From an uncultured Verrucomicrobia subdivision 3 bacterium (GTDB lineage: Bacteria > Verrucomicrobiota > Verrucomicrobiia > Limisphaerales > UBA11358): a stretch of 62,187 nt of DNA. The notes under the pieces were generated by a model. That model saw only the letters and a program-made list of their open reading frames with translations, was not told where the DNA came from and did not search any database. Of this stretch, positions 1 through 62,187 are shown piece after piece (within the stretch, counting starts at the first letter, position 1; the number at the start of each line of letters is the position of its first letter). Made by a program: the position numbers and the translations under genes. The stretch spans positions 1 to 62,187 of the forward strand of contig CAISYZ010000159.1 of assembly GCA_903889895.1 (NCBI GenBank), written 5' to 3'.

Positions 1-189
1 GTCTCGGGTTCAGGTCAAGACGTCTCGGGTTCAGGTCAAGACGTCTCGGGTTCAGGTCAAGACGTCTCGGGTTCAGGTCAAGACGTCTCGGGTTCAGGTC
101 AAGACGTCTTGGGTTCAGGCCAAGGCATCTCGGGCTGACGCCAAGAAGTCTTTGGCTGCCGCGTCAACGTCGTTGGCTTAAGCCGACAA
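1..189. repeat. 21-bp tandem array I (truncated by window start)
   Basis: Five identical 21-bp units occupy 1-105. They begin GTCTCGGGTTCAGG and end TCAAGAC. Units at 106-126, 127-147 and 148-168 are increasingly degenerate, and a last very weak unit (169-189) runs over the rsmE stop codon at 178-180. Each unit has short inverted ends, GTCT and AGAC. The array probably continues to the left of the window. It shares its exact period, but not its sequence, with the arrays at 9.1, 39.2 and 53.3 kb. Confidence 0.93.
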
Positions 190-930
190 TTCGTAGTTCA
201 GAAACGAGAGACCGTAGAGCGCCGCCGTCTCCACCCGCAGCGTGAGCGCGCCGAGCGTGATGGGCTTGGCGCCGGCTTGCTCGATGGCTTGCAATTCGGC
301 GAGGGTGAAATCGCCTTCCGGCCCGATCCACACGCCCGCGCTGCGCGGCTTCCGGCCGTGTTGCCGGTGAAATTCCGCCAGCCAGACGCGCGGATGCTGG
401 CGCTCCGTTTGCAGCGAGCCGACGAGGGTCAATTCCGGCAGGTTGCCGGGGGCGAGCCAGGCCTTGAGGTTTTGTGGCGCGGCGACTTGGGGCAGCCACG
501 GCGCGCCGCATTGCTTGATGGCCTCGATGGCGACGGTCTGCCACTTGTCGCGCTTGGCCTCCGCGCCGTCGTCATCAAGCTGCGTCACCACGCGCTCGGT
601 GAGCAGCGGCACGATGCGGTGCGCGCCGAGTTCCACGGCCTTCTGGATGATGCTTTCGATGAGCTTGCCCTTGGGGATGGCGACGAGCAAAGTGAGCGGG
701 CAGGGCGGGGCGGGGGTGAAACGCTTTTCCCCCACCGCGAGGACGAGGGCATTCTTGTTCGCGGATTCCACGGCGCAAAGATATTCCGTGCCCGCGCCGT
801 CGAGGACGGTCACGCTTTCGCCGCGCTGGAGGCGGAGGACATGGAGCGCATGGTGCGCCTCGCGTCCGTCCAGCCGGAGCGAATCGCCGCGGCAACTTTC
901 AACGGGCAGATAGAAACGATGCAGGGACAT
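178..930 (-). CDS. rsmE: 16S rRNA (uracil-1498-N3)-methyltransferase RsmE
   Basis: This 250-residue protein has the usual RsmE length. It should methylate N3 of U1498 in helix 44 of 16S rRNA with S-adenosylmethionine, in the cytoplasm. Residues 1-70 fit the PUA-like RNA-binding barrel (REAHHALHVLRL). The rest fits a SPOUT knot methyltransferase, with AIPKGKLIESIIQKAVELG near 85-105, GPEGDF near 203 and the knot motif LRVETA near 231. It is the last gene of a minus-strand run (DUF2723 protein, grpE, dnaJ, rsmE), with 129 bp separating it from dnaJ. Its stop codon sits in the degenerate end of a 21-bp repeat array. Confidence 0.95.
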   Translation of the reverse strand: MSLHRFYLPVESCRGDSLRLDGREAHHALHVLRLQRGESVTVLDGAGTEYLCAVESANKNALVLAVGEKRFTPAPPCPLTLLVAIPKGKLIESIIQKAVELGAHRIVPLLTERVVTQLDDDGAEAKRDKWQTVAIEAIKQCGAPWLPQVAAPQNLKAWLAPGNLPELTLVGSLQTERQHPRVWLAEFHRQHGRKPRSAGVWIGPEGDFTLAELQAIEQAGAKPITLGALTLRVETAALYGLSFLNYELSA

Positions 931-1059
931 TTATGATTGATGCTTTACGCTGGATGATTTGCTGACGCGCTGCTTGAGTTCCGCAGGATTCATCGGCGGC
1001 ATCTTCATCAACCGGCGACCAATCATCAATCAAAAATCAACAATCACCAATCGCTTCGC

Positions 1060-2208
1060 TTACTGAAAGAACTTCTTGGCCTTGGCGAAGAAGCTTTGCG
1101 AGAGCGGCATTTCCTTGCCGTCGCAGAGCGCGGCGAATTCCGACAGCTTCTGCTTCTGTTCGCTATTCAGATGCGTGGGCACTTCCACCTGCACGCGGAC
1201 GTGGAGATCGCCCTGGCCGTGGCCCTGCAAACTTTTCACGCCGCGACCCCGGAGGCGCAAAAGGGTGCCGGGCTGCGTGCCGGCGGGAATCTTCACCGTG
1301 GCCCGACCCGACAACGTGGGCACTTCAATCTCCGCGCCGAGTGTGGCCTGAATGAAGCTTACGGGAACTTCGCACAGCAGGTCGTCGCCTTCGCGTTGGA
1401 AAATCTCATGTTCCTTGACCTGCAAAAAAACATAGAGGTCGCCGTGCTGGCCGCCGCGCGCGCCGGCCTCGCCGTTGCCGGGTGAACGGAGGCGCGTGCC
1501 CGCTTCCACGCCGGCGGGGATGCGCAGCTTGATCTGGGAGGTGCGCTCGTGTTTGCCGCTGCCGGTGCATTTCTTGCAGGGCTTCTCCAGGATGCGGCCG
1601 GCGCCTTTGCAATGCGGGCAGGTCTGGGCGATGCTGAAAATGCCGCGGGCGGTCAGCACCTGGCCGCGTCCGCCGCAGGTGCCGCAGGTGCGCAGCTTGG
1701 AGCCGGCCTCCGCGCCGGAGCCGCCGCAGCCTTCGCATTGGTCCAGCTTGGTGACGGAAATCTCCTTTTCGCAGCCGAGCGCCGCCTCTTCAAGCGTGAG
1801 CTGCATGTCGTAGCGCAAATCATCGCCGCGCTGCGGGCCGTTCGGGTCCTGGCCGCCGCCGAAAAGATTCTCAAAGATGCTGCCACCGCCGCCGCTGCCG
1901 CCGAAAACTTCGCGGAAGATGTCGAACGGATCGTGAAATCCGCCGCCAGCCGCGCCCCCACCGCCGCGTGCGCGGGCCCGCGGGTCGAAGGCGTCGTGAC
2001 CGTATTGGTCATAGGCGGCGCGCTTCTGGGGATCGCTGAGGATTTCGTAGGCATGGCCGAGTTCCTTGAAATTTTCCTCGGCCTGCTTGTCGCCCGGGTT
2101 TTTATCCGGGTGAAATTTCACGGCCTGCTTGCGGTAGGCCTTCTTGATTTCATCGTCGCTCGCGCCCTTGCTGACGCCGAGCACCTCATAATAGTCGCGT
2201 TTGGCCAT
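1060..2208 (-). CDS. dnaJ: Molecular chaperone DnaJ (Hsp40)
   Basis: This 382-residue class A J-protein stimulates the DnaK ATPase and delivers unfolded clients. The J domain is at 1-70 with HPD at 33-35. A Gly/Phe-rich linker follows (about 75-125), then four CxxCxGxG zinc motifs from residue 158 ([32 protein letters not shown]), then the two beta-barrel substrate domains. It follows grpE by 45 bp on the same strand, so grpE-dnaJ is probably co-transcribed. dnaK is not in the window. No CIRCE-type inverted repeat was found upstream of grpE. Confidence 0.97.
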
Positions 2209-2253
2209 GGAGATTTAACGGTAGAAGCGTTGCAGTTTGCGCGCGCCAGAAAA

Positions 2254-2814
2254 TCAGGCGGCGGCAGTGGCCGGCTTTTTGGCCACGATGACGGTGGCGG
2301 GGCGCAACAGGCGTTCCTTGAACTTGTAGCCCTTGCGCAACTGCTGGAGCACGTTGCCCTCGGCGACCTCGGCGGATTCCTGCTCGGAAACGGCCTCGTG
2401 AAAATTCGGATCGAACGGCTTGCCGGCCGCATCAATCTCTTCCAGGCCGCTCTCGACGAGCACGCTCTTCAACTGCTGTTGGATCATCGCCACGCCGGAC
2501 TGGAGCGAGGCGAGCTTGTCGCCTTGCGCATTCTGCGCGGCGGCGAGCGCCATCTCGAAGTTGTCGAGGACGGGCAAAACCTTTTGAAGCAGGGAGAACG
2601 TGGCGTATTGCGCGGACTCAATCTTTTCGCGGGCAGCACGCTTCTTGAAATTATCGAAGTCCGCAGTGGTGCGGAGCAGGCGCTCCCAATTTTCATCGGC
2701 CTTGGCGGCGCGGGTCCGGAGTTCCTCCAACTGCTCCGGCGTGGGCGGCGGGAGATTCTCAGGCGCGGTCTCGGCAGCGGCGGCGGCGGACAAATCAGTG
2801 TCGTTTTTGCTCAT
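2254..2814 (-). CDS. grpE: Nucleotide exchange factor GrpE
   Basis: GrpE releases ADP from DnaK. From the chosen start the protein is 186 residues, a normal length. It has an acidic, Ala-rich disordered N-terminus, a long helix with the family signature (RTTADFDNFKKRAAREK), then VLPVLDNFEMAL and the C-terminal beta-wing domain with FDPNFHEAVS. The start at 2814 (MSKNDTDL) was chosen because the residues before it are not GrpE-like. An in-frame ATG at 2838 (MFGRKKP) is also possible, and neither has a clear Shine-Dalgarno sequence. It is paired with dnaJ downstream. A 135-bp gap separates it from the DUF2723 gene upstream. Confidence 0.94.
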   Translation of the reverse strand: MSKNDTDLSAAAAAETAPENLPPPTPEQLEELRTRAAKADENWERLLRTTADFDNFKKRAAREKIESAQYATFSLLQKVLPVLDNFEMALAAAQNAQGDKLASLQSGVAMIQQQLKSVLVESGLEEIDAAGKPFDPNFHEAVSEQESAEVAEGNVLQQLRKGYKFKERLLRPATVIVAKKPATAAA

Positions 2815-2949
2815 AGGCTTTTTACGTCCAAACATTCGGATGGCCAAAATAGCAGAGTGGCGGCGACCGGGCAACGGGCAAGACGCCAGCGGCGGCGAAT
2901 TTGGAATTTCAAATTACAAATCCGGAACGCGAAATTTGCGGTATGCGAT

Positions 2950-5900
2950 TTATTGCGGCGGGACGAGCTTCTGGAATTCCGGGAGGGCACGCAGAGAATT
3001 GAGGTGCGCATCCGTGCGCGCCTGGGCCAGCAGGTCGCGCTTGGTGGGGTCGGCCTTGATCCGCGCGGCGCTCAGGTCGAGCGCGGTCTTGAGGTTGGTG
3101 AGCGCCGGGGCGGTTTCGCCGAGATACGCCTGCAACGCCGCGAGGTCATAGCGCGGCTCCGGCTGATCGGGGGCGAGGGCCGCGAGCTTCACGAGCGCCT
3201 GCTCCAGCTTCGGCATGTTGGCGAACTGCGAATAATAGCTGGCGATGGTGGCGGCGTCGGCATACTTGAGGTTCGGGCTGGCGAGCGCCTGGTCAAACAG
3301 TTCCACCGTGCGGTTGGTCTGCTGCAGTTGCGCGTAGGTGATGCCGAGCGTGATCAGGTTGCGGACATCGCCGGGGTTGGCCTTGGCGGTGGCCTCCATC
3401 TGTTCAACCTGGCCGACGGCCTGGCTCCGTTCGTCGTTCTGCTTTTTGTAGGACTTCAGGTTGTCAATCAGGCTGGTGATCTGGTCGTTGTAAGGATCCA
3501 GCTTCTTGCAGGTCTGGGCGACGAGCAGGGCGTCGTCAAAGCGACCGAGCGGCAGCAGGAAGTTGATGTAGCGATAGACCGCTTCCGGGCTGTAAGGACA
3601 GAAGGCGAATGCCTGCTTGAAGGCGTAATCCGTCTCGCGGATGAGCGCGTTCTGGCTGGCCGGGGTTTTCTGGCGATATTCCGGCGGGCATTGCGGGCTG
3701 AGGCGCCACGCATACATGCCGGCCTGCGAGCTGCGCAGCTTGGAGAACGCCTTCTGCGCGTCGTCGTCGCTGGCGAACTTGCGGTCGCCGGTGTAGCCGG
3801 CGAAATTGTTGCCAACGTAGGTGCGCTCGACAAATTTGCAGATGTCGGCGATGGAGGTGTTGTAATCAATGAAATTGCCGCAGAGGCGCGTCGAGAAATC
3901 CGCCCAGAACTTGTGGTCGAGGTCGAAGCTGTCCTGGGTCAATTCCGGCAGCGGATTGCGGTTGATCTTCATGATGACGCCGAAGGGCGTCTCGTAGGGA
4001 TACATCCAGTCGAGCGGGAAACTTTCCTCGACGTAGAATTCATTGGTCGGGCAGTGGTCGAAGATGACCTTGCAGAGCAGGCCGTTGATGTTCATCACCG
4101 CGACCTGGCCGGAGACCTGCACGCGGCCGCCCTCGACGTGAACATCTTCACCGGGCTTGAGCTGGTTCAACTGCGCGCGGCGGCCGACATCCTCCGTGTA
4201 ATCCTCAAAGCATTGCTGCGAATCGGTCGGCGATGGGATGTAGATTTCCGTCGGCGGATACACGCCGGCGGCGCGGCGGTAGCTTTCCACGTGCTTGCCC
4301 CACGCGGTGAATGGCACGTCGAGCGTGTTGTAAAGCAGCTTGGCGACGCCTTCGATCAGGCCATTGCCGGACTCGCCGTTGCCGGCCTCGATGCCGTCAG
4401 TGATGATGGTGCCGGGCGTGGTGAGACCGCCGACGGCGCAGACGTATTTGAAGAGCCGACTGAAGAACGGCGGGTCGTCCTGTTTCGAGCGGTTGTATTG
4501 CGAGCGCAGATAGTCAAGGTAGGTGCCGTCCGCTAGCGCGTTCTGCGTGATGAGGTAGCAGTCGCGGCGGTCAAATTTCTGATCCTGCTCCGGCTGGCAG
4601 CGGTGCGGAATGAAGCTTTCGCAGAAAATCATGTAGGTCGGACAGAACCGGCCCGGATCCGTGCCACCGAAGACGATGGTGTTCCGCGCCATTTCGGGAT
4701 AGATGAGCTTGGCATTTTTCGGGTCCTTGAGCAGGTCGGCGCGGAGCGTATTGTCATAACTCAGCTTGCCGGTCTGCGGATTCAGGAAGGGCGGCGTGAA
4801 CATGTCGTGGCCAAACCAGTAGCCGAACCAGTGGTTGCGCTGCTCGCTCTTATACCAGTGCGACATTCCCGACCACAGCGGCGCGAGGCAGAAGAGGCCG
4901 AGCAGAATCAACACCGGTCCGCGGCTGCGATAGAAGAGCAGCGCGCCGATGAAAAGGATGGGCGTCGCCACGAGCAACAGGTTCGCGAGCACCGGCAGGC
5001 CGTATTGGCCCGGGGCAAAGGACTGCACGATCCAGTGCGGCATTTCGCCGAGGCCAAACTGGCCGTTCGGGCCGAGCGCGAGATAATCCCAGCCGCTCCA
5101 GTTCGGGAACGGCAGCCAGGACACCTTCATCTGGCCGGCCTTGCCGAAGTGCAGTTTGCCGATGGCTTCAACCAGGCAATAAACCGCGAGCACCAGCGCC
5201 ACGCCGCCACCGATTAAACCGAACCGGCGGAACTTCTGGTAATGCGTCGCGATGTAGGCCGCGAGAATCGTCAGGCCGTAGCCGATCATGATGGCGAACA
5301 CGCCATGTGACGCAGAGAAGAAGACTTTGTTCAAGTCCGACGTGGAGCGGTCCGCGGTCACGTTCAGCACCATGACCAACTGCACGGAAAGCAGCAAATA
5401 GATGACCGTCAGGCCGATGATCCAGCCGCGTTCGCGGGGCTGCATTTTTTTCAGGAACAGGAACGGCACCAGCCCGATGAACATATACACCCAGCTGAAC
5501 GACTCCGACAGACCCTCCGCCAGATAATAGAGCTGGAAGATGAAGCGCGAAGGATCCTGCAGCACGTTGACGCCCTCGCCGGTGCCGTATTGGCCGCGGC
5601 TCAACGCGTGGAAAAAGCCTTCCACGGTGCGCGGGTAGCCCCACTGCATCGGCGGGCAGGTCATGCACGAGACCGGCTCATAAAGATAAACCATCACCCC
5701 CGCCGTCCACATGACCCCCATGATGATGACGGATTTCCATTCCGTGAACAGCTTGCTGGTTTTCATGAACAGCGAGCCGGCGACTGCGATGGAGACCAGG
5801 CCCACGATGTGGAACAGCGTCTTTTCGGTCATCGTCATCGCGTTCAGCGCGGGCACTGTGCCCTTGGCGATATAGGCGAGGATCAGCAGGTAAATCGCCG

Positions 5901-6654
5901 TGTTGACGGCGAAGATGTCTCGGCCGAGTTTCGGCAGCACCAGCGCAATCAAGACCTCCACGCCAACGGCGCTCAGGATGAGACTTTGGTGGATGGTCGC
6001 AATCCAGCCGTAAATCAGGATCGCCACATACAAATACCAGCGCTGGTGCGGCGCATACATCCAGCGCATCAGCAGCGCGATCATACCCAGCAGCCACGGC
6101 ACCCCGAAGATGGAGATGCGGTTGATAACCACCGATTCGTGCCACATGAAATAACCCAGCCCCAGCAGCATGCCGGACACCACGCCGGAAATCACGCAGA
6201 TGGTGTTTTCCCAGCGGCGATCCACGCTCTTCAAGTCCTCGATGCCTTCAATCAACATGCTGCTGCCGCGCGAGACCATCAGCGCCAGCAAGCCGCAGCC
6301 CATCGCCGAGGCGAACGACTGACCCACTTCCACGCGCCACGCGACGTTGCCGAACGGCACGATGACCGTCCACAAATAACTCCAGATCGCCCAGAACGGA
6401 TAGCCCGGCGGATGCGGGATGCCCGCGTAATAAGAGCCCGTGCACAGCTCGCCGGAATCCTCCAGGGTCAGCTCCGGCGCGAGCGTCCACAAATACACCG
6501 CCCAGACCGCGCCGAAGGTGATCAGCAACGCCAGCCAGTCCATCCGCCGGAACATCGGCGGCACTTTTTCCGCCATGGCGGCCTTGGGGGCCTCTTTGAC
6601 TTGGGGACCAGTATTTTTGATGTTGTTCGGTTTAGGTGTTTCCATTGGCGACAT
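2950..6654 (-). CDS. DUF2723-type polytopic membrane protein with TPR tail
   Basis: This 1234-residue protein has a hydrophobic N-terminal half with many membrane spans (from about residue 35 to 600). It contains the DUF2723/GT-C-like opening ELTLEDSGELCTGSYYAGIPHPPGYP, a pattern shared with lipid-linked sugar mannosyltransferase-like proteins. A soluble middle region follows, and the last roughly 200 residues contain TPR-like helical pairs (EAVYRYINFLLPLGRFDDAL, LITLGITYAQLQQTNRTVEL). A role as an envelope glycosyltransferase is an inference from the fold. Its ATG overlaps the stop of the preceding small gene as TAATG, indicating translational coupling to the sigma-factor operon. A related large TPR membrane protein is encoded at 13540-16488. 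Confidence 0.85.
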   Translation of the reverse strand: MSPMETPKPNNIKNTGPQVKEAPKAAMAEKVPPMFRRMDWLALLITFGAVWAVYLWTLAPELTLEDSGELCTGSYYAGIPHPPGYPFWAIWSYLWTVIVPFGNVAWRVEVGQSFASAMGCGLLALMVSRGSSMLIEGIEDLKSVDRRWENTICVISGVVSGMLLGLGYFMWHESVVINRISIFGVPWLLGMIALLMRWMYAPHQRWYLYVAILIYGWIATIHQSLILSAVGVEVLIALVLPKLGRDIFAVNTAIYLLILAYIAKGTVPALNAMTMTEKTLFHIVGLVSIAVAGSLFMKTSKLFTEWKSVIIMGVMWTAGVMVYLYEPVSCMTCPPMQWGYPRTVEGFFHALSRGQYGTGEGVNVLQDPSRFIFQLYYLAEGLSESFSWVYMFIGLVPFLFLKKMQPRERGWIIGLTVIYLLLSVQLVMVLNVTADRSTSDLNKVFFSASHGVFAIMIGYGLTILAAYIATHYQKFRRFGLIGGGVALVLAVYCLVEAIGKLHFGKAGQMKVSWLPFPNWSGWDYLALGPNGQFGLGEMPHWIVQSFAPGQYGLPVLANLLLVATPILFIGALLFYRSRGPVLILLGLFCLAPLWSGMSHWYKSEQRNHWFGYWFGHDMFTPPFLNPQTGKLSYDNTLRADLLKDPKNAKLIYPEMARNTIVFGGTDPGRFCPTYMIFCESFIPHRCQPEQDQKFDRRDCYLITQNALADGTYLDYLRSQYNRSKQDDPPFFSRLFKYVCAVGGLTTPGTIITDGIEAGNGESGNGLIEGVAKLLYNTLDVPFTAWGKHVESYRRAAGVYPPTEIYIPSPTDSQQCFEDYTEDVGRRAQLNQLKPGEDVHVEGGRVQVSGQVAVMNINGLLCKVIFDHCPTNEFYVEESFPLDWMYPYETPFGVIMKINRNPLPELTQDSFDLDHKFWADFSTRLCGNFIDYNTSIADICKFVERTYVGNNFAGYTGDRKFASDDDAQKAFSKLRSSQAGMYAWRLSPQCPPEYRQKTPASQNALIRETDYAFKQAFAFCPYSPEAVYRYINFLLPLGRFDDALLVAQTCKKLDPYNDQITSLIDNLKSYKKQNDERSQAVGQVEQMEATAKANPGDVRNLITLGITYAQLQQTNRTVELFDQALASPNLKYADAATIASYYSQFANMPKLEQALVKLAALAPDQPEPRYDLAALQAYLGETAPALTNLKTALDLSAARIKADPTKRDLLAQARTDAHLNSLRALPEFQKLVPPQ

Positions 6655-7022
6655 TATTCGTTGCTAAAATTCGTTGACGGCGTAAAACAACCATTAGAGT
6701 TGAAAACGCTATGATTTGTCGAATCAAAAGTGACGCTGGCGAGGTGGTTTTGTGCCGAATGTTGGTCGTCCGCCGTGGCCAGCATCGCCGTCAGACCCGT
6801 CCCGGCCAGGCTGAACAGCGGCCGCCGTTCCGACAGCTCGGCGCTGTGGTTGAGCGTCATCAGCGTCAACAGTGCGCACGCGGTCGTCGGCACGAGGCAG
6901 CCCCAAAACCACTTCGCGGCGCGCGGATGCGGGTCGGTCTCAAAAATCCGTCGCTCAAGCCGTTTCGAGGCCGGGCGCGGCTGCCAGGAAAGCATCTGTT
7001 GTTCGTTCCAATCGGTCTTCAT
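6654..7022 (-). CDS. Small single-span membrane protein, possible anti-sigma partner
   Basis: I do not recognise the family. The 122-residue protein has a charged N-terminus (about 38 residues), one hydrophobic segment (FWGCLVPTTACALLTLMTLN), and a C-terminal part rich in Ser, Thr and Asn that would be periplasmic. It overlaps the sigma-factor gene by 68 bp and the next gene by one base, and has a strong ribosome-binding site (AAAGGAAT, seven bases before ATG). Its position directly after an ECF sigma factor and its one-span topology suggest an anti-sigma or co-regulator role. It lacks the zinc-binding HxxxCxxC motif of ZAS anti-sigma factors. Confidence 0.75.
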   Translation of the reverse strand: MKTDWNEQQMLSWQPRPASKRLERRIFETDPHPRAAKWFWGCLVPTTACALLTLMTLNHSAELSERRPLFSLAGTGLTAMLATADDQHSAQNHLASVTFDSTNHSVFNSNGCFTPSTNFSNE

Positions 7023-7533
7023 AATTAATTCCTTTCAGTTGGCCTTTGATTTTCTGCAGGCCGTAGCGGTAACGGCCCGCCGCCGTGTTCGGGGAAAGCT
7101 CCAGCAGGCCGCCGATCTCATCGAACGTGTAGCCGTGCCAGATTTTCAGCACAATGACCTCGCGCTGGTCGGCGGGCAAGGCTTCCAATGCCCGCACGGT
7201 GGCCGTTTGCAACGCCCGTTCCGCCGCATCGTCCGGCGCCGGCTCGAACCAATTGTGGCCGTCCGCCAGGACTTCCCATTCACGCGTCAGCCGGCGCCAG
7301 AACGTGCGTTTGTAATTCCGCGCGCGGTTGCGGTAGGCGCGCACACAATAATGTTCCAGCCGCCCCGGCGGCACCGTCAGCTGCATCAACGCCACGAACG
7401 TTTCCTGCAAGACATCCTCCGCCTCGCCGTGGCTCAGGCCGAGCGCGCGACCGTAAAGGATCAGCTCCGCCGCCTTCGCGGCATACAGGGTTTGGCACCA
7501 GTGGGGTTCGTTTGCGTTCACGTTCTGCACCAT
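6955..7533 (-). CDS. RNA polymerase ECF-type sigma factor (sigma-70 family)
   Basis: From the chosen start this is a 192-residue two-domain sigma factor. Region 2 is at about residues 25-90 (EAEDVLQETFVALMQL, then a basic stretch YRNRARNYKRTFWRR). Region 4 is at about 125-175 (LPADQREVIVLKIW, GYTFDEIGGLLELSPNTAAG), the helix-turn-helix for -35 recognition. The start at 7533 is supported by GGGGAG eight bases upstream. An ATG at 7551 has no such site. It heads an operon with the small membrane protein and the DUF2723 protein and is divergent from the GT2 gene across 78 bp. Confidence 0.92.
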   Translation of the reverse strand: MVQNVNANEPHWCQTLYAAKAAELILYGRALGLSHGEAEDVLQETFVALMQLTVPPGRLEHYCVRAYRNRARNYKRTFWRRLTREWEVLADGHNWFEPAPDDAAERALQTATVRALEALPADQREVIVLKIWHGYTFDEIGGLLELSPNTAAGRYRYGLQKIKGQLKGINYEDRLERTTDAFLAAAPGLETA

Positions 7534-7611
7534 AGACACCGCTCCCCGCATTTTTGTATAAAGAATTTTTCACTTCACCCGCGCCCCGGCTTCCGGCAGC
7601 ATCTCGCGCAC

Positions 7612-8358
7612 ATGTATCTCGGCAAGAAGATCGTCGTCGTCATGCCCGCCTACAACGCGGCCAAGACCGTCACGCAAACCGTGGATGAAGTCCACCAGCA
7701 GGGCATCGTGGATTTGATCATCCTCGTGGACGACCGCAGCCGCGACGATACCGTGCAGGTCGCGTCCCAGCTCCTCGGCGTCAGAGTTCATGTGCATGAG
7801 AAGAACACCGGTTATGGTGGCAACCAGAAGACCTGCTATCGCCTCGCGCTGGAGGCCGGCGCGGACATCGTCATCATGGTGCATCCGGATTATCAATACA
7901 CGCCGAAGCTCATCCCTGCCATGGCCTCGATGATTGCCAACGACCTGCATCCGTGCGTGCTGGGCAGCCGCATTTTGGGTGGCTATTCGCTGCTGGGCGG
8001 CATGCCGTGGTGGAAATTCATCGCCAACCGCTTTCTCACGGCGGCGGAAAACATCATGATCGGCGCGAAACTTTCCGAATACCACACCGGCTATCGCGCG
8101 TTCTCGAAGGAACTGCTCCTGAAGCTCGACCTCTCGCAGAATTCCGACGACTTCGTGTTCGACAACCAGATGCTCGCGCAGATTATCTGGCACGGATTCA
8201 CCATCGGCGAAGTGAGCTGCCCGACGAAGTATTTCACCGAGGCGTCCTCCATCAACTTCAAGCGCAGTTGCCAGTATGGTTTTGGCTGTCTCGGCACCGG
8301 CCTGAAATTCCGCCTCGCCAAGCTGGGGCTGCTCCAGAGCAAGTTGTTTCCGAAATAA
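7612..8358 (+). CDS. Family 2 glycosyltransferase
   Basis: This 248-residue GT-A enzyme resembles the DPM1/WcaA-like group. It begins IVVVMPAYNAAKTV, followed by the nucleotide-binding region (ILVDDRSRDDT), HEKNTGYGGNQKTCY, and a metal-site motif of the form xDxxxQ (VHPDYQYTPKLI) in place of DxD. GSRILGG and NRFLTAAENIMIG match the acceptor-side motifs of undecaprenyl-phosphate or dolichol-phosphate sugar transferases. It has no C-terminal membrane segment. The likely role is sugar transfer from a nucleotide sugar in envelope glycan assembly. The start is the first ATG before the conserved strand. It is divergently transcribed from the sigma operon. Confidence 0.9.
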   Translation: MYLGKKIVVVMPAYNAAKTVTQTVDEVHQQGIVDLIILVDDRSRDDTVQVASQLLGVRVHVHEKNTGYGGNQKTCYRLALEAGADIVIMVHPDYQYTPKLIPAMASMIANDLHPCVLGSRILGGYSLLGGMPWWKFIANRFLTAAENIMIGAKLSEYHTGYRAFSKELLLKLDLSQNSDDFVFDNQMLAQIIWHGFTIGEVSCPTKYFTEASSINFKRSCQYGFGCLGTGLKFRLAKLGLLQSKLFPK

Positions 8359-8391
8359 AACCTCGGCGCAATTTCACCGGCCTTGCCGCCC

Positions 8392-9021
8392 TCACACCGC
8401 CCGGGCGGACGTCAGATTGCTCCACGGGCTTTTACCGGCGATGTTCTCCGCGCGGATGCGGAAATAGTAAAGCTTCCCCGGCACGAGGTCTGGCACGGTG
8501 TAGCTTTGGGCGCGGGTGCCGCCGGCAATGCGCCAGCCTTTTTCATTCAGCGGATTGGTATTGAACTGCACATGGAACAGACAACGCCGCACCGAACGTT
8601 TCCAATCCAGCCGGATTTCGCCCGAAAACTTCGTGGCCCGCGCCGTGAGGGTTTGCGGCGCGGCGGGCAGGCCGACTTTTTGCCAGTCCTTCCGCACCGT
8701 CAACCCCGCCGCCGTCATGGCCAACGGTTCGGCGTTGGTCTGCACCAGCAGGTGCAGGCATGCGTATGACACCGCCTCACGCGCGGCGCGCAAATGGGTG
8801 CGGTGGCCGGTGATTTCATGCTTCAATTGCACCCGCAACTGCTGGATGCACTGCCGGCTGGCATGGGCGGTGGCCACGACGGCTTGCACCCCGGCGAGAT
8901 CCATGTCCGACTGCGTCGCCGTCGGCAGTTGGGCGAACCGGGCCAAGTGGGTGTCGCAAATCTCCAGTTGTTTCGCGGCGGAAGCATTGCGGAAACCGAG
9001 CTTGAAGTTCTTTCGTTTCAT
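8392..9021 (-). CDS. Small helical + FN3-domain protein A (array-associated)
   Basis: This 209-residue protein starts with MKRKNFKLGFRN, followed by about 90 residues predicted mainly helical. A linker (VGLPAAPQTL) leads into one fibronectin type III domain at about 120-205, with WKRSVRRC, LYYFRIRAENIAGKSPWS and the FN3 Trp/Tyr core. There is no signal peptide. The start at 9021 is set by GAGGTGAT five bases upstream. It is clearly paralogous to the protein at 38472-39095: K.FG.R, QL.IC, EP.AM.AAGL, VGLPAAP and RSVRRC are shared. Both genes have a 21-bp-period array immediately 5'. The function is unknown. The fixed association with the arrays is the main clue. Confidence 0.85.
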   Translation of the reverse strand: MKRKNFKLGFRNASAAKQLEICDTHLARFAQLPTATQSDMDLAGVQAVVATAHASRQCIQQLRVQLKHEITGHRTHLRAAREAVSYACLHLLVQTNAEPLAMTAAGLTVRKDWQKVGLPAAPQTLTARATKFSGEIRLDWKRSVRRCLFHVQFNTNPLNEKGWRIAGGTRAQSYTVPDLVPGKLYYFRIRAENIAGKSPWSNLTSARAV

Positions 9022-9129
9022 AATCACCTCAACGTGGCCGGCGATAACCTTTATGGTTTGGCCGAGCCAAATCACTTTACGCCGATTTAAAGGGATTTCG
9101 ACGAAAAAAAGGGTGTGGCCGGACGATTT

Positions 9130-9423
9130 TATGTGGCCTTAACCAGAAAAATAATGGTGCTAATACTAAATTAGCGCCATGTATTTTCCAGGGAACACGT
9201 TGTCGGCGACCGTTACCACATGGTAAAATCCAAACACATGGAGCTAAACTTAAATTAGCACCATATTTTTTCCCGCGACCATGTCTTCCCTGCGGGGAAC
9301 CACATTGTTCCTGGCCGCGAAGACGTTGTGGCGGGAAAATACATGGTGCTAAAATTAATATAGCACCAATTATTTTGGGTTTTGGTCATGGTATTTGGGC
9401 CGGAAGTGAATGTGGTTTCCGCC
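9130..9423. repeat. 21-bp-period array II (14 degenerate units)
   Basis: Fourteen consecutive 21-bp units follow each other without an indel. Each has a variant of CACATGGT at a fixed position, for example TACCACATGGTA at 9214, CACATGGAGC at 9235, GACCATGTC at 9277, CACATTGT near 9301, TACATGGTGC at 9340 and GGTCATGGT near 9384. The remaining 10-12 bases vary. In-frame stops occur (CTAAAC...TTAAATTAG), so the array is not protein-coding. It lies 5' of FN3 protein A. Weak units may extend to 9109 on the left and 9444 on the right. Confidence 0.88.
9154..9370. repeat. Three inverted-repeat pairs on the 21-bp grid
   Basis: Three near-perfect palindromic pairs of the form ATGGTGCTAA ... TTAGCACCAT lie at 9154-9180, 9238-9264 and 9343-9370. 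Each is built from two adjacent array units. Their starts are 84 bp (4 units) and 105 bp (5 units) apart, dividing the array into cells. Each could fold as a hairpin in RNA or as a cruciform. Confidence 0.85.
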
Positions 9424-9630
9424 CAAGTCATCCCAATCCATCGGCAGGATGGGTTGCGCGCGCCGGACCGTCACTTAAACGAAGGGGATGAGCAGGTCGT
9501 CGCCGTTTTGCTCGACATCATGCCCGTTTCCCGTCATGCTTTGAATTCAGAAGTGATTCTTTTTCTTGCCCGTAACTTTGGGGACTCGGTGTTGGTCTAG
9601 CTGACAAAACCTAACCAGTTGTAAAATTTA
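9424..9630. other. Non-coding spacer after array II
   Basis: No convincing gene is present. The first 20 bases may be a last decayed array unit. A short open frame at 9382-9600 starts inside the array and has no recognisable protein features. The segment ends directly at the GTG start of the SGNH hydrolase gene. Confidence 0.6.
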
Positions 9631-10347
9631 GTGGCACATCTGAACATCTACGGCTACGGGGCGTGTATGATCGCCGGCTACCCCTTGCCGGCGGAAAACG
9701 GCTTTCTAAATCTCGCCGTCCAGCACCTACGCCAACAAACCCAGACCCAGCCATCGCTGGAAATCGTGGCCCTCGGCGGTTTCCCCGCCACGCGCGCGCC
9801 AAAACACCTGGCCAAGCGCGTGCTCGTGCACCGGCCCGATGTGGTGGTCATCCAGTTTGGCTCCACGGATGCCAGCGCGCCGCTGCGCAATGGCCTCATT
9901 CTCCGCCACCTCATCAAGAAAGATCCGCACCAACGGATAAAAGTCTCAACCCATGCGCCCGGCTTGGTGGATGGTTTGAAATGGCAGTTGCGCAGTCTGG
10001 CCAGCGAACTGTTGCTCGTGCCGTCGCTCACGCCGCTGGAGGAATATGTGACGGCCATGCTGGATTTGGTGAAGCAAGCGCGGGCCGCCGGGTGTCAGGT
10101 CGTGGTGGTGTCGCCGTTCGTGATGGCGAGCCGCCGGAGCAACCGCTTTGCGCGGCATTTCACCGAGGTGCTGCAACGCCGGCTGCCGCTGGATGGCAAA
10201 ACCCATTTCCTCGACGCCCACGCCCTGCTGTCCGTCGGCCCGCGCCGTGACCTGCTGTTATGCGACGGTTTCCATCTCTCCCCGCTGGCTCACCAAAAAG
10301 TAGGCGCCGCTTTGGGCGAACTGCTGGTGCAGATTAGCCGGGCGTAA
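9631..10347 (+). CDS. SGNH/GDSL-like hydrolase family protein
   Basis: This 238-residue protein has an SGNH-like order of blocks. A first strand carries GYGACMIAGY in place of a canonical GDS(L) motif. FGSTDA (about residue 75) stands in the block III position of GxND. DGFHLSPLAH near the C-terminus provides the D-x-x-H catalytic pair. The usual nucleophilic Ser is not obvious in block I (Ala-Cys-Met here), so activity is uncertain. It could be a degenerate or Cys-using member. The start is GTG at 9631, because the first core strand begins at residue 3 and no upstream in-frame start exists. No signal peptide was seen. It is convergent with the YmdB gene. Confidence 0.75.
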   Translation: MAHLNIYGYGACMIAGYPLPAENGFLNLAVQHLRQQTQTQPSLEIVALGGFPATRAPKHLAKRVLVHRPDVVVIQFGSTDASAPLRNGLILRHLIKKDPHQRIKVSTHAPGLVDGLKWQLRSLASELLLVPSLTPLEEYVTAMLDLVKQARAAGCQVVVVSPFVMASRRSNRFARHFTEVLQRRLPLDGKTHFLDAHALLSVGPRRDLLLCDGFHLSPLAHQKVGAALGELLVQISRA

Positions 10348-10353
10348 AACCGT

Positions 10354-11136
10354 TCATCCCATCGCTTCCGCCACGCGCTGGATGCTCGTGGCCTTGCCGG
10401 TGGAATCGTCAATGCGGATGAGCGCGCCGTGGAGCTTCACCTGATTCCGCGCCACGTCGAACCGCTGCGGCATGCCGGTCAGGAATTTTTTGAGCACCGG
10501 CTCAATCTTGCGGCCGAGGCAGCCATCGTGCGGCCCGGTGAAACCCGCGTCGCTCAAATAGGCCGTGCCGTGGGGGAGAATCTGTTCGTCCGCCGTCTGC
10601 ACGTGGGTGTGCGTGCCGACCACCGCACTGACGCGCCCGTCCACAAACCGGCCGAACGCAATCTTCTCCGACGTCGCCTCCGCATGGAAATCCACAAAGA
10701 TGATTTTGGTGTGCTGGCGGAGCTGGGTCAGCTCTTCGTCGGCCACGAGAAAGGGGTTGTCCATCGGCGGCATGAACACGCGGCCTTGCAGGCTCATCAC
10801 GCCGACCGGCGGCAGGTGGCGCACTTGAAAAACATTGGCGCCGCGGCCGGGGACGGTGCGGGGATAATTCAGCGGGCGCAGGAAACGCGGCTCGCGCTCG
10901 AGCAATTCCAGCACGGACTTTTGGTCCCAGAGATGATCCCCGCTGGTGATGACATCCACGCCGGCCGAAAATAATTCGCCCGCGATCTGCGGCGTGATGC
11001 CGTTGCCGCCGGCGGAGTTTTCGCCATTGGCGATGACGAAATCCAAAGCGTGTTCGTCGCGCAGGCGCGGCACGATGGCCTGCACGGCACTGCGGCCGGG
11101 CTCGCCCACGATGTCGCCGATGAAAAGGATTTTCAC
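10354..11136 (-). CDS. YmdB-family metallophosphoesterase
   Basis: This 260-residue protein belongs to the TIGR00282/YmdB family, whose studied members hydrolyse 2',3'-cyclic nucleotides with a di-iron centre. Visible metal ligands are GDIVGEPG at the N-terminus, NGENSAGG, SGDHLWD, DFHAEATSEK and GTHTHVQTADE. The length matches the family. The GTG start at 11136 (VKILFIGD) was chosen because the family begins exactly at this strand. Translation could be extended upstream, but only into non-conserved sequence that overlaps repeat-like DNA. It is a single gene, convergent with the SGNH gene. Confidence 0.93.
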   Translation of the reverse strand: MKILFIGDIVGEPGRSAVQAIVPRLRDEHALDFVIANGENSAGGNGITPQIAGELFSAGVDVITSGDHLWDQKSVLELLEREPRFLRPLNYPRTVPGRGANVFQVRHLPPVGVMSLQGRVFMPPMDNPFLVADEELTQLRQHTKIIFVDFHAEATSEKIAFGRFVDGRVSAVVGTHTHVQTADEQILPHGTAYLSDAGFTGPHDGCLGRKIEPVLKKFLTGMPQRFDVARNQVKLHGALIRIDDSTGKATSIQRVAEAMG

Positions 11137-11226
11137 GCGGAAGATTAAACCACGAAAAACCCGGAAGGCACGAACAGAAAAATGGGCCGAGTGAACCTGC
11201 CAGTCAGCAAAGTCTAACCCAACCCC

Positions 11227-11346
11227 GGTAGGGCTGACCTGCCGGTCAGCCCAAATCACCCACCGCAAGGTTTGGTGCATTAAGGCCGCCGGCGAATGAA
11301 GGCTGGCTTCGGTGAGGTCGAGGCGGCGCGGCAGCGCCGCCCTACC
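11227..11346. repeat. Palindromic (REP/MITE-like) element, copy 1
   Basis: The 120-bp element is bounded by inverted GGTAGGGC. It contains two palindromes: GGGCTGACCTGCCGGTCAGCCC at 11230-11252 (outer bases pair) and GGCGGCGCGGCAGCGCCGCC near 11322-11341. Both palindrome types recur in shortened form at 51917-51972. It fills the gap upstream of the YmdB gene and downstream of the WecA-like gene. Confidence 0.8.
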
Positions 11347-11352
11347 AAAATT

Positions 11353-12330
11353 TTATGGCCAGCCCGCCAGCGCGCCGAGGATGACCGCGACCAGCCACAA
11401 CAGCAGGACGGCTTGCCGCCGGTTCAGACCCCACGCGACGAGCCGGTGGGAAACGTGATTGGTGTCGCCAATCCAGAATGGTTGCCCCCGGAGCGTGCGG
11501 AACACGGTGACTTGCGCGAGGTCGAGCAGGGGAATGGCCAGCACCAGCAGCGGCGACAGCACCGCGAAGGGACGGGGATTTTGTTTCGTGTAAAAGTGCG
11601 GCAGGATGGCCATCACCGCGAGCAGGTAGCCGACGAGATGGCTGCCGGCATCGCCCAGGAACGCGCGGGCGTGGGGGAAGTTCCACGGCAGAAAGCCCAC
11701 CAGCGCGCCGCACATCAAACAGCCCGTGATGGCCACGAGATATTCGCCGTGCGCCGCCGCAATGAGCGCGAAGAAGAACGCGCCAATCGCGCCGAGACCG
11801 GCACAGAGGCCGTTCATGTTGTCCATGAAGTTGAAGGCGTTGATGACCGTGAGCAGCCAGAGAATCGTGATGGCGTAGCTGAACACTTCGCTGTGGACGA
11901 ACAGGGTGATGCGCTTGCACGCCGCGGCCACGGCGATGGCGATGATGATCTGGCCGAGAAATTTTGGCAGCGCCTTCAGCTCGTGTTTGTCGTCCAGCCA
12001 GCCGAGCAGGGTGATGGCCACCGCGCCGAGGGCGAGGACGAACAGTTCCAACCCGCGCCGGTCGAGGCCGTGGACGATGGCGTTCGCGGCGGTCACCTTC
12101 ACGATGTCGAGTTTCAGCAGCAGGGCGCCGACCATCAAAGGCAACAGAATGCCGGTCAGCACCGCCAGGCCGCCGGCCAAAGGGATGGGCGTGTGGTGAA
12201 TCTTGCGGTGGCCGGGGTCGTCCACGAGCTGGGTGCGCAGGCACCATTGGCGCCACAGCGGCAGACTCAAGAGCGACGTGACCAGCGCGCCGGCAAACGC
12301 GGCGGTGAAGAAGTTAAACGGAAAGGTCAC
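11353..12330 (-). CDS. MraY/WecA-family sugar-1-phosphate transferase
   Basis: This 325-residue protein has about ten membrane spans. It should transfer a sugar-1-phosphate, probably N-acetylhexosamine, from UDP-sugar to undecaprenyl phosphate at the inner membrane, the first step of a surface glycan. Family motifs are HRKIHHTPIPLAGG, LGWLDDKHELKALPK (the DD pair), NAFNFMDNMNGL, FLGDAGSH and the C-terminal cytosolic loop GDTNHVSHRL. This pattern fits WecA/TagO better than MraY. It follows the GT4 gene by three bases, so the two are probably translated from one message. Confidence 0.93.
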   Translation of the reverse strand: MTFPFNFFTAAFAGALVTSLLSLPLWRQWCLRTQLVDDPGHRKIHHTPIPLAGGLAVLTGILLPLMVGALLLKLDIVKVTAANAIVHGLDRRGLELFVLALGAVAITLLGWLDDKHELKALPKFLGQIIIAIAVAAACKRITLFVHSEVFSYAITILWLLTVINAFNFMDNMNGLCAGLGAIGAFFFALIAAAHGEYLVAITGCLMCGALVGFLPWNFPHARAFLGDAGSHLVGYLLAVMAILPHFYTKQNPRPFAVLSPLLVLAIPLLDLAQVTVFRTLRGQPFWIGDTNHVSHRLVAWGLNRRQAVLLLWLVAVILGALAGWP

Positions 12331-12333
12331 GTT

Positions 12334-13536
12334 TTAATTGGGCAACCTCGGAGAGGCATTGGCAATGATGCGGCTCCAGAGATGCTGGTAAAGTTGATAT
12401 TGATCCGCCACCATTTTTTTGACGGAAAAGTTTTCCTTTACGAACGCCGCCCCATTGCGGCCGAATTTCCCGCGCAGCTCCGGGTTGCGGGCCAGCAGGG
12501 ATAATTTTTTGGCGGCCATGCCCACGTCGCCGGAGCGCACGAGATAGCCGGTTTGGCCACCGAGGCAAACTTCTTCCGCGCCATCAAAATCGTAGGCCAC
12601 GACCGGCCGGCCCGCCGCCAATGCCTGCGGCAGCACGCGCGGCAGGCCTTCGGGAAAAGTGGAAAGATGCGCGAGACAATCCATCACGCCCAGCTGGCGC
12701 GGCACGTCCGCCGGCGGCACGAGGCCGGTGAAAACCACCTTGTCCTGCACGCCCAGATTTGTTGCCATCACTTCCAGCCGCGCGCGCAGCGGTCCGCCGC
12801 CGACGAACAGCAGGCGCGCTTGCGGACACTCCGGCAGCAACCGCCGGAAGGCATTGAGCAAATCGGCGTGGCCTTTGCGCGGCACGAGCCGGGCAATCTG
12901 CCCGATGACAAAGTGCTCCGGCCCGAAGCCGAGCTGCTGCCGCAGCGCCCAATCCGGCTTCACCGCGAGAAAGGGTTCGAGGTCAAAGCCGCTGAAAATC
13001 TTGGTGTAGTCGTCCGCCTGCCCGATGCCAGCGGCGAGGTAACGTTGCTTCAGCGCCTCGGCGACGACGATGAAATGATCCGTCACCTTGCCCGCGCGTC
13101 GCTCAGCCGCGGTGAAAATGATGTTGGCCCGCGCGCCTTGGAAGTTGCCGAACGACGGCCCGTGAATATGATGAATGATGAGCGGCACGCCCGCGCGCTT
13201 GGCGGCGAGACGGCCAAGGATGCCGGCCTTGCCGCTGTGCGTGTGGACGATGTCCGGCGACTGCGCGCGCAGGAGTTTTTCCAGTTTGCGCAGGGCGATA
13301 AAATCTTTCCACGGATGGACGGGGCGCACCAGTTCGGGGACGACGGTCAAATGCTCCGGTTGGTCGGAAAAAATGTCGCGCGCGGTTGGTTCCAGCGAAC
13401 CTTCCGGGCCGATGGTCGGGCCGGAAATTAATTTTACCTCCAGGTCGGGCCGCGTGCGGAGACCGCTGACGGTGGCGAGGGTGTTCTCCTGCGCGCCGCC
13501 AATGACCAGCCGGGTGATGATGTGCGTGACGCGCAT
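12334..13536 (-). CDS. Family 4 glycosyltransferase
   Basis: This 400-residue GT-B enzyme has the acceptor-domain start MRVTHIITRLVIGGAQENT, VHTHSGKAGILGRLAA near 100, and the donor domain from about 200 (GQIARLVPRKGH, LLFVGGGPLR, FTGLVPPADV). The usual E-x7-E donor motif appears as FPEGLPRVLPQALAAGRPVV, with Gln in place of the second Glu. The gene sits between a large TPR membrane protein and the WecA-like transferase with gaps of three bases, which suggests an operon for a lipid-linked glycan. Donor and acceptor cannot be told from the sequence. Confidence 0.92.
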   Translation of the reverse strand: MRVTHIITRLVIGGAQENTLATVSGLRTRPDLEVKLISGPTIGPEGSLEPTARDIFSDQPEHLTVVPELVRPVHPWKDFIALRKLEKLLRAQSPDIVHTHSGKAGILGRLAAKRAGVPLIIHHIHGPSFGNFQGARANIIFTAAERRAGKVTDHFIVVAEALKQRYLAAGIGQADDYTKIFSGFDLEPFLAVKPDWALRQQLGFGPEHFVIGQIARLVPRKGHADLLNAFRRLLPECPQARLLFVGGGPLRARLEVMATNLGVQDKVVFTGLVPPADVPRQLGVMDCLAHLSTFPEGLPRVLPQALAAGRPVVAYDFDGAEEVCLGGQTGYLVRSGDVGMAAKKLSLLARNPELRGKFGRNGAAFVKENFSVKKMVADQYQLYQHLWSRIIANASPRLPN

Positions 13537-13539
13537 GCG

Positions 13540-16488
13540 TCATTTACCGCGCAACTGCGTCAGGCGGTCTTTGACGGTCTGGATCTCCGTGGGATTGTTG
13601 GTCGGGGCGTTGTTCAGGTAGATTTGGTAGTTGCGGATTGCATCGTTGGTGTTGTGTTGCCGCCAGGCGACTTCCGCCAGGCCAAATGCCACCTGGTAGG
13701 AATTGGTGAATCCAATCTGCAAATAATTGTAATCCGCGCGGGCGCGGTCAAGCTGGTCGGTCTTGAGATAGGCCAGCGCGCGGTCGAAGCGGGAGGTTGG
13801 CTCGTTGGTGGCGATGTTCAGGACATGCGTGAAGGATTCGATGGCCTGCGGGTAAGCGGAACTCTGCAGCTCCGTATAGCCCTTGCTGAACAGCCCTTGC
13901 AGATTTTCGGGGTCATCTTGCAGGTGGCGTTCAACGACATGCAGCGCATTGGTGTAAAGACCACGCGTGAGATAAGTCTGAAAGGCGGTGGTGAGCAGAT
14001 TTATGTCGTTCGGGTGGCGGCTGACTTCGAGATCAATCAAATCGCTGGCCGCCTTGATTTCATTTTTCTGAAAATGCGCGGCGGCGGTGATGAAGTTCAG
14101 TTCCGCAGAATTATTTTCCGTAAGCCCGAAGCGGTAGGGATGCGTCAGCGGGTCGTTGAGATTTTCCAATGCCCGGTCGGGCAGGTGGTTCATGAGGTAA
14201 AGCTGCGCGAGCCACAGACGGACGGTGAGATTGTCGGGTGCGACTTCGCGCACACGCTCGAAGGGGGCGACGGCCTGGCGCATGTAACCGCCTTGCGCCA
14301 GCATGAGGCTGCTGACGAAGACGAAACTCGGATCGTCGAAGGGGCCGTTGGCGTTGAGCATGGAATTCCAGTCGCGGTATTTGCCGAACTGGTCGGGTGT
14401 GACGCGCTCCGGGTCAATCGCGGCGGCATTGCCGGTCTGCAGCGACTTGTTGAATTCGAGATTAATGGAGGCGGTGGCGTTATCGGGGTTGATTTTCAGG
14501 GCGTTGTTGAAAGCCTCGGCGGCGGCGGGCAACTGCGCAGCGCGTTGCAATTCGACACCCCAGTAGTCCAACGAACGGGAATAAAAATTTTCCACCAGAT
14601 CCACGTTGGGGTTGAATTCGGACTGCTCATGCAGGTGCATCAGCAGCCATTCCATGAGGTTGTTCACGTAGGCGTTCGGGTCGCGCGGTTTGGGCGACTT
14701 TCCCAGCCGGGTAAGTTCCTCGTCCAAAAACTGGCTCCAAAATTTCTGGTTGTCGGCGACCAGGTTGGTGGCCAGCGGCGGCGGCAGCAGCGTGTCTTCC
14801 GGGAGATGCTTGAGCTGGTAAATCAAACCATGCGGCTCCAGATAAAACACCTCAAAATAATATCCGTAGCTGGGATTGAGATAACAAACGCTGTTGCTTT
14901 TGGCGACTTGGGTCAAAGTGCTGACGATGCCCACCGGCGTGACGCCGTCAAAATTTTTGGTGTTTTTTATCAGCGGCCATTTTTCCGGTGATTTGCGGTG
15001 CAGAAAACGGTGGTATTGCACCCAGTTCAATGACGCCGTGTCCACCACGAGAAAGTCCTTGTCGCGGCCACTGCGGGCCAGAGCCGCTTCCATTATCAGG
15101 GTCCGCGTTTGCCGGATGGAACTCATTCCCTCGGGATCGCTTAAAAGAATGCCGCCGCCAGCGGGCAGATTTTGGGCGGAAAGTTTGGCGTAATTCAGCA
15201 GAGTGTCATCGTTGAAGGAGCGGATGAACTTGTAATTCTTATAGACGAGTGCGAACACGGCCAGCAGCGCTGCGGCATAGGTGCCCCAGTAAATAATCGG
15301 GGTAAATAAATTCAGCGCACCCGGCAGCGCCGTCTGCGGCTTCGGATTGCGCCGGCTCGGCACCGCCTTCTTTCCAAAAACGAGCAGGTAATAACCACAG
15401 TAGTAGCCGATGGCCAGCGCCGACAGGTAGTAAAGCGTCAAGGCCGGCACACCCGAACTCAATTGGGACGGGCTGAACGGCGAATCATACATCACCCAAA
15501 TGCACACGGTGAAAATCACGGCATGAACGAGGTGGAAAAGATAATTTACCAACGCTGCACCAATCCGGCTGTTGTCCCCAAAACTGGCGCTCCAGCGAAT
15601 TGCCATCACCAGCACCGGCAGCAGCGTGGTGACCGACATCAGAATGAGGTTGTGCCGCACTTCCCCATTCATAATTGATTTCACCACCAACCAATCCATG
15701 CGCAATGCCGGTTTGAGCATCTGCCAGAAGGTCAGTGAAAAATCGCCCTGAATCTTGACCAGAATCGGCAGCAGCAGAAACAAGAACATGCCCGCCAACC
15801 CGCACAACGACATCCGCAATAGGAAACGGACGTTGAAAAATTCCAGTCCGCGCAACCAGAGGATGGCGATGACAAACACCGGCAAGAATCCCATCAACGC
15901 CCAGTTGTCTTCCAGACCCGCGCCATAGACCAGCGCCACGAAATAAAGCCGGCCCAGCCGCTCGTCCAGCCGGAACTCCAGCAGTTGCCAGATAATAAAC
16001 GCGAAAACCAGCAGGTTCAGCGATTCGCCTGTGAGGCTGGTGGCGTTTTCCCAGAAGCCGAATTGTAGTCCCAGCATCACCACTGCCAGCAGCGGCGGAA
16101 ACCAGGCGCTGCTCGTGGTCAGGAAACCGAAGTCGCTACGCTCGCGCACGCGCTCCGCCTCGGTGCGGTCGTGCGGGAGAATCATTACCGAACGTGCCAG
16201 CAGGCCAAGCGCGCCCGCGCCGCACACGGCGGAAAAAATATTCAGCGCCAGCGGGATTTTTGCCAGCGGCAACCAGTGGAACGGATATGTCGCCAAGAAC
16301 AGCAGCGGGCTGTAAAGCTGCGGCTCCCACAAGAAACCAGACACGCGCGATACCGTCATCAGGTTGGCCAGCGTCACCCAGTGATTCAGCGTCAGCAGAT
16401 ACACGCCGAACATGGCGAGCGCCAACAGCCACGGCACAAGGCGCGGCAGCAGCAAGTTTCTAGGGTCGTTTTGATTATTGTTGGCCAT
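13540..16488 (-). CDS. Large polytopic membrane protein with C-terminal TPRs
   Basis: This is a 982-residue protein. Residues 15-450 hold about ten membrane spans with a DUF2723/GT-C-like start (LAMFGVYLLTLNHWVTLANL). Residues 450-620 are soluble. From about 640 to the end there are TPR-type repeats (AAEAFNNALKINPDNATASI, LENLNDPLTHP, AIESFTHVLNIATN). It is similar in plan to the protein at 2950-6654. The GT4 gene follows three bases after its stop, so it appears to head a three-gene envelope operon. Catalytic function is not proven. The conserved acidic motif after the first span seen in the other protein (DSGEL) is not obvious here. Confidence 0.82.
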   Translation of the reverse strand: MANNNQNDPRNLLLPRLVPWLLALAMFGVYLLTLNHWVTLANLMTVSRVSGFLWEPQLYSPLLFLATYPFHWLPLAKIPLALNIFSAVCGAGALGLLARSVMILPHDRTEAERVRERSDFGFLTTSSAWFPPLLAVVMLGLQFGFWENATSLTGESLNLLVFAFIIWQLLEFRLDERLGRLYFVALVYGAGLEDNWALMGFLPVFVIAILWLRGLEFFNVRFLLRMSLCGLAGMFLFLLLPILVKIQGDFSLTFWQMLKPALRMDWLVVKSIMNGEVRHNLILMSVTTLLPVLVMAIRWSASFGDNSRIGAALVNYLFHLVHAVIFTVCIWVMYDSPFSPSQLSSGVPALTLYYLSALAIGYYCGYYLLVFGKKAVPSRRNPKPQTALPGALNLFTPIIYWGTYAAALLAVFALVYKNYKFIRSFNDDTLLNYAKLSAQNLPAGGGILLSDPEGMSSIRQTRTLIMEAALARSGRDKDFLVVDTASLNWVQYHRFLHRKSPEKWPLIKNTKNFDGVTPVGIVSTLTQVAKSNSVCYLNPSYGYYFEVFYLEPHGLIYQLKHLPEDTLLPPPLATNLVADNQKFWSQFLDEELTRLGKSPKPRDPNAYVNNLMEWLLMHLHEQSEFNPNVDLVENFYSRSLDYWGVELQRAAQLPAAAEAFNNALKINPDNATASINLEFNKSLQTGNAAAIDPERVTPDQFGKYRDWNSMLNANGPFDDPSFVFVSSLMLAQGGYMRQAVAPFERVREVAPDNLTVRLWLAQLYLMNHLPDRALENLNDPLTHPYRFGLTENNSAELNFITAAAHFQKNEIKAASDLIDLEVSRHPNDINLLTTAFQTYLTRGLYTNALHVVERHLQDDPENLQGLFSKGYTELQSSAYPQAIESFTHVLNIATNEPTSRFDRALAYLKTDQLDRARADYNYLQIGFTNSYQVAFGLAEVAWRQHNTNDAIRNYQIYLNNAPTNNPTEIQTVKDRLTQLRGK

Positions 16489-16530
16489 CAGAGTTTTCCA
16501 GTTGAAACCAAGAACTGCCCGTTGGCAAGT

Positions 16531-17664
16531 TCAGTTTCGGCGGCGCAGGTCGGCCACGCACTCAACGTGCTGCGTCTGCGGGAACATGTCCAGCGGCTGC
16601 ACTTGCGCCAGTTCAAAGACACCATCACCGCACAATATGTTCAAATCCCGCGCCATCGTCGCCGGGTGGCATGAAACGTAAATCACCTGCGCCGGCCGCG
16701 TTGCGCGGAGCAATTCCAGGAGCGACGGCCAGCAGCCCTTGCGCGGCGGGTCGAGGATAACCGAGGTGTTTTCGGTGGGGAATTTCTTCAGCAATTCCGG
16801 CAACGCTTCCTCCGATTTGGCCGCGATAAATTCGCCATTGTTAATTTTGCGTGACGCCGCGTTTTCGCGCGCGGCCTTGATGGCCAGCGCGTCGTATTCT
16901 ACGCCCACAAAATTTTCCACGGCGTCCGCCGCTTCGATGCCGAAGAAGCCGACGCCGCAATACAAATCAATCAGATGCCGCGCGCCACTGTCGGCGAGAA
17001 ATTTTTTCACCGTCGTCACCAGTTCCGGCAACAGGAAGAAATTGTTCTGAAAAAAGGAATCCTTCGGCACCGACCAGCCTTCCGGCTGCACGCGCAGCAC
17101 CACCTTCAACCCGCCGCGTGGCGGCGGATTGGCGCGCACCTGCAAAATCTGTTCGTTCAGCGCCGGCTCCGCGATCTTGCATTCTTCGATGTCCTGCACC
17201 CAGTTGTTGTCCGCGCGGATGAAGCCGATCTCCAGCTTCTTCGCCGAACCGTTCCACTGGCTGCGAATCATGATGCGATTCCGGTAATGATACGGCTGCG
17301 GGCAGCCAATGACCGGCGCGACGCGCTCTGGCGAAATTTTCCCGACGCGCTCGAACAGGTCGGCAATCTGCTTTTGTTTGAAGCGCAACTGCGCCGCGTA
17401 ATCAATGTGCTGATACTGGCAGCCGCCGCACTGCGTGAAATATTTGCATTCCGGCGCGACGCGTTCCGGCGCCGGTGTGATCACGCGAAGCAGCTTGGCG
17501 CGGGCGAAATTCTTTTTCACCTCGGTGATTTCCGCCGAGACGGTTTCGCCGGGGATGACGAATGGAACGAAAACGACAAATTCGTCCACGCGCCCGACGC
17601 CTTCGCCGCCGAACGCGAGATCGTGGATGGTCAGGGAAATGGAGTCGCCGATTTTGAGAGACAC
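16531..17664 (-). CDS. rlmD: 23S rRNA (uracil-1939-C5)-methyltransferase, RlmD/RumA type
   Basis: This 377-residue protein starts with a TRAM domain (1-60, SLTIHDLAFGGEGVGRVDE). It has the iron-sulfur cysteines PECKYFTQCGGCQYQH (about 80-95) and a Rossmann methyltransferase domain (DLYCGVGFFG, VILDPPRKG). YVSCHPATMARDL provides the catalytic Cys. A distal Cys near the C-terminus (ILCGDG or HVECV) may complete the cluster. It methylates C5 of a uridine in 23S rRNA. RlmD is the best-fitting member, but TRAM-containing paralogues (RlmCD) have the same layout. It is monocistronic and divergent from the small basic protein gene. Confidence 0.92.
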   Translation of the reverse strand: MSLKIGDSISLTIHDLAFGGEGVGRVDEFVVFVPFVIPGETVSAEITEVKKNFARAKLLRVITPAPERVAPECKYFTQCGGCQYQHIDYAAQLRFKQKQIADLFERVGKISPERVAPVIGCPQPYHYRNRIMIRSQWNGSAKKLEIGFIRADNNWVQDIEECKIAEPALNEQILQVRANPPPRGGLKVVLRVQPEGWSVPKDSFFQNNFFLLPELVTTVKKFLADSGARHLIDLYCGVGFFGIEAADAVENFVGVEYDALAIKAARENAASRKINNGEFIAAKSEEALPELLKKFPTENTSVILDPPRKGCWPSLLELLRATRPAQVIYVSCHPATMARDLNILCGDGVFELAQVQPLDMFPQTQHVECVADLRRRN

Positions 17665-17831
17665 GCGCGGAGATTAGGCGAAAGGTGTCCGTGGAAAAAG
17701 TTTTTTCACCGCTGCCAAGCCGCTGGATAGACTCGGTTCCAGCGAGCCGTCGGCGGGCGTGTGCGTCAGTTCCGAAAAGATTTGGCTGGCGTCGTTCCCG
17801 CCGCTTTGCTACAAAATCACGACATCCAATT

Positions 17832-17933
17832 ATGGGATCACTGAAAAAACGCCGTAAGGCAAAAATCAACAAACATAAACGGCGCAAGAAGCTGCGCTTG
17901 AACCGTCACAAGAAGCGCACCTGGCAGAAGTAA
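17832..17933 (+). CDS. AURKAIP1/COX24-like very small basic protein
   Basis: This 33-residue protein is composed almost entirely of Lys, Arg and His, with MGSLKKRRKAKINKHKRRKK at its start and LNRHKKRTWQK at its end. This is the bacterial form of the AURKAIP1/COX24 domain, related to a small mitochondrial ribosomal protein (mS38). A ribosome-associated role is inferred from that kinship. The ATG at 17832 was chosen because the domain begins there. The frame is open further upstream, but that part overlaps the rlmD leader. A strong rho-independent terminator follows, so it is a single-gene transcript. Confidence 0.85.
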   Translation: MGSLKKRRKAKINKHKRRKKLRLNRHKKRTWQK

Positions 17934-17959
17934 TTCGCCAGCGCCATGTGATTTCACAG

Positions 17960-18006
17960 CCGTTCGCGGCGGTTGCCTTGCAGCCATCGCGAACGGTCTT
18001 TTTTTT
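17960..18006 (+). terminator. Rho-independent terminator after the COX24-like gene
   Basis: A 9-bp stem CCGTTCGCG (17960-17968) pairs with CGCGAACGG (17988-17996), followed by TCTTTTTTTT. It ends four bases before the DUF2203 start. Confidence 0.9.
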
Positions 18007-18009
18007 GCC

Positions 18010-18396
18010 GTGAAATATCGCTTTCAAAAACATTACACCCGCGACGAGGCGGAAGCGCTGCTGCCGCAATTGCGGGCGTGGCTGGCGGAACTCAACCGAC
18101 TGCGGGTGGAGGTGGAGCGCTATGACAAACGGCTCGGCGGGCTGAATACCGAAGGACAGGATACCGGTGGCGAAACGGTGAATAACTGGATTCGCGGGCT
18201 GGCCGGGATGCAGAAAGTTTTGGCAGAATTTCAACGACGCGAAATTTTTATCAAGGATTTATCGCGCGGCTTGGTGGATTTTCCCGCGCTCATCGGCGGC
18301 AAGGAAGTTTTTCTCTGCTGGGAATCCGACGAGGACAAGGTCGAGTTCTGGCACGACTTGGAAACCGGCTATGGCGGGCGCGAGCGTTTGGGCTGA
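18010..18396 (+). CDS. DUF2203 family protein
   Basis: This 128-residue protein begins with FQKHYTRDEAEALLPQLRAW and ends with the family signature DFPALIGGKEVFLCWESDED, followed by KVEFWHDLETGYGGRERL. The first 90 residues are helical, probably a coiled coil. DUF2203 has no established function. The start is GTG at 18010, since the family begins at this Tyr-Thr-Arg-Asp-Glu-Ala block. It is convergent with the PQQ-like gene, whose stop lies at 18398, leaving only one base between the two stops. Confidence 0.9.
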   Translation: MKYRFQKHYTRDEAEALLPQLRAWLAELNRLRVEVERYDKRLGGLNTEGQDTGGETVNNWIRGLAGMQKVLAEFQRREIFIKDLSRGLVDFPALIGGKEVFLCWESDEDKVEFWHDLETGYGGRERLG

Positions 18397-18397
18397 T

Positions 18398-19531
18398 TTA
18401 ATTTGCCACTCGGCCCGTATGCTGCGGGTTTGCGCGCCACATCGGCCAGGAACTCTTTGCGGGCTTCATCGGCATTGCCTGCCAGCCATTGCCGGCTTTT
18501 CGCCAGGGCAGGGCAGCGCAAACGCTTCTTTCATCGGCGATGCAAAGGGTGCCGTCAGGATTGAGATTGGCCGCCGAATAAAAGCCGTGGCCGACGGGAA
18601 AGACCCAGACAAATTGTCCGTCGATTGTAAGCACGCCAGAGTTGGAAAACGGTGCCGCGTTGAAAATCGTTTTGTCCGCCAGCGCCAAGGCGGAGGTTTC
18701 CACCGGATTGCTGTTGTAATAATGCCAGCGCGGCAGTCCGGCGGAAGTAAAGCTGTAAAACTCCTGGTTGACGCCGAGGTAAAGATTGCCTGCTTCATCC
18801 AGCACCGGCGAGGCGGCGGTGCTGCCACCGGTATGCTGTCGCCAGCGCAGTGTGCCGTCGGCATTCAACGCGTAAAAATTCCCGTCCGTTGAAGTGAAAT
18901 ATACCGCTCCGTCGCCACCGAGGGCGGGCGACGAGGTGATTTCGCCGCTGGTCGTGAACTTCCATTTCAATTTTCCGTCCGGCGCAAGCGCGTATAAAAT
19001 TTTGTCATGCGATCCAAAATAAATCGTGCCGTCTGGCGCGATGCCGGGCGAGGAATCCACGATGCCGCCGGAAACGAATTTCCATTTTAAATTTCCATCC
19101 GGTTTCAGCGCATAAAAAGTTTTGTCCCATGAGCCGAAACAAATGGTGCCATCTGCGGCTATGGCCGGCGAGGAATCCACCCAGGCGCCGGTCATGAACT
19201 GCCATTTCAATTTTCCGTCCGGCGCGAGCGCGTAAAACTTTCGGTCGCGCGACCCAAAATAAATTGTGCCGTCCGCCGCAACCGCCGGGGAGGATTTGAT
19301 TTGTCTGCCGGTCTTGAATTTCCATCTTAATTTTCCGTCCGGTGCCAGCGCAAATAGCCAGCCTTGCACTGAACCTTCATAGACTGTGCCATCCGGCGCG
19401 AGGGCGGGGGATGCCTGCGTGTAGCGCGCGCCGAGATAATAGCTCCAGAGGTTCGTCACGCCGGCATCCTGCGCCATGGCTGTGAGGCTGGCGCCGAGCA
19501 GCGTCAACATGGTTAACAACCGAAATTTCAC
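18398..19531 (-). CDS. Exported PQQ-like beta-propeller repeat protein
   Basis: This 377-residue protein has a signal peptide (MKFRLLTMLTLLGASLTAMA). Repeats of about 40 residues follow with the pattern W(K/Q)F.(T/S)G...SSPA.A.DGT(I/V)YFGS.D...YALAPDGKL, making a seven- or eight-bladed propeller as in BamB/PQQ dehydrogenase folds. No catalytic residues of PQQ enzymes were found, so it is more likely a structural or binding protein in the periplasm. At the DNA level the blades are near-identical repeats of roughly 120 bp, which indicates recent internal duplication. It is divergent from trxB. Confidence 0.9.
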   Translation of the reverse strand: MKFRLLTMLTLLGASLTAMAQDAGVTNLWSYYLGARYTQASPALAPDGTVYEGSVQGWLFALAPDGKLRWKFKTGRQIKSSPAVAADGTIYFGSRDRKFYALAPDGKLKWQFMTGAWVDSSPAIAADGTICFGSWDKTFYALKPDGNLKWKFVSGGIVDSSPGIAPDGTIYFGSHDKILYALAPDGKLKWKFTTSGEITSSPALGGDGAVYFTSTDGNFYALNADGTLRWRQHTGGSTAASPVLDEAGNLYLGVNQEFYSFTSAGLPRWHYYNSNPVETSALALADKTIFNAAPFSNSGVLTIDGQFVWVFPVGHGFYSAANLNPDGTLCIADERSVCAALPWRKAGNGWQAMPMKPAKSSWPMWRANPQHTGRVAN

Positions 19532-19657
19532 AACAATAGTAAATCTTCAAAGTTGTCGGACCGCAAATCGAAACGCTGCACCGGCGGCCCGGATAAAAAT
19601 AATTTAATTTTCAACCTCCTTGTCAGGGTGCCGGTCAAAGTTTACCTTTCGCGGCCT

Positions 19658-20587
19658 ATGGAAAAAGTTGTCATCATCGGTTCCGGCCCCGCCGGCTGGA
19701 CCGCCGCGCTTTACACGGCTCGCGCCCAGCTCGCGCCGCTCGTCCTCACCGGCCAGCAGCCGGGCGGACTGCTCACCACCACCAGCATCGTGGAAAATTT
19801 CCCCGGCTTTCCCGAAGGCGTGGATGGCTATGAACTCATGACGCGGATGCAGAAACAAGCCGAACGCTTCGGCGCCAAGACGAGTTTCGGGGTCGTCGAG
19901 TCCGTTGATTTTTCGCAGAAGCCGTTCGCACTGATCGTGGACGGTGAAAAGGTTTTAGCAGAAACCGTCATCATTGCCACCGGAGCAGGACACAAACATC
20001 TGGGCGTGCCGGGCGAACATGAATTGGAAACCAAAGGCGTGACTTATTGCGCGACGTGCGACGGCGCGCTACCGGCGTTTCGCAACCAGCCGCTCGTAGT
20101 CGTGGGCGGCGGCGATTCCGCGTGTGAAGAGGCGCAATATCTTACGCGCTTCGGCTCCATCGTTTATCTCGTCCACCGTCGCGACAGCTTGCGCGCGTCC
20201 AAGATCATGGCCGAGCGCACGCTGGCCAATCCTAAAATCAAACCGATCTGGGATTCCGCGATTACCGAGATTCTCGACGTTAAGCAGGACAATGTGACCG
20301 GCGTGAAATTGAAAAATCTTAAAACCGGCGAAGAAAAAATTCTGCCGGTCGCCGGTGTTTTCATCGCCATCGGTCATGTGCCGAACACAAAAGTTTTTCA
20401 GGGTAAAATCACGACCGACGAAAACGGTTTTATTGTGCCGCAGCAAGGCACGATGACGAATATCCCCGGCGTGTTTGTTGCTGGCGACTGCGCTGATCAT
20501 GTTTATCGCCAGGCCATCACGGCGGCTGGCGCGGGCTGCGCAGCGGCGATTGATTGTGAACGATTCCTCGCGGCGGAGAATCAGTAA
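19658..20587 (+). CDS. trxB: Thioredoxin-disulfide reductase
   Basis: This 309-residue flavoenzyme reduces thioredoxin with NADPH. The FAD motif IIGSGPAGWTAALY is at the N-terminus, the redox pair is in YCATCDGALP (CATC, near residue 135), the NADPH motif is VVGGGDSACEEAQYL, and the second FAD-site motif is GVFVAGDCADHVYRQAITAA. The length matches the low-Mr bacterial type. The start at 19658 (MEKVVIIG) is where the family begins. Upstream in-frame codons are not conserved. A terminator follows within 25 bp, so it appears monocistronic. Confidence 0.96.
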   Translation: MEKVVIIGSGPAGWTAALYTARAQLAPLVLTGQQPGGLLTTTSIVENFPGFPEGVDGYELMTRMQKQAERFGAKTSFGVVESVDFSQKPFALIVDGEKVLAETVIIATGAGHKHLGVPGEHELETKGVTYCATCDGALPAFRNQPLVVVGGGDSACEEAQYLTRFGSIVYLVHRRDSLRASKIMAERTLANPKIKPIWDSAITEILDVKQDNVTGVKLKNLKTGEEKILPVAGVFIAIGHVPNTKVFQGKITTDENGFIVPQQGTMTNIPGVFVAGDCADHVYRQAITAAGAGCAAAIDCERFLAAENQ

Positions 20588-20610
20588 GCTGCTGGACAAA
20601 TCTTCTGAAG

Positions 20611-20640
20611 CCGGACGATGAAAATATCGTCCGGTTTTTA
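20611..20640 (+). terminator. Rho-independent terminator after trxB
   Basis: The stem CCGGACGAT (20611-20619) pairs with ATCGTCCGG (20626-20634) around a six-base loop and is followed by TTTTTA. Confidence 0.9.
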
Positions 20641-20667
20641 TATTTCTGTGTTATCGTTCTCGCGACG

Positions 20668-21075
20668 ATGAGTGAATGGCAATTCAAACTTCTTTACGAT
20701 GGCGAGTGTCCGATGTGCCGTCGCGAAGCTGACTGGCTGCTGCGGCGGAGTCGCAATGGTCGCCTTGCATTCGAAGATATTTCCGCGCCGGGATTTGACG
20801 CGAGCCGTTACGGACTTACGCAAGGGCAGGTGATGGGTGTGATGCACGGGGTTTTTCCCGATGGCCGCGTCGTCACCAAAGTCGAAGCGTTCCGGCAAGC
20901 TTACAAAATGGTCGGTCTCGGCTGGTTGCTCGCACCGACGCGCTGGCCGCTCTTGCGAAATCTGGCTGACTGGGGCTACGAATGCTTTGCCCGCAACCGC
21001 GTCGCCATTGGCCGTTGGTTTGGTTTGAAGCGATGCGAAAGCGACCGTTGCGAGACGACCTTGGACAAAAAATGA
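20668..21075 (+). CDS. DCC-family (DUF393) thiol-disulfide oxidoreductase-like protein
   Basis: This 135-residue protein has the family motif LLYDGECPMCRREADWL (residues 8-24), with the Asp-Cys-Cys arrangement that names the family, and a C-terminal helical part ending in WFGLKRCE. Redox function is predicted from the CxxC in a thioredoxin-like fold and has little experimental support. It lies just downstream of trxB, but beyond a terminator, so co-regulation is not assured. The ATG at 20668 is the only sensible start. Confidence 0.88.
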   Translation: MSEWQFKLLYDGECPMCRREADWLLRRSRNGRLAFEDISAPGFDASRYGLTQGQVMGVMHGVFPDGRVVTKVEAFRQAYKMVGLGWLLAPTRWPLLRNLADWGYECFARNRVAIGRWFGLKRCESDRCETTLDKK

Positions 21076-21109
21076 CGTGGCTTTGGCAATTTCGTTCCAG
21101 AATTCTTAA

Positions 21110-21137
21110 TTGACGGTGGCGGCTTCGCAGCTAAAAT
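21110..21137 (+). promoter_or_regulatory. Sigma-70-like promoter for gap
   Basis: TTGACG (21110-21115), a 16-bp spacer and TAAAAT (21132-21137) lie about 60 bp before the gap start codon. This is the best -35/-10 match I noticed in the window. Promoter rules in this phylum are not well defined. Confidence 0.55.
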
Positions 21138-21187
21138 GCTTGCTCAGTTTCGGTGGCAAGGAACAATCATTTACCAAAAGAAATTAA

Positions 21188-22264
<1,077 letters not shown>

Positions 22265-22282
22265 TTCCTCCGTAATAATTCC

Positions 22283-22321
22283 AAACGGCGAACGGGCAAC
22301 CGTTCGCCGTTTTTTGTTTTT
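22283..22321. terminator. Bidirectional terminator between gap and lysR
   Basis: A perfect 13-bp stem, AAACGGCGAACGG with CCGTTCGCCGTTT, closes a GCAA tetraloop and is followed by TTTTGTTTTTA. It separates the convergent gap and LysR-type genes and could serve both. Confidence 0.93.
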
Positions 22322-22339
22322 AAAAGCAAGTTGCCGATC

Positions 22340-23221
22340 TCAGGCTTCGCCCTTGAGAATGGCGAGGAATTGTTTCAAAGCGGGCGAGAGGACGCGGTTC
22401 TTTTTATGGATGGCCGCGATGGGCCGGTAGAACTGGCCGTCCTTGATTTCGACTTTGGCCAGCGTCCGCTTTTCCAGTTCCTGTGTCACCGTGCTTTCGG
22501 GAATGATGGACAGGCCAGCGTCAATCTCCACGGCGCGCTTGACTGTCTCCACGTTGTCGAACTCCATGACGTGTTCCACCGACACACCATGTTCGCGGAG
22601 AATTTTGTCGAGCGCTTTGCGCGTGGGCGTGTCCGGCTCGAAGCTGATGAGCTTCTGTCCGTCCAGTTCCTGAAGCTTGATGGACTCTTCGCGCGCGAAC
22701 GGATGGTTGGGATTACAAATAAGGATGAGTGCCTCCTTGCGCAGCGGGATAATTTCGAGCCGGTTGTCCTTTGAGGGATACGCCACGAGCCCGAGATCCA
22801 CAGCATTGCCGAGGACATCATCATAAACTTCGCTGGCGTTGCGGTATTCCACATGGACGTGAACCGTGGGGTGCTGCTGCCTGAACTGCTTGAGGTATTG
22901 CGGCAAGTCATGTAAGCCGATGGAATAAATCGTGGACAGCTCGATGGTGCCGGAAACGATATCCTTCAATTCCTGCATCCGGTGGTCGAGCGAGCGGAAG
23001 TGTTCGAGAATTTGCTTGCTGTATTGGTAAAGCACCGTGCCCTCGGAGGTGAGGCGGAACTGTTTCTTGCTGCGCTCGATGAGCCGCGACTTGAAGAGGC
23101 GCTCCATCGCGCCGATTTGCTGGCTGACGGCGGATTGGGTGACGTTGCTGAGTTGGGCGGCTTTTGTGAAGCTTTGGGTATCGACCAAATCGCAGAAGAC
23201 TTTCAGGCTTTCGATTTGCAT
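22340..23221 (-). CDS. LysR-family transcriptional regulator
   Basis: This 293-residue regulator has a winged helix-turn-helix at residues 1-60 (FCDLVDTQSFTKAAQLSNVTQSAVSQQI). The effector domain starts near 90 (GTIELSTIYSIGLHDLPQYL). The effector domain has the LysR pattern DLGLVAYP and GLSIIPESTV. The target genes and ligand cannot be inferred. The nearest divergent region holds no LysR target, since the upstream PhoPQ-related gene is on the same strand. The start at 23221 (MQIESLKVF) was chosen over 23236 because LysR proteins start about three residues before this helix. Confidence 0.93.
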   Translation of the reverse strand: MQIESLKVFCDLVDTQSFTKAAQLSNVTQSAVSQQIGAMERLFKSRLIERSKKQFRLTSEGTVLYQYSKQILEHFRSLDHRMQELKDIVSGTIELSTIYSIGLHDLPQYLKQFRQQHPTVHVHVEYRNASEVYDDVLGNAVDLGLVAYPSKDNRLEIIPLRKEALILICNPNHPFAREESIKLQELDGQKLISFEPDTPTRKALDKILREHGVSVEHVMEFDNVETVKRAVEIDAGLSIIPESTVTQELEKRTLAKVEIKDGQFYRPIAAIHKKNRVLSPALKQFLAILKGEA

Positions 23222-23331
23222 AAGCCGGTTTAACAAGGATTGCTATTCCTGTCAACCGTTGTAATGCGGTGGAAAATGGCTGTTGCCGATTGTGCCGGCT
23301 TTGCCAAGTCCGCTCGCTGGCGTAGCCCGAG

Positions 23332-24648
23332 TTATTCCTTGGCCGGCCTGGGCGGGTCGGGTGTCACCTGCACCTGCGTGGACAATTTGTAATCCCCCGC
23401 TGGCGCGGCAAAGGTCAGTTCCACCATGAAGGCGAGATAGCCCTTGGCGGGCTGTTTCAATCTGGCGCTGACTTCGCGCGCGTCGTCCGTCAGCGGGAGC
23501 TTGCGGCTCGTCCATTTGGCCGGGCGGAAATCCCGCGTCTTCGCCGTGGCGGTCCAGAGCAGCGCCTGCTTGGCCGGCCGGTCAAAAGTGACCTTCACCG
23601 CGGGCGTGTCATTGCCGTTCATTGTCCAATGCAATTCCGGCAGCGGCTTGCCTTCGGCCACAAGCTGAAAAAATGCGGCAAAGGTTCGCACTGAATCGTG
23701 GTTCAACGAATGCGTGGCGTTGGGCGCGTCGAATAAAAGTTTTTCACCGGGCAACTCGTTCCAATAATGGCGCGGCGCATCCACCGTCCAGTAAGGATCG
23801 TTCGCGCCGAGCAAGATGAGCTTGGGCATCTGGTAGCGGTCGCGATAGCTGTAAGGATCCACGGAGTCGCACAGCCGCTGCATCGCGGGCGTGCCCATGG
23901 CCTCTATCAGGCCCTTGTCGGTGTAATCATGGATTTGTTCGCTCTGGTGGCCGTAACAAAGCTGCGCCCAGTCCGTTTGCGCCTTCATGTTCACCATATC
24001 AAACACGCGCGGGGCGAAGGCCGCAACGCGCGGGTCCACCGCCGCCGTGAGCCACGTCGTCCAGCCGCGCTTGGAGGCGCCGGTGACGACGAATTTTTCC
24101 GGCTTGGGCAAGTGCTCGCCTGCCAGCCACGTCTGCGTCAAATCCATCGCGCGCACCACGCTCTTGACCATCGGCAACAACAGCGGCCAGGTGTCGTCGC
24201 CCGCGCGGAGGCATTGTTCAAACGAATAGGCGATGAGCGCGTCCTCTTTGCGCCCGTTGAAAAAGGGCTGGTTGGGCACCCGCGAAAGCGTCACGGCCCA
24301 CGCCCCCGCGCGCCGGGCGGCACCGGTGGCCTCGCCCAACATCGCATTGTCCTGGTCGCCGCCGATGATAAGCGCGGCGAACTCCGGATGCCGCAGCTCC
24401 GGCGGCTGCACGATCCAGATGATGTTGGTCCAGAGGATGCCCTGCCAGCGCTGCGAGATGAAACCGATTTCGGTGAGCGTGCAACCAGCCTGCTGGCGGT
24501 GATCCAGCACACGCCAGAGGAAATTGGTGTCGGGTGCGTGGACGTAATCATCCAGCGGGGTGGCCTGCGCGGCGCGCGCGATGACGGTGATAAAAATGAC
24601 GAACGCCAGCCGGCGCAGGGGTTGCGGGATGAAATTCAAGCCGACCAC
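23332..24648 (-). CDS. PhoPQ-activated pathogenicity-related (PqaA-type) protein
   Basis: This protein of about 438 residues is from the alpha/beta-hydrolase-like PhoPQ_related family. Markers are TPLDDYVHAPDTNFLW at the mature N-terminus, the nucleophile region FVVTGASKRGWTTWL, DPYSYRDRYQMPKLILLGANDPYW and the His region DAPNATHSLNHDS. A hydrophobic leader (LAFVIFITVIARAAQA) suggests export to the periplasm. The start codon is uncertain: GTG at 24648 or TTG at 24639, as there is no ATG near. Substrates of this family are unknown. It is divergent from the aldo-keto reductase gene at 24763. Confidence 0.88.
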   Translation of the reverse strand: MVGLNFIPQPLRRLAFVIFITVIARAAQATPLDDYVHAPDTNFLWRVLDHRQQAGCTLTEIGFISQRWQGILWTNIIWIVQPPELRHPEFAALIIGGDQDNAMLGEATGAARRAGAWAVTLSRVPNQPFFNGRKEDALIAYSFEQCLRAGDDTWPLLLPMVKSVVRAMDLTQTWLAGEHLPKPEKFVVTGASKRGWTTWLTAAVDPRVAAFAPRVFDMVNMKAQTDWAQLCYGHQSEQIHDYTDKGLIEAMGTPAMQRLCDSVDPYSYRDRYQMPKLILLGANDPYWTVDAPRHYWNELPGEKLLFDAPNATHSLNHDSVRTFAAFFQLVAEGKPLPELHWTMNGNDTPAVKVTFDRPAKQALLWTATAKTRDFRPAKWTSRKLPLTDDAREVSARLKQPAKGYLAFMVELTFAAPAGDYKLSTQVQVTPDPPRPAKE

Positions 24649-24762
24649 GTTTCCAGTCCGGCGGTGGAAAGTCAAGGCGCGGCTGGCAGTTGACCTCGGA
24701 GGGTTTTGTGCTAAAGAATAACCACGACGGTTCCACGCCAACCCGCAACCTAAGGATCCATT

Positions 24763-25998
24763 ATGAATTCTCCCCAGCCCAATCCGCATCGCTTGAACCG
24801 CCGCCACTTTCTCCGCGTCGGCGCCACCGGTGCCACCGGCGTCGCGCTGGCCGCCGGTCTGGGCGGCCTGACCGCGAGCGCTTTTGCCGAGGCCAACGAA
24901 ATTCCCCGGCTGCCGCGCCGCCGGTATGGCCGCACCGGATTGCAGATCAGCGCGCTCGTCGGCGCGACGGACTGGAGCGCGGATGTCATTCCGCTGGCGG
25001 TCAAGGCCGGCGTCAACTACTGGCACAAATCCCAGCGTTGGAACAAAGAGAATTTTCCCGCAGCCATTCGCAGCCAGCCGCGCGAATCCTATCATTTGGA
25101 AATCACCGTGGACCGCGTGGGCGGCGACCACATGCACGGGCACATTGACGAAGAGCAGCATTATCAATTCGTCAAGAACGCCGTGGCGCGCTCCGGCGTG
25201 GGCTACTACGATGTGTTCAAGTTTCACTTCGGCTACCATTCCGTGGCGGAGGCCAAGGCCGAGCCCGGTGTGGTGCGCGCGTTCGAGCGGCTGCAGAAGG
25301 AGGGCCTGGTCAAGCACCTCGCAATCTCGCAGCATCATTACAACAACATTGGCGGCGACATGGCGTTCGAGATCCTGAACTACCTCATGGACCATTCGCC
25401 GTTCGAAGCGGCGCAATTCTTCTACACCTACGGCGACCGCAAGGAGACGCAGGATTTGATCGCGCTCGCCAAACAAAAGGATTTCGGCACCATCGCGATG
25501 AAGACCATGGGCGGCGTGGGCCGCGCCGCGTCCGACAAGAAATTTCAGGCGCTGCTCGCCGAGCCGAAGTTCACCGGCAGCACCCCGGGCACCGCCATGG
25601 TGAAATGGCTGATGAACAATCCCAACCTCACGGCGGCGGTGATCGCCACCAAGAGCTTCGACCAGTTGCTGGAAAATGTCTCCGCCGTGAAGGCCGCCAC
25701 GCTGGGCCTGAACGACCGGCACGCGCTGGACTTGCTCGCGGGCTACAACAAGGGTCTCACCTGTCTCTTGTGTTCCGATTGTGTGACCAGCTGCCCGGAA
25801 CACATCGGCATCGCCGACATCTTCCGCTACGAACGCTACGCGCTCGACTATCACGAACTGGATCGCGCCCGCGCCGAGTATGCCGCGCTCACCAAGAACG
25901 GCACGGCCTGCGTGGCCTGCGGCGACTGCCTGCCGAACTGCAGCGCCGACATCAACATCCTCGCCAAGCTCAAGCAGGTGCACAATCTGCTGGGCTGA
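24763..25998 (+). CDS. TAT-exported aldo/keto reductase with ferredoxin-like C-terminus
   Basis: This 411-residue protein starts with a twin-arginine signal ([20 protein letters not shown]), then an aldo/keto reductase barrel beginning [14 protein letters not shown]. The C-terminus has two cysteine clusters, [15 protein letters not shown] and [12 protein letters not shown], as in 4Fe-4S ferredoxins. The Asp/Tyr/Lys/His tetrad of NADPH-using members is incomplete: the usual D..AxxYG segment reads NYWHKSQRW. Such fused proteins are common in Planctomycetes and Verrucomicrobia and may act as periplasmic oxidoreductases. No partner gene is adjacent. The GGATCC stretch before ATG offers a modest ribosome-binding site. 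Confidence 0.9.
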
Positions 25999-26047
25999 CT
26001 CGCGCGGAAAGCCTTGCCGGTGTCCGGCGCTCACGGGGGGCGGCGAG

Positions 26048-26998
26048 ATGCCTGAAACCTGCCGCCGCCGATATCGCTCTAACCGGAGATTGAAACCTTC
26101 GCGGCATGTGAGCTGGCCGGTCCGGGCGTTCACCTTGATTGAACTCCTCGTGGTTATCGCCATCATCGGCATCCTCGCGGCCATGCTGCTGCCGGCGTTA
26201 TCCAAGGCCAAGCAGCGCGCGCAGGGCGCAATCTGCCTTGGCGGCGGCCGCCAGATGATGACGGCCATGCTCTTGTATGTGGGCGACAGCAATGACCGTT
26301 TCCCGCCCAATCCCGATGATGGCAACATCGTGCCCGGCCACAACTGGTGCGCCGGCCAGGCGGGCATCGGCGGGCCGCAGGAATTCAATCCCGACGTCCT
26401 GCAAGATCCCAACCGCAGTTTGCTGGTCACATATCTGTCCGGCACCGTCACCCTGTTTCGCTGTCCCGCCGACAAGCGGCAGGGCTTGTATCAAGGCACC
26501 AACGCTCAGTTCATCGGCCAGACCGTGCCCGCCGCGCGCACGTTTTCCATGAACCAGGCTGTCGGCAGCATTTGTCCCGGCTACGACCAGGGCACCGGGC
26601 ACAGCGGCGCGCCGACCTTGTCCGTCAACGGCCCGTGGCTCGACAGCAGCTTTCATCATCGCCGCAATTCCCCGTGGGCCACCTACGGCAAACTCTCCGC
26701 CATCAACGCGCCCGGCCCCAGCCAGCTCTGGGTGTTGCTGGATGAAAATGCCCAGGGCCTCAACGACGCCGCCTTTGCCATGAGCATGGCCACGCCCGGC
26801 TGGTTGGATTGGCCCGGCGCCTACCACAACGGCGGCTGCGGCTTTGCCTTCGCCGACGGCCATTCCGAAACGCACCACTGGCTGGACGCCAGCACATCCA
26901 TCTACGGTCAGGGCGCGATGGGCAGCGCCGCGCCCGGCGCCACCGGCTGGCGCGATTGGAACTGGGTGGCCGCCCGCACTTCCGCCCTGGCGCAGTGA
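26048..26998 (+). CDS. Pseudopilin-like protein with prepilin leader
   Basis: This 316-residue protein has a type IV prepilin leader: a basic stretch of about 30 residues, then [20 protein letters not shown] with Glu at +5, and [13 protein letters not shown] long globular domain follows, ending in the motif [15 protein letters not shown], equivalent to the H-x-DG motif of the expanded planctomycete/verrucomicrobial family. A prepilin peptidase would cleave before Phe. Such proteins are present in dozens per genome and probably act as surface or T2SS-like fibres. The start at 26048 follows ACGGGGGGCGGCGAG, a plausible ribosome-binding site. Confidence 0.92.
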
Positions 26999-27070
26999 CC
27001 CACTGTTTGCGCTGGCGGGCATCCTCTGTTACCGTGCCGGCACCGTGCCAACCACCCATCCATGCCTACC

Positions 27071-27862
27071 ATGAAAACTCCCTTCACGCTCGCCGTCCTC
27101 AGCCTCGCCCTGGCCATCGTTGGCCCCAGTGCCCACGCCGGATTCTTTGACCAGTTGAAATCCACCCTCACCACCAGCAACGGAGCGGTGGCCGCGGTTT
27201 CGGCACTGCCCGAGGCGGAGATCGCCGGCGGCTTGAAGGCGGCCTTGAGCGTGGGCGTGTCCAACGCCGTTGCCTCGCTGGGCCGCAGCGGCGGCTTCCT
27301 CACGAACTTGACCGTGAAGATTCCGGTGCCGGACAAATTGCAGACGGTCGAGAAGGGTTTGCGGCTGGCCGGGCAGGGCCAGTTGGCCGATAATTTTGTG
27401 GCCTCCCTCAACCACGCCGCCGAACAGGCCGTGCCCGCCGCCGCCGGGGTTTTTGCCGACGCCCTCCGGCAGATGAGCCTCACCGACGCCCAGGGCATCC
27501 TCGCCGGGCCGGATGACGCCGCCACCCGGTATTTCCAGAAAACCACCCAGACCAACCTGTTCGCCAAATTTTATCCCGTCGTCCAGAAAGCCACGGACAG
27601 CGTGGGCGTCACGGCTGAATACAAGGCCATGATGAACAAATTTTCCGCCGTCAACCTTGCCTCCGTCAGCACCTTCGGCGGCTTCCTGGGCAAGAGCAAT
27701 CCGGTGAACTTGAACGCGGCGGACCTGGACACCTATGTCACCGACCAGGCGCTCGCCGGGCTGTTCAAGCTGGTGGCCGCGGCGGAAAAGGACATCCGCG
27801 CCAACCCGGTCGCCCGCACGAGCGACCTGTTGCAAAAGGTTTTCGGCACCGCCCCGAAATGA
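27071..27862 (+). CDS. Exported DUF4197 family protein
   Basis: This is a 263-residue protein with a signal peptide (MKTPFTLAVLSLALAIVGPS...HAGFFDQL). The DUF4197 body is recognisable from AEIAGGLKAALSVGVSNAV, VKIPVPDKLQTVEKGLRLAGQGQLAD, ILAGPDDAATRYFQKTT and the C-terminal ADLDTYVTDQALAGLFKLVAAAEKDIR. The family is periplasmic and of unknown function. An ATG nine bases upstream (27062) is an equally possible start. The gene is not obviously linked to its neighbours. Confidence 0.92.
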   Translation: MKTPFTLAVLSLALAIVGPSAHAGFFDQLKSTLTTSNGAVAAVSALPEAEIAGGLKAALSVGVSNAVASLGRSGGFLTNLTVKIPVPDKLQTVEKGLRLAGQGQLADNFVASLNHAAEQAVPAAAGVFADALRQMSLTDAQGILAGPDDAATRYFQKTTQTNLFAKFYPVVQKATDSVGVTAEYKAMMNKFSAVNLASVSTFGGFLGKSNPVNLNAADLDTYVTDQALAGLFKLVAAAEKDIRANPVARTSDLLQKVFGTAPK

Positions 27863-27956
27863 TGTGAGCCGGTTGCCGTTTGCTCCGGCCGGGCGGGCAG
27901 GGGATTAAACTTGCTTGCCCGGCGCGCTGGTGGCATTAACCGTCGGGGACACTGAT

Positions 27957-29675
27957 ATGCCGCGTTGCCGCTTCATTGCTGCGCTGGTGACGGGTGGAAT
28001 GCTCTGGCTGGCTTCCGCCGGCCTGACCGTGTCCGCGCAGACGCCGCCGACGTTGCGGTTTGTGTCCTCCAACTCCATCGCCCGGCTTTACTGGCCGACC
28101 AACGCCTACTATTACCTGTTGCAATCCACGACCAATCTCGCCGCCACCAACGCGTGGGTCAATGAAGCGTGCGCGTCGATGCCGATTGTATTGTTCTCCA
28201 GCAAATATTCTGGTGGTTCGGCATTGCTGTCCGGTGCGACCACGAACGGTCTTTTCTTTGCCCAACCGAAGCTCGCCATCCCCAAATTTTACCGGCTCAA
28301 GACGCCTGACTGGCTGCCGCTGTGCAGCTTTGCCGTTTTTTATGACGGTGCGCTGGAATTTTCCGAATGCCCCACAACTATTGTGAATGGCATGGTCCAC
28401 GCCAATGGTTCCATCTATGTCGGCACAATCGCGGCGCTGATCCTCAATGCTTCGGTTACTTGCACCGGAACGGTGTCTGCGCCGTTTGTGGATGGACTCT
28501 CTACCGGCTGGACGCCAGCCAATCCGGCCACCTGGAATGTGACCTTCTACAACAATCCTGCATTTGTCACAAATCTGTCGCCGATGCCATTATGGCCGTT
28601 CACCAACAATTACCACACCCTCATTGATATTCCGCCGGCTGGTGAAAATCCCAATACGTTCCCCGGTGATGTGCGGCTTTACAATCAGGCGCAAATCGTG
28701 CTCGTGGTGACCAATGATGTCAGCGGTTCGGGCAATCCCACCGTGCTGCTCACTCTTCAGTCTTCGATGAATGGCTCCTTGCCCGGTGCCGACCCGACAC
28801 CTTCAATTTTATTTTTCACCAATGCCTCGTCTGCGTCGTTAAATACTAATCTGCCATTCCTGAGTCTTACCAACCAGTTTTATGACCAACGTGAATACAA
28901 AACCAATTTGGTCACGCAAATTGATATTGCTTGGTTCGCGAACTGGTTTCAGACCAATGCAATTGTCCAAGGAAAGCTGCCCGCTGCCAGTGGGATCTAC
29001 CCCACCATTCTTTTTGTCGCTGACCGGCGTAATCATCAGACCTTGCAACTGCCGGTCGTGCGCTTGACGGATGGCGCACAGTTGCCGAGCAATGGTGGTT
29101 TGGGTTTTAGCGTAGCCACGCCCAATCCGCTCTATGTTTGGGGCAATTACAATGTCCAAACTGCGACCAGTGCCGCGAATGCTTCGGCCGGCACCACCAA
29201 TACTACCAACACCGTTCCGGCGGCGCTTTTCTGTGATGCGCTGACGGTGCTTTCGCCAAATTGGACCGACTCGCAAAGTTTTGTCACCTATCATGAAGGA
29301 GTTACTTCGCTGGAAGCTGCCAATGAAACCATCAATGCCGCCATCTTTGCCGGCAATATGCCCACCACGGATACCACAGCCACGGGTTTCAGCGGTGGCG
29401 TGCATAATTTCCCGCGCTTGCTCGAAGACTGGAGCACTCCCTCTGCCAGTTTATATCTGAACACCTCGCTCTGCCGGCTCTGGACCAGTCAGATGGCCAC
29501 CAATCAATTCCGGAATCCCGCTGGTTTCAGTCCCATTCCGGTAAATCCTTATTTTAATCCACCAACTCGACACTATACTCTTGATCCGAACTTCCTCAAT
29601 CCGTCCAAAATTCCACCGGGTGTTCCGATACTGTCATTTGGCACCAATGCTCCGTATGTGTTTCAAAATAACTAG
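27957..29675 (+). CDS. Large exported lineage-specific protein
   Basis: This 572-residue protein has a signal peptide (RCRFIAALVTGGMLWLASAGLTVSA). It then carries a module ending FYRLKTPDWLPL that resembles the ASTNL...FYR(V/L) units of verrucomicrobial surface proteins, here at the N-terminus. The large Asn/Thr-rich body includes NPLYVWGNYNVQT and PAALFCDALTVLSPNWTDSQ. That block resembles the PilX/DUF7305-type segment of exported proteins that follow pseudopilins, but the match is weak. The start at 27957 has GGGGA upstream. No enzyme motif was seen. It may be part of a secreted or pilus-associated complex with the pseudopilin 1 kb upstream. Confidence 0.75.
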   Translation: MPRCRFIAALVTGGMLWLASAGLTVSAQTPPTLRFVSSNSIARLYWPTNAYYYLLQSTTNLAATNAWVNEACASMPIVLFSSKYSGGSALLSGATTNGLFFAQPKLAIPKFYRLKTPDWLPLCSFAVFYDGALEFSECPTTIVNGMVHANGSIYVGTIAALILNASVTCTGTVSAPFVDGLSTGWTPANPATWNVTFYNNPAFVTNLSPMPLWPFTNNYHTLIDIPPAGENPNTFPGDVRLYNQAQIVLVVTNDVSGSGNPTVLLTLQSSMNGSLPGADPTPSILFFTNASSASLNTNLPFLSLTNQFYDQREYKTNLVTQIDIAWFANWFQTNAIVQGKLPAASGIYPTILFVADRRNHQTLQLPVVRLTDGAQLPSNGGLGFSVATPNPLYVWGNYNVQTATSAANASAGTTNTTNTVPAALFCDALTVLSPNWTDSQSFVTYHEGVTSLEAANETINAAIFAGNMPTTDTTATGFSGGVHNFPRLLEDWSTPSASLYLNTSLCRLWTSQMATNQFRNPAGFSPIPVNPYFNPPTRHYTLDPNFLNPSKIPPGVPILSFGTNAPYVFQNN

Positions 29676-30339
29676 TCGGTTCCCGCGGGGATTTCCCGTT
29701 TGACAAAATTTTTCGGCTGACGAGACTGCGCCCATGAATCCCGCCCGCTTTTGGTTCAACCTTTGCCTGCTGCTCCTCGCGCTGGCGGCACCCGGGCGGC
29801 TGGTGGCGCAGCCGGATTTGGAATCGCGCCTTTCCCGGCTGGAGCAGCGCGTCGCCAGCAATGAGGGGGCGGGCATGGCGGTGCTGGTGTGCGCCGCGTT
29901 TTGCGCGCTCTGGGCGCAGAACACCGGACGCAACGCGTGGTTGTGGTTTTTTCTCGGCCTGTTTCTCAGCGTCATCATGCTCTTCGTGCTGCTTTACAAG
30001 AATGCCCGCGACCGCCGTTCCGGGCGCGGATGAAGCGGGCGGTGGTCGCGCAGCGGATCGGAACAAGTCTTTCATCACCGCGCCCATGAGGCGTTGCCGG
30101 TCGGGGCCGACCTTCGCTTCGTAAACCGCCCGTTGCGCCGGGTCGGCCAGAATGGCTTTGGCTTGTCGCACAATTTCCCGGAAGAGCTGCACCTGCGCGG
30201 TTTGTTTCGGGCTTAAAATCCGCCGCGAGAAATCCTGTAGGGGGCTGTCAAAGGTTTGCCCGTGCATCCAGCGGAAAACGAGTTGCCCCACTTTGCCGCG
30301 AATCCGGACCACGGAAGCGTTGAGTTCAACGCGGGCCAT
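29596..30339 (-). CDS. Small conserved hypothetical protein with antisense run-on
   Basis: The first about 100 residues (30339 to about 30040) look like a real protein: MARVELNASVVRIRGKVGQL, VFRWMHGQTF, then a helix with DPAQRAVYEAK. This fits a short uncharacterised family that begins with M(A/K)..LNP....GK.G..VF. The expected stop is missing. The frame runs 440 bp further, antisense through the whole small membrane protein gene at 29734-30033, with unusual composition (many Arg, Gln, Pro). The true product may be the short domain plus a junk tail, or a decayed gene. The start is the ATG at 30339. Confidence 0.55.
   Translation of the reverse strand: MARVELNASVVRIRGKVGQLVFRWMHGQTFDSPLQDFSRRILSPKQTAQVQLFREIVRQAKAILADPAQRAVYEAKVGPDRQRLMGAVMKDLFRSAARPPPASSAPGTAVAGILVKQHEEHDDAEKQAEKKPQPRVASGVLRPERAKRGAHQHRHARPLIAGDALLQPGKARFQIRLRHQPPGCRQREEQQAKVEPKAGGIHGRSLVSRKILSNGKSPREPTSYFETHTEHWCQMTVSEHPVEFWTD
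29734..30033 (+). CDS. Small membrane protein with signal peptide and coiled coil
   Basis: This 99-residue protein has a signal peptide (NLCLLLLALAAPGRLVA) and a short heptad helix (LESRLSRLEQRVAS). Its membrane segments AVLVCAAFCALWAQNTGRNA and WLWFFLGLFLSVIMLFVLLY are followed by a basic tail (KNARDRRSGRG). The WAQNTGRN..WLWFFLGL...VI pattern is familiar from small inner-membrane proteins of unknown function in several phyla. It lies antisense to the C-terminal run-on of the minus-strand gene. The composition of this strand looks like the genuine coding one. Confidence 0.75.
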   Translation: MNPARFWFNLCLLLLALAAPGRLVAQPDLESRLSRLEQRVASNEGAGMAVLVCAAFCALWAQNTGRNAWLWFFLGLFLSVIMLFVLLYKNARDRRSGRG

Positions 30340-30520
30340 AATGTGGAATCTCGCACCAACGGCCGGTTTTGCAAGTCCGCCCCCGCCCAATCTGGTCTTG
30401 GCCTGGTTCGCTCTGTCTCCGTGTTCGGTCTTTGAATGGTCTTTGAATCGTCCGTGCGTCGCTCGGGAGTGGTGGCCTGGGGCTCAAAACAAAGGCTGAT
30501 TTCCGCGCCGGACTTCTGTT

Positions 30521-31372
30521 ATGCTGAACCGCGTGAGTGCTTGGCGCGAACCATCCTTTGCCTGGGAACCCCTCACGCCGCGCGGCGTGGCGGCGTTCGC
30601 GCGCGCCTCGTTCGAGCGGTTGTTCATCGTGCAAGGCCTGTTCGCCCTCCTCGCGGCGGCCGCCGTGGTCTGGGTTTTGTCCGATGGCGTTTTTCCCGTG
30701 ATTGACGATGCCATCGAGCAACTGCCCGATACCGGCTCCATTCATGGCGGCCGGCTGGACTGGCGGGATGATTCGCCCGTGATGCTGGCGGAGGACCGGT
30801 TGCTGGCCATCAGCATTGACCTGGAGCACGGCGGCGTGCTGCGGTCGCCGGCGGATTTCCAATGCGAGTTTGGCCGCGCGGATCTCCGCATCTTCTCGCT
30901 CTTCGGCGAAGCTTATGTGGATTACCCCAACGGCTATCTCATCGCTGTCAACCGTCCGGAAGCCCGCCCCGCGTGGGGTGCGTGGTCGCCGAACCTCCTC
31001 GGCCTCGCCGCCATCGGGACGTTCTTCGGTCTGCTCATCACCTGGGCGGTGCTGGCCACGGTCTATTGTCTGCCCGTGTGGCTCGTCTGCTTTTTCGCCA
31101 ACCGCGATTTGAGTCTGCTGGCCAGCTGGCGGCTCGCCGGCGCCGCGCTGATGCCGGGGGCCGCGCTGATTTCGGTCGCGCTGGTGTTGTATGAGCTAAA
31201 CGGATTTGATCTGGTGCAACTGTGCTTCGCGTTCGGGATGCACCTCGTCATCGGGTGGGTGTATCTGTTCGTCGCGCCGCTTTTCCTGAACCGCGTGTTG
31301 CCCGCCGACAAGTCCAATCCCTTCGTGAAGCCGGCGGATGCATCGCCCGCTGCCGGTCGCGCGGAAAATTGA
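30521..31372 (+). CDS. Uncharacterised membrane protein (about four spans)
   Basis: I do not recognise this 283-residue protein. It has one membrane helix near the N-terminus (LFALLAAAAVVWVL). An extracytoplasmic domain of about 100 residues follows (TGSIHGGRLDWRD...FGEAYVDYPNGYLIAVNRPE). Three further helices lie in the C-terminal half (GTFFGLLITWAVLATVYCLP, LISVALVLYEL, HLVIGWVYLFVAPLFLN). It precedes the LolCDE-type genes by 31 bp on the same strand and may be co-transcribed with them. A role in envelope lipid or protein transport is only a guess from context. Confidence 0.75.
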   Translation: MLNRVSAWREPSFAWEPLTPRGVAAFARASFERLFIVQGLFALLAAAAVVWVLSDGVFPVIDDAIEQLPDTGSIHGGRLDWRDDSPVMLAEDRLLAISIDLEHGGVLRSPADFQCEFGRADLRIFSLFGEAYVDYPNGYLIAVNRPEARPAWGAWSPNLLGLAAIGTFFGLLITWAVLATVYCLPVWLVCFFANRDLSLLASWRLAGAALMPGAALISVALVLYELNGFDLVQLCFAFGMHLVIGWVYLFVAPLFLNRVLPADKSNPFVKPADASPAAGRAEN

Positions 31373-31403
31373 CACTGCCGCCCGCAGTCTCTAGCCTTGC
31401 CAA

Positions 31404-32696
31404 ATGTCTCGACTGCCGTTTGAACTGTTCCTGGCGCTGCGTTATCTGCGGCCCAAACGGACGTTCGTCTCAGTCATCACGCTCATCTCCATCCTCGGTG
31501 TGGCCCTGGGCGTCGCCGTGCTCATCATCGTCATCAGCGTGATGAGCGGGTTCGACCATGATCTGCGCGACAAGATTCTTGGGTTCAACGCGCACCTCAC
31601 TGTTTCGCAGTCGGGCCAGACGATGAAGGATTATGCGTCCGTCGCGCAAGTGATCTCCCAGAACAAGCGGGTGCGCGGCGTCTCGCCGTTCATCTTCGGC
31701 CCGGTGCTCGTGGAAACGACCGGCAGCACGGATGCCAGCGGTCAGGTGATTCGCCCCACGTTGCAGGACGCGCCGATGCTGCGCGGCGTTGACCCCGCTT
31801 CGGAGAGCCGGGTCAGTGACCTGGAGCATAAGCTGGTCGCCGGCAAATATGACTTGAGCGGACGCGGCCTCCTCGTCGGCGTGGACTTCGCGAACAATCT
31901 CGGCCTCCTGGTCGGCGATCATCTCTCCATTTATTCCGCGCGTGAGATCAAGAAGATGAAGGCTGCCCATGACCGCAAGCAGGATGAGGCCATTCTCCCC
32001 GATGATTACGAGGTGCGCGGCATCTTCGACGCCGGCTATTACGAATACAATGCCCGCGTCATCGTTGCTTCCCTGGACAACGCGCAGGAGTTGTATGACC
32101 TCGATAACTCTGTGCACGGTCTTTTCGTGATGCTCGACGACCCGTATCAGGCCGGCGTGATGAAGCGCGAGCTCTCCCACACGCTGGGCAGCACCTATTA
32201 CGTCTCGACGTGGATGGAACAGAATTCCGGCATCCTCAATGCGCTCGTGGTGGAGAAGAATGTGATGTTCTATCTGTTGTTCTTCATCGTCCTCGTCGCC
32301 GCGCTGTGCATCTTGAGCGCGCAAATCACCTTCGTCATCCAGAAGACGCGCGAGATCGGGATGCTCAAGGCGCTCGGCGCTACCAAGCTGCAAATCTCCG
32401 GTATCTTTCTGGCCCAGAGCGCCATCATCGGCATCATCGGCGTGGCGTCCGGCTTCGGCCTCGGCATGCTGGCGCTGGCCTACCGCAACCCGTTCCTGCA
32501 TTTCATGAATCATCTCACCGGCTTCGAGCTGTTTCCGGCGTCGGTCTATGGCTTCGGCGAGCTGCCCGCCGTCATCGCCCCGCGCGACGTGGCCATCATC
32601 TGCGTCAGCTCGTTCATCATCTGCATTCTCGGCGGCGTCCTGCCCGCCATCCGGGCCGGCCGTTTGAAACCCGTGGAGGCGCTGCGTTATGAATGA
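31404..32696 (+). CDS. LolC/LolE-type ABC transporter permease (FtsX fold)
   Basis: This 430-residue permease has the LolCE layout. The first span (FVSVITLISILGVALGVAVLIIVISVMSGF is the expected segment; only parts are diagnostic) is near residue 25. A large periplasmic domain follows (about 55-270), then three C-terminal spans within the FtsX domain, including KTREIGMLKALGATKLQI and [20 protein letters not shown]. With the ATPase downstream it should extract lipoproteins from the inner membrane for transfer to the outer membrane. It overlaps the ATPase gene by eight bases. Only one permease gene is present, so a homodimer (LolF-like) is likely. Confidence 0.93.
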   Translation: MSRLPFELFLALRYLRPKRTFVSVITLISILGVALGVAVLIIVISVMSGFDHDLRDKILGFNAHLTVSQSGQTMKDYASVAQVISQNKRVRGVSPFIFGPVLVETTGSTDASGQVIRPTLQDAPMLRGVDPASESRVSDLEHKLVAGKYDLSGRGLLVGVDFANNLGLLVGDHLSIYSAREIKKMKAAHDRKQDEAILPDDYEVRGIFDAGYYEYNARVIVASLDNAQELYDLDNSVHGLFVMLDDPYQAGVMKRELSHTLGSTYYVSTWMEQNSGILNALVVEKNVMFYLLFFIVLVAALCILSAQITFVIQKTREIGMLKALGATKLQISGIFLAQSAIIGIIGVASGFGLGMLALAYRNPFLHFMNHLTGFELFPASVYGFGELPAVIAPRDVAIICVSSFIICILGGVLPAIRAGRLKPVEALRYE

Positions 32697-33369
32697 ACCC
32701 CTCCTGTCCGCGCGCGGACTCGCCAAAACTTACGTCATGGGCAAACGCTCGCTGGAAGTCCTGCGCGGCGTGGATGTGGACATCCCGCGCGGCGACTTCC
32801 TGGCTCTGCGCGGCGCGTCCGGCGCGGGCAAGAGCACGCTGCTGCATCTCATCGGCGGCCTCGATACGCCGAACGCCGGCGAGATTGTCTTTTGCGGGCA
32901 GAAGCTGTCGGGTTTTTCCGAGGCCAAGCTGACCAACTTCCGCAACCGCAGCGTAGGCTTTGTGTTTCAGGCCTATCATCTGTTGCCGGAACTCACCACG
33001 CTGGAAAACGTCTGTCTCACCGCGCGCATCGCGCGGATTCCCACCGCTGCCGCCAAAGCCCGCGCCACGGAATTGCTCGCGCGCGTCGGCCTCAAGGACC
33101 GGCTCGACCACAAGCCGTCCGAGCTTTCCGGCGGTGAACAGCAGCGCGTGGCCATCGCCCGCGCGTTGATTAACGAACCGGTGCTGCTCCTCGCCGACGA
33201 GCCGACGGGTAATCTGGATTCGCGCACCGGCACGGAGATCATGGAGCTGCTCCAGTCCCTGCGCACCGAGAAGCAGACCACACTGGTCATCGCCACGCAC
33301 GATGCGCGCGTCGCCGCCCTCGCGCCGCGCGTGATCGAGCTGGTCGACGGCGTGATTGCCCACGCCTGA
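32689..33369 (+). CDS. lolD: LolD-type ABC transporter ATP-binding protein
   Basis: This 226-residue ATPase has Walker [10 protein letters not shown] (near residue 45), the Q-loop in [20 protein letters not shown], the signature [15 protein letters not shown], Walker [15 protein letters not shown] and the His switch IATHD. The LLPELT...EN motif is typical of the LolD/MacB group. It energises the permease encoded directly upstream, whose stop it overlaps (eight bases). Its own stop overlaps the start of the methyltransferase gene as TGATG, so three genes are translationally coupled. Confidence 0.94.
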
Positions 33370-33962
33370 TGCCCATGTCCCGCGACTATTGGGAACACCG
33401 CTACCAGACGAAGGACATGTCCTGGGAAAAGGGCGCGCCCTCGCCGGGCCTCGTGGATTTTCTTGCGGCGCATCCCGAGTTGCCCCGCAGCTCCGTCGCC
33501 GTGCCCGGCTGCGGCACCGGTCACGATGTCCGCGCCTTTGCTGCCGCCGGCTTTGTTGCGCACGGCTTTGACCTCGCGCCGAGCGCGATTGCCTTGGCCG
33601 GGGAAAAGACGCAGGCTGCCGGACTCGCGGCCAAGTTCACGCTGGCCGACTTTCTTCACGACGCACCGCCGCAGTTGTTCGACTGGGTGTTTGAACACAC
33701 CTTGTTCTGCGCCATCCAACCGGCCGAGCGCGAAGAGTATGTCCGCGCCGTGTTGCGCTGGCTCAAGCCCGGCGGTCAATATCTCTCGGTGAATTATTTC
33801 ATCACCGACGACAAGGATGGTCCGCCCTGGCCCACGACACGCGCGGAGCAGCTGGCGCGCTTCTCACCGCACTTTGAATTGGTGGCGGACTGGCTGCCGC
33901 GCTCGTATCCCAACCGCACCGGCAAGGAATGGCTGTTCTGGTGGCGGCGGAAAGCCGTTTGA
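33369..33962 (+). CDS. TPMT-family SAM-dependent methyltransferase
   Basis: This 197-residue protein fits the thiopurine S-methyltransferase-like family. The N-terminal motif is [22 protein letters not shown], motif I is [16 protein letters not shown], followed by GFDLAPSAI and [15 protein letters not shown], where family members bind small substrates. The C-terminus ends EWLFWWRR. The methyl acceptor is unknown; family members methylate thiols, halides or similar small nucleophiles. It is coupled to lolD by TGATG, an association I cannot explain functionally. The ATG six bases further on (Met-3) could also be used. Confidence 0.9.
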
Positions 33963-33994
33963 TAATTGGCGCTCCTGCGCTAATATCCTTTGCC

Positions 33995-34960
33995 ATGCTT
34001 GACGATCGCGACTACATGCGGCAGCCGGAATATCATGATTCCGGCTGGGTGCCGCGCTTCCGGTTTCGCTGGTCGTGGACGTTCGGGCTGATTGCGCTCT
34101 ATGTGCTCGTGTTTCTGGCAGGGCTCGTGGCCGAAAAGTTTTTCCCCAACAATCATTTTTTCCACGGTCATCTGGTGCCGGGTGCCAAAGGCCCGGAGCT
34201 TTATCCCGGCTATCTGCCGTTGAGTGCCGAAGGTCTGGCACATGGTTTTGTCTGGCAGCTAGTGACATATCAGTTTATGCACGCCAGTTTGCTGCACATT
34301 TTGGGGAATAGTTGGGTTATCTATATGTTTGGTCGTGAACTGGAGGATTTGCTAGGCGTCCGAAAATATCTCGCGCTCATCTTTTCCACCGGCATCGTAG
34401 GCGGCGTGTGTCAGGTGCTGGTGGCACAAGTTTGGCCACAATACTTTGGCACCCATATGGCAGGCGCCCAGTTTTTTAGCGGCGAAACGGTTGGCGCCTC
34501 GGCGTGTGCGTTCGGCTTGGTCGCGGCGTTTGCGATGCTCTTTCCCGAACGTGAGCTGACGATGTTGATTCTCTTTGTCATTCCCATTCACATGCGCGCC
34601 AAAATGCTGCTCATCGGCGAGGCGGTGCTGGCGTTGGCGGGTTTTTCTTTTCCCGACATCATCATGCCGGGCGTCGCGCATGCGGCCCACCTCGGCGGCA
34701 TGGTGATGGGCTGGTTCTTTGTCCGGAAAATCCTGCAGGGCGACTGGTCGCGCCTGAGCGGCGGCTGGTCGCCGGCCGAAAGCCGAAAACCTGCGTTGCG
34801 GCGGCCGGTGCTGGTGCCGCTGGAGGAGAAAGCTCCCGCCGACTTTGTGGCCAGCGAGGTGGATCCCATTCTCGACAAGATTTCCGCGCACGGCATCCAA
34901 AGCCTCACCGCGCGCGAACGCGAAGTCCTGGAGTCGGCGCGCAAGCACATCAAGCGTTGA
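33995..34960 (+). CDS. Rhomboid-family intramembrane serine protease
   Basis: This 321-residue protein has six or seven spans. Rhomboid motifs are WQLVTYQFMHASLLHILGNS (HxxxHxxxN-like), ELEDLLGVRKYLAL (the E/R loop), the catalytic Ser in VGASACAFG (about Ser169) and the catalytic His in HAAHLGGMVMGW (about His232). The usual GxSG is GASA here. A soluble C-terminal tail of about 70 residues carries EVDPILDKISAHGIQSLTA and REREVLES, a motif common at the end of verrucomicrobial and bacteroidetal rhomboids. The start at 33995 follows TTTGCC without a clear ribosome-binding site. Confidence 0.92.
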   Translation: MLDDRDYMRQPEYHDSGWVPRFRFRWSWTFGLIALYVLVFLAGLVAEKFFPNNHFFHGHLVPGAKGPELYPGYLPLSAEGLAHGFVWQLVTYQFMHASLLHILGNSWVIYMFGRELEDLLGVRKYLALIFSTGIVGGVCQVLVAQVWPQYFGTHMAGAQFFSGETVGASACAFGLVAAFAMLFPERELTMLILFVIPIHMRAKMLLIGEAVLALAGFSFPDIIMPGVAHAAHLGGMVMGWFFVRKILQGDWSRLSGGWSPAESRKPALRRPVLVPLEEKAPADFVASEVDPILDKISAHGIQSLTAREREVLESARKHIKR

Positions 34961-34970
34961 ACTTTTCCCG

Positions 34971-35975
34971 TTGAATCCATTCTCCGCCAACTCCGGCGTG
35001 CTGCGTCGCCGCGCGCTGCCCCGGCTGGTCTTGTGCACGCTTTTTTGGGCGCTGAGCTTTCCGCTGATGAAGGCGCTGGCGCTCACGCAGCAAAATCTGC
35101 TGCCGCAATCCGGCAGCTGGTTTTTCACCTCGCTGAGCGTGACGTATCGTTTCGGCCTCGCGGGAATTCTCCTTTTGCTTTTCGGTTGCCGGCAACTGCG
35201 GACGCTGCGCCGGCGGGAGCTGGAGCAGGGGAGCTGGCTCGCGCTGTTTGGCGGCTTGGGGATTTTATTCCAGATGGATGGGCTTGCCTACACCTCGGCA
35301 TCCACGTCGGCCTTTCTCACGCAGGGCTACTGCGTTTTCATTCCGGTCTGGCTGGCGGTGGTGCATCGGCAATGGCCTTCGCGGAAAATATTTTTGTGCA
35401 CCGCGCTCGTCGTAGCGGGCGTGCTGGTGCTGGCGGGCATCCATCTGCATGCCTTCAAACTGGGGCGCGGCGAAATCGAGACGCTGCTGGCCTCGCTGAT
35501 GTTCACCGTGCAAATCCTCAATCTCGGCCATCCGCGCTACGCCGAAAACCGTCCGCTCTGCTTCACCACGGTGATGCTGCTGGGCACGGCGCTGGTGAGC
35601 GCGCCGGTGGTGCTCGCCACCGCGCCGGATGCGGCGGCGTGGCTGCGCGCCTATGCCTCGCCGGCGGCGATTGGCTTTCAGACCGTCATTGTTTTGTTTT
35701 GCACGCTGGCGGCTTACCTGCTGATGAATCTCTGGCAGCGCCACGTCACGGCGACTGAGGCGGGCTTGATCTATTGCGCCGAACCGGTATTTGCGAGTTT
35801 GTTGGCGCTATTTCTGCCCGGCATCTTATCCGCGTGGGCCGGCATTCAATATCCGAATGAAACCGTGACCGCGCGGCTGCTCCTCGGCGGCGGCTGCATC
35901 ACGGCGGCAAATGTGCTGCTGCAATCGCGCTGGCTGGAGGGGCAGGTGGTTAGTGGTGAATCGTTAAGTGGTTGA
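34971..35975 (+). CDS. EamA/DMT-family transporter
   Basis: This protein of about 334 residues has ten membrane spans in two EamA halves. The first half starts LVLCTLFWALSFPLMKALAL and contains GLAYTSASTSAFLTQGYCVF. The second contains ETLLASLMFTVQILNL and VTATEAGLIYCAEPVFASLL, the classical end of the family. It probably exports or imports a small metabolite, with no indication which. The start is uncertain: TTG at 34971, ten bases after the rhomboid stop, is listed, and GTG at 34998 is an alternative. There is no ATG near the domain start. Confidence 0.87.
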   Translation: MNPFSANSGVLRRRALPRLVLCTLFWALSFPLMKALALTQQNLLPQSGSWFFTSLSVTYRFGLAGILLLLFGCRQLRTLRRRELEQGSWLALFGGLGILFQMDGLAYTSASTSAFLTQGYCVFIPVWLAVVHRQWPSRKIFLCTALVVAGVLVLAGIHLHAFKLGRGEIETLLASLMFTVQILNLGHPRYAENRPLCFTTVMLLGTALVSAPVVLATAPDAAAWLRAYASPAAIGFQTVIVLFCTLAAYLLMNLWQRHVTATEAGLIYCAEPVFASLLALFLPGILSAWAGIQYPNETVTARLLLGGGCITAANVLLQSRWLEGQVVSGESLSG

Positions 35976-36057
35976 ATCGGCTGCGCGCGCGCCGGTCGGG
36001 TTTTCCAGTCAACGATTTAACATTTCAACGATTCAACGATTTGCTTATTCTTGATCC

Positions 36058-37392
36058 ATGATTACGCGCTACTCGCGCCCCGAAATGCGGGCGATTTGGA
36101 CCGACGAAAACAAGCTCAAGATCTGGCTGCAGATCGAGTTGCTCGCCAGTGAGGCGCTGGTGAAGGAAAAAGTCGTGCCCGCGAAGGATTTCAGGAAGAT
36201 CAAAGCCGGCTGCGATAAATGGTTTGCCGACCTCCCCGGTCTCGTCGCCCGCCAGCGTGAATTGGAAAAGACGCTCAACCACGATGTCATCGGCTTCACC
36301 ACCGCCGTGGCCGAGGCCATCAACGATCAGGCCAGCCGCTGGTTTCATTTCGGTCTCACCAGCAGCGACGTGGGCGATACCTGCTACGCCGTGCAGATGA
36401 TGCAGAGCGCAGACATCCTCATCGCCGACGTCAAAGCGGTTCTGCCCGTCATCGCCCGCCGCGCCAAGGAACACAAATTCACGCCGTGCATGGGCCGCAG
36501 CCACGGCATTCACGGCGAACCCACGACGTTCGGCCTTAAACTCGCGTTGATGTATGACGAATTCAAACGCGCCCTGCGCCGGCTCGAAACCGTCCGCGAC
36601 GTAGTCGCCGTCGGCAAGATTTCCGGTGCCGTTGGCACGAGCGCGCATCTCTCGCCGCGCGTCGAAGCGTTCGTCTGCAAAAAGCTTGGCATCAAACCCG
36701 CGCCCATCGCCACGCAGGTCGTGCAGCGCGACATCCACGCCGAGTTTCAACTCGCGATGGCGCTCGTCGGCGCGAGCATCGAACGCTGGGCCGTCGAGTT
36801 CCGCCACTTGCAACGCACGGAAGTGCTCGAAGCCGAGGAGCCGTTCACCAAAGGCCAGAAAGGTTCCAGCGCCATGCCGCACAAGCGCAACCCCATCACT
36901 TGGGAACGGCTCACCGGCCTCGCGCGCGTCTTGCGCGGCAACGCGATGGCCTCGCTGGAAAACGTCGCCCTCTGGCATGAGCGCGATATTTCGCACTCAT
37001 CCGTTGAGCGGATTATTTTCCCCGATTCCTGCACGCTGCTGGATTATATGTTCGGCCTGCTGACGCGCCTGATGGACGGCATTGTCGTTTATCCCGCGAA
37101 CATGAAGAAGAATCTCGGTCTCTCGCTCGGCATGTGGAACAGCCAGACGATTCTGCTGGCGCTCATCAAGAAAGGCCTCACGCGCGAAGCCGCTTACAAG
37201 ATTTGCCAGGATGCCGCGATGAAGACGTGGGAAGTGAAACACGCCGGCCGCGACGACGCGGATTTTGTGGAGCAGCTAAAGCTCGACGCCACGGTAGCGA
37301 AACTGTTCAAGGCCGGCGAACTGGAAAAACTCTGCTCACTCGACTTCCATTTCAAGGAAGTGAACAACCGGTTCAAGCAGCTGGGGCTGTGA
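36058..37392 (+). CDS. purB: Adenylosuccinate lyase
   Basis: This 444-residue member of the fumarase/aspartase superfamily should cleave SAICAR and adenylosuccinate in purine synthesis. The N-terminal signature is YSRPEMRAIWTDENKLKIWL. The first catalytic His region is MGRSHGIHGEPTTFG, the second TSSDVGDTCYA, and the mobile signature loop is KGQKGSSAMPHKRNPITWE. All active-site features are present. An AT-richer leader of about 80 bp separates it from the EamA gene. The next gene is compositionally different. Confidence 0.97.
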   Translation: MITRYSRPEMRAIWTDENKLKIWLQIELLASEALVKEKVVPAKDFRKIKAGCDKWFADLPGLVARQRELEKTLNHDVIGFTTAVAEAINDQASRWFHFGLTSSDVGDTCYAVQMMQSADILIADVKAVLPVIARRAKEHKFTPCMGRSHGIHGEPTTFGLKLALMYDEFKRALRRLETVRDVVAVGKISGAVGTSAHLSPRVEAFVCKKLGIKPAPIATQVVQRDIHAEFQLAMALVGASIERWAVEFRHLQRTEVLEAEEPFTKGQKGSSAMPHKRNPITWERLTGLARVLRGNAMASLENVALWHERDISHSSVERIIFPDSCTLLDYMFGLLTRLMDGIVVYPANMKKNLGLSLGMWNSQTILLALIKKGLTREAAYKICQDAAMKTWEVKHAGRDDADFVEQLKLDATVAKLFKAGELEKLCSLDFHFKEVNNRFKQLGL

Positions 37393-37431
37393 TCGGCGCA
37401 TAATTTGAAACGAAGTGAGTTGAAAGCCGAC

Positions 37432-38460
37432 ATGAACAGGTTTTTTTTATTTCTTAGTTTGATGTCGTTGGCCTGGTCAGGATATGCGCAAAGTCAACCT
37501 CCCGACTTGGATTTGTTTGTCAACTTTATAGCTATCTCCAATTCACCGCCGCCTCCACAAGGATTGTCGGGTCAAGCCCTGTATGATCGAATCCTTCCCG
37601 GTATGTCGACCTACACCAATCTATTGGAGGTTCATGTTGGGTTCCCGACAACGCCAAAAGATGGTTGGATTTTAGAGATGGAAGCGGACGGTTCTTTTAC
37701 TCCGGTGACCGAGCTGTCGGATCCATACAATTTTGGGTATTTTTATAAATGGGTGACGCTGACGACGAATCAGATTCATAGCATGATTGCTGGGAGCTTG
37801 TATGTGGAAGTGGATTTTGGTGAGAGTAACTATTTAGGCAATCTGACACCGCAATATGCCTTCGCTAAAGGGCCGACCGCGAAGGTCATCATTCCCACTC
37901 CGCTCGGACCGAATACGGCAAATGGTTATACGGCAATCTCACCTAATAACCACACGGCAAAGTTAGTCTTTGATGGTTCCCATTGCACAGACCCATATTA
38001 TTTGCCCATGCAATATTCATGGGTTGGTTATGCCGGTTATTATTCATTGGATCCTTCGGTAATTATATTTACGGCCACAAATGTTATGGCGACAAATGTA
38101 TTCAGCCTTGGATATTATAATATATCCCTTCAGGCACGAGATGTTGTGGCGGCTGGCGATCCGTTCTACATTAATTTGCAGGTTATTACCGCAGGTAAGG
38201 CAGTTGATTTGTTTATTCCGCTTTTGCAGGCTGAATCGTTGTCTGATAATACCAAGCAGGTCATGACGAAAGTTTTGTCAAATGCCGCCAGTCTTTTTAA
38301 TCATGGGCTGATGGAACCGGGCTGCGCCGAGCTTGAATTTTACGAGCAGATGGTGAAGGCGGCGCAATTAAATAGTCGGGAAACAACCTATCTCTTGCGA
38401 CCTATGCAGGACGTTATTGATGCAGTAACTCGACCTTATTTCACCACAGTTCAGCGGTAA
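37432..38460 (+). CDS. Exported AT-rich protein, possible CHRD-like N-terminal domain
   Basis: This 342-residue protein has a signal peptide (MNRFFLFLSLMSLAWSGYA). The first domain (about 25-150) has GWILEMEADGSFTPVTEL and LTTNQIHSMIAGSLYVEVDF, which resembles the end of CHRD domains, weakly. The second domain contains NNHTAKLVFDGSHCTDPYYL and LQYSW-type strands like a PKD/Ig fold. The C-terminal helical part (SDNTKQVMTKVLSNAASLFN) is of the type seen in dockerin-less repeat-protein tails. Base composition is clearly more AT-rich than in the flanking genes, which suggests acquisition or weak selection. The function is unknown. Confidence 0.72.
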   Translation: MNRFFLFLSLMSLAWSGYAQSQPPDLDLFVNFIAISNSPPPPQGLSGQALYDRILPGMSTYTNLLEVHVGFPTTPKDGWILEMEADGSFTPVTELSDPYNFGYFYKWVTLTTNQIHSMIAGSLYVEVDFGESNYLGNLTPQYAFAKGPTAKVIIPTPLGPNTANGYTAISPNNHTAKLVFDGSHCTDPYYLPMQYSWVGYAGYYSLDPSVIIFTATNVMATNVFSLGYYNISLQARDVVAAGDPFYINLQVITAGKAVDLFIPLLQAESLSDNTKQVMTKVLSNAASLFNHGLMEPGCAELEFYEQMVKAAQLNSRETTYLLRPMQDVIDAVTRPYFTTVQR

Positions 38461-38471
38461 TAAGCCGGAAG

Positions 38472-39095
38472 CTATTTCACCCACGCGTTGACGGGCTGGC
38501 TCCAGGCGCTTTGACCGTGCGCGTTCACGGCGCACACGCGGAACCAATACTTTTTCCCGCTCGCCAGACCGGTCAGGGTGCAGCTTTGTTTGGTGACTGA
38601 CTTCACCTGTTTCCAGCCGGTGCGGGCGGCGGCATCGGTGGTGGCTTCCACCATGAACACACACCGGCGCACGGAGCGCTGCCACCGTAACACCGCGCGG
38701 CCTTCGAAGTCGGTCGGGAGCACCCGCAAGTTCGCGGGCGCGGCGGGCAACCCCACGGGCTGTTTATCGCGCACCAAGTCCAATCCGGCGGCCAGCATGG
38801 CGGCGGGTTCGCCTTGGGCGAGGAGGGCCAGCAAGCCGGCGCTGGAACCGGCGCTGTTCCGCGCCCGCCGCAGGGTTTCGTTGCGGTGGGACAACGCCGC
38901 CTTGAGGGCGTGTTTCAACCGCTCGACATCTTCATGGGCTGCCTCGGCGTCCGCCAGTCGTCCGGCGAGGTCGAACGGCGTGAAATGATGGCGATGTTCC
39001 TTGGGCACCTTCGCCTCGCCGCTGGCCACGCGCCGGCAGATGGCGAGTTGTTCGGTGACGGTGCGGTTGCCGAAGTTGAGTTTGTGTCGTTTCAT
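38472..39095 (-). CDS. Small helical + FN3-domain protein B (array-associated)
   Basis: This is a 207-residue paralogue of the protein at 8392-9021. Shared features are the start MKR.K..FG.R, QLAIC, a charged helical region (about 20-115; here LADAEAAHEDVERLKHALKA and an Ala/Arg-rich stretch), EPAAMLAAGL, VGLPAAP and an FN3 domain with LRWQRSVRRCVFMVE and KYWFRVCAVNAHGQSAWSQ. It has no signal peptide. The start at 39095 is set by homology with the paralogue; there is no good ribosome-binding site. A 21-bp-period array begins 66 bp upstream. Identity is highest around the linker and RSVRRC, pointing to a conserved binding surface. Confidence 0.85.
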   Translation of the reverse strand: MKRHKLNFGNRTVTEQLAICRRVASGEAKVPKEHRHHFTPFDLAGRLADAEAAHEDVERLKHALKAALSHRNETLRRARNSAGSSAGLLALLAQGEPAAMLAAGLDLVRDKQPVGLPAAPANLRVLPTDFEGRAVLRWQRSVRRCVFMVEATTDAAARTGWKQVKSVTKQSCTLTGLASGKKYWFRVCAVNAHGQSAWSQPVNAWVK

Positions 39096-39160
39096 AGGTC
39101 GTGGCGGTGGTTGGTGGAAAACTGGCGGTTTTTCAAGGAAATCTGAGGAAAACCTAGCAT

Positions 39161-39601
39161 AGTGATGGCTATAATCAAATTTTATTGCCAACTACACAAA
39201 ATCCCGTTGCTTCCCGGCGACGAGTTGAAGCTACTGGACGAAGTTTAGTCGTCTCAACCCGAGGTGGAGTAGTCTCAAAACCTTTAGTTGAAGCTACGCC
39301 ACGAAGATTTGAAGCTACAGGAAGGCGTTTTGAAGCTTCAGAACGCTTTGTTGTAGCTTGAATACTTTATCTTGAAGGTCGGGAACTTTGTATTGATGGC
39401 AATATATTCTATTTATTGCCATTAAAACCTTGTCCGCAAGTCATCCGACGACGTTCGCAAGCGATTCCCCGCTGTCCGCAAGCGGGTTTATTTCGCCGGC
39501 AAGCTTGCGGACAAAGTTTGCAGACAAGATTACTTTATCCGCAGGCCAGTCCATTTCATCCGCAAGCTGGCCAACCGTCTTCGCCAGTCATGCCACCGCC
39601 G
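39161..39601. repeat. 21-bp-period array III (21 degenerate units, two core types)
   Basis: Twenty-one consecutive 21-bp units follow without an indel. Units from 39224 to about 39391 mostly carry variants of TTGAAGCTAC (39224, 39287, 39308, 39329, 39350, 39371). Units from 39434 to 39601 carry variants of CCGCAAGC (39434, 39455, 39476, 39497, 39539, 39560) at the same phase. A palindromic unit pair, TGATGGC ... TTATTGCCA, occurs at 39161-39202 and again at 39392-39433, exactly 231 bp (11 units) apart. The switch of core follows the second pair. The array lies 5' of FN3 protein B. Confidence 0.88.
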
Positions 39602-39704
39602 CCGACAACTTGAACGTGGTGGGCCATGCGGCTTGCTGGCGGGGTTCTAGCTATGCCGGCGCATTTTTATCGAATTCAGTCCCGAGGAATATTAATCTCC
39701 CGTC

Positions 39705-40700
39705 ATGTCCTATTCACCCGCTGCCACGCGCTACGATGACAAGGAGTTTTACCGCCGGTGCGGCCGTTCGGGCTTGAAGCTCCCGCTGCTGTCGCTTGGT
39801 CTCTGGCACAACTTTGGTGCGCAGGATGATTACGCCAACGCGCGCGCCATCGCGCTGCGGGCGTTCGACCTCGGCATCACCTGTTTCGATCTCGCGAACA
39901 ATTATGGTCCACCCGACGGCTCGGCGGAGATCACCTTCGGCAAAATCCTCCGCGACGATTTGCGGCCGTGGCGCGATGAACTCATCATCACGACCAAGGC
40001 CGGTTATTATATGTGGCCGGGGCCTTACGGCGAATGGGGTTCGCGCAAGAACCTGCTGGCTTCGCTCGACCAATCGCTCAAGCGCCTGGGCTTGGAGTAT
40101 GTGGATATCTTTTATTCGCATCGCTTCGACCCCGAAACGCCGCTCGAAGAAACGCTCGGGGCCGTCGCGCACGCGGTGAAATCCGGCAAGGCGTTATACG
40201 CGGGCGTCTCAAATTATCCCGCCGCCGAGACGGCGCGCGCGGCCAAGATTCTGCGCGAGCTGGGCGTGCCGTGCGTCATCCATCAGGCGCGCTATTCCAT
40301 GCTCGACCGCTGGGTGGAGCCGGAGTTGCTTGGCACGCTCGAAAAAGAGGGCATCGGTTGCACGGCGTTTTCGCCGCTGGGCAAGGGGCTGTTGACCGAC
40401 CGCTATTTCAAGGGCATTCCGTCGGACTCGCGCATTGCCAAAGACCAGCGGTTTCTCCGGCCCGAACACGTCACCGACGCCGTGCTCGCGAAGACGCGCC
40501 AGCTCAACGACCTCGCGCAGGCGCGCGGACAGACCCTCGCGCAAATGGCGCTGGCCTGGGTGTTGCGGCACAAGGTGGTGGCGAGCGCGCTCATCGGCGC
40601 GAGCAAAGTGTCGCAGGTGGAAGACAGTTACGGCGCGGTGAAGAATCTGAATTTTGGCGCGGACGAACTCGCGCGCATCGAGACGATTCTCGCGGGGTGA
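39705..40700 (+). CDS. Aldo/keto reductase, YghZ-like
   Basis: This 331-residue reductase resembles E. coli YghZ (L-glyceraldehyde-3-phosphate reductase). It has the start FYRRCGRSGLKLPLLSLGLW, the tetrad region GITCFDLANNYGPPDGSAE (Asp and Tyr), ELIITTKAGYYMWPGPYGEW (Lys) and the family-specific KRLGLEYVDIFYSHRFDPET (His). The NADPH-binding end is ALIGASKVSQVEDS. It should reduce aldehydes with NADPH in the cytoplasm. All catalytic residues are present. The ATG at 39705 is in the expected place. No operon partners are visible; it is convergent with the protease-like gene. Confidence 0.93.
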   Translation: MSYSPAATRYDDKEFYRRCGRSGLKLPLLSLGLWHNFGAQDDYANARAIALRAFDLGITCFDLANNYGPPDGSAEITFGKILRDDLRPWRDELIITTKAGYYMWPGPYGEWGSRKNLLASLDQSLKRLGLEYVDIFYSHRFDPETPLEETLGAVAHAVKSGKALYAGVSNYPAAETARAAKILRELGVPCVIHQARYSMLDRWVEPELLGTLEKEGIGCTAFSPLGKGLLTDRYFKGIPSDSRIAKDQRFLRPEHVTDAVLAKTRQLNDLAQARGQTLAQMALAWVLRHKVVASALIGASKVSQVEDSYGAVKNLNFGADELARIETILAG

Positions 40701-40706
40701 ATGAAT

Positions 40707-41648
40707 TTAGCGGAATGCCGGCCAGTTCGTCAGCGGGAACGGAGTGAGCTGGTAATCCGTCGGCAAAAAATTATTGGTGGAGAGCTGGTGCATCGTGCGG
40801 TTGATGGCGTCCAGCTGCCGCGCATAGCAGGGGCCGCCGCTCGAAACATAGTTGTGTGAGATGAGCACCAGCTGATTGGCGACCAGCAGCAGGGCGGGAT
40901 TGGAGGAGTCGCCGCCGCGGATGCGGATATTCCAGTTGGTGCCGAGGCCATGGGGCACGGTTTGTTGGCAGTCCCAGTTCACAAATTGTGCCGTGGCGAA
41001 CGTCGTGGGTTGGCCGAAGAGGCACATGTCCTGATTCATGCCGATGCCCTGCACGTAGCTGCCCGGCACGGTCGGCAGGTAATTGGTGAAATTTTCCGGC
41101 AGCACCGGCAGGAAGCCCACGCCGGGCGGCAGATCGGCATCGAGCAGACCGACGGAGGTGTCCATTCCCACGTCCAGCCGTTGCCGGGTTGTGCGCCAGT
41201 GCAGCTCGTTGTTCACGTCGAGAAAAGCGATCAACTTGCCCTCTGGATGCATGTGCGTGGCGCACAAGTAGTGGCGCGGTGAAACCATCGTGCACAGACC
41301 CTGGCCGTTGTTGAGATTGCTGTAGCCGATGCAGGTGGCGCTCAAGCCCGACACGCCCTTGAGCCAGAACGCATGCGACCACGCGGGTTCAAAAAAGCGG
41401 CCGGCCCGCAAGGTGAAGGGCGCGTGAATCTCCACCATGTCCTCCCGCTCGCCCGGCAGGCGCGCGGCGCGGACGCAGGCATTGGTGGCGAGATGATAGG
41501 CGAGCGAACCGGGCGCCACCGCCGCGACGACGTTGGTGGCGGCGTTAACGGCGGGCGATGACCGCAGCGCGCCGAGAAAAATCAGGGCCAGGCAAATTTG
41601 CCGGAATAATTGCCCGCGGGCATTGGGAATTTTTAGGGCGGACTTCAT
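40707..41648 (-). CDS. Exported trypsin-fold (S1-like) putative serine protease
   Basis: This 313-residue protein has a signal peptide (QICLALIFLGALRSSPAVNA). I see a candidate chymotrypsin-type triad: CTMVSPRHYLCATHMHPEG (His near 132), RLDVGMDTSVGLLDADLP (Asp near 163) and IRGGDSSNPALLLVANQLVL (Ser near 248, with GDSS in place of GDSG). Spacing and order fit the fold. I do not know a named family for it. The odd feature is GDSSNP, which also appears in verrucomicrobial homologues of such proteins as far as I can recall, but this is unverified. An ATG six bases upstream (41654) is an alternative start. Confidence 0.7.
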   Translation of the reverse strand: MKSALKIPNARGQLFRQICLALIFLGALRSSPAVNAATNVVAAVAPGSLAYHLATNACVRAARLPGEREDMVEIHAPFTLRAGRFFEPAWSHAFWLKGVSGLSATCIGYSNLNNGQGLCTMVSPRHYLCATHMHPEGKLIAFLDVNNELHWRTTRQRLDVGMDTSVGLLDADLPPGVGFLPVLPENFTNYLPTVPGSYVQGIGMNQDMCLFGQPTTFATAQFVNWDCQQTVPHGLGTNWNIRIRGGDSSNPALLLVANQLVLISHNYVSSGGPCYARQLDAINRTMHQLSTNNFLPTDYQLTPFPLTNWPAFR

Positions 41649-41669
41649 GGGCAAGCGGCGTTGGGCTTT

Positions 41670-42869
41670 TCAACTTTTTCGCGCCGCCGGTTCCCGGTAG
41701 GCGGACAGAAAATAAACCAGCACCGCCGCCACGCTCGCGGCGAGCGCGCCCCAGAACCAGTGCCAGTTCGTCTGCCGGCCCGTCGTGCAGGCGTCGAACC
41801 ACCAGCCGCTGCCGAGGTAGCCGATGAGGTTGCCGATGCCGCCGTTGAGCAACGTCAGGAGCGCCTGCGCCCGCGTGCGCCACGCGGGGTCAACCTGCTG
41901 TTCCAGAAAAATCTGCGCGGTGATGAACACCAGCACAAACGACGCGCCGTGCAGCGTGATGCCGAGCAGCAGGGACGGCTCGGTGTCCAGCGCGCTCAAC
42001 GCGAAGCGCGCCACGCCAAACCCGAGACCGCACGCGAAAATCCATTTCAGCCGCCAATTCGCCAGCAGCCACGCAAGCCCGAACATCGCGATGAGTTCCG
42101 TCACCTGCCCGAGCCCCATCCAGCCGCTCGTGTGCGTGAAGCCGAGCGCGTGCAGATGATTGGGCGCATACGGATAAAACGCGGCGAGCGGGATGTTGAA
42201 CAGCGTGGTGACGATGAAGACGACGCGCACCTGTTTATTTTTCAGCAGGCCCAACGCATCGAGCCCGAGGCGTTCATGCCACGAGAGATGTTCCGCCGAG
42301 GCCGGCATGGTCAGCGGCGGCAGATAATAGGTGAACAGCGCCACCAGCAGCCAGACGGCCCCGCCGAGGTAACCGGCATAACCGGAGCGGTCGAGCGACA
42401 GTGCGCTGATGAGCAGCGCGCCCGCAACCCAGCCGAGCGTGGCCAGCGCGCGGATGGGGCCGAATTCTTTTTTCGCATCCGACAGCCGGGCGAACACCAG
42501 CGCCGTGGAGATGCTGAACATCGGCGAATAGGCGAGGTAAAAAACCTGGATGAGCGCGAGCACCACCCACGCGCCCCAATGCTGCAGCATCGCGGTGCTG
42601 ATGAGTGCGGTCAAAATGCCGGCGGCGGCGGCCAGGCCGCGCAAGACTTTCGCCGGCGGCACATGGCGGTCGGCCATCGCCCCGAAAGTGAGCGGCGAGA
42701 TGAACGCGGCGACCGCCGAGGCGGCGAAGGCATACGGCTTGATGCCGTGCAAACCATGCGCATCGAGAATCGCGCCGAGCGGGACGAACCAGATGCCCAT
42801 GCCGGCCGCCTGGATGAAAAATAAAATCATCAGCTCGGCATATTCGGCTTTGCGCAACGTCGTCAACAT
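41670..42869 (-). CDS. MFS transporter (nucleoside/H+ symporter-like)
   Basis: This 399-residue permease has 12 predicted spans. The pattern resembles the NupG/XapB-type nucleoside:H+ symporter branch and the verrucomicrobial/planctomycetal MFS group: FFIQAAGMGIWFVPLGAILD in span 1, AYSPMFSISTALVFARLSDA, and FGPIRALATLGWVAGALLIS in span 5. The C-terminal half has TLHGASFVLVFITAQIFLEQ. The substrate is not certain. The gene is directly downstream of the GH106 gene on the minus strand, but a terminator lies between, so it is probably transcribed separately. Confidence 0.88.
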   Translation of the reverse strand: MLTTLRKAEYAELMILFFIQAAGMGIWFVPLGAILDAHGLHGIKPYAFAASAVAAFISPLTFGAMADRHVPPAKVLRGLAAAAGILTALISTAMLQHWGAWVVLALIQVFYLAYSPMFSISTALVFARLSDAKKEFGPIRALATLGWVAGALLISALSLDRSGYAGYLGGAVWLLVALFTYYLPPLTMPASAEHLSWHERLGLDALGLLKNKQVRVVFIVTTLFNIPLAAFYPYAPNHLHALGFTHTSGWMGLGQVTELIAMFGLAWLLANWRLKWIFACGLGFGVARFALSALDTEPSLLLGITLHGASFVLVFITAQIFLEQQVDPAWRTRAQALLTLLNGGIGNLIGYLGSGWWFDACTTGRQTNWHWFWGALAASVAAVLVYFLSAYREPAARKS

Positions 42870-42888
42870 CGGCGCGCAGGATAGCCCA

Positions 42889-42935
42889 AACCGGCGAAAA
42901 TAAAAGGACGCAACGGCGGGGCCGCTGCGTCCTTT
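42889..42935 (-). terminator. Terminator after the GH106 gene
   Basis: The stem AAAGGACGCA (42903-42912) pairs with TGCGTCCTTT (42926-42935), with an inner CGGC/GCCG stem. The minus-strand side is followed by TTATTTT. It lies 18 bp after the GH106 stop. Confidence 0.8.
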
Positions 42936-42953
42936 GCTGAAGTGATTGCTGAA

Positions 42954-45900
42954 TTAATGAGCGGCGATAATTTCCGCCGTGTGCAAAGTCACGGGACCGA
43001 GCAGGCCGGATTCGAGCAGCGGGGAATTCTTCGTCCAATGATGCCACGTCGTGAAGGTCAGCCGGCCGGTCGGGCTGGGCTTGCCGTCGAGGAACCATTG
43101 CGGCCAGGTCTTGAGCTCTTTGCCCTTCCATTCGCGGTCATCCGGCAACTGCTCGTCGCCGATGAGCCGGTTCGGCCAGAGATTCGTGACTTTGACAACC
43201 AGCTTGTTCACCCCCCGCTTCGCGGCAGCAGTGACATTCACGCGGAACGGCGGTTTCCACAGGATGCCCAGGTCCTGGCCGTTCAGGGAAACTTCGGCGA
43301 AATTTTTCACCGCGCCAAGATCGAGCCAGAGTTCGCGCCCCGCCGTCAAGCGGTCGGCGGAAATCTCGATGTCCTTCGCGTAGGTGGCCGTGCCGGAGAA
43401 ATAGCGGACGCCGTCATTCGTGTGTTCCGTCCATGAAATCAATTTGTCCAGCGTGACCGCCGGCGGTGCGCCCCAGTTCGGCGGGAAGGTCAAATTCCAC
43501 GTGCCGGAAATTTCCTGCGCCGACGGCACATCTGCCGCATCCGCGTGCAGGATTTTTCCGCCCGCCGTATCCAGCGCCAGATTGGCGTTGCCCCAAACCT
43601 TGACGACCGCGCTGCCATCCGGCGTCGCAATGGTCTCCCACGCTGGTGCCAGGCCAATCGTTGAGCTCGCGGGCAACACGAGCATTTCGTTTTCGGCCAC
43701 GTTTGTGTGACTGGGCTGGCCATCGAGGGAATAATCCAAGCGCAACTCCTTGACGTGCTCGTAGGCCGGGTCGCGGCCAAAGGCATCATTGCCGACCGTC
43801 ACCGTCAGTTGTCCGTCGCGTGCCAATTCGGAAAGCTTCGCGGTCACATCCATTTCCGCCGAGCCGTCGGTAGCGGCATAAACCGCGTGCTGAATTTCCA
43901 GTTTCGGTCCAACATGATTGGCCGTTGCGCTGCCGCTGACGGCGATGACATGATCCGCTGCATCGGCCGCATGGCGAAAGATGACGAACACCGAGCCGGC
44001 GGGGTCGAGGTTCAGCCGCACCTTGGTGCGTCCATCAGCGGTGCTCCAAACTGCGGCGGGTTCGATGACCCCGGTATCGGGATGCCAGAGTTCGGGCAGC
44101 TTGCCCGCCACGCGGAACGTGCATTCGGCGGTGTCGAACTGACGACGCTGATTGGAGACAAAATAAATGTCCGCGCCACCCGCCACGTGATGGACGTAAG
44201 CCAAGTGGGAATTACCGGTGGCACCTTGAAATTCAAAATCCGGTTTCAGGTTTTGATCCGCCAACACCTCGCCCAGCGATTTGCCCCAGACGATGCGGCC
44301 ATGCCCGAAGTGATTTTCAAAAATGGAAGTGCCGTCGCACTTGCCCCACATCTCGTCGGCGAGCTTTTTCACCTGCGCGTCGCACTTGGGATAATCGGTC
44401 AGGCTCGGCGAATGTTGCGGACGCGGGCCGACCACGGTGGCGCCGGCGCGCACGAGTTCGCGAATGTGTTGCAACGTCGCCGGCGTCAGGTTTGCATCGT
44501 TGGGCGGCAGCACTAGCACCGCGTAGTTCGCGCCGCTGGCGAGAACGATGCGCCCGGAGTGCACGGTCGCGGTGCGCAACGCGTCGGCGTTCACGGCGTC
44601 ATAATCGTAGCCCAAGGGCAGCGCGGGATTGCCCTGGCGCATTTCCACGGGCGCAGTTTCGCCGGTGAAATAGGCGACATCCTGGATGGCGCGGCCCTGT
44701 TGCAACAGGTATTGGCAGTGCGCGATATAATCAATCCACGCTTTGCCCGGATGCCACCATGTCTCCGTGCGCTCAAAATGAAAACCCCATTGGCCCATCG
44801 TCATGCCGGGAAAGGTATTTGTCCACGGCTGCATCGCGTAACGGTGAAAGACGTAACGGTTCAAACCTTGGCAATACATCAAGTCGCCGAGCGTCTTGAG
44901 CGAATAAGGATCTTCCTGCCAGCGCCCCGAATGCGGACCCGGCGAGGCGGTGAAAGATTCCGCACCAACGTAAGTTTTGCCGTAAACATGCGCGATGGAG
45001 GAGGCGAGCTTGACGGACGGATGTCCCGAACTGCCGCTCCAAAATTCGCCCATCACAAAATCCGATGATGCGCCGCTTTGCATGGAATCAAACGGGCCGG
45101 TATAAGGTTCCACCGCACTGATCAATCCGTGCTGGTGGCAGAGCTCCGTGAAATGGCCGAAATAATTTTCCGCAAACAAATCAGCAATCGTGCGGCGCAA
45201 GTCCCAGAGAAAACGCTCGGTGACGGCGGGATTGTCCACGACGCGGTCGGTGAACACCGGCAGATAGGGGAGCAAATCGTAGCCGCGTCGTTGCTTGAAT
45301 TCCTCCCGGAAATTTTTGGTCCAGGTCTGGCCGCCAACTTCGTAGCTGTCCACCAGCGAACCGGCGAGTCCCTGACCACCGAGCGGCTTGATGTCATCGA
45401 GAACCTTTTGCATGAAGCCGGCCCAATGCGCGTCCAGCGCCGCCTTGCTGAACTTGTCGCACTCCAAGCCTTCGCCCCCGTAGGCGGCGGGATGGTTTTT
45501 GACGCCGGTCGGTGTATAACCAAAGCGCAGCACCATCCATTTGCCCGCGGGGACCTGCCAGTTCAATTTGCCATCGGCCGTCAGCTTGGAGGTGAGATCA
45601 ATCATCTCCCGCCGCGGCACCGCGCCCGCCGGATTAAAAATCTCGTCCCGATCCGAAAGCGCTTCGGTCTGGCCGACACCTCCGCCGATGTCCATGGTGA
45701 TTTTCCGCCCGAAATTTTTAATCTTCAAAAGCGGCTCCGCGCCGACGGGATAGGCTAGCACCGCAATGTCGCGATAAAAATCCAGCTTTGCCGGCGGCAG
45801 TGGCAGCGTCTCAGAAAAATTCGTCGGGCCGGTGAGCGCCAATTCGCTGGCGACGACCTTCTGCATGGCATTTTCGGGCGTGTTCCACGGCCCGCCGCTG

Positions 45901-46256
45901 CTGGACCAACCCGCGCAATTTTCCACGGTGAGTTCGAGTCCCAGCCGGTTTCCCTCCGCGATGGCGAACTTGAAATCATCGCGCCATTCCGGGCTCATGA
46001 ATTCCACCGGCCCGCGCGGGATGCCGCAATCCGCATTCACGATGGTCGCACCGCCGAGGCCGATTTGCTTCATCGCCTCGAGGTCGGCCGTGATGCCGGC
46101 CTTGGTGATGTTGCCATTCATCCAATGCCACCAGGTCTGCGGCTTGGCGGAATCCGGCGGATTCAAAAAGCCCGTTTCGAGCGGATCGTTCGCAGCAACG
46201 GTGGTGAAAGCCAGCCCCAGCAGGGAGCCGACGAGGAAGGGACGCAATGATTTCAT
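42954..46256 (-). CDS. Glycoside hydrolase, GH106-like (alpha-L-rhamnosidase type)
   Basis: This 1100-residue exported enzyme has a signal peptide (SLRPFLVGSLLGLAFTTVAA). It continues with the GH106 start FLNPPDSAKPQTWWHWMNGN, ADLEAMKQIGLGGATI and LTVENCAGWSSSGGPW. The middle has the barrel of the family (SLVDSYEVGGQTWTKNF, EFWSGSSGHPSVKLASSIAH, GAESFTASPG). The C-terminus has galactose-binding-like sandwich domains, ending VKVTNLWPNRLIGDEQLPDD. Rhamnosidase activity is the known function of GH106, with rhamnose-containing plant or algal glycans as targets. The GH16 gene lies 90 bp upstream on the same strand, suggesting a joint polysaccharide locus. Confidence 0.92.
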   Translation of the reverse strand: MKSLRPFLVGSLLGLAFTTVAANDPLETGFLNPPDSAKPQTWWHWMNGNITKAGITADLEAMKQIGLGGATIVNADCGIPRGPVEFMSPEWRDDFKFAIAEGNRLGLELTVENCAGWSSSGGPWNTPENAMQKVVASELALTGPTNFSETLPLPPAKLDFYRDIAVLAYPVGAEPLLKIKNFGRKITMDIGGGVGQTEALSDRDEIFNPAGAVPRREMIDLTSKLTADGKLNWQVPAGKWMVLRFGYTPTGVKNHPAAYGGEGLECDKFSKAALDAHWAGFMQKVLDDIKPLGGQGLAGSLVDSYEVGGQTWTKNFREEFKQRRGYDLLPYLPVFTDRVVDNPAVTERFLWDLRRTIADLFAENYFGHFTELCHQHGLISAVEPYTGPFDSMQSGASSDFVMGEFWSGSSGHPSVKLASSIAHVYGKTYVGAESFTASPGPHSGRWQEDPYSLKTLGDLMYCQGLNRYVFHRYAMQPWTNTFPGMTMGQWGFHFERTETWWHPGKAWIDYIAHCQYLLQQGRAIQDVAYFTGETAPVEMRQGNPALPLGYDYDAVNADALRTATVHSGRIVLASGANYAVLVLPPNDANLTPATLQHIRELVRAGATVVGPRPQHSPSLTDYPKCDAQVKKLADEMWGKCDGTSIFENHFGHGRIVWGKSLGEVLADQNLKPDFEFQGATGNSHLAYVHHVAGGADIYFVSNQRRQFDTAECTFRVAGKLPELWHPDTGVIEPAAVWSTADGRTKVRLNLDPAGSVFVIFRHAADAADHVIAVSGSATANHVGPKLEIQHAVYAATDGSAEMDVTAKLSELARDGQLTVTVGNDAFGRDPAYEHVKELRLDYSLDGQPSHTNVAENEMLVLPASSTIGLAPAWETIATPDGSAVVKVWGNANLALDTAGGKILHADAADVPSAQEISGTWNLTFPPNWGAPPAVTLDKLISWTEHTNDGVRYFSGTATYAKDIEISADRLTAGRELWLDLGAVKNFAEVSLNGQDLGILWKPPFRVNVTAAAKRGVNKLVVKVTNLWPNRLIGDEQLPDDREWKGKELKTWPQWFLDGKPSPTGRLTFTTWHHWTKNSPLLESGLLGPVTLHTAEIIAAH

Positions 46257-46346
46257 GATATATTTAAACGATTCGGGGCGTTGAAAGATTTTGTCGTTTG
46301 CACGGCGGCGTTGACAAGCGCAAAGGCCCGCCGGCAAAAAAGTTTT

Positions 46347-47168
46347 TTATGGTGTGCGCTGATAAACCCGCACCCAGTCAATCTCGTAACGAACGGGAAA
46401 CTCGGTGGCCTCCGGGTTGCCGCCGCAATTTCCGCCGATGGCCTGGTTGAGGATGATGTATTCCGGGCGGTGGAACGGATTGCCTTCGTCCGCGTTGTCG
46501 GCGTCCACCAGATTGAGGTGATTCATCAGCCAACCGTCGAGGCGCAAATCAATTTTCTTTTCGTCCCATTCCATCGTCCAGATGTGAAATTGTTTGGACC
46601 ACGACGGATCGTGAAACTTCCAGAGCGCCCGTTTTTTGGCGTGCCAATCGGTGAGTCCGTTTTTTTGCCAGCCAAAGTTTGCCAGCACCGTGCCGGTGTA
46701 ATATTCCATGATGTCAATCTCGCCGCACGCGGGCCAATGCACGTCCGGTTCCACGCCGAGCGTCCAGAATGCCGGCCAGCTTCCGAGCCGCGGGTCAATC
46801 CGCGCGCGCATTTCGAACTTTCCGTATTTGAATTCGTGCAGCCCGCGCGTCGTGAGGCTGGCGGAAGTGTATTTGATCATTTTCCGCTTCGCCGGCCAGT
46901 TGTCGGCTTCGGGATTGTATTGCGGGTTGGGCTTCGGCTCGCGCCGCGCCTCGATGACGAGCAGCCCGTTGGTGCAATAGGCGTTTTCCGGTTGATACCA
47001 TTGCAACTCGTGATTGCGCTCAAAACCGTGCTCGAAATTCCAGTTGGCGGGATTCGGCGCGCCGTTGGTGTCAAACTCATCGTGCCAGACGAGTCGCCAT
47101 TCCTCGGCGCTCCGCGCTGGTGCAATGGCGAGAAGCAAGATGAGGAAAACAATTTTGGCGACGTTCAT
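46347..47168 (-). CDS. Glycoside hydrolase family 16 protein
   Basis: This 273-residue exported beta-jelly-roll enzyme has a signal peptide (MNVAKIVFLILLLAIAPARS). The mature start EEWRLVWHDEFDTNGAPNP is typical of GH16. The active site is ACGEIDIMEYYTG, with the two catalytic Glu in E-I-D-I-M-E. The end is FPVRYEIDWVRVYQRTP. The subfamily (laminarinase, lichenase, porphyranase or other) cannot be fixed from this motif, although the extra Met in EIDIME is common in beta-1,3-glucanase-like members. It probably forms a transcription unit with GH106 downstream. Confidence 0.95.
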   Translation of the reverse strand: MNVAKIVFLILLLAIAPARSAEEWRLVWHDEFDTNGAPNPANWNFEHGFERNHELQWYQPENAYCTNGLLVIEARREPKPNPQYNPEADNWPAKRKMIKYTSASLTTRGLHEFKYGKFEMRARIDPRLGSWPAFWTLGVEPDVHWPACGEIDIMEYYTGTVLANFGWQKNGLTDWHAKKRALWKFHDPSWSKQFHIWTMEWDEKKIDLRLDGWLMNHLNLVDADNADEGNPFHRPEYIILNQAIGGNCGGNPEATEFPVRYEIDWVRVYQRTP

Positions 47169-47338
47169 CGATTGCGGGGACAGACGCCGGAGCGTCGGTG
47201 AAGGTTGCCAGATTTATTTCCTTCGCCCTGACGGGTTGACCGTGGCCAGCCAACCTGCAACAATTCCGAGGTTATTTTATTTTGACGGGTGGAGGCGCGA
47301 GTAAAGGGGTAGGTTTCCAATCAATATTCAGAAAAATT

Positions 47339-49180
47339 ATGTGCTCAACTAATTTCAAATGGCGGCGGCTCGTTTTTTTCCTTGGCCTGATTGCGGGGGC
47401 GACCCCGGCGGCGTGGGGCGTGAATGTGCTGACCTATCACAATGATAATGCCCGGACCGGCCAAAACCTCAACGAGCAAATCCTGACGCCGGCCAGCGTC
47501 GGTTCGACCAACTTCGGAAAACTTTTCAGCTATTCCGTGGATGGCTATGTTTACACGCAGCCGCTGGTGGTGACCAATGTGGCGATTCCCGGGCAGGGTG
47601 TGCATGACGTGGTTTACATCGCCACCGAGCATGACAGTGTTTACGCCTTGGACGCCAACAGCAACCTGCCGGCGTTGTGGCAGACGAGTTTCATCAACCC
47701 GGCGGCGGGCGTCACCACTGCCACCAGCGACGACGTGGGTTGTGGCGACCTGGTGCCGGAAGTCGGCGTCACGAGCACGCCGGTGATTGATCCGGTCACC
47801 CAGACAATTTACGTCTCGGCCAAAACCAAGGAGGTGACGCAAACCACCACCAACTTCTACTTCCGGCTGCATGCCTTGGACCTTACCACCGGCGCGGAAA
47901 AATTTGGCGGCCCAGCTCTCATCCTGCCAACGATTAACGGCACTGGCGACGGCAATGATGGTGCCGGCCACATCACCTTTGATGCGCTGACGCAGTTGAA
48001 TCGTGCCGCGCTGGCCCTGAACAACGGCGTGGTCTATATGGGCATTGCCTCGCATTGCGACAATTATCCGTATCACGGCTGGCTCATCACCTTTACTGCC
48101 ACCAATCTGCAGTCGCAGACGTTTTTCAACACCACGCCCAACGGAGGCGAAGGCGGCATCTGGCAGGGCGGCAACGGGCCGGCCATTGATGCCGCCGGAA
48201 ACTTGTATGTCATGACCGGCAACGGCACGTTCCGCACGTCCACAAAATGCTATGGCGACAGCTTTCTGAAATTGGCCAACTCCAACAGTGTGCTCAAGGT
48301 GCTGGACTACTTCACTCCGGATAATCAGTCGTATCTGGCAGCGGCGGATCTGGATCTGGGGTCGGGCGGGCCGGTGGTCCTGCCGGACGCGGCCGGCAGC
48401 ACGCTCAAACGCCATCTGCTCGTCGGGTCGGGCAAGCAGGGCACTATTTATCTCGTCAACCGGGACAAAATGGGTCATTACAATTCGATCAACAACAAGG
48501 AGATTGTGCAGACCCTGGTTTCGGCCATCGGCGGGTGTTTCGATACCCCGGCCTACTTCAACAACCATCTATATTACGTCGGCGTTGGCGATGTTTTGAA
48601 AGCGTTCACGATTACCAACGCACACATTTCCACCAAGCCGTCCGCGCGTGGCCAGGATTTTTTTGGCTTTCCCGGCGCCACGCCGAGCGTTTCCGCCAAC
48701 GGCAACCAAGACGGTATTGTCTGGGCGGTGCAAACGGATGCCTACGATGTCAGCGGTCCCGCCATCCTCCATGCCTACGCCGCCACCAACGTCGCGTTCG
48801 AAATTTACAGCAGCGCCAACGCCGGCACCCGCGACCAGTTGGGCGGCGCGGTGAAGTTTGCCGTGCCCACCGTTGCCAACGGCAAGGTCTATGTCGGCAC
48901 GCAGTATGGGTTGTCCGTCTTTGGTCTGGGCGTGCAATCCGTTACGCCGAACGTGGCCGCGCGGCCGGAAATCAGCCTTGAAAAAAAGGGACGCGGACAT
49001 TTCCTCGTGCGAACCGCCGGGACGCCCGGCGTCAGCTATGTCTTGCAGGCCAGCACCAATCTGTTGACGTGGGTTTCCCTTCAGACCAACTCGCTGGCCG
49101 CCGATGTGGAGCTAAAGTTTGAGGATGCCGACGCCGACAAGCTGCCGCATCGCTATTATCGCGTGGTGAAATTGCCCTGA
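47339..49180 (+). CDS. Exported PQQ-like beta-propeller protein with C-terminal module
   Basis: This 613-residue protein has a signal peptide (RLVFFLGLIAGATPAAWG). The mature start NVLTYHNDNARTGQNLNEQI is typical of a family of propeller proteins in Verrucomicrobia and Acidobacteria. Blades include VVYIATEHDSVYALDANSNL, STPVIDPVTQTIYVSAKT and KVYVGTQYGLSVFGLG. The last 70 residues form the module SYVLQASTNLLTW..LQTN...YYRVVKLP seen on many surface proteins of this phylum. No catalytic residues are visible. The start at 47339 follows AGAAAAATT, with no strong ribosome-binding site. Confidence 0.9.
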   Translation: MCSTNFKWRRLVFFLGLIAGATPAAWGVNVLTYHNDNARTGQNLNEQILTPASVGSTNFGKLFSYSVDGYVYTQPLVVTNVAIPGQGVHDVVYIATEHDSVYALDANSNLPALWQTSFINPAAGVTTATSDDVGCGDLVPEVGVTSTPVIDPVTQTIYVSAKTKEVTQTTTNFYFRLHALDLTTGAEKFGGPALILPTINGTGDGNDGAGHITFDALTQLNRAALALNNGVVYMGIASHCDNYPYHGWLITFTATNLQSQTFFNTTPNGGEGGIWQGGNGPAIDAAGNLYVMTGNGTFRTSTKCYGDSFLKLANSNSVLKVLDYFTPDNQSYLAAADLDLGSGGPVVLPDAAGSTLKRHLLVGSGKQGTIYLVNRDKMGHYNSINNKEIVQTLVSAIGGCFDTPAYFNNHLYYVGVGDVLKAFTITNAHISTKPSARGQDFFGFPGATPSVSANGNQDGIVWAVQTDAYDVSGPAILHAYAATNVAFEIYSSANAGTRDQLGGAVKFAVPTVANGKVYVGTQYGLSVFGLGVQSVTPNVAARPEISLEKKGRGHFLVRTAGTPGVSYVLQASTNLLTWVSLQTNSLAADVELKFEDADADKLPHRYYRVVKLP

Positions 49181-49210
49181 CCGCTTGCGCTCGGCGAAGT
49201 TGTTCGCCGG

Positions 49211-50281
49211 TCAAATCTTGACCTTGAATTCCTCGCCCGCTTTGACGGACTGCACGAACGCCGCCATCAACTGCGGGATCAACTCCAAATCTTTCAGGCT
49301 CACGACTTCCACCGGCGAGTGCATGTAGCGGTTCGGCAAACTGATGAGCGCGCTCGCGATGCCGCCGCGCGTCCAGAAAATCACATCCGTGTCGGTGCCG
49401 CTGGAATTAGACATCGCCTCGTGTTGCAGCGGAATCTTTTTCTTGGCCGCGACTTCCTCCAGCCGCTTCACGACTTCGGGATGATTGCAGCCGCCGTGCG
49501 TGATGGTCGGGCCGGCGCCGATGCGCGTGTCGCCGTGCTGCGTCTTGCTGACCGTCGGATAATCCGTCGCGTGCGTCACGTCCACTACCAGCGCGATGTC
49601 CGGCTTGAGCGAATATGCGATCTGCCGCGCGCCGAGCAGGCCGACCTCTTCCTGCACGTTGGAAACCGCGCAGACTTCGGCGTTCAACTTCACCTTGGAT
49701 TCCTTGAGCAGCCGCAGCGTCTCGGCCACGGCGAATGTGCCGATGCGGTTATCGAACGCCCGCGCCACGGCGAGGTCGCCGCGCAAAATATCAAATTCAT
49801 CCGCCAAGGTAATCGGGTCGCCAATGCGGACAATCGCCTCCGCCTCCTTGCGGCTGCTCACGCCGATATCAATGAAGATGTCGTGAATCTTCGGCGCCTT
49901 CGGCTCGCCGTCCTGCTTGGTTAGGTGCGGCGCGACGTTGCCGACCACGCCTTTGACCGCGCCGCCGCGCGTGTGGATAAAGATGCGCTGCGCCTTGGTG
50001 ATGGCTGCGTCAATGCCGCCCATGCGGCGCACATAAATGAAGCCGTCGGCATCAATGTAGTTCACCGCCATCGCGATTTCGTCCGCGTGCGCCGCGAGCA
50101 TGATGCGCGGGCCGCCGCCCTTGTTGAGCACCGCCACGCAGTTGCCGTAGGCGTCGGAGAAAGTTTCGTCCGCGAATTGTTTGGCGTAATCCAGCCAGAC
50201 GCGCTGGCCGCGGGTTTCGTGGCCGGTGGGGCTGGGGGTGTTGACGAGGGTCTTAAGAAAATTCAATGAGGCATCGCGCAT
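49211..50281 (-). CDS. M42 family metallopeptidase (aminopeptidase)
   Basis: This 356-residue di-metal aminopeptidase has the zinc ligands LAAHADEIAMAV (His), RAFDNRIGTFAVAETL (Asp), NVQEEVGLLGARQ (catalytic Glu pair), LVVDVTHATDYP (Asp) and the C-terminal His in ALISLPNRYMHSPVE. The start FLKTLVNTPSPTGHE matches the family. M42 enzymes form dodecameric tetrahedral complexes that trim peptides in the cytoplasm. Some members act on glucan-linked substrates. The ATG at 50281 is convincing. The gene is convergent with the propeller gene and divergent from the sulfatase. Confidence 0.94.
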   Translation of the reverse strand: MRDASLNFLKTLVNTPSPTGHETRGQRVWLDYAKQFADETFSDAYGNCVAVLNKGGGPRIMLAAHADEIAMAVNYIDADGFIYVRRMGGIDAAITKAQRIFIHTRGGAVKGVVGNVAPHLTKQDGEPKAPKIHDIFIDIGVSSRKEAEAIVRIGDPITLADEFDILRGDLAVARAFDNRIGTFAVAETLRLLKESKVKLNAEVCAVSNVQEEVGLLGARQIAYSLKPDIALVVDVTHATDYPTVSKTQHGDTRIGAGPTITHGGCNHPEVVKRLEEVAAKKKIPLQHEAMSNSSGTDTDVIFWTRGGIASALISLPNRYMHSPVEVVSLKDLELIPQLMAAFVQSVKAGEEFKVKI

Positions 50282-50410
50282 CGCGGCAGACTAATTGTCA
50301 GCGGCCAAACGGCAATCGTTTTTTGCGACGAAAATGGCCGGGGTGCCATCCGCAGAACTGGCGACACGCCACGGCTTGCTTTCGCGCCCGCTTCGGAACA
50401 TGATTTTTCC

Positions 50411-51916
50411 ATGAAGTCTTCCTTTGAATCCGCGTGGACGCGCCGTGATTTCCTGGGCACGGTGGCCGCCGCTTCCGCTGCCGCCGCTTTTCCCATGGCG
50501 CTGCGCGGGGCGGAGAAATCCGCGCGCCCGCTGAACGTCCTCTTTCTCATGGCCGACGACATGCGGGTGGAGCTAGGCTGCTACGGTAGCCGCTTCCGCG
50601 CGCTCACGCCGAACCTCGACGCGCTTGCCAAGCGCGGCGTGCGGTTCGACCGCAATTATTGCCAGTATCCGCTGAGCAATCCTTCCCGCGCGTCGCTGCT
50701 CACCGGGCGCAAGCCTGCCACCACCGGCGTCATCGGCAACCGCACCAATTTTCGCGACGCGCATCCCGACTGGCTTTCGCTGCCGCAGTTGTTCAAGGAG
50801 AATGGCTACGTCACCGCGCGCGCCGGCAAGATTTTTCACGGCGGCATTGACGATCCCATGGCGTGGGGCAGCACCAGCGGCGGCGAGGCCGCTGACGAGG
50901 GCGGGATGCAATCGGCGGAAGTCGGCCACGTCGCGCATCATGCGAAGCCCGCCGCCCCGAAAGTCGCCGGTAGCGCGACCGAATCCGAAGGCCGCAAGCG
51001 CGCGGCGTATTCCGACCGCATCGTCGTGCTCGAAGGCAACGGCGAGAACCACGGCGATTATCACAGCGCCGACAAGACGATTGAAAATCTGCGCAAATAC
51101 AAAGACCAGCCGTTCTTCATCGCCTGCGGTTTCGTGAAGCCGCACAGTCCGCCGACCGCGCCGCAGAAATTCTTTGATCTCTACGACCTCGATAAGATCA
51201 CGCTGCCGCCGGACTTCGCGGCGGCGCCCACCGTGCCGCCGGGCTTTCCCAGCGCGGCCATCCGCAAGCATAATGCCGATCTCTTCATCGGGCGCAACGC
51301 GAGCGAGGCGGAGGCGAAGGAAGTCATCCGCGCGTATCTCGCCGCGATTTCCTGGGTGGACTGGAACATCGGCCGTGTCCTTGCGGAACTCGACCAGCTC
51401 GGGCTGCGCGAGCACACCATCGTCGTGTTCGTGGCCGACCACGGTTATCAGCTCGGCGAAAAGGGCAAGTGGTCCAAGGCCGGTTCGCTCTTCGAGATGG
51501 GCACGCGCGTGCCGCTCATCATCTCCGCGCCGGGCCTGGCCGCCAACGGCGCGAGCTGCCATCGCATCGTGGAGTCGCTGGATATTTATCCGACGCTGGT
51601 GGAACTCTGCGGGCTGCCGCCGCAAAAGGAAATCGAGGGTGCCAGCCTCACGCCGTTGCTGAAAGATGCGACGGCGAAGTGGGACAAACCCGCTTACTCC
51701 ATCTGGAGCGAGGACGGCAAGACCGTTCACGGCGTGGCGGTGCGGACGGAGCAATGGCGTTATGCCGAATACGGCAAGGCCGGCGCGAACGGCGCGATGC
51801 TCCTCGACCCGCACGACCCGGATGAATTGAAGAACTTCGTCGCCGATGAAAAGAACCAAGCCGCCGTTGCCGAGCTGGCTGCGCTCGCGCGCAAATACGC
51901 GGCGGCATTCGGTTGA
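50411..51916 (+). CDS. Sulfatase, iduronate-2-sulfatase-like, Ser-type
   Basis: This 501-residue exported enzyme has a twin-arginine-like leader (WTRRDFLGTVAAASAAAAFP). The metal-binding start is NVLFLMADDMRVELGCYGSR and the sulfatase signature is PLSNPSRASLLTGRKP. The residue converted to formylglycine is Ser89 (S-N-P-S-R), so it needs an anSME-type rather than an FGE-type maturase; neither is encoded in the window. Further ligands are in GFVKPHSPPTAP and FVADHGYQLGEKGKWSKAGS. It resembles the iduronate-2-sulfatase branch and probably removes sulfate from polysaccharides, in line with the nearby GH genes. Confidence 0.94.
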   Translation: MKSSFESAWTRRDFLGTVAAASAAAAFPMALRGAEKSARPLNVLFLMADDMRVELGCYGSRFRALTPNLDALAKRGVRFDRNYCQYPLSNPSRASLLTGRKPATTGVIGNRTNFRDAHPDWLSLPQLFKENGYVTARAGKIFHGGIDDPMAWGSTSGGEAADEGGMQSAEVGHVAHHAKPAAPKVAGSATESEGRKRAAYSDRIVVLEGNGENHGDYHSADKTIENLRKYKDQPFFIACGFVKPHSPPTAPQKFFDLYDLDKITLPPDFAAAPTVPPGFPSAAIRKHNADLFIGRNASEAEAKEVIRAYLAAISWVDWNIGRVLAELDQLGLREHTIVVFVADHGYQLGEKGKWSKAGSLFEMGTRVPLIISAPGLAANGASCHRIVESLDIYPTLVELCGLPPQKEIEGASLTPLLKDATAKWDKPAYSIWSEDGKTVHGVAVRTEQWRYAEYGKAGANGAMLLDPHDPDELKNFVADEKNQAAVAELAALARKYAAAFG

Positions 51917-51972
51917 GGCAGGGCTGACCTGCTGGTCAGCCGGGGGAGTGGGCGCGGCAACGCCGCCCTAAC
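51917..51972. repeat. Palindromic (REP-like) element, copy 2
   Basis: The palindrome GGCTGACCTGCTGGTCAGCC (51922-51941) is followed by GGCGCGGCAACGCCGCCCTA (51951-51970). Both are related to the two palindromes of the longer element at 11227-11346, but are closer together. It begins directly after the sulfatase stop codon, so it could also act as a transcript-end hairpin. Confidence 0.8.
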
Positions 51973-52066
51973 AGCGCGGGTGATGCTCCTGGGCATCGGC
52001 TTTTTCAATGGCCCGCGCAATTTTATCAATTCACGCTCCGTGCCGCTTTTGCCTTAGCGTGGCGGC

Positions 52067-53143
52067 ATGAAACGATTCAAAGCCCTCGTCGCCATCCTCC
52101 TCACCCTCGGCCTGTTTTGCGCGTTGCTGCCGGCCCGGCCGTTCCGACCCGTCGAACCCATTCCCGCTGACATCGTGGACATGCACTGCCACATCGCCGG
52201 CATCGGCGCGGGCGGGAGCGGCTGTTGGGTTTCGCCGCGCATGGCGAACAACTGGCGCTTCGGCATCTACCTCCACAGCTTCGGCGTCTCGCGCCAGGAA
52301 CTGCTCGCGCAGGGCGACAATCTCGTCGGCGACCGCATTGCCGCCTCGCTCGCGCAGAGCAAATATGTCCGCAAGGTCGTGCTGCTCGCGCTCGACGGCG
52401 TGGTGGACGGGCAGGGGAACCTCGACACCAACCGCACCGAGGTCTATGTGCCGAACGAGTTCGTCGCGGCCCAATGCGCGCGGCACCCCAACCTCCTCTT
52501 CGGCGCGTCCGTGAATCCCTACCGCCCCGATGCGCTCGCCCGCCTGGTCTGGGCCAAGCAACACGGCGCGGTGCTCATCAAATGGATTCCGCCGGTCATG
52601 GACATTCAGCCCGACGACCCGAAGCTGATTCCGTTTTACCAAAAGCTGGTGGAGCTGAACCTCCCGCTGCTGTCGCACACCGGTGAGGAGAAATCCTTTT
52701 CCCGCGCCGCCGCCGGGCTGGGCAATCCGGAGAAACTGCGGCTGCCCTTGAGCCTGGGCGTCACCGTCATCGCCGCGCACATTGCGTCCTCGGCGCGCTA
52801 CGACGGCGAACGCGGGCCGGACCGGCTGGCGCGGCTGATGCGCGAATATCCCAACCTCTACACGGACATCTCCGCGCTGACCAACGTGAACAAGCCCGGT
52901 TATCTGCAGGAAGCGCTGACTAAGCCGGCGTTTGCCGGGCGGCTGGTGTATGGCACGGATTTCCCGCTCATCAACACCGCCTTGGAATCCCCGTGGTATT
53001 CCCTGCACCTGACGCTGCGGCAGAAGTGGGAGATTTGGCGGACGCCCAACCCGTGGGACCGCGACGTGCTGACCAAGCATGATTTGGGGGTGCCGACGGA
53101 AACCTTTGCCCGCCCCGCGCACCTGCTGGGGCAAACTTCCTAG
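52067..53143 (+). CDS. Exported amidohydrolase-family protein
   Basis: This 358-residue protein has an N-terminal membrane anchor or signal (ALVAILLTLGLFCALLPARP). It has the amidohydrolase_2 pattern: IVDMHCHIAGIG (metal-binding H-x-H), FGASVNPYRPDALARL, VLIKWIPPVMDIQPDDP (Lys in the active-site strand), LPLLSHTGEE (His), VTVIAAHIASS (His) and LVYGTDFPLIN (catalytic Asp). The family includes decarboxylases and lactonases, and the substrate is unknown. The motif NLYTDISALTNVNKPGYL supports a TIM-barrel decarboxylase-like enzyme. The array at 53338 follows on the same strand. Confidence 0.88.
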   Translation: MKRFKALVAILLTLGLFCALLPARPFRPVEPIPADIVDMHCHIAGIGAGGSGCWVSPRMANNWRFGIYLHSFGVSRQELLAQGDNLVGDRIAASLAQSKYVRKVVLLALDGVVDGQGNLDTNRTEVYVPNEFVAAQCARHPNLLFGASVNPYRPDALARLVWAKQHGAVLIKWIPPVMDIQPDDPKLIPFYQKLVELNLPLLSHTGEEKSFSRAAAGLGNPEKLRLPLSLGVTVIAAHIASSARYDGERGPDRLARLMREYPNLYTDISALTNVNKPGYLQEALTKPAFAGRLVYGTDFPLINTALESPWYSLHLTLRQKWEIWRTPNPWDRDVLTKHDLGVPTETFARPAHLLGQTS

Positions 53144-53295
53144 CGTTGGCAGACTGGCCTCGGACTAGCCCGCAATGTCCAAAATGGCCTCAATAATAAA
53201 GTCGGCTCCCTTTTGCCTCTGCCACCGGCTTAAGCCAACCCGGCGGCCGGTTCCCTCCCGGCGCCGGAGGGTGGAAAAAGGGGTGATTTCATCAA

Positions 53296-53337
53296 AAACC
53301 GCACTTTTACCCCAAAAGTGGCGAGTTTTCCCGGTTT
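53296..53337. repeat. Palindrome flanking array IV on the left
   Basis: CGCACTTTTACCCCAAAAGTGGCG spans 53300-53323 and pairs with itself (CGC, ACTTTT with AAAAGT, GCG). The sequence TTTTACC..AAAAGTGG reappears inverted after the array as CCACTTTTTGGTAAAA (near 53788-53804). Confidence 0.6.
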
Positions 53338-53757
53338 AAGCCGTCATCACCACGCCGTGGTGCGTCACTTTATTCCCGTGGTGACGAAGAATCTTGCCGT
53401 GGTGACGATGGCCCACGCTGTTATCCATCGGGAGCAAGCCTTCCTCCATCGGATTATCGCCTATATCCATCGGGAGCAAGCCAATATCCATCGGAATCTT
53501 GCCGATATCCATCGGGAGGAAGGTAATATCCGTCGGGATATCGCTGACATCCATCGGGAGGAAGGAGATATCCATCGGGATATTGGCGATAACCATCGGG
53601 AGGACGACGATATCCATCGGGAGATAGGGAATATCCATCGGGAGAACGACGAGATTCTTCGGGAGGACGGTAAAAACCATCGGGAGATAACCTTCCGCCA
53701 TCGGGATATCGGCAAGATTCTTCGGGAGATTGGCGAAAACCCGACGGTGGATGGCGA
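53338..53757. repeat. 21-bp-period array IV (20 units, two core types)
   Basis: Twenty 21-bp units follow without an indel. The first four (53338-53421) carry GGTGACGA-type cores, with a palindromic pair TCATCACCACG/CGTGGTGCGTCA over units 1 and 2. From 53422 on, sixteen units have ATCCATCGGGAG or close variants (for example 53422, 53464, 53548, 53611, 53632), followed by nine or ten variable bases, decaying to AACCCGACGGTGG at the end. Because 21 is a multiple of three, several frames stay open through the array. No FN3-type gene adjoins it within the window. Confidence 0.92.
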
Positions 53758-53848
53758 GAAAACGACGCTAAAAACCTAAAACTGTCCACTTTTTGGTAAA
53801 ATTCGCTGGCCAGTCTCAAGTCCGCTCACGGCCGGGAGCCTCGTGACT

Positions 53849-54223
53849 TTAGAACTTGAACGGATAATAGATATCGAATTCCAACTGCGAGTAGGCCGGG
53901 GTAGCGAGTATTGGGCTTTTTTTCAGATATTTAATGCTCGAGTTGTCCCAGAGGCTCCAGCCTTTTAGTTCACGGGTTGATTTCTGCAAACCGAAGCTCC
54001 GGCCGGGCATCACCGCCACATTTCTGAGCGAATTCGTATCGGGCGTCAAATTGTAGCGGAGCGGTTCGGGGATAATGTAGCCTGCGGTTTCCATCAAGCC
54101 GTGGATGGCCGCCGGCATGTTGTTCGTTTCTGCATATTCCGCCGCCTTGGATGGCCCGGCCGCCAGCAGGCCCAGCCAAGCGATGAGGCGGATAAACTGC
54201 GGGAGTGGCTTGCTAGGTTGCAT
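53849..54223 (-). CDS. Small exported hypothetical protein
   Basis: I do not recognise this 124-residue protein. It has a signal peptide (LPQFIRLIAWLGLLAAGPSKAAEY) and a mature part of about 95 residues with MPAAIHGLMETAGYIIPEPL, RNVAVMPGRSFGLQKSTREL and a C-terminus ending AYSQLEFDIYYPFKF, which looks like strands of an outer-membrane or lipocalin-like barrel edge. It lies between the fourth array and the outer-membrane protein gene. Codon use looks coding, but no homologue class comes to mind. Confidence 0.65.
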   Translation of the reverse strand: MQPSKPLPQFIRLIAWLGLLAAGPSKAAEYAETNNMPAAIHGLMETAGYIIPEPLRYNLTPDTNSLRNVAVMPGRSFGLQKSTRELKGWSLWDNSSIKYLKKSPILATPAYSQLEFDIYYPFKF

Positions 54224-54370
54224 CAGTCATTAGCCAACCATTTTATGGGGAAGAATTTCAATAGCCATGGGGTCTTCCCCTACCGTTTTGCGAATTGAGC
54301 CGGTGCCGGCGCGATTAAATGCCGCCGGGCAATGAGGGTGACGATCAGCAGCCGGGCGGGCGGGCCGGGG

Positions 54371-55117
54371 TTACCAGTTCCAGCCGAGCGCGAAATACCA
54401 GAAGACGTGGCTTGGCCCAGCCACGGTATGCCCCGCGCTGCCGAGGAGGTGGAAATGTTCGTTGAAGCGGTAGTCGCCGCCGCCGTTCACGGCCAGAAAC
54501 GCGCCGTCACCGGCGGCCGCGCGGCTTTGGGCAAAAAATTCGCCGCCGAGTGTAAGGTGGTCGCCGAAGCTGCGCTGGAGGAGGCCGCCGCCGTAGGCGT
54601 TGTCGCGCTGGCCGGGGGCGGAATTAAGGCCCACGCCGCCGCCGAGGTCGGCGGTCCAGGCGCCAAAGCTCTTTTGCAGCCAGACGGGCAGTTGCACCCA
54701 GGTGCGGCCATTGCCGAGACCGCGCGCGGCGTCGCCGGAGGCGAGATTGACGGCGGGGAAGAAGGCGATTTGCGGCCAGCCATTGGTTTCGTGCAGGAAA
54801 CGGTATTTGACGCTCAACTGAATATCGCCGAGGCCGGTGGCGGCGCGGGTGCCGGTGCCGCCGGCGGTGGCGAGGGGCACGGTGATGGAAAGTTGGGTGT
54901 CGGGCAGGGGCCCGTAATTCAGGGCGAGCGCGGGGGCGTCGATGAAGTAGCTGCCGCCGGTGTGTTCGCCGCTGGCCTGCAGGTAGCCTTCCCAATGTTG
55001 ATAATCGGTCGGCTCGGGATCGTCGGTGAGATACGGCGGCCCGGCCAGTCCGCGCGCGGCGAACAGGCCGACGAGGCCGGCAGCGAGGAGCAGGATTTGG
55101 CGGGGGCGATTCACCAT
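54371..55117 (-). CDS. Outer-membrane MetA-pathway-like channel protein (1)
   Basis: This 248-residue protein has a signal peptide (RQILLLAAGLVGLFAARGLA). The mature start GPPYLTDDPEPTDYQHWEGY is characteristic of the Phenol_MetA_deg/transporter family of outer-membrane beta-barrels. Alternating amphipathic strands follow (TQLSITVPLATAG, GLGDIQLSVKYRFL, GWPQIAFFPAVNL), ending FHLLGSAGHTVAGPSHVFWY with a terminal aromatic Trp. Members are thought to move hydrophobic or small compounds. A second, more distant barrel gene is next to it (55202-56095). The start is the ATG at 55117. Confidence 0.88.
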   Translation of the reverse strand: MVNRPRQILLLAAGLVGLFAARGLAGPPYLTDDPEPTDYQHWEGYLQASGEHTGGSYFIDAPALALNYGPLPDTQLSITVPLATAGGTGTRAATGLGDIQLSVKYRFLHETNGWPQIAFFPAVNLASGDAARGLGNGRTWVQLPVWLQKSFGAWTADLGGGVGLNSAPGQRDNAYGGGLLQRSFGDHLTLGGEFFAQSRAAAGDGAFLAVNGGGDYRFNEHFHLLGSAGHTVAGPSHVFWYFALGWNW

Positions 55118-55201
55118 GGGTTGCGCGGGAAAATAATGGTTTTGCCCGGGGCGCAGCAAGTCGGCGTTGGCGGGGGAAATATTAACGGCACAAGAAACCG
55201 C

Positions 55202-56095
55202 TCAAAATTCCAGCGTGAGGCTGGAGGCGATGCCCCAGTGGACTTCGGTGTGCGCGCCGTTGTCCACGGGAAAAACGTAGCCGAGGCCGAGGCTGGGGTG
55301 AATGTCGCCGATGGGGGCGAAATCGAGGCGCACGCCCACGCTGCCGAGCAGGCTGTTCTGGCCGGCGGCGGCTTGGTTCAACTGGGTTTCGCCGGACAGT
55401 TCGACGAGCGGGGTGATTTGCCGCAGGCCGGGCAGGGGCAGTTCGGCGTGGCTGACGCGCCACGCGAAGGCGAAGCCGTATTCAAACGATTGCACGCCCC
55501 CGGTGTCGCCGCTGCCGAAGATGGTGGAGTAGCCGAGGACGGTCTGGACGCTGAAATGTTGGCCGAGCCGAAGGTCGTCGAAAACTTTGGGCACCACCTC
55601 GGCGTTTTTGCTGACGGTGGAATTGACCGGAAGGCCGACCTCCGCCGCCACGCCGAAGGTGGAATCAAAAAAACCGTTGCCGGCAATCACTTGATAGAGC
55701 GGGTAACGTCCGCCCACAGAAATGTTGCCGAGGCCTTGCGAGAAATCGCCGGAGTCGGACATGCGCTGGTAGGGCACGGAGATTTCGAGGGTCAGGAGCC
55801 CGAAGCTTTTCTGGCCGCCGCCCGCGATGGTGTCGCTGTGCTGGGCCCCGGCGCTGGTGTGGAGCGAGCTGAATTCCAATTCGCCATCCTCCAGACTGGT
55901 GTCATCCACGAGGAGCGGCTGCGGAAAGAACTCGGCATTGTAAGCACTGCGGCTGTCCAGCCAGCCGAACGGCCCGCCATCGGCCGCCGGCGCCGTGGTC
56001 GTCGCGGCAACTTCCGCCCGCGCCACCATGCCAAGGGCCAGCGCGGTCCCCAGACTGAGAACGAAAATAAAACGGCGATGATTTCTAAAATTCAT
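55202..56095 (-). CDS. Outer-membrane MetA-pathway-like channel protein (2)
   Basis: This 297-residue protein has a signal peptide (RRFIFVLSLGTALALGMVARA). The mature part contains DGELEFSSLHTSAG and GLLTLEISVPYQRM, then GLGNISVGGRYPLYQVI, then STFGVAAEVGLPVNS and the end VHWGIASSLTLEF with the terminal Phe required for outer-membrane insertion. It is a beta-barrel of the same general group as its neighbour, with low mutual identity. It is transcribed in the same direction with an 84-bp gap. A link to the metal efflux operon 1.6 kb away is possible but not shown. Confidence 0.82.
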   Translation of the reverse strand: MNFRNHRRFIFVLSLGTALALGMVARAEVAATTTAPAADGGPFGWLDSRSAYNAEFFPQPLLVDDTSLEDGELEFSSLHTSAGAQHSDTIAGGGQKSFGLLTLEISVPYQRMSDSGDFSQGLGNISVGGRYPLYQVIAGNGFFDSTFGVAAEVGLPVNSTVSKNAEVVPKVFDDLRLGQHFSVQTVLGYSTIFGSGDTGGVQSFEYGFAFAWRVSHAELPLPGLRQITPLVELSGETQLNQAAAGQNSLLGSVGVRLDFAPIGDIHPSLGLGYVFPVDNGAHTEVHWGIASSLTLEF

Positions 56096-56215
56096 CGCGC
56101 GGAGAATGAAGGATGGGACGGTGAGAATCCAGCTTCTTCGGCACGCGCCAAAGACGGGCTGGCGGCGATTTGTTTTTGAACTTTTAACCGCGCGAAAATT
56201 TTTTACACTGTCGGC

Positions 56216-57187
56216 ATGAACGTCTTTGTCACCGGCGGCGCCGGCTATATCGGTTCCGTCTGCACGGAAGAACTGCTCAATGCCGGCCATCAGGTCACAG
56301 TGTATGACAATCTCACCGAAGGCCATCGCTCCGCCGTGGACCCGCGCGCGAAATTTATTTTCGCCAAGCCGGAAGAGGAGGGGAATATCCTCGCCGCCGT
56401 GAAGTCGGTGATGCCGGATGCGATTCTGCATTTCGCCGCCTTCGCGCTCGTCGGCGAATCCATGACGAACCCGAAGAAATATTTCCACAACAATTTCGTC
56501 AACGCCCTCAAGCTCGCGGACGCCGCCGTGGAATGCGGCGTGAAGAAATTTGTGTTCAGCTCCACCTGCGCCACCTACGGCCCGCCGGACCGCGTGCCGA
56601 TGACGGAAGATTTGCCGCAGCGCCCGATCAATCCCTACGGCGAAAGCAAGCTGATGTTCGAGAAGGCGCTGCTCTGGTATCGCGAAATCTACAAGCTGGA
56701 CTTCATCGCCTTCCGCTATTTCAACGCCGCCGGCGCGAGTGAAAAATTTGGCGAGCATCATCGCATCGAGTCGCACCTGATTCCGAACGTGTTGTTCGTG
56801 GCACAGGGACGGAAGCCGCACGTGGAAATTTACGGCACGGATTATCCCACGCCGGACGGGACGTGCATCCGCGATTACATTCACATCAAGGATCTGGCGC
56901 AGGCGCACATCCTCGGCTTGCAGCCCGGCAAGAGCGGTTTTTTCAACCTTGGCAACGGCGATGGTTACTCGGTGAAGGAAGTCATCACGACGTGCGAAAA
57001 GGTCACCGGCAAGAAAATCCCGGTCATCGAAAAGCCGCGCCGTCCCGGCGATCCGCCCCGGCTCATCGCCGCCGCCACGAAGGCGCACACGGAACTCGGC
57101 TGGAAGCCGCAGTATCCCAAACTCGAGGACATCGTGAAAACGGCTTGGGCGTGGCACCTGAAGCATCCGACGGGCTACGCGGATTAA
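56216..57187 (+). CDS. galE: UDP-glucose 4-epimerase
   Basis: This 323-residue short-chain dehydrogenase-fold enzyme has the NAD motif FVTGGAGYIGSVC (1-16), VYDNLTEGHRSAV, FAAFALVGESMTNPKKYF, the catalytic Ser and Thr in FSSTCATYGPP, YxxxK in NPYGESKLMFEK and the sugar-binding end SHLIPNVLFVAQG followed by DGTCIRDYIHIKDL. This matches GalE closely. It interconverts UDP-glucose and UDP-galactose for surface glycans and could serve the glycosyltransferases in this window. The ATG at 56216 is preceded by a T-rich leader with no strong ribosome-binding site. Confidence 0.95.
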   Translation: MNVFVTGGAGYIGSVCTEELLNAGHQVTVYDNLTEGHRSAVDPRAKFIFAKPEEEGNILAAVKSVMPDAILHFAAFALVGESMTNPKKYFHNNFVNALKLADAAVECGVKKFVFSSTCATYGPPDRVPMTEDLPQRPINPYGESKLMFEKALLWYREIYKLDFIAFRYFNAAGASEKFGEHHRIESHLIPNVLFVAQGRKPHVEIYGTDYPTPDGTCIRDYIHIKDLAQAHILGLQPGKSGFFNLGNGDGYSVKEVITTCEKVTGKKIPVIEKPRRPGDPPRLIAAATKAHTELGWKPQYPKLEDIVKTAWAWHLKHPTGYAD

Positions 57188-57199
57188 ATTATCCGCTTT

Positions 57200-57568
57200 T
57201 TGATTGCCAATTTGGCCCGGGCTTTGCTAAATAGCCTTGGCTTGAAACTGGCAACACAACCTTTCCGGTTTAACGGCGCGGCGGTCATCACCGCGCTGTT
57301 GGTTGCTTTGGTGCTGCTGCTGGACGCGATGGCGGCCTGTCCCGAGCTTCACGAATTCATTCACAACGATGCCGGTGCGCCCGAGCATCAGTGCGCCGTC
57401 ACCATGTTTGCGCACGGTCAGGTGGACACCGCCGTGGTGGACATAGCCGCCGTGGTGCCGGTGATTTGGATTGAGACCACCCCGCAGATTTCTTTTTCCG
57501 CTTTTTCCCCGGCCATCGAAAATCTTCCCGCCGAGCGCGGTCCGCCCGTTTCGCTGCCCTGTTCCTGA
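57200..57568 (+). CDS. Small exported/membrane protein preceding metal efflux genes
   Basis: This protein is about 122 residues, or about 109 from the later start. It has one hydrophobic N-terminal segment (AVITALLVALVLLLDAMAAC). A mature part with clustered Cys and His follows (CPELHEFIHNDAGAPEHQCA, VTMFAHGQ). The His/Cys pattern resembles small periplasmic metal-related proteins found beside Cus/Czc efflux operons (DUF2946-like), which is an inference. There is no ATG. TTG at 57200 or TTG at 57242 must serve if it is expressed. It sits 160 bp before the TolC-like gene. Confidence 0.6.
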   Translation: MIANLARALLNSLGLKLATQPFRFNGAAVITALLVALVLLLDAMAACPELHEFIHNDAGAPEHQCAVTMFAHGQVDTAVVDIAAVVPVIWIETTPQISFSAFSPAIENLPAERGPPVSLPCS

Positions 57569-57727
57569 AAATTCGCCGGTCTTCACCGGCTGGATTTCGT
57601 CAGTCTATCACCAAAGTTAGAATTATTTCGGACCCGTGCCATGGAGCATGGACCGATTGGAAGATTGCAAGCAGTGAAGCTATTTCAAATTAATCCGCAC
57701 GCCGGAGGCATAACGCGCCACAACCGC

Positions 57728-59260
57728 ATGAGAAATTTTAGAAACAAACTGTCGGGCCAGAGGATCGGCAACCCGTCATTGCCGAAGCTTCTGTTAATCG
57801 CCTCAGCCATGGCTGGCTGGCTGCTGGCCGGTTGCGCCGTGGGGCCGGACTTCAAGCGCCCGGCGGCGCCGACGGTCAGCGACTATACGGATCGTCCGCT
57901 CACGAACACCGTCACTGCCACCAACGTCACCGGCGGAGAAGTCCAGCATTTCAATAAGGCCAGCGATATCGCTGGCGACTGGTGGACGCTGTTCCATTCC
58001 CAGCAGCTTAATGAGTTGATTGAACTCGCGCTCACCAACAATCCCGACCTCAAGGCGACGCAGGCGGCGTTGACGGTGGCGCGGGAAAACCTGCTGGCGC
58101 AACGCGGAATCTATTATCCAAGTGTCTCAGGAGGTTTCTCAGCGAGCCGACAAAAGCAATCAACGCTGATCGCGCCCACGCCCAACGCAAACATCTTTCA
58201 ATACAACCTGTTCACGCCGCAGGTCAGCGTTTCGTATTCGCCCGATGTCTTTGGTCTGAACCGCCGCACGGTCGAGTCCGTGAAAGCGCAGGAACAAAAC
58301 GTCCGGTTCCAGATGATCGCGGCTTACACCACGCTGACCGCCAATGTGGTGGTCACGGCGATCCAAGCGGCGGCGGTGCAGGCGCAGATTGACGCGACGA
58401 GCCAGCTCGTGGACCTCAATTCCAATATGGTGGACATCCTGCGCTACCAATACACGAAAGGCTACGCCGGCCGGCTGGACGTCGTCGCGCAGGAATCACA
58501 GCTCGCGCAAATCAACGCCACGTTGCCGCCGCTGCTCAAGCAAGCGGCTCAGCTCCGCGACTTACTGGCGGTTCTGGCCGGGCGTTTTCCAAATCAAGAA
58601 CCGGCGGAAACATTTGATCTCGCGAGTCTGCAATTGCCGGTGGAAATTCCGGTGAGTTTGCCATCGCAATTGGTGGCCCAACGGCCCGATGTTTTGCAAG
58701 CCGAGGCGAACCTGCACGCCGCGAGTGCGCAGATCGGTATCGCTATCGCGAACCGGCTGCCGAACATTACGCTCACCGCCGATGCCGGCAGCACGGCGTT
58801 GTCGCTGGACAAAGTATTCTCATCGGGCACAGGCTTCTGGGGATTGGGTGCCGCCGCGGTCGCCCCGCTTTTTCAAGGTGGTCAACTTTTGCACCAAGAG
58901 CGTGCGGCGAAGGCGGCTTACACGCAGGCGGCGGAACAGTATCGCAGCACGGTGTTGAGTGCGTTTCAAAATGTGGCGGACACATTGGCCGCGCTGCAAC
59001 AGGACGCCGAAGGCTTGAAGGCCGCCGCGACGGCAGCCGATGACGCCAAAGAAACTTTGGATTTGTCGCAACGCCAATGGAAGGACGGCTACATCAGCTA
59101 TCTGGCATTGTTGAGCGCGGAACAAGCGTATCAGCAGGCGCGCATCAATTTGGAGCAGGCGCAGGCCAACCGTTATGCCGACACGGCGGCGCTGTTTCAA
59201 GCGCTGGGCGGCGGCTGGTGGCAGCGTGCGGATTTAACCAAGGATAAAAATGAAAAATAA
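57728..59260 (+). CDS. Outer-membrane efflux lipoprotein (NodT/CusC family)
   Basis: This 510-residue protein has a lipoprotein signal (KLLLIASAMAGWLLAGCAVG, lipobox LAGC), then GPDFKRPAAP. It has the two outer_membrane_efflux repeats (DWWTLFHSQQLNELIELALT, TNNPDLKATQAALTVARENL, and RPDVLQAEANLHAASAQIGI, NRLPNITLTADAGS). It is the exit duct of a tripartite pump. The start at 57728 is the ATG nearest the signal peptide; the frame is open further upstream to 57641. Its last bases overlap the adaptor gene (ATGAAAAATAA), showing translational coupling. Confidence 0.94.
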   Translation: MRNFRNKLSGQRIGNPSLPKLLLIASAMAGWLLAGCAVGPDFKRPAAPTVSDYTDRPLTNTVTATNVTGGEVQHFNKASDIAGDWWTLFHSQQLNELIELALTNNPDLKATQAALTVARENLLAQRGIYYPSVSGGFSASRQKQSTLIAPTPNANIFQYNLFTPQVSVSYSPDVFGLNRRTVESVKAQEQNVRFQMIAAYTTLTANVVVTAIQAAAVQAQIDATSQLVDLNSNMVDILRYQYTKGYAGRLDVVAQESQLAQINATLPPLLKQAAQLRDLLAVLAGRFPNQEPAETFDLASLQLPVEIPVSLPSQLVAQRPDVLQAEANLHAASAQIGIAIANRLPNITLTADAGSTALSLDKVFSSGTGFWGLGAAAVAPLFQGGQLLHQERAAKAAYTQAAEQYRSTVLSAFQNVADTLAALQQDAEGLKAAATAADDAKETLDLSQRQWKDGYISYLALLSAEQAYQQARINLEQAQANRYADTAALFQALGGGWWQRADLTKDKNEK

Positions 59261-60605
59261 ATTTCCACAAATCGAAGCGGCTGCCGGAGCATGTAGCTGC
59301 GACGCCCCGTCGCAGAACGTGGCCGCGACGCCCTCGTCGCGAGAACGAACCGGCATTTACTCATTGAATAATGCCGAAATAATTGGCGACGAGGCGTCGC
59401 CAGCACTCTCTGCGACGAGGGCGTCGCAGCTACGTGCGCTTCGGCTTCACGTTTCAACGGCCACAGTTACGCTTAATGCGCTCGTCTTATTGGCTGGGAC
59501 AATGATCCTATCTTTCACCGGCTGCTCATCCAAAAGTGATAGTAATGAATCTGCCTCATCCATTACCGTCAGCAACGTGACGCTGTCGGCGGAGCAAAAA
59601 ACAAAAATCCAGTTTTACACCGTCGCGCCGAGCACGTTTCACAAGACCACGGAGACCACCGGCACGGTGGATTTCGATAACGATCAGGCCACGAGCGTGC
59701 TCGCGCCGTTCGGCGGGCCGGTGTCGAAGTTGCTTGTGAATCCCGGCGACAAGGTCAATGCCGGCGACGCGCTGGCCGAAGTGGATTCGCCCGATTTCGC
59801 GGCGGCCATCAGTGCTTATCGCAAGGCGCTCGCCACCGCCCAGACGCTCCGGCGTGTGGCGGACATGGACAAGGATTTGATCCAGCACAACGGCGTGGCC
59901 CAGCGTGAAGAGGAGCAGGCGCAAACCGACGCCGCCAACGCCGAGGCCGATCGCGATGCCGCGCTGCAAACCCTCGTCTCGCTGAATCTCGATCCGCAGG
60001 TCATCGCCGATCTTCAGGCCGGCCGGCCCGTTTCGCGTCCCGGCGGCCGGATCAACTCGCCCATTGCAGGCACCGTGGTGGAAAAACTCATCACGCCCGG
60101 CGAACTGCTGACGGCCGGCACCACGCCGTGTTTCACCGTGGCCGATCTGTCGCGCGTCTGGGCGATGACGCAAATTTTCGGTTCCGATCTTGCGTCGGTC
60201 AGTGTCGGTGATGCGGCGGAAATTGTGACGGGCGTCGCGACGAATACTTTTTCAGGAACTGTGAACAATATTTCGGCCTTGGTGGATCCCAACACGCGGT
60301 CGGTGATGGTGCGCGTGGTCGTCGAAAATCCCGGCGACTTGCTGAAAAAGCAAATGTATGTGCGCGTGAAAATCCAAGCGCATCAGGAAAGCACGGGCTT
60401 GCTGGTGCCGGTCTCGGCGATTTTGCGCGATGATGTGAATCTGCCGTTCGTTTATGTCGTTCAGTCCGACGGCAGCTTCGCGCGGCGGCATGTGACGCTG
60501 GGTTATCGCACCGGCGACCAATATGACATTCCCGACGGCCTGCACGTCGGCGACCAGATTGTCGTGGATGGAGCGATCTTTGTTCAATTCCTGCAAAACC
60601 AATGA
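59250..60605 (+). CDS. Periplasmic adaptor subunit of RND efflux pump (CusB/CzcB type)
   Basis: This 451-residue protein is the membrane-fusion subunit. The barrel-sandwich start is near residue 125 (TGTVDFDNDQATSVLAPFGG), followed by the hairpin helices (AEVDSPDFAAAISAYRKALA), the lipoyl half GRINSPIAGTVVEKLI and the membrane-proximal part ending YDIPDGLHVGDQIVVDGAIF. A lipobox-like FTGC follows a hydrophobic segment (LVLLAGTMILSFTGCSSKSD) about 85 residues into the frame, unusually far in. The extra N-terminal stretch is an in-frame palindromic insertion (59293-59433). It overlaps the genes on both sides (11 and four bases). Confidence 0.93.
   Translation: MKNKFPQIEAAAGACSCDAPSQNVAATPSSRERTGIYSLNNAEIIGDEASPALSATRASQLRALRLHVSTATVTLNALVLLAGTMILSFTGCSSKSDSNESASSITVSNVTLSAEQKTKIQFYTVAPSTFHKTTETTGTVDFDNDQATSVLAPFGGPVSKLLVNPGDKVNAGDALAEVDSPDFAAAISAYRKALATAQTLRRVADMDKDLIQHNGVAQREEEQAQTDAANAEADRDAALQTLVSLNLDPQVIADLQAGRPVSRPGGRINSPIAGTVVEKLITPGELLTAGTTPCFTVADLSRVWAMTQIFGSDLASVSVGDAAEIVTGVATNTFSGTVNNISALVDPNTRSVMVRVVVENPGDLLKKQMYVRVKIQAHQESTGLLVPVSAILRDDVNLPFVYVVQSDGSFARRHVTLGYRTGDQYDIPDGLHVGDQIVVDGAIFVQFLQNQ
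59293..59433. repeat. 141-bp REPIN/MITE-like element inside the adaptor gene
   Basis: Perfect 14-bp terminal inverted repeats, GTAGCTGCGACGCC at the left and GGCGTCGCAGCTAC at the right, bound the element. Further internal palindromes (CGCGACGCCCTCGTCGCG and GGCGACGAGGCGTCGCC) give a double-hairpin structure. Its length is exactly 47 codons and it carries no stop in the adaptor frame, so it lengthens the protein N-terminus ahead of the lipoprotein signal. Confidence 0.88.
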
Positions 60606-62187
60606 GCGAGCCATTGCCTCAAATTGAATCCGCGCCGCGAACGGCTTCGCTGATGAACCGCGTCGTCGCGTCGTCGTTGCGGCAACGTTTTTTGGTCGTG
60701 CTGCTGACGCTCGTGCTCATCGGCGCGGGCACGCGCTCGCTCGAACGCCTGCCGGTGGATGCGTATCCCGATTTGTCGCCGCCGATCGTTGAGATCATCA
60801 CGCAATGGCCCGGCCACGCGGCCGAGGAAGTGGAGCGTCTTATCACTGTGCCCGTCGAGGTTGGGATGAACGGCATCCCGAAGATGACCACACAGCGTTC
60901 GATCACGCTCTATGGATTGTCCGACGTCATCCTCACTTATCACGATGGCACGGACAACAATTTCGCCCGCCAGGAAGTTTTCAACCGGCTGTCCAGTCTC
61001 AGCCTGCCGACGGGCGTGACGCCTTCAGTCTCTCCGCTGTCGTCGCCTTCGGGTTTGATCTATCGCTACGTGCTGCAAAGTTCCGACCGCTCGCCGATGG
61101 AACTGAAAACGTTCGAGGATTGGATCATCGAGCCGGCTTACAAATCGCTCGCGGGCGTGGCGGATGATTCGGGCTTTGGCGGCGGCACGATGCAATATCA
61201 AGTGCTGCTTGATCCGGCTAAGATTGCCGGCGTCGGCCTGTCGGTGTTGCAGGTGGAAGCCGCGCTCGCGGCCAATAACGGCAATGCCGGCGGCGGATTT
61301 TATTCGCAAGGCGGCCAGTTTTATTATGTGCGCGGCCTTGGTCGCTTGGAAACTTTGGAAGACATCGGCAACGTGGTTTTGGCCGTGAACAATGGCACGC
61401 CGGTGTTGCTCAAGAATGTCGGCCGCGTGGTCATCGGCATCGCGCCGCGCTTGGGCGAGTTTGGCTTCGAGAAACAGGACGACTGCGTGGAAGGCGTCAT
61501 ACTGCTGCGCACCGGCGACAAAACGCAGGATGTCCTGAAGCGCGTTGAGGCCAAGACCAAGCAGCTCAACGAGCAGGTGTTGCCCAAGGATGTTAAAATT
61601 GTTCCGTTCTACGACCGCACCGATTTGATCAAGCTCACGACGAAGGTTGTGGAGCAAAATCTTTTGCGTGGCATGGTGCTGGTCGTCGTGATCCTGATTT
61701 TCTTCCTCTACGATTTTCGCGCGGGCTTGATCGTGGCGGTCACCATTCCGCTGGCGCTGCTGTTCGCGTTTATCTGTCTCGATCTGCAAAAAGCCTCGGC
61801 CAATCTGCTTTCCATTGGCGCGGTCGATTTCGGCATTCTCGTGGATGGCGCGGTGGTGATGGTGGAAAATATTTTCCGCCAAATCGCCTTGCGCAAAGGA
61901 ACCCGGCACAACGTTCTGGAAATTGTGAAGGACGCCGCCGCCGAGGTGGACCGTCCGCTGTTCTACGCCGTCGCGGTGATCGTCGCCAGCTTCCTGCCGA
62001 TTTATGTCTTGGCCGGACCTTCCGGCACGCTGTTCAAGCCGATGGCCGACACGATGGTCTTTGCGCTGATTGGTTCCTTGATTGTCACGCTTACGTTGCT
62101 GCCGGTGTTGTGCGCGTGGTTCATGCGCGACGGCGTGCGCGAGCGGCGCAGCGCCGCGTTTGAGGCCATCAAATCGGTTTACACCAA
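60602..62187 (+). CDS. Heavy-metal efflux RND permease, CusA/CzcA family (3' truncated)
   Basis: This gene is open to the window end; about 528 residues are visible of an expected 1030-1050. It begins MSEPLPQIESAPRTASLMNR, with the first span near residue 30 (LVVLLTLVLIGAG). The porter domain has VDAYPDLSPPIVEIITQWPG, EEVERLITVPVEVGMNG and YHDGTDNNFARQEV. Spans follow from about 360 (LLRGMVLVVVILIFFLYDF). The HME-type proton-relay motif GAVDFGILVDGAVVMVENIF, with its acidic residues, identifies the monovalent or divalent metal branch rather than AcrB. The start overlaps the adaptor stop as ATGA. The metal is not identifiable here. Confidence 0.95.
   Translation, partial: MSEPLPQIESAPRTASLMNRVVASSLRQRFLVVLLTLVLIGAGTRSLERLPVDAYPDLSPPIVEIITQWPGHAAEEVERLITVPVEVGMNGIPKMTTQRSITLYGLSDVILTYHDGTDNNFARQEVFNRLSSLSLPTGVTPSVSPLSSPSGLIYRYVLQSSDRSPMELKTFEDWIIEPAYKSLAGVADDSGFGGGTMQYQVLLDPAKIAGVGLSVLQVEAALAANNGNAGGGFYSQGGQFYYVRGLGRLETLEDIGNVVLAVNNGTPVLLKNVGRVVIGIAPRLGEFGFEKQDDCVEGVILLRTGDKTQDVLKRVEAKTKQLNEQVLPKDVKIVPFYDRTDLIKLTTKVVEQNLLRGMVLVVVILIFFLYDFRAGLIVAVTIPLALLFAFICLDLQKASANLLSIGAVDFGILVDGAVVMVENIFRQIALRKGTRHNVLEIVKDAAAEVDRPLFYAVAVIVASFLPIYVLAGPSGTLFKPMADTMVFALIGSLIVTLTLLPVLCAWFMRDGVRERRSAAFEAIKSVYT

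Follow-up and report, generated by a model that had tools for sequence, protein, structure and literature searches.

A two-block array of 21-bp repeats next to a small fibronectin type III gene in an uncultured Verrucomicrobia bacterium

In iteron plasmids, which replicate by the theta mode (e.g., P1, F, R6K, and pSC101) and show Rep autoregulation, direct repeats are paired with an inverted-repeat operator. The met boxes bound by MetJ are tandem short palindromic operators with an 8-bp spacing. The repeat described here, array III, occupies positions 39161 to 39601 of the window, the whole analyzed stretch of 62,187 nucleotides. This stretch corresponds to contig C159 in a fragmented genome assembly of 4.1 Mb, which is probably metagenome-assembled and verrucomicrobial.

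Array III consists of helical-phase direct repeats adjoining a gene, and it resembles iteron arrays in its spacing of about two helical turns, its position 5' of a small gene, and possibly its inverted repeats near the promoter, which may be related in sequence to the direct repeats. In contrast to iterons, the arrays described here are chromosomal, occur dozens of times per genome with a core that differs in most of them, and accompany a fibronectin type III (fn3) gene lacking a Rep-type domain, with no replicon features seen here. Membership in the iteron/Rep family was considered and rejected, as neither a winged-helix Rep initiator nor any Rep or helix-turn-helix domain was found.

Partition centromeres of the R1 parC/ParR type likewise place phased direct repeats next to a gene that encodes a small protein, but no ParA or ParM partner gene was seen in the loci read here, and repeat length and copies per genome differ. 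Met boxes share the short tandem palindromic sites, and the core of one array (C104) contains AGACGTCT, the met-box consensus of MetJ; however, the spacing is 21 bp here instead of 8 bp, and no MetJ-like protein was identified here. Whole tandem units are gained and lost as in intergenic minisatellites (VNTRs), whereas the arrays here keep exactly the same period at loci that are unrelated, have palindromic cores, and are linked to one gene family. REP/BIME elements are also intergenic palindromic repeats of many copies, but the arrays described here share period and symmetry between loci, not sequence. We found no description of such fn3-linked 21-bp arrays in the open-access literature, and the arrays hint at an undescribed DNA-protein system. 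The features of the window are collected in Table 1.

Table 1. Features of the window related to array III and its surroundings
Feature	Position	Strand	Description
Array I	1..177		GTCTCGGGTTCAGGTCAAGAC; near-perfect 21-bp array, 3' of rsmE, cut by contig end
purB-reductase insertion	37393..39704		Lineage specific; holds fn3 gene and array; empty site in relatives
fn3 gene (P0001)	38472..39095	-	Array-linked family gene; 207 aa, helical N-terminal domain and C-terminal fibronectin type III domain
Gene-proximal palindrome	39166..39190	-	Inverted core pair TGGCtATAAtcaaattTTATtGCCA, one mismatch; right arm at -79 from ATG
Block 1	39203..39391		Nine units of 21 bp with the core TTGAAGCT(A/T)C, which is of the palindromic GAAGCTTC type
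Distal palindrome	39396..39422		Block 1/block 2 boundary; ATGGCAATAtattctattTATTGCCAT; arms ATGGCAATA-N9-TATTGCCAT
Block 2	39434..39601		Eight 21-bp units; CCGCAAGC-like core; lag-21 identity about 0.50-0.51
Aldo/keto reductase (AKR) gene	39705..40700	+	Flanking neighbor, not array-linked; Pfam PF00248, E=3.9e-69
Array II	53422..53757		TATCCATCGGGA core; between 3' ends of convergent genes

Two blocks sharing a register

Array III is a 21-bp-phased repeat whose coordinates had been given correctly in the sequence-only reading, and it nearly fills the divergent intergenic region between the fn3 gene and the AKR gene. Sliding self-comparison at lag 21 yields an identity of 0.47 across the whole array and 0.55 in block 1, compared with 0.18-0.35 at nearly all other tested lags; in the whole window, values above 0.5 within the lag range of 10 to 63 are reached only at multiples of 21. 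About six of the nine units of block 1 carry TTGAAGCT-like cores, with the units at 39245 and 39266 deviating, and the block shows dyad symmetry (p=0.005).

The mean identity between units is 0.49 inside each block and 0.35 across blocks 1 and 2, a split that is sharper than every random division of the 17 units (5000 trials; p<2e-4). The profiles of the two blocks match at 0.35 at shift 0 and at no more than 0.28 at every other shift, and AAGC is common to both cores in the same columns. Because identity separates the blocks and the register is shared, the core change is a real switch, and the claim that it happens without loss of phase is confirmed.

The gene-proximal palindrome stands between block 1 and the fn3 gene. 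The two palindromic unit pairs of array III (42 bp each) lie exactly 231 bp, or 11 units, apart, a distance that had been read correctly, but the accompanying statement that the same pair occurs twice does not hold, as 25 of the 42 positions are identical; the pairs are related but diverged. The palindrome arm TGGCAATAA is matched by the direct-repeat cores GGCAATAAAAC and GACAATAAAAC in G059 and G016 and is shared weakly with the unit cores in the window. An exact-pattern search with the cores and the palindrome arm matched no other array in the same genome, and the exact core pattern matched no array in 39 relatives. Plasmids and viral contigs yielded no match.

Orthologous loci and the site of insertion

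The gene next to array III has orthologs that are 82% (G016), 76% (G059), and 57% (G062) identical, and both palindromes are retained at the orthologous gene in all three of these species. Counted in the direction of the gene, the distal palindrome begins at -327 in the window and at -306, -327, and -328 in G016, G059, and G062, respectively. The right arm of the proximal palindrome is found at -79 in the window and in two orthologs (G016 and G059); in G062, where the position of the left arm was assigned by eye, it is found at -122. The spacing from palindrome to palindrome is 231 bp in the window, 210 bp in G016, 231 bp in G059, and 189 bp in G062, always in whole units, and block 1 has 9, 8, 9, and 7 units, respectively. 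Block 2 leaves weak traces of lag-21 identity in G016 (0.38) and G059 (0.37) and none in G062.

Palindromes and phase are conserved in these orthologs and the unit number is variable; the spacings of 210, 231, and 189 bp indicate that the blocks change by whole units. The sequence-only reading had proposed aligning arrays from related strains to see whether blocks are gained, lost, or exchanged. The comparison with orthologs in other species revealed gain and loss of whole units of block 1, but exchange of blocks as modules was never seen in the compared orthologs (one genome per species), and the 231-bp spacing is not fixed. Arrays I and II and the arrays on other contigs have neither paired palindromes nor a two-block layout. 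The proposed structure, in which palindromic pairs delimit two blocks that share a phase, stands for array III and fails as a general rule for the other arrays of the genome, being specific to the orthologs of the array III gene.

The G016 ortholog still sits between purB and the reductase gene. In three sister species (G003, G013, and G015), the site is empty: purB and the AKR gene are directly adjacent, with a few bases between them, and therefore the module of fn3 gene and array is a lineage-specific insertion. No target duplication and no transposase were recognized at this insertion. In other species (L057, L069, and L070), the gap between purB and the AKR gene holds unrelated genes, as if it were prone to insertion.

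A small fn3 gene family with its own upstream arrays

What the sequence-only reading had overlooked is that the array belongs to the adjacent fn3 gene and that this linkage extends across phyla. The encoded protein P0001 matches the Pfam fn3 family (E=1.4e-8), and its AF2 model comprises helices at residues 13-102 and fn3 strands at residues 121-205. Profile searches recognized the fn3 domain alone, with no match to a Rep, helix-turn-helix, or other known DNA-binding domain, and Foldseek with the model returned fn3 domains only, leaving the N-terminal helices without a match. The window gene has no match in Rfam, PADLOC, and NCBIfam, and its PHROG matches are limited to fn3 domains in tail proteins; the viral and plasmid collections that were searched contained no member of the family. 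A ribbon-helix-helix N-terminus (a KVKLNL-type strand and helix) was considered from the sequence pattern and set aside, as the profiles gave it no support.

The small-fn3 family was matched in 33 of the 49 genus genomes at E<=0.001, where some matches are fn3 domains in long proteins. At 28 of the 34 family loci examined in the genus, an array with a 20-22-bp period and an identity of at least 0.5 lies within 0.9 kb upstream. The same genes have a downstream array in 5 of 34 cases (p=3e-8), and none of 28 relatives without the fn3 module has an array upstream of the AKR gene (Fisher p=4e-12). A scan of named genomes gave 11 relatives, all of them with an upstream array (about six re-sample genus genomes already counted, and about five are new), including metagenome-assembled genomes labeled Schlesneria (Planctomycetes), Blastocatellia, and Pyrinomonadaceae (Acidobacteria). 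The gene family with its own upstream array, with a period of about 21 bp, is thus found in bacteria of three phyla.

Some seemingly orphan arrays lie 5' of P0012, P0013, an fn3-like gene on contig C25, and P0011, which are divergent members or other genes, P0011 having a sub-threshold match to the NCBIfam "PQLLE family". Arrays are also located 5' of genes for an ArsR-type regulator and a GH15 protein, and an array 5' of a GH15 gene (L147, 221-470) has the met-box consensus AGACGTCT in its core. Array II is a true exception to the upstream rule, and at array I the assembly probably broke within the repeat. In many family genes (L035, L090, L097, L105, and others), an in-frame Y/D-rich leader (YDTPGLTYDSGALYDD-like) precedes the conserved MAKVK start. 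A second small open reading frame starting with M(A/P)(F/Y)D..(L/K)P..(A/S)(P/Q)IV(S/A)AELRNQF is found 3' of the fn3 gene in L124, L125, L127, L128, L129, and L130, the one in L127 having no PHROG or NCBIfam match.

The linkage bears on a selfish or neutral minisatellite, in which replication or recombination favors 21-bp steps and the fn3 family merely resides in such DNA or spreads together with it as a cassette. This explanation, to which we give a minor but serious probability, would account for cores that are unrelated among loci, for units gained and lost whole, for array II between convergent genes, and for a module inserted into an otherwise tight intergenic site that is empty in sister species. 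However, the 5' bias and gene-family specificity, the dyad symmetry, the uneven conservation inside units, and the conserved palindrome positions are unexpected of neutral repeats.

Period, symmetry, and possible functions of the arrays

Sliding self-comparison of about 0.65 Mb of the genome detected 16 regions at lag 21, one at lag 22, and none at lags 19, 20, and 23. This sample is enriched for fn3 contigs, and the resulting figure of about 100 arrays per genome is a rough extrapolation. The core sequence is array specific and differs in most arrays, whereas the spacing of two helical turns is nearly always kept. Other periods occur in relatives, namely 22/44 in L108 (G298), 20 in L036 (G023), and 22 bp in L043 (G056), indicating a spacing near two helical turns and not a multiple of the codon length.

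The last point concerns the very improbable case of a heptad-repeat protein encoded by the array, with 21 bp equaling seven codons. Long open frames do cross several arrays, e.g., (IHREEGD)n in array II, but the periods of 20 and 22 do not fit, stops are not depleted relative to arrays with permuted columns (mean p=0.65), and the conservation carries no codon-position signal; we rejected heptad coding on the latter two results. The plus-strand open frame of IHREEGD-like heptads in array II spans 181 residues, and open frames are present on its minus strand too.

Dyad symmetry is significant at p<0.05 against column-permuted units in 21 of 43 arrays (about 19 of 41 after removal of duplicates), far more than chance would give, and not significant in about half. 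The dyads are mostly compact, even-length palindromes: in 19 of 22 cases the axis falls between two bases, and the complementary positions cluster at 3-5 bases from it, i.e., palindromes of about 10 bp, these figures being descriptive only since the axis was chosen on the same data. In roughly half of the arrays, substitutions are concentrated in one portion of the unit, a pattern that uniform neutral decay would not produce.

The dyad cores could also point to a structured leader RNA, in which transcription of the array would give a 5' leader with one small hairpin per unit. Some of these cores may contain a loop of four bases (TTTCCCT-GACG-AGGGAAA in L130), and columns across the dyad do covary slightly above chance (z=5). 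We consider this improbable, as degenerate edge units could cause the covariation, wobble is not in excess on the gene strand (127 G-T versus 89 A-C mismatches at the dyad, near the shuffled ratio), many dyads have no loop (AAGACGTCTT), Rfam gives no match at E<=1, and a period that stays at 21 nt is to be expected of DNA and not of RNA. The conserved and the variable half of each unit might recall a CRISPR-like or other defence memory array, to which we assign next to no probability: the repeats are degenerate, with units about 50% alike and "spacers" of about 10 bp, whereas CRISPR arrays combine near-identical repeats with unique spacers and cas genes, and PADLOC matched none of eight proteins tested, flanking genes included.

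Our preferred explanation, which is tentative and falls somewhat short of an even chance, is that the phased units are dimer sites which, together with inverted pairs of sites close to the promoter, regulate the fn3 gene in the manner of operators or iterons. Array III would be the upstream cis-region of this gene, and each 21-bp unit would be one site for a dimeric DNA-binding protein, the spacing of two helical turns aligning the bound proteins along the same side of the helix. The palindromes, as inverted pairs of such sites, would lie beside the promoter and at the block boundary, and the expression of the fn3 gene would depend on how far the array is occupied. The array would grow, shrink, and be homogenized by whole units, so that the core changes rapidly but the period, and in many cases the symmetry, is maintained.

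We infer the binding, the binder, and the regulation from the upstream linkage, the single period, the dyads, the uneven conservation, the palindrome fixed at -79 in three orthologs, the palindrome arm matched by repeat cores in G059 and G016, and the arrays next to the ArsR-type regulator and GH15 genes, all of which favor the operator explanation. It is weakened by the absence of a known DNA-binding domain in the encoded protein and by a search for a sigma-70-like promoter that found none. About 100 unrelated cores per genome would furthermore need many specificities or a binder reading mainly symmetry. The position of array II, the half of the arrays without a significant dyad, and the loci L124 and L130 also speak against it. 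In the latter two, the genes are 85% identical and the left flank is kept, but the cores are of the TTCGA..TCGAA and TTTCCCT..AGGGAAA types, indicating that cores turn over much faster than genes.

A broader and doubtful possibility is that members of a widespread gene family have their own 21-bp dyad arrays, with array and cognate binder drifting jointly; this would be a new addressing system with dozens of mutually insulated gene-array pairs per genome. Sequence is the usual criterion for tandem repeats that lie 5' of bacterial genes, but here it varies between arrays, and the period of two helical turns, often with dyad symmetry, is kept at different loci and in different species and phyla next to one gene family. 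Should the arrays serve as binding platforms, they would make observable how DNA-protein recognition was rewritten many times inside one genus, and they would offer a starting point for studying a protein family that recurs in Verrucomicrobia and is known to Pfam by its fn3 domain only.

The left flank is about 82% identical in L124 (1922-2055), L130 (1901-2034), and L126 (2040-2185), and the arrays following it differ in core. This flank holds the nested palindromes GGTGGTTTGCG, GGCCAAGAC..GTTTTGGCC, and CTTTTAAGCG, and in L130, pieces of it recur several times upstream.
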